A DNA stretch of 42,041 nt from Pseudomonadota bacterium. GTDB taxonomy: Bacteria > Pseudomonadota > Alphaproteobacteria > Rhizobiales > Beijerinckiaceae. The notes beneath the pieces were generated by a model, which did no database searches, had not been told where the DNA came from, and saw only the letters and a program-made list of their open reading frames with translations. Where the stretch lies: positions 1-42,041 of the forward strand of contig JAIUNQ010000010.1 of the NCBI GenBank assembly GCA_020161475.1. Direction: 5' to 3'. The number at the start of each line of letters is the position of its first letter. The first letter of the stretch is position 1. Positions 1 through 42,041 of the stretch are shown in pieces. The position numbers were made by a program, and so were the translations under genes.

Positions 1-243
1 AAGACCTATTATTACATCTCGCAGAAGGTGAACCAGCAGTTCTCCTTCCTGCCGGAGAAGATTACCGACCAGCGCGTGGTGGCGGTGTATCTCGATAAGA
101 ACAACAAGGTGGCGCGTGTTGCCAATTACGGCATCAAGGACGGGGTGATCTTCGACTTCATCTCCCGCACCACGGAAACCGGCGGCTCGGATGGCTCGAT
201 GCTGGGCTCGCTCTTCCGTCGCATCGGTCAGAGCGCCGTGTAA
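1..243 (+). CDS. bamE: Outer membrane protein assembly factor BamE (3' part)
   Basis: The last 80 codons of a gene that enters from the left edge in frame 1. The visible part (KTYYYISQKVNQQFSFLP, then VVAVYLDKNNKVARVANYG) matches the core of the SmpA/OmlA (BamE) fold, in which a YY-S motif precedes a strand pair and a variable acidic tail. BamE is a small lipoprotein of the BAM complex that folds beta-barrel proteins into the outer membrane. The lipobox and signal peptide would lie upstream and are not visible. The gene ends 25 bases before a strong hairpin terminator shared with convergent hppA. The identification rests on the fold-like pattern and length. Confidence 0.8.
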   Translation, partial: KTYYYISQKVNQQFSFLPEKITDQRVVAVYLDKNNKVARVANYGIKDGVIFDFISRTTETGGSDGSMLGSLFRRIGQSAV

Positions 244-268
244 ACCATCCCCTCCCGTTCGAACATGA

Positions 269-301
269 AAAACCCCGCGGAAAACCGCGGGGTTTTGTTT
301 T
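269..301. terminator. Bidirectional Rho-independent terminator between bamE and hppA
   Basis: A perfect 12-bp stem (269-280 with 285-296) closes a 4-base AAAA loop. It is GC-rich at the loop side and flanked by T-rich sequence on the + strand and a run of A (T on the - strand) on the other side. It sits between two convergent genes and can end transcription from both. Confidence 0.9.
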
Positions 302-350
302 TTCCGGAAGCGAATGGAAGGACGGCGCGACGCGCCGCCCCTTGATGGCC

Positions 351-2483
351 TCAGTGCGCGAGGATCGCCAAGAGCAGCAGCGCCACGATGTTGGTGATCT
401 TGATCGCCGGATTGACCGCCGGACCGGCGGTGTCCTTGTAGGGGTCGCCGACGGTATCACCGGTGACGGAGGCCTTGTGGGCATCCGAGCCCTTGAGGTG
501 GCGAACACCGGCGCTATCCACGAAGCCGTCTTCGAAAGACTTCTTCGCATTGTCCCAAGCACCGCCGCCCGAGGTCATCGAGATGGCCACGAAGAGACCG
601 GTGACGATGACACCGAGGAGCATCGCGCCCACCGCCGAGAAGGCCGCCGACTTACCCGCCAGCGCCTGAATGGCGAAGAACAGCGCCACCGGCGAGAGCA
701 CCGGAAGCAGCGAAGGGATCACCATCTCGCGGATGGCCGCCTTGGTCAGCATATCGACCGCGCGGGCATAATCCGGCTTGTCGGTGCCGGCCATGATACC
801 GGTCTTCTCCTTGAACTGGCGGCGGACTTCCACCACCACGTCGCCCGCTGCGCGCCCCACGGCGGTCATTGCGATGCCGCCGAAGAGGAACGGGATGAGG
901 CCACCCAGCAGCAAGCCCACGACGACATAGGGGTTGGCGAGCGAGAAATCGATCACCACGCCCTTGAAGAAGGGATGCTTGTCGGAATTTGCGATGAAGT
1001 ACTTCAGGTCTTCCGAGTAGGCCGCAAAGAGAACCAGAGCGCCCAGACCCGCCGAGCCGATGGCATAGCCCTTGGTGACCGCCTTGGTGGTGTTGCCGAC
1101 CGCATCGAGCGCGTCGGTGGACTGGCGCACTTCCTTGGGCAGACCCGCCATTTCGGCGATGCCGCCCGCGTTATCCGTCACAGGGCCAAAGGCGTCGAGC
1201 GCAACGATCATACCGGCGAGGCCGAGCATGGTAGCCGTGGCAATCGCGGTGCCGAAGAGGCCGGCGAGCTTGAAGGTGGAGATCACGCCCAGCACGATGA
1301 CGATGGTGGGCAGGGCCGTCGATTCCAGCGAGACCGCAAGGCCCTGGATGACGTTGGTGCCGTGGCCGGTGACCGAGGCCTGCGCGATGGAGTTGACCGG
1401 GCGCTTGTTGGTGCCGGTGTAATACTCCGTGATCACGACGATCGCCGCGGTGACCGCCAGACCGATGAGGCCGCAGATGAACAGCGCCTGGCCCGTGATC
1501 GTCACGCCGCCGGCGGTGCCGATGACACCCCAGCCGATGGTGAGCGAGGTGGCGGCGCCAAGACCGACAACCGACAAAAGGCCGGTGGCGATGAGCCCCT
1601 TGTAGAGCGCCCCCATGATCGAGCCATTGGCGCCCAGCTTCACGAAGTAGGTGCCGATGATCGAGGTGAGGATGCAGGCGGCACCGATGGCCATGGGGTA
1701 GAGCATGGTCGCATTGAGCGACGCCTGGCTGCCGAAGAAGATGGCCGCGAGCACCATGGTGGCAACCAGCGTTACCGCGTAGGTTTCGAAAAGGTCCGCC
1801 GCCATGCCCGCACAGTCACCGACGTTATCGCCGACGTTATCGGCGATGACGGCAGGGTTACGCGGATCATCTTCCGGGATACCCGCTTCCACCTTGCCGA
1901 CGAGGTCCGCGCCGACGTCTGCGCCCTTGGTGAAGATGCCGCCGCCCAGACGCGCGAAAATGGAGATGAGCGAAGCGCCAAAGCCCAGTGCCACCAGCGC
2001 ATCAATGACGGTGCGGCTGGCCGGCGCATGGCCGAGGAACTGCGTCAGGACGAGGTAGTAAACCGCAACGCCGAGGAGCGCGAGGCCCGCGACCAGCATG
2101 CCGGTGACCGCGCCGGACTTGAAGGCGATGTCGAGGCCGCCCGCAAGGCTCTTCATGGCGGCCTGCGCCGTCCGCACGTTAGCACGCACGGAGACGTTCA
2201 TGCCGATGAAGCCCGCAACGCCCGAGAGAATCGCGCCGATCGCAAAGCCAATGGCCACCGGCGCGCCGAGAAGCACCCAGGCCGCGATGAGAATGAGAAC
2301 GCCGACGATGGCGATGGTCGTGTACTGGCGCTTGAGGTAGGCGCTGGCGCCTTCCGCAATGGCCCCGGCAATTTCCTGCATGCGCGCGTTGCCCGCGTCC
2401 TGCGCCATCACGGAATTGATTGTGATGATGGCGTAGACAATCGAGAGGGCACCGAGCGCGATGATAGCGAGTAGAGCTGTCAT
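351..2483 (-). CDS. hppA: Membrane-bound proton-translocating pyrophosphatase (K+-independent type)
   Basis: A 710-residue membrane pyrophosphatase that couples pyrophosphate hydrolysis to proton export across the cytoplasmic membrane. The substrate site is clear: [13 protein letters not shown] near residues 187-199 and [19 protein letters not shown] near 215-233, whose aspartates bind Mg-pyrophosphate, plus [12 protein letters not shown] near 430-441. About 16 hydrophobic segments fit the family. In [10 protein letters not shown] (463-472) the family's K+-dependence positions hold Lys467 and Thr470, the K+-independent signature, so a proton pump not needing potassium is expected. The start ATG follows an AGGAACGAG-like ribosome site. 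An 8-bp hairpin lies 36 nt upstream. The gene is monocistronic and ends at a terminator shared with bamE. Confidence 0.97.
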
Positions 2484-2518
2484 GGCGTGTTTCTCGTTCC
2501 TATGCGATCAGTCTCCGG

Positions 2519-2540
2519 CCCGGAGCCTCCCTGCTCCGGG
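2519..2540 (-). promoter_or_regulatory. Hairpin in the hppA leader
   Basis: A perfect 8-bp inverted repeat (CCCGGAGC, 6-base loop, GCTCCGGG) lies 36 nt upstream of the hppA start. No T-run follows on either strand, so it is not a plain terminator. The spacing recalls the hairpins in front of parC, recO, acpS and rsh, but the conserved boxes of that family are absent here. Confidence 0.4.
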
Positions 2541-2653
2541 TCGCTGATGCCATAGGGTTAGCAAAGGTTTAATCCTGAATCCATGGGGCCGGGCCGCAAT
2601 TTCGCCACGATCCCGCCTCTCTTTTGACGGACATCAACCGCCGTCAACTTGGC

Positions 2654-3262
2654 CTAAGCTGACAGGCGCGCGTCGATTTCTTTCGCACGTGCGAAGGCGG
2701 GTCTTGCGGTTATCCGATCGAGATAGGCGGCCATGGCCGGTGTTTTCTCGATAAGGCCGAAAGAACTTGTCCAGGCGAGCGCGCTGCCCCATAGCGCATC
2801 GGCGGCGGTGAAGGTTTCGCCAAGCCAATAGGGCCCTTTTTCAAGCTGGGCGCTGACGGCCCGCACGACGGCCTCGTAGCTGCCGTAAGGCGACATGGCC
2901 TGACCGCCGGACTCGCGCTTGAGCGCCTTGTCGATCAGCGCCGGTTCGAAGCTCGAGCCGTAAAAAGCCACCCAGCGCAGATAGGGTCCGCGCAGGGGAT
3001 CGCCCGGCGGGGGCGCGAGCTTCTTGCCGACGGCAAGATCGCCCAGATAGATCGTTACCGCGATCTGCTCGGTGATGACGGCACCATCATGCACAATCGT
3101 CGGCACCTTGCCGAGCGGGTTGATGGCCAGAAACTCAGGTGTATGCGTCTCACCATTTTTCAGGTCCAGCAGGCGGATCTCATACGGGAGCCCCGCTTCT
3201 TCCAGCAGGAACAGCGTGCCCGAGGAGCGGCTCGGGGCGGCATGGTAGAGGACGAGGGACAT
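2654..3262 (-). CDS. Glutathione S-transferase family protein
   Basis: A 202-residue protein with the two-domain GST layout. The N-terminal thioredoxin-like half (1-78) begins MSLVLYHAAPSRSS and holds the glutathione-binding region NPLGKVPTIVHDGAVITEQ, with the cis-proline in KVP. The C-terminal helical half (about 85-202) contains the YWLGETFTAADALWG motif typical of the family. Such enzymes conjugate glutathione to electrophiles or act in thiol redox chemistry; the substrate cannot be read from sequence. The start is the ATG at 3262, since reading further upstream runs into the MFS gene in another frame. It lies 65 nt downstream of the MFS gene, on the same strand. Confidence 0.9.
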   Translation of the reverse strand: MSLVLYHAAPSRSSGTLFLLEEAGLPYEIRLLDLKNGETHTPEFLAINPLGKVPTIVHDGAVITEQIAVTIYLGDLAVGKKLAPPPGDPLRGPYLRWVAFYGSSFEPALIDKALKRESGGQAMSPYGSYEAVVRAVSAQLEKGPYWLGETFTAADALWGSALAWTSSFGLIEKTPAMAAYLDRITARPAFARAKEIDARLSA

Positions 3263-3327
3263 CAGGTTTCCTTCCGAGGGAGAATGCTCTTCGGCTTGAA
3301 CAAAAAGAGAACATTCTGTCGTCGGCG

Positions 3328-4542
3328 TCAAGCCTCGCGACGCTCGTCGTTGAAGGCCAGCCAGAGCACAAGCCCCATCGCGATGGCCACGAACGGGAAA
3401 ATGGCCATGTTGAGCGTCGCCCAACCGAACTGGGCCAATACGCGCCCAGCCGCCAAGGATGCCAAAGCGGTGCAGGAGAAGACGATAAAGTCGTTGATGC
3501 CCTGAATCCGGGTGCGCTCGGCCGGGCGGAGGCCTTCGCTCACCAGCGTTGTTGCGCCGACGAAGGCGAGGTTCCACCCCAAACCCAGCAGAATCATTGC
3601 CGTGTTGAAATGGGCGATCGACACACCTGTCATGGAAACCGCACCGCACCCTGCCAGCATCAGCATGCCCAGCATCATCACGGGGTAAACGCCAAAGCGG
3701 GCAATGAGCGGGCCGGTGAAGAAGCCCGGCAGATACATGGCAACGATATGCCACTGGATGGCGAGCGCGGCATCGCCCTCGCCATGCGCGCAGCCGATCA
3801 TCGCCAGCGGCGTGGCGGTCATGATCAGGTTCATCAGCGCCTGCGCCGTCGCGCCGCACAAAATGGCGACGCGCAACCGGCCGGAGCGCAGAATCTCGCG
3901 CACCGGGCGCGCCTCCTCGCCCGCCACCGGGGTTTCCGGCAGGCTGGCAAAGCGCGTGAAGCCGAGCGCCACCACGGCCAGCGCCGCCACCACCGCCTGC
4001 CCGATGTAGCTGGGCATAAAGGTGAAGGGCGGCACCAGATCCTTGGTGTGGATAACCAGTTGCGGCCCGACGATGGCCGAGGCCAGCCCCCCGACAAGCA
4101 CCCATGAGATCGCCTTGGGGCGGAAGGACGCGCTCGCGCCATCGGCGGCGCCGAAGCGATAGGACATCACGAAGGCCTGATAGACCCCGCACAGGCCAAG
4201 ACTGAAGAGAAACAGCGGGAACAGCGCCTCACGCACGGCATAGGCCGAGAGCAGGCCCGCCAGAACCCCGAAGCCCGCCCCGATACGATAGGCATCGCGC
4301 CGCCCCATGCGCCGCATCAGCCATGCGGCGGGCAAGGTGGAGATGGCGGAGCCGAGCACGAAGGCGGTGATGGGCGCGGTCGCCCATTCCGGTGAGGGGC
4401 CGAGCAGGCGCCCCACCAGACCGCCGGTGGCGATGACAACCGAGGCATTGGCCCCGGCCAGGCCCATGGCGGTGGCCAGCAGCAGCGCGTTGCGACGCGC
4501 ATCCTTGTCGGTGAAGGCGGAGGGGGACACAGGTGCCTGCAA
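3328..4542 (-). CDS. Major facilitator superfamily transporter
   Basis: A 404-residue protein with 12 hydrophobic segments and a basic cytoplasmic loop after the second (LMRRMGRRDAYR), the MFS motif-A position. The central loop (about 205-222) is charged. The C-terminal half has the segment GWNLAFVGATTLVSEGLRP followed by a basic RIQG(I)NDF stretch, which I associate with a widespread but poorly characterised proteobacterial MFS group. The start is taken as TTG at 4542, 27 nt after thiL; a GTG four codons further in is possible. It follows nrdR-rib-nusB-thiL on the same strand, so riboflavin or another vitamin is a possible substrate, but that is inference from context only. Confidence 0.85.
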   Translation of the reverse strand: MQAPVSPSAFTDKDARRNALLLATAMGLAGANASVVIATGGLVGRLLGPSPEWATAPITAFVLGSAISTLPAAWLMRRMGRRDAYRIGAGFGVLAGLLSAYAVREALFPLFLFSLGLCGVYQAFVMSYRFGAADGASASFRPKAISWVLVGGLASAIVGPQLVIHTKDLVPPFTFMPSYIGQAVVAALAVVALGFTRFASLPETPVAGEEARPVREILRSGRLRVAILCGATAQALMNLIMTATPLAMIGCAHGEGDAALAIQWHIVAMYLPGFFTGPLIARFGVYPVMMLGMLMLAGCGAVSMTGVSIAHFNTAMILLGLGWNLAFVGATTLVSEGLRPAERTRIQGINDFIVFSCTALASLAAGRVLAQFGWATLNMAIFPFVAIAMGLVLWLAFNDERREA

Positions 4543-4569
4543 GGGCCTAGCTTTCAGATCAGTCGGTGG

Positions 4570-5562
4570 TCAGAAATGCGCATAGGATTTGCGCACGAAA
4601 GACAGGGGTTCCCCCGTGGCATCGAGCCAGCGGTGCGGCGCACCGGGGGCATCGAGCTGGCCGATCCTGACGACAGGACACCCAGCCCGCAAGGCATCTG
4701 CCTCAAAGGCTGATGTGTTTTCCTGCGGAACCGCCATCAAGATTTCGTAATCATCCCCGCCCGTCAGGGCGGTCTCCAACAGCGGCGGATGCAGGGCCAT
4801 GGCTGCGCGCGCCGCCGGTGAGAGCGGCACCTTAGCGGCATGGACCGTGCGGCCCAAACGGCTCGCGAGCTTTTCGCCATCCCCCACGAGACCATCGGAG
4901 ATATCCATGGCGGCGGAGGCATGGGCGAGCAGAACGGGCGCAAGGGCCATGCGCGGCTGCGGGTGAAGATAGCGGTCCAGCAGGTGGGCGCGATCAGCCT
5001 CGCTCAGCGCGCCGCCCCAGACTGAGCCGGGCGCAAGGCGCAGCGCGAGGCCCAGCGCCGCATCGCCAATCGTACCGCTTACATAGAGGGCATCGCCCGG
5101 TGCGCCGCCCTGCCGGTGCACCATGCGCCCGGACGGCACCTCCCCCAGTGCGGTGAGGCTGAACATGGCCTGATCCGCCTTCACGGTGTCTCCGCCCAGC
5201 AAAGGAAGGGCAAAGGCGCGCGCGTTTTGCCCCAGACACGCGGCAAAGCGGGCGAGCCATGCGCTGCTCTGGCGTGGTCCGCGTGCCAGAGCGAGCAGGA
5301 AGCCGCGGGGTTTCGCGCCCTTGGCCGCAAGATCGGACAGGTTCACGCGCAACAGCTTGGCAGCGATGCTCTCAGGCGGATCGTCGGGGAAGAAATGCAC
5401 GCCCTCGACCAAGGCGTCCTTGGTGAGCACCAGATCATGCCCGGGCGTGGGGACAAGCGTTGCGGCGTCGTCTTCCAGCGAAAACGCCCCCTCCCCGGCC
5501 AGCGGGGCGAAGAGGGTTCGGACCAGATCGAACTCGCCGAGCGGCTCCGAGTCTGTACTCAT
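4570..5562 (-). CDS. thiL: Thiamine-monophosphate kinase
   Basis: A 330-residue ATP-dependent kinase that turns thiamine monophosphate into the cofactor thiamine diphosphate. The family landmarks appear in order: the DDAA metal-binding loop near residue 31, LVEGVHF near 52, VNLSDLAAKGAKP near 73-85, GGDT near 122, MDISDGL near 215 and GGDDYEI near 267. Length and motif spacing are normal for the PurM-like AIR synthase superfamily. It starts 14 nt after the nusB stop and so is almost surely cotranscribed with ribH-nusB, the usual alphaproteobacterial order. Confidence 0.97.
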   Translation of the reverse strand: MSTDSEPLGEFDLVRTLFAPLAGEGAFSLEDDAATLVPTPGHDLVLTKDALVEGVHFFPDDPPESIAAKLLRVNLSDLAAKGAKPRGFLLALARGPRQSSAWLARFAACLGQNARAFALPLLGGDTVKADQAMFSLTALGEVPSGRMVHRQGGAPGDALYVSGTIGDAALGLALRLAPGSVWGGALSEADRAHLLDRYLHPQPRMALAPVLLAHASAAMDISDGLVGDGEKLASRLGRTVHAAKVPLSPAARAAMALHPPLLETALTGGDDYEILMAVPQENTSAFEADALRAGCPVVRIGQLDAPGAPHRWLDATGEPLSFVRKSYAHF

Positions 5563-5576
5563 GCCGCCCCCGGTTC

Positions 5577-6074
5577 TCAGCCTTGCCGGTTCTTGGTCAG
5601 CTCTTCCGCGCGCAGTTCCTTGGCGAGACGATCGAGCACGGCATTGATCATGCCGACTTCATCCCGCTCCAGAAACGCGGAGGCAATGTCCACATACTCG
5701 GAAATTGCGACGCGGATCGGGGTATCCGGGCGGAACATGATCTCATAGGTGCCCGCGCGCAGCACTGCACGCATGATGGCCTCAATGCGCTTGAGCGGCC
5801 AGCCATCGGCCAGCAACTGGTCCACCTTGCGGTCAATCGGCACCTGCTCCAGCAGAACGCCGTTCACCAGCAGGCGGAAGAGCTTGCTTTCGGCGGGCTT
5901 GTACTGGTCCCCCTCGATCTCGCGGCCCATCCAGAAGCTCTCGAACTCGGCAAACACCTCGTTCAGCCCCTTGGCGGCGATGTCCATCTGGTAGAGCGCC
6001 TGCACGGCAGCAAGGCGGGCGGCGGAGCGCTTCTCGCCGGTGGAGAATTCAGGTTTGGGTTTCGGGGTCGTCAT
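5577..6074 (-). CDS. nusB: Transcription antitermination factor NusB
   Basis: A 165-residue all-helical RNA-binding factor that pairs with NusE (ribosomal protein S10) on boxA RNA in rRNA antitermination. Diagnostic stretches are [16 protein letters not shown] near the N-terminus and the C-terminal [14 protein letters not shown] type motif, seen here as AGTYEIMF and AISEYVDIA. The start codon overlaps the ribH stop in an ATGA, indicating translational coupling. The basic N-terminal arm (TPKPKPEF) is common in alphaproteobacterial NusB. Confidence 0.97.
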
Positions 6075-6562
6075 CGGATCGCCTCCAGCTCACTGCGCTG
6101 CAGGGCATAAAGAAACATGGCGGCACGGGCGGCATCGCCGCCCTTGTCCATCTTGTCGGGATTGGCGCGGCTTTCGGCCTGCGCATAATTTTCCACCGTG
6201 AGAATGCCGTTGCCGAGCGCGATACGACGGCCCGTCGCCAGAGACAGCAACGCCCGGGCGCTCTCGTTCGAAACGATCTCGTAATGGGTGGTCTCGCCGC
6301 GGATCACGACGCCGATCGCCACGAAGCCATCGGCGCGGCGCTGGCCGCTTTCCGCCTGCGCGCGGATCATCTCGACCGCCACGGGGATTTCGAGCGCGCC
6401 CGGCAGGGTCACGACCTCGCAGGTCGCCCCGGCAGCCTCGATGGCACGGCGCGCGCCGGTGACGAGCATGTCGTTGAGGTCATCATAGAAGCGACCTTCC
6501 ACGATGACGAAATGCGCGCCCGGTGCGGAAACCTTGGGCAGCGTGCGATTGGCCTCGGCCAT
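6071..6562 (-). CDS. ribH: 6,7-dimethyl-8-ribityllumazine synthase
   Basis: A 163-residue subunit that condenses 5-amino-6-ribitylaminouracil with 3,4-dihydroxy-2-butanone 4-phosphate, the step before riboflavin. Visible landmarks are [14 protein letters not shown], the TLPGALEIP substrate loop, [17 protein letters not shown] with the conserved catalytic-region histidine, and GNGILTVEN. The C-terminal GGDAARAAM is also family-typical. It lies 73 nt after ribE and overlaps nusB by 4 nt. Confidence 0.97.
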
Positions 6563-6635
6563 GCGGGAAACTCCGGTTGGGCGCTTCCGATACCTGCCTA
6601 TGCGCTCCAGAGCAAGGGAAAGTAAGGCAGGGTGG

Positions 6636-7274
6636 TCATGCGGTTTCAGAGAGGCGCGCGGCGTAACGCGCCATGGTGTCCACCTCCAGGTGCACCTTGT
6701 CGCCCAGCTTGCGCAGATGCCAGGTCGTCACCTTGAGCGTGTGCGGAATGAGCAGCACCGAGAAGAGGTCATCCTCCACCGTGTTGACGGTGAGCGAGGT
6801 GCCATCCAGCGTCACCGAGCCCTTGGCCGCGATGAAACGATGCAGCGGACGCGGCACGCGGAAGGTGAAGCGCACGGTGGCACCCCAATTGGCGTCATCG
6901 GGCGTCACCTCATCACGCGCGACAATCTCGGCCAGCCCATCAACATGCCCTGTGACAAGGTGCCCGCCCAGCTCGTCGCCCATCTTCAGGGCACGCTCGA
7001 GATTGACGACAGTGCCCACCTGCCAGTGCGCGGCATTGGTGAGGCGCAGGGTTTCGGCGGCGGCCTCGACATCAAACCAGCCCGCCTTGTGGGCACCTGC
7101 ATGGTCTGCCCGGCCCTTCTCGATCACCGTGAGGCAAATCCCGGCATGGGCGATGGATGCGCCGATCTCGATGGTCTCGACATCATAATCGCAGGCGATG
7201 CGGAAGCGACGCAGCTTGCCCTCCCCCTCCGCGCGAATGATGGTGCCGACATCGGAAACAATACCCGTGAACAT
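6636..7274 (-). CDS. ribE: Riboflavin synthase, alpha subunit
   Basis: A 212-residue enzyme that dismutates two lumazine molecules into riboflavin. It starts with the canonical MFTGI and contains two lumazine-binding repeats, about 1-97 and 98-195. The second opens with [12 protein letters not shown] and includes [12 protein letters not shown]. The C-terminal helix that mediates trimer formation is present ([16 protein letters not shown]). The start ATG shares one base with the ribD stop (TGATG), so translation is probably coupled. Confidence 0.97.
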
Positions 7275-8380
7275 CAGGAAACCTCGAAACGCTGCAATTG
7301 ATCCGGCCCCAGAGCGCCGGTTTCACGCAAGGTGGCGCGCGCAAGGCATTGTGCAAGGTGGGGGCGCAGGGCGGGCAGCCCCTGCCCCGCTTTCGCCGCC
7401 CCGGTCAGCAGGATCACCTCGTCCAGCAAGGCGGCCTCGGCCAGCGCATCCGCCAACGTCGGCCCGGCCTCCACCATGGCGCGGGTGATGCCGCGTGCGC
7501 CCAGCGCGCCCAGCACGGCGGCCAGATCGAGGTGGCCGCCTGCCATGCGCGGAACGGCCAGAATATCGACACCCTCGCGCGAACCAAGGCTGGCCAGCAG
7601 GCGATCAGGCTCGGCGGTGGCGATTACCACAGGCGCTTGCGCGGCGGTTGCCAGCAGGCGCGCGTGCGGCGGCATCCGGCCATGGGTGTCGAGCACGACG
7701 CGGGTTGGGGTGAGATAACCCATGCCCGGCAGGCGGCAATCGAGCTGCGGATCATCAGCCAGCACCGTGCCGATCCCGGTGATGAGCGCATCCGCCGAGG
7801 CCCGCAAGCGATGCACGTAGGCACGCGCGTCCTCCCCGGTTATGGCTAGTGCCTTGCCTTCCGGCGAGCCTGCAAAACCGTCGGGCGTCTGCGCCAGCTT
7901 GAGAAACGTGAAGGGACGCCCCTGCCGGATGCGCGTGATATGCCCGGCGTTGAGGGTCTCCGCCTCCCCGGCGATCACACCCTCGACCACCTCGATTCCC
8001 GCCGCGCGCAGCCGCGCGATGCCCTTGCCGGTGGCATGGGGGGATGGGTCTGCCGCGCCGATCACAACCCGCGACAGGCCCGTCGCCAGAATTCGATCCG
8101 TGCAGGACGGACCAAAGTCGCGCGAGGAACGCTCGGCGCAGGGCTCGAGCGTGACATAAATCGTCGCGCCGCGCGCGGCATCCCCCGCCTGGCCAAGCGC
8201 AACCGCCTCGGCATGGGGGCGCCCGCTCGGCGCGGTCACACCGCGCCCCAGCACCACCGGCGGATTAACGCTTTCATCCACCACCAGCGCCGCCACAGCA
8301 GGATTGGGGGCGGTGCGCCCAAGGCCACGCCGGGCCAGAGCCAGCGCCGCCCGCATGAAGGCGGTGTCGAGATCGCTCAC
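7274..8380 (-). CDS. ribD: Bifunctional riboflavin deaminase/reductase
   Basis: A 368-residue fusion. The N-terminal deaminase (about 1-145) carries the zinc site HAEA (His56, Glu58) and Cys81/Cys93. The C-terminal reductase (about 148-368) begins with [12 protein letters not shown] and includes [17 protein letters not shown]. It deaminates and reduces the pyrimidine intermediates of riboflavin synthesis. The second zinc cysteine lies 12 residues after the first ([13 protein letters not shown]), whereas the common motif PCSHxGRTPPC spaces them by 9. The inserted loop is unusual but both ligands are kept. It starts with GTG overlapping the nrdR stop (GTGA). Confidence 0.96.
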
Positions 8381-8874
8381 CCGCCGTCTCCGGTGCCGTC
8401 CTGCGCATTTTCCTCATCGAGACGATCTTCGGTCAGCTCGTCGATCAGCGCGCCGAATTCCTTAGCCTCGGTGAAATTGCGATAGACAGAGGCGAAGCGC
8501 ACATAAGCGATGTCATCGAGCGCCTTGAGCCCCTCCATCACCAGCGCGCCGATCTCCTCGGAGGTGACTTCTCCCTCGCCCTGACTTTCCAGCTGGCGCA
8601 CCACGCCGGAAATCAGGCGCTCGACCCGGTCCTGCTCCACGGGGCGCTTGCGCAGCGCCACCTCGATGGAGCGCGCGAGCTTGTCGCGATCGAAAGGGGC
8701 GCGCTTGCCGTTGCGCTTGACGACATAAAGCTCGCGCAGCTGCACACGCTCGAAGGTGGTGAAGCGCCCACCACAATCGGGGCACACACGGCGACGGCGG
8801 ATCGCCGAGGAATCCTCGGTGGGGCGGGAGTCTTTGACCTGCGTGTCGAGCGATCCGCAATAGGGGCAGCGCAT
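8377..8874 (-). CDS. nrdR: Transcriptional repressor NrdR
   Basis: A 165-residue repressor of ribonucleotide reductase genes. The start is placed at MRCPYCG (8874), because the family always begins with this zinc ribbon; the frame extends 22 codons further upstream but without family resemblance. Zinc ligands are Cys3, Cys6, Cys31 and Cys34, followed by the ATP-cone (about 46-136: [14 protein letters not shown] to FASVYRNF) that senses ATP/dATP. It heads the rib cluster, the usual alphaproteobacterial context between glyA and ribD. The acidic tail (about 145-165) is lineage-specific. Confidence 0.97.
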
Positions 8875-9191
8875 GAGGCATCCTGACCACGCGGGCGAGC
8901 GCGCAAGGCGGAGAACCCAGTGTCTCGGTCCATCCGCCAAAGAGATTCATGGACAAGCGTTTTTGCCGTTTCGACCGCAGCGCGAGCAACAGAAAAACAC
9001 TTAAGCGCAGATTTCATACCCCCGCCGAAGGGTCAAGGGCGAAGGGACGAGTGGCACTGACAAGCGATGGGATTTCAGTCCCGCGCCGTTTGATCTCGCC
9101 GACAAGGCGGCTCGGACGCTGCCCTCGCCCGCGCAACCTCGAACGGATGACAAGACGAGGCGAAAACAGCACCTGCTCCAGAGGCAGACGC
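8875..9191. other. nrdR upstream region, no gene seen
   Basis: About 317 bases between the nrdR start and the glyA terminator. It must hold the promoter of the nrdR-rib-nusB-thiL cluster. I searched for the AT-rich NrdR box and for an FMN riboswitch consensus and recognise neither. No open frame here has a convincing ribosome site. Confidence 0.5.
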
Positions 9192-9217
9192 AAAAAGGGG
9201 CGCTTGCCGCGCCCCTT
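9192..9217 (-). terminator. Rho-independent terminator of glyA
   Basis: A 9-bp stem (9195-9203 with 9209-9217), a 5-base loop and five T on the - strand, 28 nt after the glyA stop. Confidence 0.85.
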
Positions 9218-9244
9218 GTCCTCTGGCGTGCAGCAGAGATGCGA

Positions 9245-10534
9245 TCAGTAGATCGGGAAGCGTGCAGTGAGCGCGTGGACACGCACCTTCACCGCCTCTT
9301 CCACGGCGGCATTGCCCTCTTCGCCGTTCTTGGCGAGGCCGTCGATCACATCACCGATGAGATTGGCGATTTCCTTGAATTCGGCAACGCCGAAGCCGCG
9401 CGAGGTGGCCGCCGGGGTGCCGAGGCGAACACCCGAGGTCACCATCGGCTTTTCCGGATCAAACGGAATACCGTTCTTGTTGCAGGTGATATGGGCGCGA
9501 CCCAGCGCCTTCTCGGCCGCAGCGCCGGTCACCTTCTTCGGGCGCAGGTCCACGAGCATGAGGTGGTTGTCGGTGCCGCCGGTGACGATGGCAAAACCGC
9601 GCGCCTTCAGACCTTCCGAGAGCACCTTGGCATTTTCCACCACGGCGGCCGCATAGGCCTTGAATTCCGGCTGGAGCGCCTCGTGGAACGCAACCGCCTT
9701 CGCGGCGATGACATGCATGAGCGGGCCGCCCTGAAGGCCGGGGAAGATCGCGGAATTGATCTTCTTGGCGATGTCGGGATCGTTAGTCATGATCATGCCG
9801 CCGCGGGGGCCGCGCAGGGTCTTGTGGGTCGTGGTGGTGGCCACATGGGCATGCGGGAACGGCGAAGGATGCGCGCCGCCTGCCACCAGACCGGCAAAGT
9901 GGGCGATATCGACCATGAAATACGCGCCGACTTCATCGGCGATCTCGCGGAACTTCGCGAAATCCCAATGGCGGGCATAGGCTGAACCACCGGCGATGAT
10001 CAGCTTGGGCTTGTGCTCACGGGCGAGGCGGGCAACCTCCTCCATGTCGATCATCTGCGTCTCGGGGTTCACGCCGTAGGAGACAACGTTGAACCACTTG
10101 CCGCTCATGTTGACCGAGGCGCCGTGGGTGAGATGGCCACCGGCAGCGAGGTTCAGCCCCATGAAGGTATCGCCCGGCTTCAGCAGGCCCAGGAACACGC
10201 CCTGATTCGCCTGGCTGCCGGAATTGGGCTGCACATTGGCGAAATCGCAGCCGAAGAGCTGCTTGGCACGGGCAATCGCGAGTTCCTCGGCGATGTCCAC
10301 GAACTGGCAGCCGCCATAGTATCGGCGGCCGGGGTAACCTTCGGCGTACTTGTTGGTCAGCACCGAGCCCTGCGCTTCGAGCACGGCCTTGGAGACAATG
10401 TTCTCCGAGGCAATCAGCTCGATTTCGTCGCGCTGGCGACCCAGCTCCAGTTGCACCGCTTTCGCGATTTCCGGATCGACATCGGCAAGGCCGGCGGAAA
10501 AGAAGGAATTCGAGCGAATGGGGGCAGCGGTCAT
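9245..10534 (-). CDS. glyA: Serine hydroxymethyltransferase
   Basis: A 429-residue PLP enzyme that interconverts serine and glycine while loading tetrahydrofolate with one-carbon units. The Schiff-base lysine is Lys238 in [16 protein letters not shown]. The cofactor-contacting VDIAHFAGL (Asp209, His212) and the N-terminal [15 protein letters not shown] loop are intact. The length is normal. The gene has its own terminator and a long upstream region, so it is probably monocistronic. Confidence 0.98.
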
Positions 10535-10891
10535 CGGGCACCTGTGGAGCTTTGGCGGCGAGACGCCGTAACTAGTGGCTCAAACCCGCTTGGGCAAGCA
10601 CCAAACCGCGCGCGATGTTATGGGCGGCACCGTTGCAAGGGAAAACATGCTGCACTGCAAATAAATTCGTTCATGCATAATCCGACAGCGTAATTTGCAA
10701 TTAGGATATTGATCCGCGTCATAGTCCCCCTACACTTTATTCCATACGCAATGAGTGTCTTGCCCAAAAGGGCCTTGCACCGCGACCGGTCCTATACTCT
10801 CCTTGTGTAGCGTATCTTATTTGTCGCTTGGCGCGACAACACGCCTCCGAACCGCTGCGGTGTAAAAGAAGACAATTCAGGGAGCAGCGCC
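10535..10891. other. glyA / small-protein intergenic region
   Basis: 357 bases between divergent genes, clearly AT-richer than the surroundings. It must contain the glyA promoter (- strand) and the promoter of the small + strand gene. One candidate sigma70-like pair for the latter is TTGATC (10709-10714) and TACACT (10731-10736) with a 16-base gap; TATACT (10793-10798) is another possible -10. Neither is strong. No riboswitch is recognised. Confidence 0.35.
10879..10884 (+). promoter_or_regulatory. Ribosome binding site of the 98-codon gene
   Basis: AGGGAG lies 7 bases before the ATG at 10892. This fixes the start and supports translation of an otherwise unknown gene. The downstream paralogue has AGGGA at the same distance from its ATG. 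Confidence 0.7.
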
Positions 10892-11188
10892 ATGATGTAT
10901 CTTTTCGATGCGGCAGGTTATCAGGAAACGCTCTGCGCACCGGAAGGTTTGACCTGCGGTGGACAAGGCGTTGAATCTTCAAGAAAAGCGCCTTCTACTG
11001 TTTCTTCGTCTCAAGGCGCATTGCTTGAAAGCGATGAACTTCTCGCGGCCTATGTTGCGCGGGAGCCGCATGTGCCTTCGATGCTCCGCCTGCTGCTCGA
11101 TATGAGTGAGGAACAGCGGCGACTGAGTCTGGCGATGCTGCAGTCGGTATCGGCCGGTAATTTCCTCGCTTCGTCTGAGGCTGGATAA
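10892..11188 (+). CDS. Small uncharacterised protein, paralogue 1 (98 aa)
   Basis: I do not recognise this family. The N-terminal 43 residues are low in secondary-structure signal (cysteines at 16 and 22, then a Ser-rich linker). The C-terminal 55 residues, from LLESDELLAAYVAREPHV to the end, are predicted helical and amphipathic, with the stretch MSEEQRRLSLAML. This half matches the next small gene (11525-11704) at 30 of 50 aligned positions, and 17 of the 30 identical residues use different codons, so selection acts on the protein. A good ribosome site precedes the ATG (a second ATG follows directly). No signal peptide or membrane segment is seen. The strand is opposite to both flanking genes. 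Confidence 0.75.
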   Translation: MMYLFDAAGYQETLCAPEGLTCGGQGVESSRKAPSTVSSSQGALLESDELLAAYVAREPHVPSMLRLLLDMSEEQRRLSLAMLQSVSAGNFLASSEAG

Positions 11189-11524
11189 ATCCGGTTCGGG
11201 TTCTACGTACGCTTCGGGTACAATGAACTGCGATTCACACTTCACAACTTGGCGGTTGCAATGACGGAGCCGCCACGAAACAGCTTCAACGACCAGAAAA
11301 GGAGATTTTCCGGCCCAAAAGCGAAAATTGGCCTCGGCGAATGCATGACAATGCTTGCCGCTGCTTCTTCCTGATGTGCCAAACAGGAAAATGACTTGAT
11401 GGATCTGCCTTGAACCCCGGGGGAAAAACGACGACCGCAAGGCCGAGCGTCGGGGGCGAGGAAAGATCAAAAATGGCGGGAGCACAAAAAAACGGCCCCG
11501 CCTCAAAAAAACAGGGATACCAGC
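11189..11524 (+). other. Spacer between the two small paralogues
   Basis: 336 bases, AT-richer than its surroundings, without a convincing gene or terminator. It is long enough to hold a separate promoter for the second gene; TACAAT at 11218-11223 is a possible -10 without a clear -35. Several A-runs lie in the last 60 bases. The frame open on the other strand across here (10979-11596) reads antisense through both small genes and is not believed. Confidence 0.35.
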
Positions 11525-11704
11525 ATGGCTCCGGATGAAATGAACCTGCTGCAAGACGATGAAATTCTCGCAGCCTATCTTGTGAGAGAACCGCATGTCG
11601 CGCCGATGATGCGGATTCTACTTGAAATGAATGACGAACAGCGCCGGTTGAGCCTCGTCGTCATGCAATGCGTGGCAAGCGGGGGGGTTCTCGCTCGCGG
11701 CTGA
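11525..11704 (+). CDS. Small uncharacterised protein, paralogue 2 (59 aa)
   Basis: A 59-codon gene below usual length cut-offs. It starts MAPDEMNLLQDDEILAAY, continues LVREPHVAPMMRILLEMN and DEQRRLSLVVMQ, and ends VASGGVLARG. It corresponds to the C-terminal half of the 98-residue neighbour without its N-terminal extension. The conserved positions are LL..DE.LAAY..REPHV..M.R.LL.M, then EQRRLSL and Q.V..G..LA. AGGGA at 11513-11517 gives a 7-base spacing to the ATG, as in the first copy. It ends just before a strong terminator. The function is unknown; a small helical protein, perhaps a dimer or a partner-binding module, is all that can be inferred. Confidence 0.75.
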   Translation: MAPDEMNLLQDDEILAAYLVREPHVAPMMRILLEMNDEQRRLSLVVMQCVASGGVLARG

Positions 11705-11712
11705 CCATCGGC

Positions 11713-11748
11713 AAAAAAGAAGGCCGCCCTGAGGGGCGGCCTTTTTTT
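11713..11748. terminator. Bidirectional terminator between small gene and L,D-transpeptidase
   Basis: A perfect 10-bp stem (11720-11729 with 11734-11743), loop TGAG, with a T-run on the + side and an A-run on the other. It lies between convergent genes. Confidence 0.9.
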
Positions 11749-11771
11749 CGGCAGCAGGCTGGGCCAGCAGC

Positions 11772-13058
11772 TTATTCCTGCGGGCGATCATCGCCCGCGC
11801 GCAGCGCTTCAGTCACGGCGCCGGGGCCGACGCCATCCTTGCCATAGATGTCATCCCGGAACTGGATAACGCCATCGGGCGTACCCCAGGCGGTGATATA
11901 GACCCAATAGACCGGGATCGGCTCGGCCGGGCGGGCATCCTGACGCTGGCCGGACTGGAGCGCGGCATCGATGGCCTCGCGCGACCACTGCGGGTTATCC
12001 TTCAGGATCCAGTACACATAATCGCGCACGTTCTGCACGCGCACGCAGCCCGACGAGATGAAGCGATAATCGTCACCAAAGGCGCCCTTGGCCGGGGTAT
12101 CGTGCATGTACACGCCATGCGGATTGGCAATGTTGATGCGCACGAAGCCGAGCGAGTTCACATCGCCGCCCGGATCCTGCCGGAACATGTACTGGGTGGC
12201 TTCATCCGAGTTCCAGTTCACCTGCTCGGGCGCGAGCTGCTGACCCTGACGGTTATAGATGCGGATCTTCTGCTCGGTGAGGTAGTTCGGGTTCTTCCGC
12301 ATCAGCGGAATGAGGTCTTTCTTGATGATCGAGGCCGGCACGGTCCAGAACGGATTGAAGTTCACGTCCAGAATGCGGGCGTTCATCACCGGGGACTGGC
12401 GATCAATCTTGCCGACGCCGGCGACGTGGCGGGTCTGGACAGTGCCGTCCTCGACCGTCTCGACGTAAGCCGCCGGAATGTTGGTGGTAACGTAGCGGCG
12501 ACCGAGGTTGCCCGAATACGAACGCAGGCGGGCCAGATTCACTTCCAACTGCTTCAGGCGCACTTCGGCGGTGGTGTTGAGCGCGGCGAAGGTCTGCGCA
12601 CCGACAACACCGGTGGGGGTGAGGCCATGGCGGGCCTGATAGCGGCGCACGGCGGCATCGACATAAGAGTCGAACACCTGAGAAGTGCCGGCGTTGGGCG
12701 AAAGATCGCCCAGATCGATCAGGCGCTGGCGCAGCGGCGTGACCGCCGACGAGGTGGTGCCGACCTTGAGGCGCTGCCCCGAGGGCAGCGGCTGGTGGCC
12801 GCCCCTGGAAACGATGTCCTGATAGACGCGGATGGCAGCTTCGGTCGCCTGCACGGTCGCCTGAGAGAGGATGGGGTAAGGGGTGACGATGTTGCGGCTC
12901 TTCTGCGCGCCGACATCGTAGGACTGCGCCCATTCGGCCTGGCTGTCGACCATGCCGCCCTGCTGGGCCAGCGCCGGGCCTGCCAGCGCCGCGCCCGCTG
13001 CACCGAGCAGAAAGCCGCGGCGATCGAGACGAAGGGTGGAAGTTGCATTGCTGTGCAT
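11772..13058 (-). CDS. L,D-transpeptidase (YcbB-like) with Tat-type signal and peptidoglycan-binding domain
   Basis: A 428-residue periplasmic enzyme that makes 3-3 peptidoglycan crosslinks or attaches proteins to peptidoglycan. The N-terminus has a twin-arginine motif (DRRGFLLG, Arg13-Arg14) before a hydrophobic stretch ending in ALA, so Tat export is likely. A peptidoglycan-binding domain covers about 104-162 (VRRYQARHGLTPTGVVGAQT). The catalytic YkuD domain (about 188-350) has YMHDTP with His319 and SSGCVR with nucleophile Cys338. The C-terminal 70 residues resemble the YcbB tail. It lies downstream of an LdtR-type regulator, a pairing known from Liberibacter. Confidence 0.93.
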   Translation of the reverse strand: MHSNATSTLRLDRRGFLLGAAGAALAGPALAQQGGMVDSQAEWAQSYDVGAQKSRNIVTPYPILSQATVQATEAAIRVYQDIVSRGGHQPLPSGQRLKVGTTSSAVTPLRQRLIDLGDLSPNAGTSQVFDSYVDAAVRRYQARHGLTPTGVVGAQTFAALNTTAEVRLKQLEVNLARLRSYSGNLGRRYVTTNIPAAYVETVEDGTVQTRHVAGVGKIDRQSPVMNARILDVNFNPFWTVPASIIKKDLIPLMRKNPNYLTEQKIRIYNRQGQQLAPEQVNWNSDEATQYMFRQDPGGDVNSLGFVRINIANPHGVYMHDTPAKGAFGDDYRFISSGCVRVQNVRDYVYWILKDNPQWSREAIDAALQSGQRQDARPAEPIPVYWVYITAWGTPDGVIQFRDDIYGKDGVGPGAVTEALRAGDDRPQE

Positions 13059-13133
13059 GGCCGGTCCCGTTCTGAATGTACCAGGGCAAATCTGTATGCC
13101 CGGTCTATCGCATAGTCATTGTTCGTTAAACAC

Positions 13134-13150
13134 GAGTGAGCGTGTCACTC
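13134..13150. promoter_or_regulatory. Inverted repeat upstream of the L,D-transpeptidase (possible operator)
   Basis: GAGTGA and TCACTC separated by 5 bases, 76 nt upstream of the transpeptidase start, in a locally AT-rich stretch. MarR proteins bind such short palindromes as dimers, and an LdtR homologue is encoded next door. No match to a published site is claimed. Confidence 0.3.
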
Positions 13151-13261
13151 AAGCAAGAGTAGGGAAAGCCTGTCTGATCCGGCGAAAATGTGGCGCGCTG
13201 TGCTTTGTGCCGCCCAAATATGAGGTGGGCGAAGCGCCTCACGGGTTTGTGAAATGCGAAA

Positions 13262-13284
13262 CGGCCCGCTGATGAGGCGGGCCG
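13262..13284 (-). terminator. Possible weak terminator after ldtR
   Basis: An 8-bp GC stem (CGGCCCGC with GCGGGCCG, 7-base loop) about 90 nt after the ldtR stop. The following - strand sequence has only a short T stretch, so termination may be partial. Confidence 0.4.
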
Positions 13285-13376
13285 CTTGTCGCGATGAGGG
13301 CGCCATCCAGAGGCGAGACGGCGTTTCTCGCCGCGCCGGGGTGGGTCGGGGGTCGACCGGCCCGGCCAGTTCTGGT

Positions 13377-13901
13377 TCAGAGGCGATAGCGGATCTGGTC
13401 GGTCCAGAAGCGATCGAGGCGCATCAGGGCCTGATTGAGCGTTTCGAAATCGTCCGCCGTGATGCCGCCGATCTGTTCGACGGTGCGGATGTGCTTGTCG
13501 TAAAGGCCGGAGACGATCTCGTGCACTTCCTTGCCCTTGGGGGCGAGAGCGATACGCACCGAGCGGCGGTCCACCTTGGAGCGCTGATGCGTGAGATAGC
13601 CCAGCTCGACCAGCTTCTTGACGTTGTAGCTGACGTTGGAGCCGAGGTAATAGCCGCGGGTGCGCAGCTCCGAAGCGGTGACGTCGTGATCGCCGATGTT
13701 ATAGAGCAGCAGCGCCTGCACGGCGTTGACGTCGGCGCGACCCTTGCGATCGAATTCGTCCTTGATGACATCAAGCAGGCGGCGATGGAGACGTTCCACC
13801 AGCGAGAGCGATTCAAGATAAAGCGGGCGGACGGCCTTGGCGGCCTTCGGCGCTTCTGCGGAGACGTGTTCAACAACACGCGCGGCGTTCGCGTTATTCA
13901 T
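13377..13901 (-). CDS. ldtR: MarR-family winged-helix regulator, LdtR type
   Basis: A 174-residue regulator. The winged-helix part holds VNAVQALLLYNIGDHDVTAS, a recognition-helix region LRTRGYYLGSNVSYNVKKL and the wing HQRSKVDRRSVRIAL with the MarR-type DxR(R)S. These segments closely resemble LdtR of Liberibacter and the wider Rhizobiales group, which control an L,D-transpeptidase gene; here one lies directly downstream. The start at 13901 is chosen because AGGGGT sits 6 bases upstream; an ATG 13 codons earlier (13940) lacks this. Ligand and operator cannot be read from sequence. ExpG/PetP-like MarR proteins are alternative relatives. Confidence 0.8.
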   Translation of the reverse strand: MNNANAARVVEHVSAEAPKAAKAVRPLYLESLSLVERLHRRLLDVIKDEFDRKGRADVNAVQALLLYNIGDHDVTASELRTRGYYLGSNVSYNVKKLVELGYLTHQRSKVDRRSVRIALAPKGKEVHEIVSGLYDKHIRTVEQIGGITADDFETLNQALMRLDRFWTDQIRYRL

Positions 13902-14107
13902 GTGACTTACCCCTGTTTTATTTGAGGCACGCTTTTGCATGTCCTCGTCTTATGGGGTCACTCTATCCGCAGCGCGTGAAAATGAGCTTAAATTCCAGCG
14001 TAAATCCGGCGTTCATACTTCGCAGTAAACGGCTGATTACTCGATGCAATTTCTTAAGTTTGCGAGATATGAATCTCACAAAGCGTTTACCTCACCTGAG
14101 GCGCTTG

Positions 14108-14593
14108 TCAGAACTTGCCGAGCTGGCGCTGGCGCACAGCAAAGGTGAGGATGAAAAACGAGAACAGCGTGGCGGCAGCGCCCAGCGTGGCGCGCAGCTG
14201 CACGAACTCTCCGGTCTGTGTCAGCCCCACGAAAATTTCCGCGACGATGACAAACACCCACAAGCTCTTGCCCCAGGGCGAGAGCAACCAGATGCCGACC
14301 GCCGCCGAGCAATCGAGCAGCGAAAACGCGATGAAGAGCGCCTGACGGAGCGGGGTTTCCTCGGTGAAGGGGATTTCCCCGAGGCCGAGCACGACCGACC
14401 AATAGCCCACGCCCTTGAACAGCCAGACCAGCGCCATGAGGCGCAGGAACAGGTTGTACATCATGTCCCAGCGGATGCCGGGCTTGTCGATCTCCGCGCC
14501 GATGGGGGGCATGTCGCGCCCGCCCGGCTCGATGATCAGGTTGCCACCCCGCTCCGGCGTGCCGCCGGGCCGGCGGAAGGCGTTCGCGCTCAT
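14108..14593 (-). CDS. Small integral membrane protein (DUF6163-like)
   Basis: 161 residues. A polar N-terminus (1-40, Gly/Pro-rich) is followed by four hydrophobic segments at about 45-68, 80-102, 108-125 and 133-153, ending in a short basic tail (VRQRQLGKF). From memory it resembles the DUF6163 family of Rhizobiales, which has no known function and is often near ldtR. The start ATG shares one base with the stop of the upstream hydrolase gene (TGATG), so the two are translationally coupled although their roles look unrelated. Confidence 0.7.
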   Translation of the reverse strand: MSANAFRRPGGTPERGGNLIIEPGGRDMPPIGAEIDKPGIRWDMMYNLFLRLMALVWLFKGVGYWSVVLGLGEIPFTEETPLRQALFIAFSLLDCSAAVGIWLLSPWGKSLWVFVIVAEIFVGLTQTGEFVQLRATLGAAATLFSFFILTFAVRQRQLGKF

Positions 14594-15678
14594 CAGGCGC
14601 GCCCCTCACGGCTCTCGCCCGGCACCTTGGGGAAGGTGAGATCACGCGGGAGCGGCGCAAAATGCGCTTCGATATGCGCGGGGTTGATCGCCTCAAGGCT
14701 GGCGGGGTTCCACTGGGGGGCGTTGTCCTTGTCGATGATCACAGAGCGCACGCCCTCATAAAAGTCGGTATCGCGGATGATGCGCGAGACAATGCGGAAC
14801 TCGGTCACCATCGCCTCCTCGAAATTCATGTTCCCGCCGCGCTTCATCTGCTCCAGCGAGATCGCCATGGAGTTGTAGGACTTCTTCTTCATCCCCGCCA
14901 GCGTATCGGCGGCAAATTGATCCCCCTCGGCAGCGCCCTGTTCGAGTGCGGCAAACACGGCGTCAAGCGTCGAGGGGCTGAAGTAGCGCTCGATCTTCTC
15001 GGCCAGCGCCGCCACGGGGGCCGCCCCGGCGTCCTCGGCGAAGGTTTTGGCGACCGCTTCCACATCCTGCCCGGCGGCGAGAGCCGCGATGATCTCCTCC
15101 TCCTTGCCGCCCTGCACGGCATGGGTGGCAATGCCGAGATGCATGGCATCGGCCCGCTTGATGCGGTTGCCGGTGAGCGCGAGATAGCGCCCCGAGGCAC
15201 CCGGCAGGCGCGGCAGGGCGTAGGTTGCGCCGACATCGGGAAAGAAGCCGATACCGACTTCCGGCATGGCCAACATCAGGTTCGGCCCCGCCAGACGGTG
15301 CGAGCCGTGCAGAGAAACCCCAACGCCCCCGCCCATGACGATACCGTCGATCAGCGCGATATAGGGCTTGGTGTAGCGATGGATGTGGCGGTTGAGTACA
15401 TATTCATCCGCCCAGAACTTCAGCGCCTCATCATGCCGGTCGGCCTTGCCGAGATCATGCATCAGGCGGATATCGCCACCCGCGCAGAAGGCCTTGCCGC
15501 CCACACCCCGGATGGCGACATGCTTGATCGTGCCATCGGCCTCGAAAGCATCGAGCGCCTTCTGCATGCCTTCGACCATCGCCATGTTGAGGGCGTTGAG
15601 CGCCTGCGGGCGGTTCATGGTCAGAAGCCCGAGGCTCCCGCGCTGCTCGACCAGAATGTCACCGCTCTCGATTTTCAT
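14593..15678 (-). CDS. 3-hydroxyisobutyryl-CoA hydrolase (enoyl-CoA hydratase superfamily)
   Basis: 361 residues with the crotonase fold. The oxyanion-hole segments are AFCAGGDIR (63-71) and DGIVMGGGVG (111-120). MPEVGIGFFPDVGATYALPR (138-157), with Glu140 and Asp148, distinguishes HIBYL-CoA hydrolases from short enoyl-CoA hydratases, as do the C-terminal extension (about 250-361) and overall length. The reaction releases 3-hydroxyisobutyrate in valine breakdown. The start MKIES at 15678 is chosen by similarity; the frame is open upstream but that part has no family resemblance. It is divergent from hemB, with 160 bases between them. Confidence 0.9.
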   Translation of the reverse strand: MKIESGDILVEQRGSLGLLTMNRPQALNALNMAMVEGMQKALDAFEADGTIKHVAIRGVGGKAFCAGGDIRLMHDLGKADRHDEALKFWADEYVLNRHIHRYTKPYIALIDGIVMGGGVGVSLHGSHRLAGPNLMLAMPEVGIGFFPDVGATYALPRLPGASGRYLALTGNRIKRADAMHLGIATHAVQGGKEEEIIAALAAGQDVEAVAKTFAEDAGAAPVAALAEKIERYFSPSTLDAVFAALEQGAAEGDQFAADTLAGMKKKSYNSMAISLEQMKRGGNMNFEEAMVTEFRIVSRIIRDTDFYEGVRSVIIDKDNAPQWNPASLEAINPAHIEAHFAPLPRDLTFPKVPGESREGRA

Positions 15679-15763
15679 GGTGTGCCTCCCCGTTTGCTCA
15701 TCGGGTAGCGCGCAGGCGCGGGCGGCGTCAATCACATCACACGCGGCATGGTGATGCGCATAA

Positions 15764-16849
<1,086 letters not shown>

Positions 16850-16934
16850 TCCGGCGGGTTGCGCCCTTGCCGCACAGCAGCAAATGCGGGACAATACTGA
16901 TGTTCTCGCGTGAGTTGCCTGACGGACCCTGCCG

Positions 16935-17669
16935 ATGACGGAACAGCCGCGCAATACGCCCCAATTCTTCCTCACAGCGCCCTCGCCGTGCCCCTATCTT
17001 GCGGGGCAGGAAGAGCGAAAGGTGTTCACGCATCTTGTGGGGGAACGCGCGCCGCAGCTGAACGACATTCTGACGCAGGGCGGGTTCCGTCGCTCGCAAT
17101 CCATTGCCTATCGCCCGGCATGCGAGACCTGCCGCGCCTGCGTTTCCGTACGCGTCCGGGTGCCGGAGTTTGCGCCCTCGCGGTCCTTCCGCCGCATCAT
17201 CAAGGCCAACGGCGATCTTCATGCACGCATGCGCGATGCCGTGCCGACATCCGAGCAGTATTCGCTGTTCCGCCGGTATCTTGAGTCGCGCCACGCCGAT
17301 GGCGGTATGGCGGATATGGATGCCCTCGATTTCGGGCAGATGATCGAGGATACGCATGTCAACACGCGCCTCGTCGAGTATCGCCGACCGCCCGAGGGCG
17401 ACGGCCCCGGCGAGCTGGTCGCCTGTGTGCTGACAGACATCCTCGCGGATGGATTGTCGATGGTCTATTCTTTCTATGACCCCGCCGAAGAGGCGCGCTC
17501 GCTCGGCACCTTTGTCATTCTCGATCATATCGAGAAGGCCGGGCGCTTCGGCCTGCCCTATCTCTACCTTGGCTATTGGGTCGAAGGCTCGCGCAAGATG
17601 GCCTACAAGGCCCGCTTCCTGCCTCAGGATCGCCTCGGCATGCTGAACTGGCAGAAGGTCGATCGCTAA
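16935..17669 (+). CDS. bpt: Aspartate/glutamate leucyltransferase (N-end rule, Bpt)
   Basis: 244 residues. The enzyme transfers leucine from leucyl-tRNA to proteins with N-terminal Asp or Glu, marking them for ClpS/ClpAP. The N-terminal cysteine cluster [13 protein letters not shown] (about 63-75) matches the ATE1/Bpt N-domain. The C-terminal acyltransferase-like part has [10 protein letters not shown] and [17 protein letters not shown] (about 198-214), followed by FLP. It lies 85 nt downstream of hemB on the same strand, a common alphaproteobacterial arrangement. Confidence 0.95.
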
Positions 17670-17672
17670 GGC

Positions 17673-18350
17673 TTACCCGGCGTCGCTCAGGGCCATTTCC
17701 ACGCGCTCGATCACCTCGGGTGCCTTGGCATATCCCTTGGAGACGAGGATCAACTCGTCCTGCCCCTCGGCATTGAGGCGATGAACGACAAGCGTGGGAA
17801 AGCCGTCGATCTCGAAGCGGCGCGCTACCTCGAAATCGCCAAGGGTCGCCTGTTTCATGTCTTCGCTGGCAAAAGCCTCAACGAAGGCTGCACGCTCCAC
17901 ACCCAAGGCCTCGGCATGGTTGGCCAGCACCTCCGGCTTGGTGATATCCTCGCCCGTGTCATAAAAGGCCTTCTGGAGCGCGAGCATGAGCGGATATTCC
18001 AACCCCGGCGAAAGATGGCGCAGCGTCACCAGTGCGCGAGAGGCGGGCTCGGAGTCATAGACAAACCCCGGCACCAAGCTGCGCGGGGTTGTAAATTTCT
18101 GCCCTGAAAGCTGCGCAATGCGCGGATAGGTTTCGCTCAGGTAGCCGCGCAGCTTGTCATCCACGGCTTCGGTGTTGAAGGGCCGCAGGCCGCCGGCAAA
18201 CAGCAGCAGGTCCACCCGCTCGCCCAGCTTTTCGAGCACCGCGTCCATTTCCGGCGCAAAGCCGTAGCACCAGGAGCACATGGTATCCGCGAAATAGAGC
18301 AGGCGCGGGCGCGCAACCTCTTGATTTTCAGGCAAGGTTTGCTCGGACAT
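17673..18350 (-). CDS. DsbA-family thiol oxidoreductase, probably cytoplasmic
   Basis: 225 residues of thioredoxin-like fold with an inserted helical domain. The redox motif is Cys25-Ser-Trp-Cys28 (DTMCSWCYGF). A cis-Pro loop appears as IDGFPTLVV near 180. There is no signal peptide: the N-terminus (MSEQTLPENQEVARP) is polar, so it probably acts in the cytoplasm, unlike periplasmic DsbA. FrnE-like or 2-hydroxychromene-2-carboxylate isomerase-like proteins are relatives. The substrate is unknown. It converges on bpt with three bases between the stop codons. GAGGAG precedes the start. Confidence 0.85.
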   Translation of the reverse strand: MSEQTLPENQEVARPRLLYFADTMCSWCYGFAPEMDAVLEKLGERVDLLLFAGGLRPFNTEAVDDKLRGYLSETYPRIAQLSGQKFTTPRSLVPGFVYDSEPASRALVTLRHLSPGLEYPLMLALQKAFYDTGEDITKPEVLANHAEALGVERAAFVEAFASEDMKQATLGDFEVARRFEIDGFPTLVVHRLNAEGQDELILVSKGYAKAPEVIERVEMALSDAG

Positions 18351-18362
18351 AGAGGCTCCTCG

Positions 18363-18386
18363 AAAAAAGGCGGGGTTTCCCCCGCC
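18363..18386 (-). terminator. Terminator of the flavodoxin-like gene
   Basis: A 7-bp stem GGCGGGG/CCCCGCC with a GAAA tetraloop on the - strand and a run of six T. It ends just before the ribosome site of the next - strand gene (DsbA-like), so that gene probably has a separate or read-through promoter. Confidence 0.88.
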
Positions 18387-18439
18387 CAGAATGGCTGATC
18401 GCGGCTGCGATGTCAGGCCTTAACTCAGGCCCTTGGGCT

Positions 18440-19018
18440 TTAGGCCTTGAGCTTTTTGGCGAGGCCCGCAATGCGCACGCCGAGCAGACGCGCGAACTCC
18501 TTGTCGCCCGCCGGCGGGGTGACATCCGCGGCGGCGTTTTCAGCCTGCGTCACCACACCCAGCGCCGCGCCGATACGGTTCGGCTGATCACCGCCCGCGC
18601 TCTCGTTGCGGTTGATGTTGGCATTCGGGACAGCCGGGCCAGCCCAGAGCATGCCGTGCTGCATCGAGAACACGATCATCGAGGTGAGGGTATGATCCTT
18701 GTTGCCGCCGAAGCTGGCGCCCACGGTAAAGCCCGAGGCGAGCTTGTCCTTCCAGCCCGCCGTGAACCACACCTTGGCCGTGGCTTCCATGAAGGCGCGC
18801 ATGGGCGAGGAGACGTCACCCATGTAGGTGGGCGAGCCGAAGATCACGGCATCGGCCTTGGTCACGGCTTCGAGGGCGGCAGAAAAATCCTGCGCGGCGC
18901 TTTCCAACTTCACCACCACCGGCGTGCCGCCGCCCGCCTTGACGCCTTCGGCCACGAAATCAGCCAAGGCAGCGGTGTGGCCATAACCAGAGTGATAAAC
19001 GATTGCGACAGTGCTCAT
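18440..19018 (-). CDS. Flavodoxin-family NAD(P)H:quinone oxidoreductase-like protein
   Basis: 192 residues. The phosphate loop VYHSGYGHTAALADF (7-21) and the second FMN loop GSPTYMGDVSSPMRAF are typical of WrbA-like flavodoxins. ASGFTVGASFGGNKD follows, as in the WrbA FMN-binding region. Such proteins reduce quinones by two electrons, limiting semiquinone stress. The start at 19018 has AGAGG upstream; an ATG 20 codons earlier would add residues outside the fold. It is followed by its own terminator. Confidence 0.85.
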   Translation of the reverse strand: MSTVAIVYHSGYGHTAALADFVAEGVKAGGGTPVVVKLESAAQDFSAALEAVTKADAVIFGSPTYMGDVSSPMRAFMEATAKVWFTAGWKDKLASGFTVGASFGGNKDHTLTSMIVFSMQHGMLWAGPAVPNANINRNESAGGDQPNRIGAALGVVTQAENAAADVTPPAGDKEFARLLGVRIAGLAKKLKA

Positions 19019-19169
19019 AGGGGAGACCTCTTTGGGAATTGGGTCCGCATCATTTAGATTGCGAAGCCGCAACGACAACCCCCATTGAAGGATCTCAGCT
19101 TTGCATCAGCGCAACAACACGAAGCCGTGAGCTGGTCTTGCCGCGGGCGGCCTCGTCGGCAGATGGCGG

Positions 19170-21410
19170 CTAGCCCGTGAACTTGTTGGATCGCGGGAAG
19201 CCCTTGGGTGGCAGGCGACCGGTCTGCGCACGATGACCCAACCAGGGGAGTAATTCGTCGCCCTTCAAGTTGAAGGTGCGCCCCGAGGAATCGTTCCAGC
19301 TCAGACCATCGGCAAGGTTGAAGGTCTTCAGATCCACAATGCCGCCTTCCTTGTAGCGCTGGAGGCGCACACCCTTGCCGCGCGGCATCTCGGCCACTTC
19401 CGCCAGCGGGAAGGTCAGCAGGAGGCGATTTTCGCCGACAATCGCGACGTGATCGCCCTCGACCACCTGTGCAAGCCAGAGGCGGGCATCATCCACATTC
19501 ATCACCTGCCGCCCCTTGCGGGTGGTGGCGAGAAGATCTTCGGCAGAGACGATAAAGCCGCGCGAATCTTTCGCGGCCAGCAGGCGCTTCTGCCCCGCAA
19601 TATAGGGGAAGGCCGCCATGATCTCGGCCTCGGCATCGAGATCGACCATCAAGCGGATGGGTTCGCCAAAGCCGCGCCCGCCGGGGAGCTTGCTGGCTTC
19701 CAGCGTAAAGGCCTTGCCGTCCGTCGAGAGCAGCAGGATTTTCGCCGTGGTTTCCGTGGGGAAGGCGAAGGCCAAGCCGTCATCGCCCTTGTATTGCAGG
19801 TTGGACAGATCCACCCCATGCCCCTTGAGCGCGCGGATCCAGCCCTTCTGCGTGACGACCACGGTGATCGGCTCGCGCTCGATAAGCGCTTCAGCGACAT
19901 CCATCGAGACTTCGCCAACAACGCCGAAATCCGAGCGGCGCTTGCCGAGGGGCGTGTCCTTCGAGAAGGCTTTGGCGACCTGCCCGATCTCCCATTTCAC
20001 GGTTTTCCACTGCTTTGCCTCAGAGGCCAGCAGGGCTTCAATATCCGCCTTTTCTTTCGACAGCTCGTCGTGTTCGCGGCGCAGCTCCATCTCCTCCAGC
20101 TTGCGCAACTGGCGCAGGCGGGTGTCGAGAATGGCATTGGCCTGCACTTCCGTGATGTCAAAGCGCTTCATCAGCACAGGACGCGGCTCGTCCTCCTCGC
20201 GGATGATGCGGATCACCTCATCGAGGTTAAGGAAGGCGATGATAAGGCCGCCCAGAATCTCAAGGCGCGCCTCGATTTTCGCGAGGCGATGGCGCGAGCG
20301 GCGCAGCAGGACATCGCGGCGGTGATCGAGGAAGGCGCGCAGCAGCTCCACAAGGCCGCAGACGCGCGGCACCTTGCCGTCGATCAGCACGTTCATGTTG
20401 ACCGAGAAGCGCGTTTCCAACTCGGTGAGCTTGTAGAGCGCCTCCATCAGCAGCGCCGGCTCGACATTGCGCGCGCGCGGCTCAAGCACGATGCGCACGT
20501 CTTCCGCCGATTCATCCCGCACATCGGCGAGCAGCGGCAGCTTCTTCTCGTTGAGAAGCTCGGCGATCTTCTCGATCAGGCGCGATTTCTGCACGCCGTA
20601 AGGAATTTCGGTGACGACGACAACATAGCCGCCGCGCCCGGTCTCTTCCTTGTGCCAGCGGGCGCGTGTGCGCACCGCGCCGCGCCCGGTGCGATAGGTT
20701 TCCAGCAGGCTGGCGGGGGATTCCACGATCGTGCCGCCGGTCGGGAAATCCGGACCCGGCACATGCTTGATCAGGTCTTCCACCGTGGCGGCCGGGTTGT
20801 CGATCAACTCGATGGCGGCGGCGCAGAGTTCGGCGGCGTTATGCGGCGGGATCGAGGTCGCCATACCCACCGCGATGCCCTGAGAGCCATTGGCCAGCAG
20901 GTTGGGGAAGGCGCCGGGGAGCACAATCGGCTCCTCGTTCTGACCATCGTAATTGGGACGGAAGGAGACCGCGTCCTCGTCGATCCCTTCGAGCAGCAAC
21001 CGCGCCACCGCGGTCATGCGCGCTTCGGTGTAGCGGTAGGCGGCGGCGGAATCCCCGTCGATGTTGCCGAAGTTGCCCTGCCCGTCCACCAGCGGATAGC
21101 GCGAGGAGAAATCCTGCGCGAGACGCACCAGCGCGTCATAGATCGCCTGATCGCCATGGGGATGGAAGGTACCCATCACGTCGCCGACGATTTTCGCGCT
21201 TTTCTTGAAGGGCGCATCGGGGCTCAGGCGCAGCAGGTGCATCCCGTAGAGAATGCGGCGATGCACCGGCTTCATGCCGTCGCGCGCATCCGGCAGGGCG
21301 CGATGCATGATCGTGGAGAGCGCATACGCGAGGTAGCGCTCTTCCAGCGCATCGCGCAGCGGAATAGCTTCGATGCCGTTTGGCGGGGTAGGATCGACCG
21401 GTTTGCCCAA
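19170..21410 (-). CDS. parC: DNA topoisomerase IV subunit A
   Basis: 746 residues. ParC pairs with ParE to decatenate replicated chromosomes. The winged-helix core has [14 protein letters not shown] (83-96, quinolone-resistance region) and [10 protein letters not shown] with catalytic Tyr127. The tower and coiled-coil region spans about 330-460, and the C-terminal beta-propeller-like part, with GxxxG-rich repeats, about 490-730. The start is TTG at 21410, with GGAAAG 6 bases upstream. A 15-codon frame (21413-21460) ends 2 bases before it and begins inside a conserved upstream element, which may couple translation. It could be confused with GyrA, but the N-terminal [20 protein letters not shown] is ParC-like. 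Confidence 0.95.
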
Positions 21411-21436
21411 GATTACTTTCCATCGACCCTCGGCGT

Positions 21437-21514
21437 GACCTTGCGGTCTTCCTCGGGCATTTCCCTCGCAACGGGCTGCTGAAGCAGCCCCGCTCGGCGT
21501 CGCATTCGCTCCTA
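21437..21514 (-). repeat. Composite hairpin element upstream of parC (copy A)
   Basis: In the gene's direction: box 2 (GCGACGCCGAGC), a central hairpin (8-bp stem 21473-21480 with 21483-21490), box 1 (CGTTGCGAGGG), and a proximal 4-bp hairpin GACC-GCAA-GGTC (21437-21448). Box 1 begins 53 nt from the start codon. A further near-perfect 11-bp hairpin (21517-21540) lies upstream. The boxes match copies before acpS and rsh; the central stem has a different sequence but keeps pairing. Confidence 0.75.
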
Positions 21515-21604
21515 AAGCGGGCTTTCCAAGGAAACCCCGCCTCCTAGGGGTTAGACCATCCTAATGGCCTGCTTCAAGGCTGGCGCGGCGATTTCCCCCG
21601 CCAA

Positions 21605-22330
21605 TTACAGGGCAAGCAGCTTCTGGACGAGTTCGGTGCGCGGTCCCTGATGGGAAAGCCCGCGCGGGCCGTAAAGGTGGCGCTCCAGAAAGAAGCCGGA
21701 GAGCGCAAAACCGGCGGCGAGCGTTTCGCTTGGCACAGCCGCAATCGGGGCGTCCTCCGCCACGAAGGCCGGCAGGGCGAGCAGGCGCGGCGCATAGGGT
21801 GCGCCAGCTGCGGCGCTCACAGCGCGGCCTGATTTTGGGGAGACATAGATCAGCTCCTCCGTTGCGCCCGTGGCGGCACAACACGACAGATCCAGCCCGA
21901 AGCCGAGGTCGGAGAGGATCATCAGTTCGAAGCGCACCAGCACCGGGCCCAGAAGCTGCGGCATGGCGAGGAGATCCAGCATGCCATCCGCTGCGTGATA
22001 GAGCGCCTCGTGCGGGTCACGCTCAGGCAGCAGGCGGATCAGCGCGCCGATGTGGTTGACGGCGGCAAGCGCCAGCGGGTTCGCCAGCACGAAGGCGGCG
22101 CGGCTTTGAACAACCTCGGCGGTGAAGGCACCCAGATGCTCCTCCAGCCGCGCGCGCCAGGTGAGGGTGAGACGGTTACCGGGTTGCAAGGTGCTGGCGT
22201 GTTTGGGCCCGCGCCCGCCACGCACCAGCCCCATGTGGCGACCATGTGCCCGGGTGAGGACTTCGAGAATGCAATCGCGCTCGCCGTGGCGGCGCGCGGC
22301 AATCACAAGGCCCTCATCATCCCATTGCAT
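21605..22330 (-). CDS. recO: DNA repair protein RecO
   Basis: 241 residues. RecO helps load RecA on SSB-coated gaps in the RecFOR pathway. The N-terminal OB fold (about 1-80) starts MQWDDEGLVIAARRHGERD and includes HGRHMGLVRGG. The helical and zinc-like part has FELMILSDLGFGLDLSCCAATG (quoted in part: LGFGLDLSCCAATG), typical of alphaproteobacterial RecO. The start is ATG 22330 with GAGGG upstream. A TTG 17 codons earlier is in frame, but it lies inside the upstream repeat element and is less likely. It lies 136 nt after era. Confidence 0.93.
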   Translation of the reverse strand: MQWDDEGLVIAARRHGERDCILEVLTRAHGRHMGLVRGGRGPKHASTLQPGNRLTLTWRARLEEHLGAFTAEVVQSRAAFVLANPLALAAVNHIGALIRLLPERDPHEALYHAADGMLDLLAMPQLLGPVLVRFELMILSDLGFGLDLSCCAATGATEELIYVSPKSGRAVSAAAGAPYAPRLLALPAFVAEDAPIAAVPSETLAAGFALSGFFLERHLYGPRGLSHQGPRTELVQKLLAL

Positions 22331-22348
22331 TTTTTCGCCCTCAGGAGC

Positions 22349-22437
22349 GACCTTCCTGCCCGGAAGGTCACCTTCGGGCAAGCCCCTCGCATAAGCTCGG
22401 CGGCCCGTTCGGGCCTAGCCTTGGCCTTTGGCCAAGG
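22349..22437 (-). repeat. Composite hairpin element upstream of recO (copy D, lacking central stem)
   Basis: The proximal hairpin GACCTTCC-5-GGAAGGTC (22349-22369) is perfect. Box 1 (CCCTCGCA on the + strand, 22384-22391) starts 54 nt from the recO start codon. A shortened box 2 (GCTCGGCG, 22395-22402) follows directly, as if the central hairpin had been deleted. Two more hairpins lie upstream: GGCCCG/CGGGCC (22402-22415) and CCTTGGCC/GGCCAAGG (22419-22437). The copy is degenerate. Confidence 0.55.
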
Positions 22438-22466
22438 CGGGTGCCCCGTTCAAGACGGACCACTCG

Positions 22467-23387
22467 TTACTTCTTCTTCTCGTGCGGGAATTCGAGGCCC
22501 ATTTCGCGGTAGCGCTCCGGATCTTCCGACCAGTTCTCACGCACCTTGACGAAAAGGAAGAGGTGAACATTCGCCTCCGCCGCCTCGATGATCTCCTTGC
22601 GCGCCGCCGAGCCGATGGCCTTGATGGTCGCGCCGCCCTTGCCCAGCACGATCTTGCGCTGGCTTTCGCGCTCCACGTAAATCGTCTGCTCGATGCGCAC
22701 ATCGCCGTTCTTCATCGTGGTCCATTGCTCGGTTTCCACGGTGGAGCGATAGGGCAGCTCGTCGTGCAGGCGCTCGAAAATCTTCTCGCGCGTGATCTCG
22801 GCGGCCAGAAAACGCAAGGGCGCATCCGAAATCTCATCCTCCGGATAAAGCCACGGGCCGAAGGGGAGCTTGTCCTCGAGGTAATCGAGGATCGCGTCGG
22901 TGCCGTAGCCCTTGAGCGCGGAGATCATGAAGGTCGCGTCGAACTTGGCCCTCTCGTTGAGCTTGGCCGTAATCGCCAGCAGCTTTTCCGCCGGGAGCAG
23001 GTCAATCTTGTTAAGCACGAGGAATTTGGGCTGCTTGACCTCGCCCAGCGCATCGAACAGCGCTTCCTCGCTCTCATCATCGTAATGGGTTACGTCCACC
23101 AGCACGCCGACGCGGTCCGCATCCGCCGCCCCGCCCCAGGCCGAGGTCACCATCGCGCGCTCCAGCTTGCGCTTGGGCGAGAAGATGCCGGGCGTGTCGA
23201 CGAAGATGATCTGGCTCTGGCCCTTCATCGCGATGCCGCGGATCTGGGTGCGCGTCGTCTGCACCTTGCGCGAGACAATCGACACCTTGGCCCCAACGAG
23301 CTGGTTGAGCAGGGTCGATTTGCCCGCGTTCGGCACGCCGATGAGCGCCACGAAGCCACAGCGGGTGGGGGTGGAGCCTTCAGTCAT
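22467..23387 (-). CDS. era: GTPase Era
   Basis: 306 residues. Era is an essential GTPase that binds the 3' end of 16S rRNA during 30S maturation. The G1 loop is GVPNAGKST (17-25), G3 is DTPG near 65, and G4 is NKID near 125. The C-terminal KH domain (about 200-290) holds QRKIVLGKGGATIKAIGSAAR. It starts 8 nt inside rnc, the standard rnc-era overlap, so the two are translationally coupled. Confidence 0.97.
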   Translation of the reverse strand: MTEGSTPTRCGFVALIGVPNAGKSTLLNQLVGAKVSIVSRKVQTTRTQIRGIAMKGQSQIIFVDTPGIFSPKRKLERAMVTSAWGGAADADRVGVLVDVTHYDDESEEALFDALGEVKQPKFLVLNKIDLLPAEKLLAITAKLNERAKFDATFMISALKGYGTDAILDYLEDKLPFGPWLYPEDEISDAPLRFLAAEITREKIFERLHDELPYRSTVETEQWTTMKNGDVRIEQTIYVERESQRKIVLGKGGATIKAIGSAARKEIIEAAEANVHLFLFVKVRENWSEDPERYREMGLEFPHEKKK

Positions 23388-24054
23388 TCAGCAAGCCTTC
23401 GCGTTTGAGCCATTCTTCCGCGGCGGCCCGCTCGGCCACGCGTTTGGAGGGGCCATGCCCCGAAATATCCGCCTTGCCGGACACCCGCACCGCCACCTCG
23501 AACCGGGGAGCATGGTCGGGGCCGGTGCGGCCAATGTCGTGATAGGTCGGCACGGGAAGCCCGCGCGCCTGCACAATCTCTTGCAGCAGGGTTTTGGCGT
23601 CTTTCGGCACGATGCGCGGCGCCTGCATACGCGCCGTCCAGTTCTCGCGCACCAGCTTTTCCGCCGCCGCCAAGCCGCCGTCGCGGTAGATGGCGCCGAT
23701 CACCGCTTCGCAGGCATCGCCCAAAATTGCATCGCGCTTTTTCGCGCCGGAGCGCTTCTCACCCTCACCCAGACGCAACTCATCGCCCAGACGCCACTCC
23801 CGCGCGACATCGGCGCAGGTTTCCTTGCGCACGAGATCGGCGAGACGTTTTGAAAGATCGCCTTCAGGGGCGGTGGGGAAGGCCTCGAACAGCATGGTCG
23901 AGACGATCAGCCCCAGCACACGATCGCCCAGAAACTCAAGGCGCTGATAGCTGTGCTCGCGCGAGCCGGCGCTGACATGCGTGAGCGCTTCTTCCAGCAG
24001 ATCGGTGTTGGAAAAGGTGTAACCCAGCCGCTTTTCGAGGGCGGATGCCGCCAT
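23380..24054 (-). CDS. rnc: Ribonuclease III
   Basis: 224 residues. It cleaves double-stranded RNA in rRNA and mRNA processing. The catalytic signature YQRLEFLGDRVLGL and the second acidic patch GDACEAVIGAIY are intact. The double-stranded RNA-binding domain occupies about 155-220 (APRFEVAVRV, KRVAERAAAEEWL). The start at 24054 (MAASALEKRLGY) shares one base with the lepB stop (TAATG). An open extension of 21 codons upstream overlaps lepB and is not family-like. Confidence 0.96.
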   Translation of the reverse strand: MAASALEKRLGYTFSNTDLLEEALTHVSAGSREHSYQRLEFLGDRVLGLIVSTMLFEAFPTAPEGDLSKRLADLVRKETCADVAREWRLGDELRLGEGEKRSGAKKRDAILGDACEAVIGAIYRDGGLAAAEKLVRENWTARMQAPRIVPKDAKTLLQEIVQARGLPVPTYHDIGRTGPDHAPRFEVAVRVSGKADISGHGPSKRVAERAAAEEWLKREGLLND

Positions 24055-24812
24055 TACTTCACTCGCTGGAAAATGCGGGACCAACGTGCATCCGTCGGCC
24101 ATTTCCACACCTGCCACGGCGCCGTGCCCTCCTCCACAGAGAAGAAGATCACCTCGGCGCGGCCCACGAAATTCTCATAGGGCACATAGCCGACGCTTTG
24201 CAGATCGCGACTGTCGGTCGAGTTGTCGCGGTTGTCGCCCATCATAAAGAAGTGGCCGAGCGGGACGGTGTATTCAATGGTGTTGTCCCAATAGCCGGTG
24301 TTCCCCTCGCGCTCGATGACGTTGTAGCTCACGCCATTGGGCAGGGTTTCGGTGTAGCGCGGAATGCGCGCCATGCGCCCGAAGGCGTCGCGGCTTTCCA
24401 TGAAGCCCGCCGCTTCCTTCTTCACCGGCTGGCCGTTGATGCGCAGCACGCCATCGAGCACCTGCACCTTGTCACCCGGCAGGCCAATGACGCGTTTGAT
24501 GTAATCGGTCTCGTTATCCTTGGGCAGCTTGAAGACGGCGATGTCGCCGCGCTTGGGTTCCGCGCCCCAGATGCGCCCCTTGATCGGCGCGATGGAGAAG
24601 GGGAAGGAATGCTTGGAATAGCCATAGGCGTATTTGGAGACGAAGAGATAATCGCCCACCAGCAGGGTCGGGATGAGCGAACCTGAGGGGATGTTGAAGG
24701 GCTGGAAAGCAAAGGTGCGGATGACGACCGCAATCAGAAGCGCCTCGAGGATGACGCGGATCGTCTCGCCCAAGCCGCCTTCGGATTTCTGCCCAGTGCT
24801 GTCCATCGCCAT
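24054..24812 (-). CDS. lepB: Signal peptidase I
   Basis: 252 residues. LepB removes signal peptides at the outer face of the cytoplasmic membrane. One membrane segment lies at about 18-38. The catalytic serine is Ser45 in PSGSLIPTL (Leu replaces the common Met after it) and the base is Lys106 in DYIKRVIGLPGD. The C-terminal box GDNRDNSTDSRD is present. AAGGA lies upstream of the ATG at 24812. The order acpS-lepB-rnc-era is a classic alphaproteobacterial cluster. Confidence 0.97.
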   Translation of the reverse strand: MAMDSTGQKSEGGLGETIRVILEALLIAVVIRTFAFQPFNIPSGSLIPTLLVGDYLFVSKYAYGYSKHSFPFSIAPIKGRIWGAEPKRGDIAVFKLPKDNETDYIKRVIGLPGDKVQVLDGVLRINGQPVKKEAAGFMESRDAFGRMARIPRYTETLPNGVSYNVIEREGNTGYWDNTIEYTVPLGHFFMMGDNRDNSTDSRDLQSVGYVPYENFVGRAEVIFFSVEEGTAPWQVWKWPTDARWSRIFQRVK

Positions 24813-24913
24813 CTCAATGTCCTTAGAAGTCGTGCGGGTATAGCGAAGCGCGTGATGCAGGGCAATCGCGGCGGGGGTATGGCCGGATTTATGTGCTGGT
24901 GCTGTTTGTGGAG

Positions 24914-24931
24914 CACCTTGGTCCCAAGGTG
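24914..24931. repeat. Palindrome between acpS and lepB
   Basis: A perfect palindrome CACCTTGG-2-CCAAGGTG four bases after the acpS stop. No T-run follows, so it is not a standard terminator; it may stabilise the acpS mRNA end or be a dispersed palindrome. Confidence 0.5.
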
Positions 24932-24935
24932 GGGT

Positions 24936-25334
24936 TTAGACCGGCACGGCCTCGATCACCACAAAGGCCTGCGCGAAGGGCTTGTCATCCGTAATGGTGA
25001 GGTGAATGCGCGCGCGGTGACCCGGCGGCGTCATGGCCGCCAGACGCTCCTTAGCGCTGCCGGTGAGTTCCATGGTGGGCTGGCCGGATCTGAGGTTGAC
25101 CACCCCCATCTCCTTCCACGCGATGCCCATGCGAATGCCGGTGCCCAGCGCCTTGGCGCAGGCCTCTTTTGCGGCAAAACGCTTGGCATAGGAGGCGATA
25201 CGCTCGGCCCGCCCCTCGGATTTCGCGCGCTCGACATCGGTGAAAACGCGATTGATAAAACGCTCGCCGAAGCGCGCCAGCGTATCGCCGATGCGGTCGA
25301 TATTCGCAAGATCGGAGCCGATACCGAGGATCAT
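24936..25334 (-). CDS. acpS: Holo-[acyl-carrier-protein] synthase
   Basis: 132 residues. AcpS transfers the 4'-phosphopantetheine arm from CoA to acyl carrier protein. The family N-terminus [15 protein letters not shown] (Asp8 binds Mg) and [15 protein letters not shown], with the second metal-binding Glu, are intact. The start at 25334 is supported by GGAG 6 bases upstream and by the canonical N-terminus. An in-frame ATG at 25379 lies inside the upstream repeat element and would add 15 residues. Confidence 0.97.
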
Positions 25335-25353
25335 TGTTTTCTCCGCCCTCCCG

Positions 25354-25425
25354 AATGGCCCGCGGCCATTGTCGGGCATTTCCCTCGCAACGGATGCTCG
25401 CGCATCCTGCTCGGCGTCGCGTTGC
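25354..25425 (-). repeat. Composite hairpin element upstream of acpS (copy B)
   Basis: The proximal hairpin AATGGCC-3-GGCCATT (25354-25370) is perfect. Box 1 is at 25382-25392, 48 nt from the start codon. The central hairpin GGATGC-4-GCATCC spans 25392-25407 and box 2 spans 25408-25425. GCAACG and CGTTGC at the two box ends can also pair around the central hairpin. This is the cleanest single copy. Confidence 0.8.
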
Positions 25426-25435
25426 AATCTTATTC

Positions 25436-25508
25436 TGGCATCCGCTTTTTCCGCCAATCGGCTTCCACTTGGCGGGCGGATGCTTCTACCACCTGCTCCC
25501 GCAGGTGG
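25436..25508. repeat. Two further hairpins between the acpS element and pdxJ
   Basis: A long imperfect inverted repeat with outer arms GCATCCGC/GCGGATGC and inner arms CCGCCAA/TTGGCGG runs from about 25438 to 25483. A perfect 8-bp hairpin CCACCTGC-TCCC-GCAGGTGG (25489-25508) begins 5 bases after the pdxJ stop. Neither has a T-run. Together with copy B they fill the whole acpS-pdxJ gap with palindromes. Confidence 0.65.
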
Positions 25509-25512
25509 CTTT

Positions 25513-26268
25513 TCAGACCTTCACCAGACCACGGCCGAGGTCCATGGCGTGGCGCATCTGGCGCAAAGCCTCGCTCATGCCGACAAAAACGGCCTCGCCG
25601 ATCAGGAAATGGCCGATATTGAATTCCACGAACTGCACGCAGCCCGCGAGGCGCTCGGCGGTGGCGTAATCGAGGCCATGGCCCGCATGCACCTCCAGCC
25701 CCGCCGCATCGGCAAAGCGCGCGCCGCGCACCAGGCGCGAAAACTCCGCCTTGGCCATGGCGGCATCGCCCATCTCAATGGCATGGCACCAGGTGCCGGT
25801 GTGCAGCTCGACAATGTCGGCCTCGAGCGCCTTGGCGGTCTCGATGGCGCTTTCATCGGCCTCAATGAAGAGGGAGACGCGAATGCCGGCATCCTTCAGC
25901 GTGCCGATAGCGCGGCGGATATGATCGGTGTCGTAATGCAGGTCCAGCCCGCCTTCGGTGGTGCGTTCCTCGCGCTTTTCCGGCACGAGGCAGCAGGCAT
26001 GGGGCAGCACCGAGCAGGCGATTTTCACCATCTCCTCGGTGGCGGCCATTTCGAAGTTGAGCGGGCGCGAAATCTCGCTTTTCAGACGGCGCATATCCGC
26101 ATCGCGGATGTGGCGACGATCCTCACGCAGGTGCGCCGTGATGCCGTCCGCCCCTGCCGCAATCGCCTGATGCGCGGCGCGGATCGGGTCCGGCCGCAGG
26201 CCGCCGCGCGCGTTGCGCAGGGTGGCGACGTGATCGATGTTCACACCAAGGCGAATGGGAAAAGGCAT
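25513..26268 (-). CDS. pdxJ: Pyridoxine 5'-phosphate synthase
   Basis: 251 residues, TIM barrel. It condenses 1-deoxyxylulose 5-phosphate with 3-amino-1-hydroxyacetone phosphate to form pyridoxine phosphate (vitamin B6). Landmarks are [16 protein letters not shown] near the N-terminus, [34 protein letters not shown] and EFNIGHFLI, which hold the active-site His and Glu residues and the phosphate loop. The length is normal. It lies between pyrE and acpS on the same strand, with palindrome-filled gaps on both sides. Confidence 0.97.
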
Positions 26269-26335
26269 GTTACACTCGTTTAAGCGATGACATTTTGCAC
26301 TGACGTGCCGACAACATCCATCTTTTTGCTTTTAC

Positions 26336-26400
26336 GCATTTTCGCTTGCGCGGCCCTCCGGGTCTTCACGCGAACCGGTGCCCACTTCGCTCGAAAATGC
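26336..26400. repeat. Rhizobiales-type dispersed palindrome between pyrE and pdxJ
   Basis: Outer arms GCATTTTCG (26336-26344) and CGAAAATGC (26392-26400) enclose an inner segment that on the - strand reads CGAAGTGGGCACCGGTTCGC, then GTGAAGA. I recognise this as the intergenic palindrome found in many copies in Rhizobiales genomes (GCATTTTCGAGCGAAGTGG followed by an ACCGGTTCGCGTGAAGA core). Its arm overlaps the last base of the pyrE stop codon. Confidence 0.75.
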
Positions 26401-26987
26401 TATGCGCCCTGAATACCGCGCGAACCAGGCTTCACCGGGGGCAGCTTGGCAAGTTCGGGCGGAAGCTCGCTCGGATCATAATCGGGCACGGCAAATTCGC
26501 ACAGCGCCACCAGCGGCACGCCGATGTTCACCTTGCCGCCCGAGCGGTCGATGAGGCAGGCCGCGCCGACAATCTCGCCCGGCTGATCCGCCAGCGAATT
26601 GATGCATTCGCGCGCGGAAAGCCCCGTGGTGATGATGTCCTCGATCACGAGAACCTTCTCGCCCTTGTGAATCTCAAAGCCGCGACGCAGGTGGAATTCG
26701 CCATCCTCGCGCTCCACGAACAGCGCGCGCGCGCCCAAGGCACGGGCGATCTCGTAGCCCGGCACGATGCCGCCGATGGCCGGGGAAACCACGACATCGA
26801 TCTTGCCGTAGCGAGCCACGATCTTCTCGCCGAGCGCGCGGCAGAGCTTTTCCGTCAGCGCGGGGCTTTCGAACACGCGCATCTTCTGGATGAAGAAGCC
26901 GGAGCGGCGACCGGAGGAGAGAATGAAATGTCCTTCCAGCAGCCCGCCCGCCTGACGGAACACATCGAGGACTTCATCGCGCGTCAT
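26400..26987 (-). CDS. pyrE: Orotate phosphoribosyltransferase
   Basis: 195 residues. PyrE joins orotate to PRPP in pyrimidine synthesis. The PRPP-binding motif [14 protein letters not shown] is at about 113-126, and [11 protein letters not shown] near 28-38 is the N-terminal substrate segment. The longer C-terminus (about 175-195) is typical of the alphaproteobacterial subgroup. The start lies 2 nt after the stop of the upstream thioesterase gene. The stop codon abuts a dispersed palindrome, so an inserted repeat may have shaped the end of this protein. Confidence 0.96.
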
Positions 26988-26989
26988 GT

Positions 26990-27469
26990 CTAACCACCCT
27001 CTTGTTTGGGGAAAATCATGCAGGTCTCGGTGCCGTGGGCGTAAACCTTCCCGGCCTCATCGACAAGGGAGGCTTCGCTGAAGGCCAGCGTACGGCCCCG
27101 GTTGATCACGCTGCCGCGGCAGATAAGACGCCCCGGCTTGCCCGGATAAATGGGGCGGACGAAGGCCACCTTCATCTCCACGCTGGTGTAGCGCTCGCCC
27201 TTTTCCAGCGTGGAATGCACCGCGCAGGCCAGCGCTGAATCGAGGATCGTCGCAGCCCAGCCGCCATGGATCGAGCCGATGGGGTTGTAACTCTCCTCGC
27301 CGGGCGAGCCTTCAAACACTGCAACCCCTTCCGAGGCTTCGATGAGGCGGAAATTGAGGGTCGCGGCAATCGGCGGACCGGGAAGCTCGCCGGCGATCAT
27401 GGCGCGCAGCGTCTCCAGCCCGGTCATGCGCTCATGAAAGTCCGGCGGCAGGATGGAAGGACGGGACAT
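26990..27469 (-). CDS. PaaI-family (hotdog fold) thioesterase
   Basis: 159 residues. The hotdog segment is [20 protein letters not shown] (about 70-89), with the helix that carries the catalytic acid, followed by [11 protein letters not shown]. Such enzymes hydrolyse acyl- or aryl-CoA thioesters; the substrate is not predictable. The start at 27469 is fixed by AGGAG 6 bases upstream (an ATG 14 codons earlier is not supported). It lies between rsh and pyrE on the same strand. Confidence 0.88.
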
Positions 27470-27550
27470 GGCAGCTCCTGCATTGGGGGGGCGATGCGAG
27501 CATCCGATCACGATGCCCTGCGCCCCCGTGTCATGTTCATGACTGAACCA

Positions 27551-29734
27551 TTACCCAATGATGCGCTCGCAACTGGCGACCATCGGCTTGGTGCGCAAGG
27601 CCGAGAGGATCGCGTTGAGATGTTTGAGGTCCCAGACCTCCAGCGTGATCTGGATCTCGCGGAAGTCCGCCGTTTTCGAGCGCATGGCGATGGTGTCGAT
27701 ATTGGCGTCCGTATCCGCGATCGCGCGCGTGATCTCGGCCAGTGAGCCGGGCTCATTGATGACGGAGACGATGAGATCAGCCGAGTAACGGCGCGGGTCA
27801 TGCTCGTCCACGTCCCAGCGCACATCGAGCCAGCGCCACGGCTCCTCATCATAGGCCACCAGCGCGGGGGACTGGATCGGATAGATGGTGATCCCCTCCC
27901 CCGGCGTCAGGATGCCAACGATGCGATCCCCCGGCACGGCACCGCCATCCGGGGCGAAGCTCACGGGTAGATCATCGGAAAGGCCACGAATGGGAATGGA
28001 GCCGGTGGCTTCTGCGCCCGGCACCTTGAACTTGAGCTTTTCCGCGCCGGACACTTCGAACCAACCCGCGCCCGTGCCGGGCGCTGCGCCCTTGGCCACC
28101 TCTTCGCGGAAATCCGGGAAGACGGATTTGATGACATCGCCCGAATACATCTCGCCACGGCCCACGGCGGTGAGCACGTCATCGAGCGAGGAACGCGCCA
28201 GACGCGGCAGGGCGGCGATGAGTTTTTCTTCCGAGAAGGTCTTGTTGGCGCGCGTGAAGGCGCGCTCGACAATCTTGCGACCAAGCCCCGCGAACTGCTT
28301 CTTCACCGCCTCGCGCGTTGCGCGGCGGATCGCGGCGCGGGCCTTGCCGGTGACGACCAGGCTCTCCCAGGCGGAGGGCGGCACCTGCCCTTGCGTTGTC
28401 AGGATTTCGACCTCATCCCCGTTCTGAAGCTCGGAGATGAGCGGCGCGTTGCGCCCATTGATGCGGCAGCCCACCGCGTTGTTGCCGACATCGGTATGGA
28501 CCGCATAGGCAAAATCGATCGGGTTTGCGCCGCGCGGCAACGCGATGAGCAAGCCCTTGGGCGTGAAGCAGAAAACCTGATCCTGAAAGAGTTCGAGCTT
28601 GGTGTGCTCCAGAAACTCTTCCGGATTATCCCCTTCGGCCAGTAGGGCAATGGTGCGGCGCAGCCAGCGATAGGCGTTGGACTCCCCGCCCTCGGCCAGC
28701 TTGCCTTCCTTGTAAGCGGCGTGGGCGGCGATGCCGAACTCCGCCGTTTCATCCATGCCGCGCGTGCGGATCTGCAGCTCCACGCGCTGGTGTTTGGGGC
28801 CGACCACGGTGGTGTGAATGGAGCGATAATCGTTGTGTTTGGGGGTCGAGATGTAATCCTTGAAGCGCCCCGGAACAAATGGCCACGCCTGATGGATGAT
28901 GCCGACCGCGCGGTAGCAATCCTCGGTGCTGTCCACGATGACGCGGAAGCCGAACACGTCGGAGAGCTGCTCGAAGGAGATGCTCTTGCGTTCCATCTTG
29001 CGCCAGATGGAGTAGACGCGCTTCTCGCGCCCCTTGATGATGCCCTTGATGTTGCGCGCGGCGAGCTTCGCGCCGAGATCCAGCTCGATGTGCTCGATCA
29101 ACCCTTCGGACCGGCGACGCAGCGCTTCCAACCGGGAGACCATCATGGTGTGCGCGTCGGGCATAAGCACGCGGAAGCAGATGTCCTCCAGCTCCTCGCG
29201 CATGTCCTGCATGCCGATTCGCCCCGCGAGCGGCGCGTAGATATCGAGCGTTTCCTCGGCAATGCGGGCGCGCTTGTCCGGCGGCACAAAGTGCAGCGTG
29301 CGCATGTTGTGCAGGCGGTCCGCCAGCTTCACCAATAGAACGCGCGCATCGGCCGCCACCGCGAGCAGCAGCTTGCGCAGGTTTTCCGCCTGCGCCGCCT
29401 TTTTGGACACCAGATCAAGCTTCTTGATCTTGGTGAGGCCATCCACCAGATCGGCGATATTGCGCCCGAAACGGCTCTCGATATCGGCGTGGGTGGTGGG
29501 GGTATCCTCGATGGTGTCGTGCAGAATCGCCGCTGCGATCGTCTCCTCATCCACGTGCAGATCGGTGAGAATCGCCGCCACTTCGAGAGGATGCGTGAAG
29601 TAGGGATCGCCCGAGGCCCGCTTCTGGTTGCCGTGCGCCTTCATGGCATAGACATAGGCGCGGTTGAGCAGATCCTCGTTGGCATCGGGCGCGTAGCGCT
29701 TGACCCGCTCCACCAATTCGAACTGGCGCATCAT
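27551..29734 (-). CDS. rsh: Bifunctional (p)ppGpp synthetase/hydrolase, Rsh
   Basis: 727 residues, the single long RelA/SpoT homologue typical of alphaproteobacteria. The hydrolase domain (about 25-180) keeps THPLEVA (47-53) and LHDTIED (71-77), the HD and ED manganese ligands. The synthetase domain (about 240-350) has STPKHNDYRSIHTTV. The TGS domain (about 385-450) holds FTPKGLLIALPRGANPIDFA, and an ACT domain covers about 650-727. Both activities should be functional, so it can make and remove the alarmone on starvation. The upstream leader carries 2.3 tandem units of the hairpin element. rpoZ lies upstream on the same strand. Confidence 0.97.
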   Translation of the reverse strand: MMRQFELVERVKRYAPDANEDLLNRAYVYAMKAHGNQKRASGDPYFTHPLEVAAILTDLHVDEETIAAAILHDTIEDTPTTHADIESRFGRNIADLVDGLTKIKKLDLVSKKAAQAENLRKLLLAVAADARVLLVKLADRLHNMRTLHFVPPDKRARIAEETLDIYAPLAGRIGMQDMREELEDICFRVLMPDAHTMMVSRLEALRRRSEGLIEHIELDLGAKLAARNIKGIIKGREKRVYSIWRKMERKSISFEQLSDVFGFRVIVDSTEDCYRAVGIIHQAWPFVPGRFKDYISTPKHNDYRSIHTTVVGPKHQRVELQIRTRGMDETAEFGIAAHAAYKEGKLAEGGESNAYRWLRRTIALLAEGDNPEEFLEHTKLELFQDQVFCFTPKGLLIALPRGANPIDFAYAVHTDVGNNAVGCRINGRNAPLISELQNGDEVEILTTQGQVPPSAWESLVVTGKARAAIRRATREAVKKQFAGLGRKIVERAFTRANKTFSEEKLIAALPRLARSSLDDVLTAVGRGEMYSGDVIKSVFPDFREEVAKGAAPGTGAGWFEVSGAEKLKFKVPGAEATGSIPIRGLSDDLPVSFAPDGGAVPGDRIVGILTPGEGITIYPIQSPALVAYDEEPWRWLDVRWDVDEHDPRRYSADLIVSVINEPGSLAEITRAIADTDANIDTIAMRSKTADFREIQITLEVWDLKHLNAILSALRTKPMVASCERIIG

Positions 29735-29759
29735 GCGCGGTTTCGCCTCTTCTTTAGTG

Positions 29760-29980
29760 GCCGGGCGAGAGGCCCGGCGATCCCTCGCAACGGATGCTTG
29801 CGCACCCTGCTCGGCGTCGCGTTGCTCCTACCCCTGACGGGGAGGCTATCCTTGCCGGGCGAGAGGCCCGGCGATCCCTCGCGACGGATGCTTGCGCACC
29901 CTGCTCGGCGTCGCGTTGCTCCTACCCCTGACGGGGGAGGCTATCCTTGCCGGACTGGGGTCCGGCGATCCCTCGCCCCG
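29760..29980 (-). repeat. Tandem composite hairpin elements upstream of rsh (copies C1-C3)
   Basis: Two full units of 94-95 bases (29760-29853 and 29854-29948) and a third partial unit (29949-29980). Each full unit has a GCCGGGC-5-GCCCGGC hairpin, box 1, a central hairpin GGATGC-TTGC-GCACCC, box 2 and a CCCC-TGAC-GGGG hairpin. In the third unit the first stem is GCCGGA/TCCGGC, a paired change. Box 1 of the first unit begins 48 nt from the rsh start codon, as in acpS. Confidence 0.85.
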
Positions 29981-29994
29981 GTGAACAGGCGAAA

Positions 29995-30020
29995 GAAAAG
30001 GCGGCCGAACGGGCCGCCTT
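29995..30020 (-). terminator. Terminator of rpoZ
   Basis: A 9-bp stem AAGGCGGCC/GGCCGCCTT (29998-30006 with 30012-30020), a 5-base loop and a T-rich tail on the - strand, about 70 nt after the rpoZ stop. Confidence 0.85.
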
Positions 30021-30088
30021 GATCAGTATGTCAGCATTTGAGCCGCGCGCAACCAACGGCGTGCAGCGCAACAGAAATTTCTGTTGGA

Positions 30089-30487
30089 TCAATCGTCGTC
30101 GTCGTGGCCCGAGGGCGGCACGAGGCCATCGAGGCCCCGCAGCAGATCTTCCTCGGACATGCGATCGAAGTTGACTTCGCTGTCATCGACCTCGGAAAGC
30201 GTGATCTTGGGCGCGGCACCCGGCAGGCGCGGCACAGCCTCGGCCTCAGGCTCGTCCACTTCCACGAACTTCTGGAGCGAGTGGATGAACTCTTCCTTCA
30301 GATCGCCGGGCGAAAGGCGCTCATCCGCGATTTCGCGCAGGGAGACAACCGGGTTTTTGTCGCGGTCACGCGCGACGAGCGGCTGGGCGCCGCTGGAGAG
30401 CATGCGCGCGCGATGCGAGGCCAGGAGAACCAGCTCGAAGCGATTCTCGACCTTGTCCACGCAATCTTCGACGGTAACGCGGGCCAT
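30089..30487 (-). CDS. rpoZ: RNA polymerase omega subunit
   Basis: 132 residues. Omega supports RNA polymerase assembly and forms part of the ppGpp site in proteobacteria. The start [20 protein letters not shown] is diagnostic, followed by [12 protein letters not shown] and [12 protein letters not shown]. The acidic C-terminal tail (about 85-132, ending HDDDD) is common in alphaproteobacteria. Placement next to rsh is conserved in proteobacteria. Confidence 0.97.
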
Positions 30488-30798
30488 GAAGACCGGCTCC
30501 TGTTCAGGTTCAAGGGCAGGATGAGCGGCTCTCGTTACACGCTTTCCCCCGCCGCTTCAAGCGCTAACGGCCCCACCTGCGACGGATGATCCGCCGGTCA
30601 TGCGAATTTCACATTTCTGTCCCGCAGATCCCTATCTTGGCGAATGCCGGATCACATGATGTAAACAACATACTGTTTCCGCTTGTTTGCGCTAACAACG
30701 AACGCTACTCTATGTTTAATCGCTGTTGGCGGAACAGTCCGGGGAATTACCTAAAATACGGATCTGTTTTTTGTATTTTTGAAAGACACGAAGCTCTC
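30488..30798. other. rpoZ / NYN gene divergent intergenic region
   Basis: 311 bases between divergent genes. The half near rpoZ is GC-rich; the half near the NYN gene is strikingly AT-rich, with T-runs just before its start. A near-perfect inverted repeat GTAAACAA-14-TTGTTTGC lies at 30661-30690. The frame continues open upstream of the NYN start but shows no family resemblance there. Promoter elements are not clear. Confidence 0.4.
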
Positions 30799-31425
30799 AT
30801 GAAGTCGTCTGAACGTGTCGCACTCTTCATTGACGGTGCGAATCTCTACGCAACCTCGAAGGCCCTCGGCTTCGATATCGACTATCGACGCCTGCTGAAG
30901 GAATACAATTCGACGAGCCAGCTCGTCCGCGCCTTCTATTACACCGCGCTGATCGAGGATCAGGAGTACTCCTCCATCCGCCCGCTGATCGACTGGCTGG
31001 ATTACAATGGCTACTCGGTTGTCACCAAGCCGGTGAAGGAATTCACGGACCAGATGGGCCGGCGCAAGATCAAGGGCAACATGGATATCGAGCTGGCGGT
31101 GGATGCCATGGAGCTCGCGCCCTTCATTGATCACATGGTGCTGTTCTCGGGCGATGGAGACTTCCGCTCTCTGGTGGAGGCCATCCAGCGCAAGGGTGTT
31201 CGCGTCAGTGTTGTTTCCACGGTCACGACCCAGCCGCCGATGATTGCGGATGATCTGCGCCGCCAAGCCGATGTCTTCCTCGATCTTGCCGACCTTCAGA
31301 ACAAGATCGGCCGCGATGCCGGCGAGCGCCAGCCGCGCGAACCGCGTGGGGAAGGCCGCATGCCTGCCTTCATCGAACGCGGCAGCGCGCCGCGCGGGCC
31401 GCGGGAGCCGCGCGAGGAGGTTTAA
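30799..31425 (+). CDS. NYN-domain (LabA-like/PIN superfamily) protein
   Basis: 208 residues. The NYN nuclease fold is visible: VALFIDGANLYAT with Asp12, a central acidic helix DIELAVDAMELAP and LFSGDGDFRSLVEAI, giving the usual set of Mg-binding aspartates, then VSVVST and DDLRRQADVFLDL. The C-terminal 45 residues are Arg/Pro/Gly-rich and probably disordered, perhaps RNA-binding. The family is thought to act on RNA; the substrate is unknown. The start at MKSSERVALF is chosen by similarity; the ribosome site is weak. A terminator follows. Confidence 0.88.
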   Translation: MKSSERVALFIDGANLYATSKALGFDIDYRRLLKEYNSTSQLVRAFYYTALIEDQEYSSIRPLIDWLDYNGYSVVTKPVKEFTDQMGRRKIKGNMDIELAVDAMELAPFIDHMVLFSGDGDFRSLVEAIQRKGVRVSVVSTVTTQPPMIADDLRRQADVFLDLADLQNKIGRDAGERQPREPRGEGRMPAFIERGSAPRGPREPREEV

Positions 31426-31466
31426 TCTCCTCCCCTGATTTGGCTGGATGATGATTTGGCATGACG

Positions 31467-31497
31467 ACGCGGGACAGCTATGCTGCCCCGCGTTTTT
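31467..31497 (+). terminator. Terminator of the NYN gene, overlapping an alternative cobS start
   Basis: A 12-bp stem with one mismatch (31467-31478 with 31482-31493), loop TAT and five T. It lies 3' of an ATG (31461) in frame with cobS. Since a terminator inside the coding region is unlikely, cobS more probably starts at 31515. Confidence 0.85.
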
Positions 31498-31514
31498 CAT
31501 TGTTCGGGCGTGTC

Positions 31515-32345
31515 ATGGACGAATCTCACCCTGCAGCACCGCCCCCTGTCGGCCTTCTGCAGGAGAGCTTGCGTCTGGCGCGCTTCCTGACTCGCTTGCC
31601 GCTACCCGTCTTTGCCTTTGAAGCTGCGCCCCATGCACCGCCGGATTTCGACAAGGCGGCCCCCGCGCTGCCGTTGGTCGGGGCGCTGGTCGGCGTGTTT
31701 TGCGCCGGCATCGGGGCTTTGGCCTATCTTTCCGGGATCTCGACCCTGCTGGCGGCCACCCTGTCGGTCGCAACGGGCCTGATTGTCACGGGCGGTCTCC
31801 ATGAAGACGGGTTTGCCGATTGCTGCGACGGCTTTTTCGGCGGCGGCACACCGGAGCGCCGCCTGGAGATCATGCGGGACAGTCGTCTTGGCACGTTCGG
31901 TGCCGCCGGGCTGATGTTTTCCCTGCTCATCCGCGTTCTGGCGCTGGCGGAACTGTTTCGCCTCTCCGGCCCCGCAGCCTTGCTGGTGCTGGTCGGTGTT
32001 GCCGCGCTCGCGCGCCCGCTGGCGCTCGCGCCTGCCCTCTGGCTCGGTCCGGCGAGTGCGGGGGGGCTGGCACGCGGCGTGACCATGCCCGGTGCCGGAC
32101 GGGCCGCCGTGGGCATGGTTCTTGGGCTCGGGCTTGCGATGATCTGCGCCGTGCCGGCGGAGCTTGTGCCGGCGATGGCGCTGGCAGGGCTGGCGGGCTT
32201 TATCGGGGTTTATGCCCTCTCCCGCCTCGCGGCGGACAAAATCGGTGGCTATACCGGTGATGTTTTCGGTGCTGCGGAACAATTGGCCGAGATCATTGCG
32301 CTTGTTGTGCTGTCTAGTGCAGCAAACTGGCATGGACCGGTATGA
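31515..32345 (+). CDS. cobS: Adenosylcobinamide-GDP ribazoletransferase
   Basis: 276 residues, integral membrane protein with about seven hydrophobic segments. It joins adenosylcobinamide-GDP and alpha-ribazole, the final assembly step of vitamin B12. The metal-binding motif GGLHEDGFADCCDGFFGG (His96, Glu97, Asp98, Asp102, Asp105) and the C-terminal IGGYTGDVFGAAEQL are clear. The start is ATG 31515, after the terminator of the preceding gene. No other B12 gene or cobalamin riboswitch is visible here; cobT/cobU may lie elsewhere. Confidence 0.94.
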   Translation: MDESHPAAPPPVGLLQESLRLARFLTRLPLPVFAFEAAPHAPPDFDKAAPALPLVGALVGVFCAGIGALAYLSGISTLLAATLSVATGLIVTGGLHEDGFADCCDGFFGGGTPERRLEIMRDSRLGTFGAAGLMFSLLIRVLALAELFRLSGPAALLVLVGVAALARPLALAPALWLGPASAGGLARGVTMPGAGRAAVGMVLGLGLAMICAVPAELVPAMALAGLAGFIGVYALSRLAADKIGGYTGDVFGAAEQLAEIIALVVLSSAANWHGPV

Positions 32346-32369
32346 CTGGACCGGTATGAGGTGACCCAC

Positions 32370-32636
32370 GTGAACAAGCCCGCTTTCCTCTGGGGAATGA
32401 TCGTCATTCTCGTTGTTGCGCTGCTGATGGCCGTGCGGCGGGATGACAGCCAGTTTTCCGGCGACACCATCGTCAACCTCATCGCCTTCGGGATGATGGG
32501 CGCGCTGATGGGGCGCTATGTCATTGCTCGCATGCAGGGTAACGCCACGGCGACGCTGCGCGATCTGACCATCTGGGGCGTGATTATCGCGCTTGTGGCG
32601 GTGATTTACGCGAACAAGGCCGCCTTCGGCTTTTAA
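32370..32636 (+). CDS. Small integral membrane protein (88 aa)
   Basis: Three hydrophobic segments at about 4-21, 30-48 and 64-82, separated by RRDDSQFSGD and ARMQGNATATLRDL. The start is GTG 32370 because GAGGTG ends 6 bases upstream; GTG 32361 lacks such a site. From memory the pattern resembles the N-terminal membrane part of the alphaproteobacterial TIGR02281 retropepsin-like aspartic proteases, but here the protein ends where the protease domain would begin. It could be a stand-alone module or a truncated gene. Its stop overlaps the convergent dusA stop by 3 bases. Confidence 0.65.
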   Translation: MNKPAFLWGMIVILVVALLMAVRRDDSQFSGDTIVNLIAFGMMGALMGRYVIARMQGNATATLRDLTIWGVIIALVAVIYANKAAFGF

Positions 32637-33643
32637 GCCGCTGCGCGAGGCCGGAGCTGCGCCATGGCATCGCGCAGGACCTGCGCGCCCGCGCCGGGCT
32701 TGACTGCGTCGGTGGAGAGGATGCGGCGAAACCCCCGCGCGCCGGGCTGCCCCTGAAACAGACCCAGCACATGGCGCGTGAGCGCATGGGGCGAGTGCCC
32801 TGCCGCCACCACCTGCTCCAGATAGGGAAAGAGCGCCTCAAGGGCTTCCATCGCATCGCCATGGGGCGCGGCCTGCCCGAAGAAGACCGGATCGACCTCC
32901 AGCAACATGCCGGGGGTCAGGTAGGCGGCGCGGCCCAGCATCACGCCATCAAGGCCCGGTCCGTCTTCATTCGCTTTGAGCAGCGCATTGGCCTCGGCGA
33001 TGGTGCCGATGCCACCGTTGATGGCGATGGGGAGCGCGGGGTAAGCCGCCTTGAGCTTGCGCACCAGCGGGTAATTCAGCGGCGGAATATCCCGATTTTC
33101 CTTCGGCGAAAGCCCCTTGAGCCACGCCTTGCGGGCATGGACGATCAGGCCATCGACACCTGCCTTCACCACCGCTTCGGCCAGGGTGAAGAGCGCCTCT
33201 TCCTCGTCCTGATCGTCCACGCCGATGCGGCACTTCACCGTCACGGGCAGTTTCGTGGCGGCGCGCATGGCAGAGATGCCCTCGGCCACAAGGCTTGGCT
33301 CGCGCATCAGGCAAGCGCCGAAACGCCCGTTCTGCACGCGGTCGGACGGGCAGCCGCAGTTGAGGTTGATTTCGTCATAGCCCCAGTCCTCGCCGATCCT
33401 CGCCGAGGTTGCCAGCGCTTCCGGCTCCGAGCCGCCAAGCTGGAGCGCGACGGGGTGCTCCTCGCTCGAAAAATCGAGCAGGCGCTTGCGGTCCCCATGG
33501 AGGATGGCGCCGGTGGTGACCATCTCCGTGTAGAGGCGCGCGCGGCGGCTGAGCAGGCGATGGAAGACGCGGCAATGCCGATCAGTCCAATCGAGCATCG
33601 GCGCGACGGAAAAACGCAGGTCTTCAGGTTTGAGGCGGCTCAT
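32633..33643 (-). CDS. dusA: tRNA-dihydrouridine(20/20a) synthase DusA
   Basis: 336 residues, FMN enzyme of TIM-barrel fold that reduces U20 and U20a in the tRNA D-loop. Landmarks are RFSVAPMLDWTDRHCR (10-25), the catalytic loop EINLNCGCPSDRVQNGRFGA with Cys98, VTVKCRIGVDD, and IVHARKAWLKGLSPKENR, which is DusA-specific. NGGIGT is the phosphate-binding segment. The gene converges on the small membrane protein gene with stop codons overlapping. Confidence 0.95.
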   Translation of the reverse strand: MSRLKPEDLRFSVAPMLDWTDRHCRVFHRLLSRRARLYTEMVTTGAILHGDRKRLLDFSSEEHPVALQLGGSEPEALATSARIGEDWGYDEINLNCGCPSDRVQNGRFGACLMREPSLVAEGISAMRAATKLPVTVKCRIGVDDQDEEEALFTLAEAVVKAGVDGLIVHARKAWLKGLSPKENRDIPPLNYPLVRKLKAAYPALPIAINGGIGTIAEANALLKANEDGPGLDGVMLGRAAYLTPGMLLEVDPVFFGQAAPHGDAMEALEALFPYLEQVVAAGHSPHALTRHVLGLFQGQPGARGFRRILSTDAVKPGAGAQVLRDAMAQLRPRAAA

Positions 33644-33779
33644 GGCCAGCCTTTAGCGCCGAATGCGCCGCGCGACAAACCCAAAGCGCTTATGCTGTGC
33701 TGCGTCGTGTTTTCGCCCCACGCCCCCTTATGATCCTCGCCAAGCAAAAAACTGATTCATGGAATAGATGAGGGAAATC

Positions 33780-34523
33780 ATGCGCCTGAAGGGTAAAGCC
33801 GCCATCATCACAGGGGCAGCGCAAGGCTTTGGGGCGGGGATCGCTCAGGTTTTCGCCCGTGAGGGAGCGCGCGTGATGGTGGTGGACCTGAATGAAGAAG
33901 GCGCGGTGAAAATGGCCGAGAGCCTGCCGCATCAGGCGCTGGCGCATAAGGCCAATGTCGCCAAACTCGCGGAGGTCAAAGCCCTCGTCAAACGCGCGAA
34001 CGAGGAATTCGGCAGGGTCGATATCATCGTCAACAACGCCGGCACCAGCCATCCCGGCGGGGCGCTTCACCGGGTCAAAGAGGCTGATTTTGACCGGGTT
34101 TTCGCGGTGAATGTGAAGTCGCTCTACAATTTTGCCGTCGCTGGCGTGCCGGTGATGGAAGAGCGCGGCGGGTGCTTCATCAATATCGGCTCTTCCGCCG
34201 CCATCCGGCCGCGCCCCGGCATTGCGTGGTACAATGGCACCAAGGGCGCTGTGCATATCATCTCGAAGTCCATGGCGGTGGAGCTGGCACCTTACAAAAT
34301 CCGGGTGAATGTGGTGGCCCCGGTGGCGGGGGATAATCCGCTGCTGACGTCCGTGATGGGGCAGGACAGCCCCGAGAACCGCGAGCAATACCGCGCTTCG
34401 ATCCCGCTGGGGCGCTTCTCTACCCCGCGCGATATCGCCAATGCGGCGCTGTTCCTCGCCTCAGACGAAGCCTCGCTGATCACCGGCGCGGTGCTGGAGG
34501 TGGATGGGGGGCGGTGTATTTAA
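33780..34523 (+). CDS. Short-chain dehydrogenase/reductase (SDR)
   Basis: 247 residues, classical SDR. The Rossmann loop is TGAAQGFGAGIA (11-22), with Asp36 at the end of strand 2 favouring NAD(H). NNAG is at 85-88. The catalytic set is Ser138/139, Tyr151 and Lys155 (WYNGTKGA). The C-terminal GAVLEVDGGRCI is typical. The substrate is unknown; FabG-like or sugar dehydrogenase roles are possible. The start is ATG 33780 with AGGGA upstream; another ATG 12 bases earlier precedes that site. Confidence 0.9.
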   Translation: MRLKGKAAIITGAAQGFGAGIAQVFAREGARVMVVDLNEEGAVKMAESLPHQALAHKANVAKLAEVKALVKRANEEFGRVDIIVNNAGTSHPGGALHRVKEADFDRVFAVNVKSLYNFAVAGVPVMEERGGCFINIGSSAAIRPRPGIAWYNGTKGAVHIISKSMAVELAPYKIRVNVVAPVAGDNPLLTSVMGQDSPENREQYRASIPLGRFSTPRDIANAALFLASDEASLITGAVLEVDGGRCI

Positions 34524-34539
34524 CCTCGCCCCAACAGTT

Positions 34540-35016
34540 TCAGAGCTTGTCGCCGCGCAGCAGGCGGCCCTGCTCGCGTTTCCAGTCGCGCTCTTTCGAC
34601 GCCTCACGCTTGTCATGCAGCTTCTTGCCGCGCGCGAGCGCGATGTCGATTTTCGCGCGGCCCTTCTCGTTGAAGAAGATCTTCAGCGGCACAATCGTCA
34701 TGCCCTCACGGGCAATCGCGATTTCGATCTTGGCCATCTGCCGCTTGGTGAGCAGCAGCTTGCGCGGGCGCTTGGGCTCGTGGTTGAAGCGGTTGGCCTG
34801 CAAATACTCCGGGATGTAGGAGTTGATCAGCCAGATCTCGCCATTCTCCACCGTGGCATAGCTCTCCGCAATCATGGCCTTGCCGCCGCGCAGGGATTTG
34901 ACCTCCGTGCCGGTGAGCACAAGGCCCGCCTCGAAGTCTTCCATGATCTCGTAATTAAAGCGCGCCTTGCGGTTATCGGCCGCAATCTTGTAGCGCGCCT
35001 CGTTGTTGGCGCTCAT
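34540..35016 (-). CDS. smpB: SsrA-binding protein SmpB
   Basis: 158 residues. SmpB binds tmRNA and places it in stalled ribosomes for trans-translation. The core [13 protein letters not shown]-like start (here [17 protein letters not shown]), [19 protein letters not shown] and the basic, ribosome-reaching C-terminal tail ([21 protein letters not shown], quoted in part: [16 protein letters not shown]) are intact. The start overlaps the upstream gene's stop in an ATGA. The tmRNA gene itself is not in this window. Confidence 0.97.
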
Positions 35017-35657
35017 GACTGTTTCTTCTCAACAGTTGAAGCCATGATGGCTGACATCGCAGGCCCAACCGCGCCGGGCTCCGCCGCAAGGCCTGTGACA
35101 ACCCCTGCCCTGTCGGCCTCACTGCGGTTCTGGCTGAGCTTGAACTTGCCCGACCAGCGCGCAACCTCAATCTCGATGCCCAAAATGCCGCGCATCTGCG
35201 CCTCGATATAAGCATCCGGGGCGTCGGTTACAGCCCACGGGTCGGCACGCTTGCCTTCATGCGTAGAGGTGAGCGCGCTGATCTGGCGATGAAGAAAGTC
35301 GCGATCCTCGCGGATGCTGGCAGCGCCCCGCATCTGCACCAGCATGTAGTTCCACGTGGGGACGACCTTGCCGCTCTCGCGCTTGGTCTCATACCATTCC
35401 GGGGTCACGTAATGTCCGAGACCCTGAAAGACAACGAGCGCCTGCGGGCTTTCCTGTAACAGCTTCCACTGCGGGTTGGGCCGCGCGACATGCGCACGCA
35501 GAAAGAGCTTGTCGCTCTCCTCCTCCAGCAGGAAGGGGATAGGGTTGGCGATGATCTCGCCCACACCTTGCGAAATCAGCAACCCAAGCGGATTTTCGCG
35601 CACGAGGCGGAAGGCCGCCTCGCGGTCTTCCGCGCGAAAATGCAGAGGCTCATACAT
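35013..35657 (-). CDS. FMN-binding negative transcriptional regulator, PaiB-like
   Basis: 214 residues. The split-barrel FMN-binding fold begins [16 protein letters not shown] and includes [29 protein letters not shown] and [11 protein letters not shown], all typical of the PaiB family (also called protease synthase and sporulation regulator in Bacillus). The actual function in proteobacteria is unsettled; it may be a flavin-dependent oxidoreductase rather than a regulator. It sits between dapA (7 nt) and smpB (4-nt overlap), so it is cotranscribed with both. Confidence 0.85.
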
Positions 35658-35664
35658 CTCGGCC

Positions 35665-36567
35665 TCAGTTGATCAACCCGGCATGCACCAACGCGGCGCG
35701 CAGGGCATCCTTGGTCTTGGGCTGCTGCACCGGCATCATCGGCAGGCGGATCTCCGAGTCCATGCGGCCGAGCAGTGAAAGCGCGTACTTGGCGCCCGCC
35801 AGCCCCGGCTCCATGAAGACGGCATCATGCAGGGGGATCAGGCGATCCTGAATCTCGTTCGCCTTGGCGAAATCGCCCGCGAGCGTTGCTTCCTGAAGCT
35901 GGGCGCAAAGACGCGGGGCGACATTCGCCACCACGGAAATGCAGCCGACGCCGCCCGCTGCATTCCACGCCAGCGCGGTCATGTCCTCGCCCGAGAGCTG
36001 GAGGAAATCCTTGCCCACGTAGGCCCGCTGCTGGGAAACGCGCGCGAGGTTCGCGGTCGCATCCTTCACGCCCGCAATGTTCTTGAGCTCGAAAAGGCGG
36101 GCCATTGTTTCGTTCGACATGTCCACCACCGAGCGCGGCGGAATGTTGTAGATGAAGATCGGAATGCCGATGGCGTCGTTCACCGCCTTGAAGTGCTGAT
36201 AAAGCCCCTCCTGCGTCGGCTTGTTGTAATAGGGCGTCACCACCAGCACGGCATCGGCGCCGGCCTTTTCCGCATGGCGGGCAAGGTCCACCGCCTCGGC
36301 AGTGTTGTTGGAGCCTGCGCCCGCGATCACCGGCACGCGGCCCTTGGCCTCGGCGATGCACCACTCCACCACCTTCTTGTGCTCGTCGTGGCTCAGCGTG
36401 GGGCTTTCACCCGTGGTGCCGACGGGAACCAGCCCGTGCGAGCCTTCCGAAATCTGCCAGTCAACGTGCTTGCGGAAGGCCGCCTCGTCCAGCGCGCCGT
36501 TCTTAAACGGCGTCACCAGCGCAGGCATCGATCCACGGAAGCGGTGAGCATTGGCAGGCTTGGTCAT
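35665..36567 (-). CDS. dapA: 4-hydroxy-tetrahydrodipicolinate synthase
   Basis: 300 residues, TIM barrel. DapA condenses pyruvate with aspartate semialdehyde, the first committed step to lysine and diaminopimelate for cell walls. The Schiff-base lysine is Lys168 in AGVKDATA; Thr51-Thr52 ([10 protein letters not shown]) and Tyr140 (IYNIPPR) complete the catalytic set. [18 protein letters not shown] is diagnostic. The start at 36567 ([10 protein letters not shown]) is chosen by family length; the open frame upstream is not family-like. Confidence 0.95.
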
Positions 36568-36703
36568 GGTGGTTCCGGCTTGAACAAGAAAAACAGGACA
36601 ATGCTTTTCCCTCGCCATGCCCGCAACGTCAACAGAAAGGCTGCGTTGCAGGCCCCGGCGCCTGCGATAAAAGAGAATGTGCAACACCTGCCGCGAGAGC
36701 CCC

Positions 36704-37588
36704 ATGCCGCATACCCTCCCCGCCCCTGAATGGACCTCCCGTTTTGTCTCCGCCCGCGACGGCCTGAAGCTGCATGTGCGCGAGATTGCCGCACGCGACC
36801 ATGCCAAGGCCCCGGTGCTGTGCCTGCCGGGCCTCACCCGCAGTGGGCGAGATTTTGATGTGGTGGGTGCTTTTATCGCGCAGCAGACGGGGCGGCGCGT
36901 GCTGACCCTCGACTCGCGCGGGCGCGGCGAGTCCGAATACGATCCGGACTGGAAGCGTTACGATCTGCGTGTGGAGCTGGAAGACCTGATGGAAGTGCTG
37001 GCTGCACTCGGCGTTGAGGGCGCGGTGTTTCTTGGCACATCGCGCGGGGGGCTGCTCTCCATGCTGATGGGCACGGCGCGCCCGGAGGTGCTGCGCGGGG
37101 TCATCCTCAATGACATCGGCCCGGTGATCGAAGCGCGCGGCCTTGCGCGTATCCGGGGCTATGTGGGCAAGCTGCCGGTGCCGAAAGATTTCGAGGCGGC
37201 GACGCGTCTGCTGCGGGATGTTTTCGGCACACAGTTCACCAATCTTGCCCCGGCGCAGTGGGAAGCCTGGGCACGGCGGACCTGGCGTGAAGAAGGCGAC
37301 GCGCTGGTCGGGCGCTACGACAAGAACATCATGCTGACCCTGGCCGAACTCGATCTCGAACAGCCGATGCCGGACCTCTGGCCCATCTTCGAGACCATCA
37401 AGCATGTGCCGTTGATGGTGATCCGCGGGGAATTGAGCGAGCTTCTGAGCCAGGAAACCGCGGAACGCATGGCCAGCGAGCATCCCGCCGGGCGGCTCCA
37501 TGTGGTGCCCTACGAGGGCCATGCACCGCTGCTGGAGGACGAGGCGACGCTCGCAGCCATTTCCGGCTTCATCGGCGGATTGCCATAA
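36704..37588 (+). CDS. Alpha/beta-fold hydrolase
   Basis: 294 residues. The nucleophile elbow is GTSRGGLL with Ser113, the oxyanion segment [13 protein letters not shown] is near 39-51, and the catalytic histidine is His273 in [25 protein letters not shown] follows strand 4 as in esterases and epoxide hydrolase relatives, and a cap region spans about 130-220. There is no signal peptide. The substrate is unknown. The start is ATG 36704 after a GAGAG site. The stop codon lies at the edge of a terminator stem. Confidence 0.88.
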
Positions 37589-37613
37589 AAAAGGGGCTTT
37601 AAGCCCCTTTTTT
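37587..37613. terminator. Bidirectional terminator after the hydrolase gene
   Basis: A near-perfect palindrome (37587-37599 with 37601-37613) with A-run and T-run arms around a GGGGC/GCCCC core. The first bases overlap the hydrolase stop codon. It serves the convergent gene at 37629 as well. Confidence 0.9.
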
Positions 37614-37628
37614 ATTGTCAGGCGAAGA

Positions 37629-38807
37629 TCACTTCTTGCCGCGCGGTTTCTGCCCCGCGTCGAAATCCTTGCCCAGCACGGCCACGTTGGAAGCGCCATC
37701 GTCATTGGTCTCATCCCGTGAGGTTGCGACCTTGCCGGCATCCGCGCGCTTGGAGAACTCGGTTTCTCCGCCCTGCGCCAGCACCTTGGCCTGAGCGATC
37801 CAGTCCTCGCGCTCAATACGACCGGGGAAGGCGAGATAGGTGCCGACCCAATGCGCCTGATCCGCACTCCATGCCGCGATCTGGTGAAAATGCCAGATGC
37901 CGAGGCCATGAAGGCGCGCTTCATTCTGCTTGCCGATGCCACGAATGCGCTTCAGGTCATCCGCCTTACCGCCTTCGGGCGCCGCCAGCACAGCCGGCTT
38001 ATGCTCAGCGGGCAGCGCGGCCACGGCAGCCTCGCCGCCCTTGGTGGAGGCCGCACTCCCCTCTGCGTTGGCGAGAAGGGCGACAGGCTCGGCGGAGGCT
38101 GCCGCTTCAGCCGATTGCGCCGCGCCTTCCGTCGCCGCTGTCTCTGCCGTGCTGACTGCGTCCCCCTTCATCAGGGCTTCGGCGTCATAACGCCAGCGCC
38201 ACCACCAGCTCGGGAAGCGGCCTTCGTGGCCCAGCTTGCGGAAGATCCAACGGCGGTTGCCGGGGGTCAGGGTCGCCAGCTGATCATAATGATAGATGCC
38301 GAGACCATTGAGCTTGCCCTGCGTTTCGGCATCAATGCCATAGATCTTGGTCAGATCATCCGGCCTGCCGTCGCGCGCACCAGCGAGCCCCTCATAAGGC
38401 TCTTCCGGCGCTGCCGCAGCGGCAGCCAGCGGTTTGAGTTGCGGATCAACCGCCCGCTCCTTCTCGCGGATCATCACACGGGTGATGGGACGGCTGGCGT
38501 CGGCCAAAGCACCGCTTTTGGCTGGCTCGCCAAGGCTCTTGCCGAACATGCCGCCGATGAGCGAACCGAGGCAGCACCCGGCGAAATAGGCGGTGAGCAT
38601 CAGCACGCCCAGCTCCCACCACAGGCCCGGCCGCTCTGGCAGCAACTGCATCAGGATAACCGACGCGCCAATGGCGATTGCCAGCAGCCACGGAACGGTG
38701 CCGCCCCAGCCGCCACCGCGACGGGAAATGGTGATCCAACCGACCAGCACACCGAAGGCGAGAGCCAGCAGGAGCCAATAGTGAAATGTGGAGATCAGGT
38801 ACATCAT
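37629..38807 (-). CDS. Membrane protein with two helix-hairpin-helix-like domains
   Basis: 392 residues. Three hydrophobic segments (about 6-26, 37-55, 63-87) precede a cytoplasmic or periplasmic part. Two similar domains follow: RPDDLTKIYGIDAETQGKLN (148-167) with LGIYHYDQLATLTP, and KADDLKRIRGIGKQNEARLH (281-300) with LGIWHFHQIAAWS. These are the DDLxxIxGIG...LxxLGIxHxxQIA repeats of COG3743-like helix-3-turn-helix proteins, also found in NuoE extensions. An Ala/Glu-rich linker (about 218-278) separates them. The function is unknown. It starts 12 nt after the OmpA-domain gene, hence one operon. Confidence 0.8.
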   Translation of the reverse strand: MMYLISTFHYWLLLALAFGVLVGWITISRRGGGWGGTVPWLLAIAIGASVILMQLLPERPGLWWELGVLMLTAYFAGCCLGSLIGGMFGKSLGEPAKSGALADASRPITRVMIREKERAVDPQLKPLAAAAAAPEEPYEGLAGARDGRPDDLTKIYGIDAETQGKLNGLGIYHYDQLATLTPGNRRWIFRKLGHEGRFPSWWWRWRYDAEALMKGDAVSTAETAATEGAAQSAEAAASAEPVALLANAEGSAASTKGGEAAVAALPAEHKPAVLAAPEGGKADDLKRIRGIGKQNEARLHGLGIWHFHQIAAWSADQAHWVGTYLAFPGRIEREDWIAQAKVLAQGGETEFSKRADAGKVATSRDETNDDGASNVAVLGKDFDAGQKPRGKK

Positions 38808-38819
38808 GGCGGCCGCTCC

Positions 38820-40601
38820 TTACTTCACCAGAAACTCGATGCGGCGGTTCCTCGCCTTGTTTTCTGCCGTATCATTGGGCGCGACAGGCTTGGTTTCGCC
38901 ATAGCCGACCGGCTCCAGACGCGCGGCCGGAATGCCGGCCTGCGTAAAGTACAGCGCCACGGTTTCCGCGCGGCGACGCGAAAGCTCGGCGTTCTCCGGC
39001 GGTGCCCCATCCGAGTCGGTATGTCCGCCGATCTCGACGCGCGCTTCGCCGCAGCGCAGGGCCACAGCGGTGAGCTTGTCGAGAATGCCGCGCGATTCCT
39101 CGTTCAAGCTGGCCGAGGCCACCCGGAAACGCACCGTGCCGGACGCCAGAATCTCCTGAAACAGCGTCTGGCATTCCGCTGGCGAGACCGGGCCCGCGAG
39201 CTGCGCCGTGCCGATTTCGGCGTTGCCTGCGTAGCTTGCCGGAACAAGGCGCTTGAAGTCTTCCGCGATAGCGTTGCGCGCGACATCGAACAGCGCGAGC
39301 CCGCTCAAACCAATGGTGCCGGTATCAATGTTGAGCTTGGCACCCGGCCCCAGACGCGAGAGAAGCTGGAGGCCACCGGCCATCAGGCTTCCGGCCTCAC
39401 GCGGAACAGCACCGAGCGCGAGATTGGCGTCGATCTTGTCGCCCTCGAACAGACGTCCGGCGAGCGCGAGCAGATCGGCACGCGCCTTCTCATCCCCGAC
39501 AACACCCTTCAGGCTCAGCGTTTTCTCGCCGCGCAGGGCCTCGAAGCTGAAGGGAAGGTTCGAGACCTCCTCCTTCGGCGCAGGCTTCGGCGCCTCCTCG
39601 ATATTGAGCTGGCCAAGACCGAAACCACTCGGAAGGCTGGCGAGCCCCGCCTTGAGGGCATCAAGTGTCACGCCTTCACGGGCCTTGCCCGACAATGAGA
39701 GTTTCTCATCCGAAATCGACAGCTTGCCGAGCGTGAGCTTGCCCAGCGCGCCAAGGCCACCGGTCGCAAAGCCCGCCCAGTCGCCCACCGGCGCCCCATC
39801 CGCCACGCGCATGGTGTCCTTCACCGTCAGGCCGGCCGCCTTGAGATCAGCCAGCAGCTTCTGGCGGATCTCGGCGGAGGGGACATATCCGGACAGCGTG
39901 ATGATGTTGCCCTCCCGAAGCGCCTCAAAGATGAACGGCTTCATGAGGGGGGGCAGAATATCGCCTGCGCCAAGCCCCTTGCCGAGCTTTGCGCCGCCCG
40001 GAAGGGTGGAAAGCCCGGCACGCACGGCGCTGAAAGCATCGAAATCAGCGGCCCGGCCCGAAAGGGAGAGCACCTGATCGGAAAGCTGGAGGGTCCCTTG
40101 AGAAAGGCGAGCCAACTGGCCAAGCCCATAGGCCGCAAGGCTCTGGAATTCCTGGCTTGCACCGCGCGCAAGGCGCGTCTCGTCCACCACAACGGCACCG
40201 GCGACGGCCTTGCGGGCGGCCTCGCCCAGAGCATCACGGGCAGCGGCGGTCGGAACATGGCCGGAGAGCGTGATCTTTGCGCCATCCCGCATCGCCGTGA
40301 AGGTAAAGGGCTTGGCTTCAGCTAACACAGTTGTTGCATCGGAGGCGCGGCGGATCCCGTCCTGCGCCATTATCGTCTTGAGTGCCACGGCCTTCGCTTC
40401 GGGAGAGGGTGCCTCACCGGAAAGGATGGCATCGCGCCCCGAGATGGCGACCTTGCCCCAACCCAACCCCGCGGCCGAGAGCGCGGCGGTGCTGCGACGG
40501 GTCAACTCCGTTTCCATATCCGCCTGCTGCCAATACCCGGCCAGAATGCCGAGCAGGAACAACGGCAGAAGCCCCCATAGCCATTTGCGTGGCTGACACA
40601 T
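38820..40601 (-). CDS. OmpA-domain protein with BON-like repeats
   Basis: 593 residues. One membrane segment (about 8-23) anchors the N-terminus. The middle (about 30-450) holds repeated units of the form PF.FxAxRxGxxITLSGxVPxxxxR (seen at about 97, 222 and 350), like BON or arm repeats of periplasmic proteins. The OmpA peptidoglycan-binding domain (about 485-593) has GGHTDSDGAPPENAELSRRR and GYGETKPVAPNDTAENKARN, with the diaminopimelate-binding Asp and Arg. It probably links the inner membrane to peptidoglycan. It is cotranscribed with the helix-hairpin-helix protein. Confidence 0.88.
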   Translation of the reverse strand: MCQPRKWLWGLLPLFLLGILAGYWQQADMETELTRRSTAALSAAGLGWGKVAISGRDAILSGEAPSPEAKAVALKTIMAQDGIRRASDATTVLAEAKPFTFTAMRDGAKITLSGHVPTAAARDALGEAARKAVAGAVVVDETRLARGASQEFQSLAAYGLGQLARLSQGTLQLSDQVLSLSGRAADFDAFSAVRAGLSTLPGGAKLGKGLGAGDILPPLMKPFIFEALREGNIITLSGYVPSAEIRQKLLADLKAAGLTVKDTMRVADGAPVGDWAGFATGGLGALGKLTLGKLSISDEKLSLSGKAREGVTLDALKAGLASLPSGFGLGQLNIEEAPKPAPKEEVSNLPFSFEALRGEKTLSLKGVVGDEKARADLLALAGRLFEGDKIDANLALGAVPREAGSLMAGGLQLLSRLGPGAKLNIDTGTIGLSGLALFDVARNAIAEDFKRLVPASYAGNAEIGTAQLAGPVSPAECQTLFQEILASGTVRFRVASASLNEESRGILDKLTAVALRCGEARVEIGGHTDSDGAPPENAELSRRRAETVALYFTQAGIPAARLEPVGYGETKPVAPNDTAENKARNRRIEFLVK

Positions 40602-40750
40602 TCAACACCCCCGATGCTCGAAACAGGTCAGCTTTCATGAAGCAGACACAAGCAGCGGCAGTTTTTCCATCAGTAAACAAAAGGTCAAGGGAATAGCGCG
40701 GCACCATGCTGCCGTGCACATTTTTCCGAAGCCGGCCAACCCGACAAACG

Positions 40751-40774
40751 AAAAGGGGGGCCGTGAGGCCCCCC
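40751..40774 (-). terminator. Terminator of the porin gene
   Basis: A perfect 8-bp stem GGGGGGCC/GGCCCCCC, loop TCAC on the - strand, then four T. It lies 36 nt after the porin stop. Confidence 0.88.
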
Positions 40775-40809
40775 GATCCGTTCGTGGTTCGGCGGATGCC
40801 GAGCCGCGA

Positions 40810-42041
40810 TTAGAAGTCGCGCTGGAAGCGGATGCGCGAGGTAATGTCGTTGCGGGACAGGCCAGCACCGAACGCACCGGCGTAGGTCACACGAGACACG
40901 TCCAGGTTACGATAGGTGACTTCGCCACCGATCAGGAAACCCGCAACCGGAGCCCAACCCACAGTACCGGAGACAGTCGCAGTCTTGATGGTGTTGGCGG
41001 CGCCGAACGGATCCATCGAGGCGTAGGTGCCGGTCAGACCGACGTAAACGGTCGGGGTGACGAAGGCCTGGATACCACCGGCAACACCCCAAGTCTTGGT
41101 CAGCTTGAGAGCATTGGCAGTCGCAACAGCGTCCGAAAACAGCGACGCAGTCGTACCAATGGTGGTACCACCGGCAGTGCCGTAACCAGCGTAGGACGAG
41201 GCGCCTTCAGCGATGACACCCGATGCCCAGATGTTCGAGCCCTTGGCGAGGAACGGCAGGTTCACCTTACCGGCGAGCTGAACAGCGTAGCCCCACTTGC
41301 CATATTCCTTGCCGAACGGAGCAGCAGCAGCCAGCGAGCCACGAACTTCGTGAAGTGCGCCAGTAAGCTTCACCGAACCCCAAGCGGCGTCGTAGGCGAG
41401 AGCGGCAACGATGTCCGGAGCACCCTGGCCCGAAGCAGTGAAGGCGGGAGCGCCAGCAAGAACAACGCCGACGCGACGTTCAGCCGAAGAGTCCATCGCA
41501 AGGGTGGCCGAGAAGCCGCCGCCGAAGTTGGCGGTGTAGCCGATCGAGTTCACGTAGATGATGTCCGACATGCCGCCGATTTTGCCGGTCGCATTTTCGG
41601 CATTGTTCAGCATATAGCCGTTGAAGCCGTGATCGAAGACCGGAGTCACGCGACCAACGGTGAGGCCGCCGAACTGGATGAAGGCGTACTCAAGCTGGGT
41701 CTGAGCGGCAACCGGAGTGGCGGCACCACCTGCACCAAGCGCAGCAACGCCGGTACCGTTGTCACGCTGGAAGTAAGCGCGAACGAAAGTGCGCAGCATG
41801 CCATATTCGGTGGCGGTGCGGTGATCCCAACCCACGTAGCCACGAGCGCGGAAGACCGACTTGCCGCCAGTACGCTCAAACTGCTGGCTGAAGATGTAGT
41901 CAGCGCGAACGCGGCCGACGAGCTTCAGGCACGAGGTGGTGCCCGGAACGACGAAGAAGCCAGCGCCGTAGGTCGGGCAGGTCTTCACGTATTCAACAGC
42001 GGTCGGCTTCTTGACGCCGAGATCAGCAGCCGAAGCACCGG
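40810..42041 (-). CDS. Porin (Porin_2 family), N-terminus missing
   Basis: The last 409 residues of an outer membrane porin; the start lies beyond the right edge. The first visible residues, GASAADLGVKKPTAVEYVK, contain the end of the signal peptide (likely cut after ASA or before AADL). CPTYGAGFFVVPGTTSCLKL follows, with the Cys pair and the GGRVRADY-like strand (VGRVRADYIF) of Rhizobiales porins (Omp2b/RopA type). Alternating beta strands run to the final strand, ending in RIRFQRDF with terminal Phe for BAM recognition. It forms trimeric diffusion channels. The codons are strongly biased (GCC/AAG/ACC), suggesting high expression. Confidence 0.93.
   Translation of the reverse strand, partial: GASAADLGVKKPTAVEYVKTCPTYGAGFFVVPGTTSCLKLVGRVRADYIFSQQFERTGGKSVFRARGYVGWDHRTATEYGMLRTFVRAYFQRDNGTGVAALGAGGAATPVAAQTQLEYAFIQFGGLTVGRVTPVFDHGFNGYMLNNAENATGKIGGMSDIIYVNSIGYTANFGGGFSATLAMDSSAERRVGVVLAGAPAFTASGQGAPDIVAALAYDAAWGSVKLTGALHEVRGSLAAAAPFGKEYGKWGYAVQLAGKVNLPFLAKGSNIWASGVIAEGASSYAGYGTAGGTTIGTTASLFSDAVATANALKLTKTWGVAGGIQAFVTPTVYVGLTGTYASMDPFGAANTIKTATVSGTVGWAPVAGFLIGGEVTYRNLDVSRVTYAGAFGAGLSRNDITSRIRFQRDF

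Follow-up and report, generated by a model that had tools for sequence, protein, structure and literature searches.

The sequence that recurs ahead of parC, recO, acpS and rsh in the stretch analysed here (the window, positions 1 to 42,041 of contig JAIUNQ010000010.1) is likely to be a non-coding repeat of composite, REP-like build belonging to one genus, and we would ascribe a REP-style role to it. It has apparently not been described before, and none of the titles and abstracts in the literature searched describes it. An earlier note had read it as a leader element with constant spacing to the start codons and had named a repeat family as the main alternative; it is the alternative that our results support. 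The copies would have spread by dispersal and local tandem duplication and would be transcribed as 3'-UTR or intercistronic RNA. PMC12306157 describes REPs as stabilising mRNA. The hairpins of the element may act in the same way, as 3'-to-5' exonuclease barriers and processing sites, and would therefore affect how stable the mRNA is on either side of the gap, instead of sensing a signal as leaders do.

Copies in the window

Our covariance model R2, trained on 64 sequences that include four of the window matches, finds five matches in the window, all on the - strand, with E values from 3e-14 to 1e-9. The two boxes by which the element had been recognised occur in exact form at parC, acpS and rsh, and recO departs from them. 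The core of the parC copy, in the long form (21462..21522, - strand; 63.5 bits, E 7e-13, in the training set), comprises TTAGG on the 5' side, P1, CCGAGC, P2 (GGGCTGC/GCAGCCC) and GTTGCGAGGGA. Its P3 region (21426..21461, - strand) was read from the sequence, and the minimum-energy fold retains only part of it. The acpS core, also long (25381..25439, - strand; 53.8 bits, E 2e-10, in the training set), has P2 GGATGC/GCATCC and a degenerate P1 side, and its P3 hairpin (25344..25380, - strand) has its stem in the predicted fold.

At recO the copy (22383..22425, - strand; fold z -3.73; 50.6 bits, E 1e-9, also among the training sequences) has the short form, GCCGAGC-TTAT-GCGAGGG. It lacks the claimed central hairpin (the P2 stem) and CGTTGCGAGGG, and its box 2 carries 2 differences. 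P1 is here GGCCC/GGGCC, followed in the RNA by CCGAGC-UUAU-GCGAGG. The predicted fold holds the stem of a P3 hairpin (22335..22382, - strand) and a P0 hairpin, CCTTGGCC/GGCCAAGG (22419..22437, - strand), whose 3' arm overlaps the core match.

Where a single rsh copy had been reported, two tandem copies lie 94 nt apart, with a third, partial unit behind them. The gene-proximal copy 1 (29781..29838, - strand; 69.0 bits, E 3e-14, in the training set) is accompanied by a P3 hairpin whose stem is in the predicted fold (29757..29780, - strand). Copy 2, upstream (29875..29932, - strand; 65.8 bits, E 2e-13), lies outside the training set; its box 1 reads CGTCGCGAGGG, and it was also recovered as repeat family D1. 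The partial unit (29945..29980, - strand), read from the sequence, consists of GCGAGGGA and a P3-like hairpin only, with a box 1 match of 2 mismatches at 29970-29980. The distances of 53, 54, 48 and 48 nt given for the four genes hold if the count begins at the edge of box 1 nearer the gene and if parC starts with the TTG at 21410.

A model-independent count agrees on the pattern: the genome has 10 occurrences of the exact two-box arrangement and none of a reversed control. Taken singly, with up to 2 mismatches, the boxes show no or only a weak excess over chance (26 found with 27.7 expected, and 34 with 21.5), and significance resides in the pair, not in either box alone. It is also unlikely that the boxes stand alone as single-stranded motifs, as box 2 combines one arm of the P1 hairpin, the 3' one (GGAGC-loop-GCGAC), with CCGAGC.

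Placement in the genome and in congeners

A covariance-model search of this genome gave, once two coding look-alikes had been dropped, at least 47 copies at at least 38 sites, both lower bounds because only 150 candidates were scored. Arrays are head-to-tail, of 2-4 units on the same strand, mostly spaced near 90 nt. Neighbouring genes come from a codon-usage caller, with some starts uncertain and low-scoring neighbours to the left of site C108 and the right of site C31. Both neighbours are known at 36 sites, of which 17 are convergent, 14 codirectional sense, 4 codirectional antisense and 1 divergent. Codirectional or convergent gaps thus hold 35 of the 36, and such gaps make up 70 of 82 element-free ones. 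Convergent gaps are enriched, with 17/36 element sites against 8/82 element-free gaps (Fisher p 1.3e-5; the element count becomes 16/36 under the stricter gene filter used on the 82 gaps). The median gap is 16.5 nt (codirectional) or 18.5 nt (convergent) without the element, and 236 or 222.5 nt with it.

These figures bear on the proposal that the element is a family of cis-regulatory leaders, riboswitch-like or acting at the ribosomal site, kept by selection at a fixed distance from the starts of housekeeping genes. For it speak the 14 sense sites before a codirectional gene (plus one more before rph), the compensatory changes in the stems, and an accD leader that is occupied in 11/17 genomes. 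Against this, 21 of the 36 classifiable sites, namely the convergent and antisense ones, do not precede a start in the same direction, and the next gene lies about equally far off whether it turns its start (median 46 nt, n = 15, with one 284-nt distance at C31 excluded) or its stop towards the element (38.5 nt, n = 22; p 0.27). The gaps era>recO, pdxJ>acpS, rpoZ>rsh and recO>parC are moreover empty in 16, 10, 9 and 1 congeners where visible, and orthologous accD leaders interchange short and long forms. The Rfam comparison that had been suggested matched no family, with 0 hits across the window at gathering scores and 0 at E<=1 for 21400-30100. We therefore leave the leader reading a slim chance. 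Short intergenic gaps can mimic fixed spacing, and what looked like the signal of a regulon becomes that of a dispersed repeat. The earlier note had taken indifference to the position of genes, or stems that do not covary, as the mark of an ordinary dispersed repeat; placement is largely of that kind, and the stems do covary.

Within the codirectional gaps of this genome, sense copies exceed antisense ones by 14 to 4 (p 0.031), a bias unexpected of a blind insert.

Because the congener gaps are empty (gene positions there being extrapolated from tblastn ends), the window copies look like insertions in their own lineage; R2 at E<=1 likewise gave no match in 16 congener loci. Some sites are old or reused: besides the accD leader, the ffh site is occupied in 6/17 genomes, and a purely selfish repeat does not necessarily explain them. 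Copies are almost confined to one genus, but matches in G033 (L220) and G018 (L060) seem genuine or at least plausible, and the family therefore extends beyond it; one in G053 (L221) was rejected, as it resembles coding sequence. A plasmid search with the acpS copy found nothing. A scan of named genomes returned 48 candidate stretches, many from unrelated taxa such as Streptomyces.

Paired stems and folding

The element is about 110-150 nt long, in long and short forms, and is built from a core of two hairpins, P1 and P2, with P3 further downstream and a weaker P0 upstream. Alignment A2 holds 64 of 89 distinct copies (the 25 omitted include third-form and near-duplicate copies). The claim that paired changes preserve the stems is borne out, P1 and P2 covarying far above shuffles: the covariation score is 0.286, with 0.065 for shuffled alignments and 0.086 at best when slid, and P1 is coupled in 58 of 64 copies against a shuffled maximum of 41. 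At the 38 sites of this genome the P3 regions form, on average, more stable folds than shuffled sequence does (mean z -2.45), and P0 is weakly supported (mean z -1.03). The CCGAGC of box 2 can pair with the GCGAGG of box 1 through tandem G.A mismatches. In minimum-energy folds this helix appears in 4 of 8 copies, and the whole P1 helix only in the two folded copies whose P1 is Watson-Crick. On the sense strand P2 has 10 G.U against 3 A.C cells, an excess that favours pairing in RNA over pairing in DNA only weakly.

An outer helix GCGAC/GTTGC around the central hairpin (model R1) was rejected: it has zero two-sided changes, and it breaks in copies with P1 GCGCC or GGGCC, in which P1 stays paired. 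Counter to that rejection, GCGAC/GTTGC pairs in 83.0% of cells and P1 in 71.3% when standard pairs alone are counted.

Strong GC-rich hairpins at the 3' ends of genes would also fit an intrinsic terminator or attenuator cassette. However, the 6 terminator-like sites in 21400-30100 are not above shuffles (mean 7.1) and none lies in sense in P2 or P3, while the sequence after P3 at the 38 sites is, by eye, mostly A-rich, not T-rich. In addition, acpS, accD, ffh and parC, genes that are essential elsewhere, stand immediately downstream in sense, and we attach a very slight probability to the cassette. A weak + strand terminator match (25412-25424) overlaps the acpS copy, and the rpoZ terminator (29998-30020) is separate from the element.

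Relation to REPs and other repeats

The closest comparison is with the CGTC-tagged REP superfamily, among whose members Di Nocera et al. 2013 (PMC3733652) list RPE-4 and RPE-6 of Rickettsia and the neisserial dRS3. They bear an unpaired CGTC (TGTC/CCTC) tag ahead of a stem that begins with AT. According to that paper, these are extragenic palindromes, mainly alphaproteobacterial, without a dedicated transposase, and REPs in general are placed, like our element, in codirectional and convergent gaps. For the element, too, no transposase of the family searched (Y1) was seen in the genus, and its P1 core is identical, GGAGCGAAGCGAC(G), although the module order differs. The accD-leader copies in G014 and G002 have 18 nt in common with what we take to be the sequence of a CGTC-type repeat. 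On this sequence identity, the P1 core of the element and that of CGTC-type REPs probably share common descent. The differences are nevertheless several: the A2 consensus has CGTTGCGAGGGA in place of the tag and AT-led stem; the exact tag CGTCATT occurs within 60 nt in 0 of the 38 sites of this genome; the aligned copies lack the ATTGC/GCAAT outer stem; the element adds hairpins P0, P2 and P3; and its arrays are direct head-to-tail repeats, where head-to-head dimers predominate in the CGTC-tagged REPs.

The 17-mer P1 core also occurs 98 times in 92 viral-contig stretches, 76 times with both ATTGC/GCAAT arms (66/85 in the first 80 stretches). Copies with the CGTC-type core are present in 18/297 genomes of the order, plus 5 congeners, and two Methylosinus records give a 36/36 match. 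The genus hosts CGTC-type REPs and a related composite repeat in largely different species. That makes it a good setting in which to study the origin and spread of REP families that lack a transposase, and to learn whether some copies, such as that at accD, turn into fixed RNA components of operons.

An RAYT/IS200 origin was rejected, Y1 transposases (PF01797) being found in 0/17 genomes of the genus (control genomes positive, 5/14). The same absence sets the element apart from GTAG REPs and BIMEs, which it resembles, by the account in PMC3733652, as a dispersed extragenic palindrome at gene 3' ends with similar placement; GTAG precedes P1 in 5/64 aligned copies (CTAG in 32). A MITE, that is, a small transposon relic with terminal inverted repeats mobilised in trans by a resident transposase, would share the near confinement to one genus, the size, the arrays and the intergenic placement. 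Such an element needs no compensatory change in internal stems, though, and terminal inverted repeats were not noticed by eye in the copies; since the one transposase family searched (Y1) is also missing, we consider a MITE unlikely. The BOX elements of Streptococcus pneumoniae, for which terminal inverted repeats and target duplication are reported in PMC3049150, are similar by description: modular composites with optional or multiplied modules, an excess in convergent gaps, predicted RNA hairpins and a narrow host range. The boxA-boxB-boxC order is not that of our element.

A different origin is possible, if on the unlikely side: a functional intercistronic RNA at accD (perhaps also at ffh and in the ppi-ppi gap) may have been retained from the base of the genus onwards with compensatory stem changes, other copies being later dispersals and CGTC-type REPs stripped relatives. 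Two hairpins, GGAGC/GCGAC and CCGAGC/GCGAGG, would form its core, each holding one tandem sheared G.A step, and Watson-Crick pairs can stand in for the first. If true, a processing enzyme or an RNA-binding protein would recognise this structure, an RNA architecture of a new kind.

Copies in the window and their history

The element copied before parC, recO, acpS and rsh is best supported as a dispersed hairpin cassette resembling a REP (repetitive extragenic palindrome), conserved in structure, uneven in its placement and subject to turnover. A search with R2, a covariance model of the element, found five full copies in the window (one entire contig of a 3.08 Mb genome in 320 contigs), all on the - strand: one each at parC, recO and acpS, and a tandem pair at rsh, with an additional partial third unit beside them. 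The claim of the earlier note that four loci carry the same composite element with a central hairpin thus needs amendment, as copies do occur at all four, but the one at recO is a short form that lacks the central stem and rsh has more than one unit. Its pairing of two recurring boxes holds far above chance, with 10 exact pairs in the own genome versus 0 for a reversed control pattern. The parC start is apparently a TTG at window position 21410, an ATG 13 nt upstream being out of frame.

The window copies look like insertions in the own lineage, judging from the absence of R2 matches from the corresponding gaps, where visible, in 16 congeners (other genomes of the genus). We compared stretches around era, some limited by contig ends or differing gene order, in which the era>recO gap was visible in 16 congeners, pdxJ>acpS in 10 and rpoZ>rsh in 9; recO adjoins parC in one congener and lies about 1.6 kb from it in five others. 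None of these era-region stretches has an R2 match at E<=1. In 9 of 10 congeners pdxJ runs into acpS or directly adjoins it (gap -12 to 6), and in the tenth the two genes are 64 nt apart, compared with 178 nt in the window, while the rpoZ>rsh gap is 124-172 in congeners and 354 in the window (window lengths being taken from gene calls). A hairpin like an intrinsic terminator lies at the rpoZ 3' end (window 29998-30020), between rpoZ and the rsh copies, and similar sequence is present in the congener gaps seen.

Spread and placement between genes

At E<=0.01, R2 matched 47 times in the own genome, 90 times in 13 of the 16 congeners and not at all in the other three, counts that take in the training copies of R2, whose matches are expected by design. 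Of 297 sampled genomes of the order, which included three from the genus, two from outside the genus gave a match: that in G033 is a perfect short form, and the second was rejected as coding-like sequence. Strict copies in a named collection came from, among others, Rhabdaerophilum sp. SD176, several Beijerinckiaceae MAGs and also unrelated taxa, and from these records the genus is probably Rhabdaerophilum.

The 47 own copies group into 38 sites, of which 17 are convergent, 14 codirectional in sense, 4 codirectional in antisense and 1 divergent, with two near a contig end where the left neighbour is not known. Gaps without the element in the same stretches number 8 convergent, 62 codirectional and 12 divergent, an excess of the element in convergent gaps (p 1.3e-5). 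Median gap length is 16.5 nt without and 236 nt with the element in codirectional gaps, and 18.5 versus 222.5 nt in convergent ones. A fixed distance peculiar to start codons, as had been proposed, is not borne out: the median from core to next gene is 46 nt for 15 starts and 38.5 nt for 22 stops (p 0.27), and the apparent constancy arises because hairpin P3 and a short residual gap separate core from gene. The 62 congener sites, often orthologous to one another, comprise 26 convergent, 21 codirectional sense, 3 antisense, 5 divergent and 7 incomplete cases, and parC, recO, acpS or rsh is never the right neighbour among those with a named one.

Of 17 genomes, the own one included, 11 have the element in the accD leader and 6 in the ffh leader. 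These genomes are spread across deep splits of a tree built from four proteins, with weak support at some of its nodes; the element also lies in the ppi-ppi gap in several species. Three element-free ffh leaders, the three scanned with Rfam, contain RF01793, a known RNA motif of ffh. Stems at some orthologous sites differ through paired changes, part of which may come from unit exchange, tandem units recombining. Units of GACGGGAGCGGGCAAGCCCG, which look like another local repeat, lie 5' of ffh in L168, L171 and L173 (stretches of G004, G008 and G011), in tandem in L171.

Anatomy and structure

In an alignment of 64 copies (A2), read in element sense, an upstream hairpin P0, often with CTAGG at its end, is followed by P1 (GGAGC-loop-GCGAC) and CCGAGC, then by TTA or a variable hairpin P2, then by GCGAGGGA and the downstream hairpin P3. 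In P2, 90.7% of cells are paired, with two-sided changes at 5 of 6 pairs. The earlier view that stems differ by paired changes is upheld by a P1+P2 covariation score of 0.286, against 0.065 in shuffles and no more than 0.086 when the structure was slid. P1 has a tandem G.A step in 37 of 64 copies, GC/GC in 18 and CC/GG in 2; with tandem G.A or standard pairs counted, it is matched in 58 of 64 (shuffles: mean 31.6, maximum 41). Folds of individual sequences suggest that CCGAGC pairs with GCGAGG, again through tandem G.A, whose letters are kept in 61 of 64 copies. Covariation is little informative for this helix because most of its pairs are invariant; one pair changes from G-C to A-U in two copies and to A.C in one.

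In these folds, the CCGAGC/GCGAGG helix is part of the minimum-energy structure for 4 of 8 copies, while a complete P1 helix forms only in the two with Watson-Crick P1. All eight were more stable than their shuffle mean (z -1.5 to -3.7), the rsh fold being equalled by 15 of 200 shuffles. Over the 38 own sites, P3 has a mean z of -2.45 (below -1 in 30), and support for P0 is weak (mean -1.03; below -1 in 15). G.U and A.C cells number 10 versus 3, a count that bears on which strand is selected and weakly favours RNA over single-stranded DNA as the molecule.

Relation to known repeats and possible role

The P1 core GGAGCGAAGCGAC(G) is shared with a widespread repeat that has ATTGC/GCAAT arms, of which it likewise forms the core. 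As query, a 36-nt version of that repeat matched 36/36 in two Methylosinus plasmid records and at 97% in two Methylocystis records. GCGAGGAGCGAAGCGAC occurs 98 times in 92 viral-contig stretches, with both arms in 76. A 22-mer was found in 18 of 297 order genomes with at most one mismatch, and in 6 of 17 genus genomes with at most two; one of the six genus matches, that in G012, belongs to the present element. Inspected by eye at one locus each, four of the order genomes and the other five genus genomes all have the arms. Those five (G004, G005, G008, G011 and G015) have 0-5 copies of the element, and the eight genus genomes with at least 6 copies have no CGTC-type repeat, their sole match being that in G012.

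CGTC-tagged REPs, as characterised by Di Nocera et al. (2013, PMC3733652), belong chiefly to alphaproteobacteria, are without a dedicated transposase and occupy codirectional and convergent gaps. By its CGTC-AT start and CCA tail, the armed repeat would belong to this superfamily. The present element differs in tag, stem and dimer and is therefore not classed as a CGTC REP, though it would work as a REP does.

The element would be transcribed within 3'-UTR or intercistronic RNA, where the cassette would most likely slow 3'-to-5' decay or provide a processing site. Between 21400 and 30100 we found no sigma-70 promoter-like site, nor a terminator-like site that falls in P2 or P3 when read in sense. 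The copies probably arose by dispersal and local tandem duplication. A search of the 17 genomes gave no Y1 (RAYT/IS200-type) transposase.

A second palindromic repeat, of the type GCATCCGCCCGCCAAGTGG..CCGATTGGCGG..GCGGATGC, abuts several copies (window 25440-25490; also just upstream of copies at loci L012, L015 and L018), so that intergenic gaps here are patchworks of different repeat families. Within the pdxJ-pyrE gap (window 26330-26400) there is a comparable palindrome containing GAACCGGTGCCCACTTCGC.
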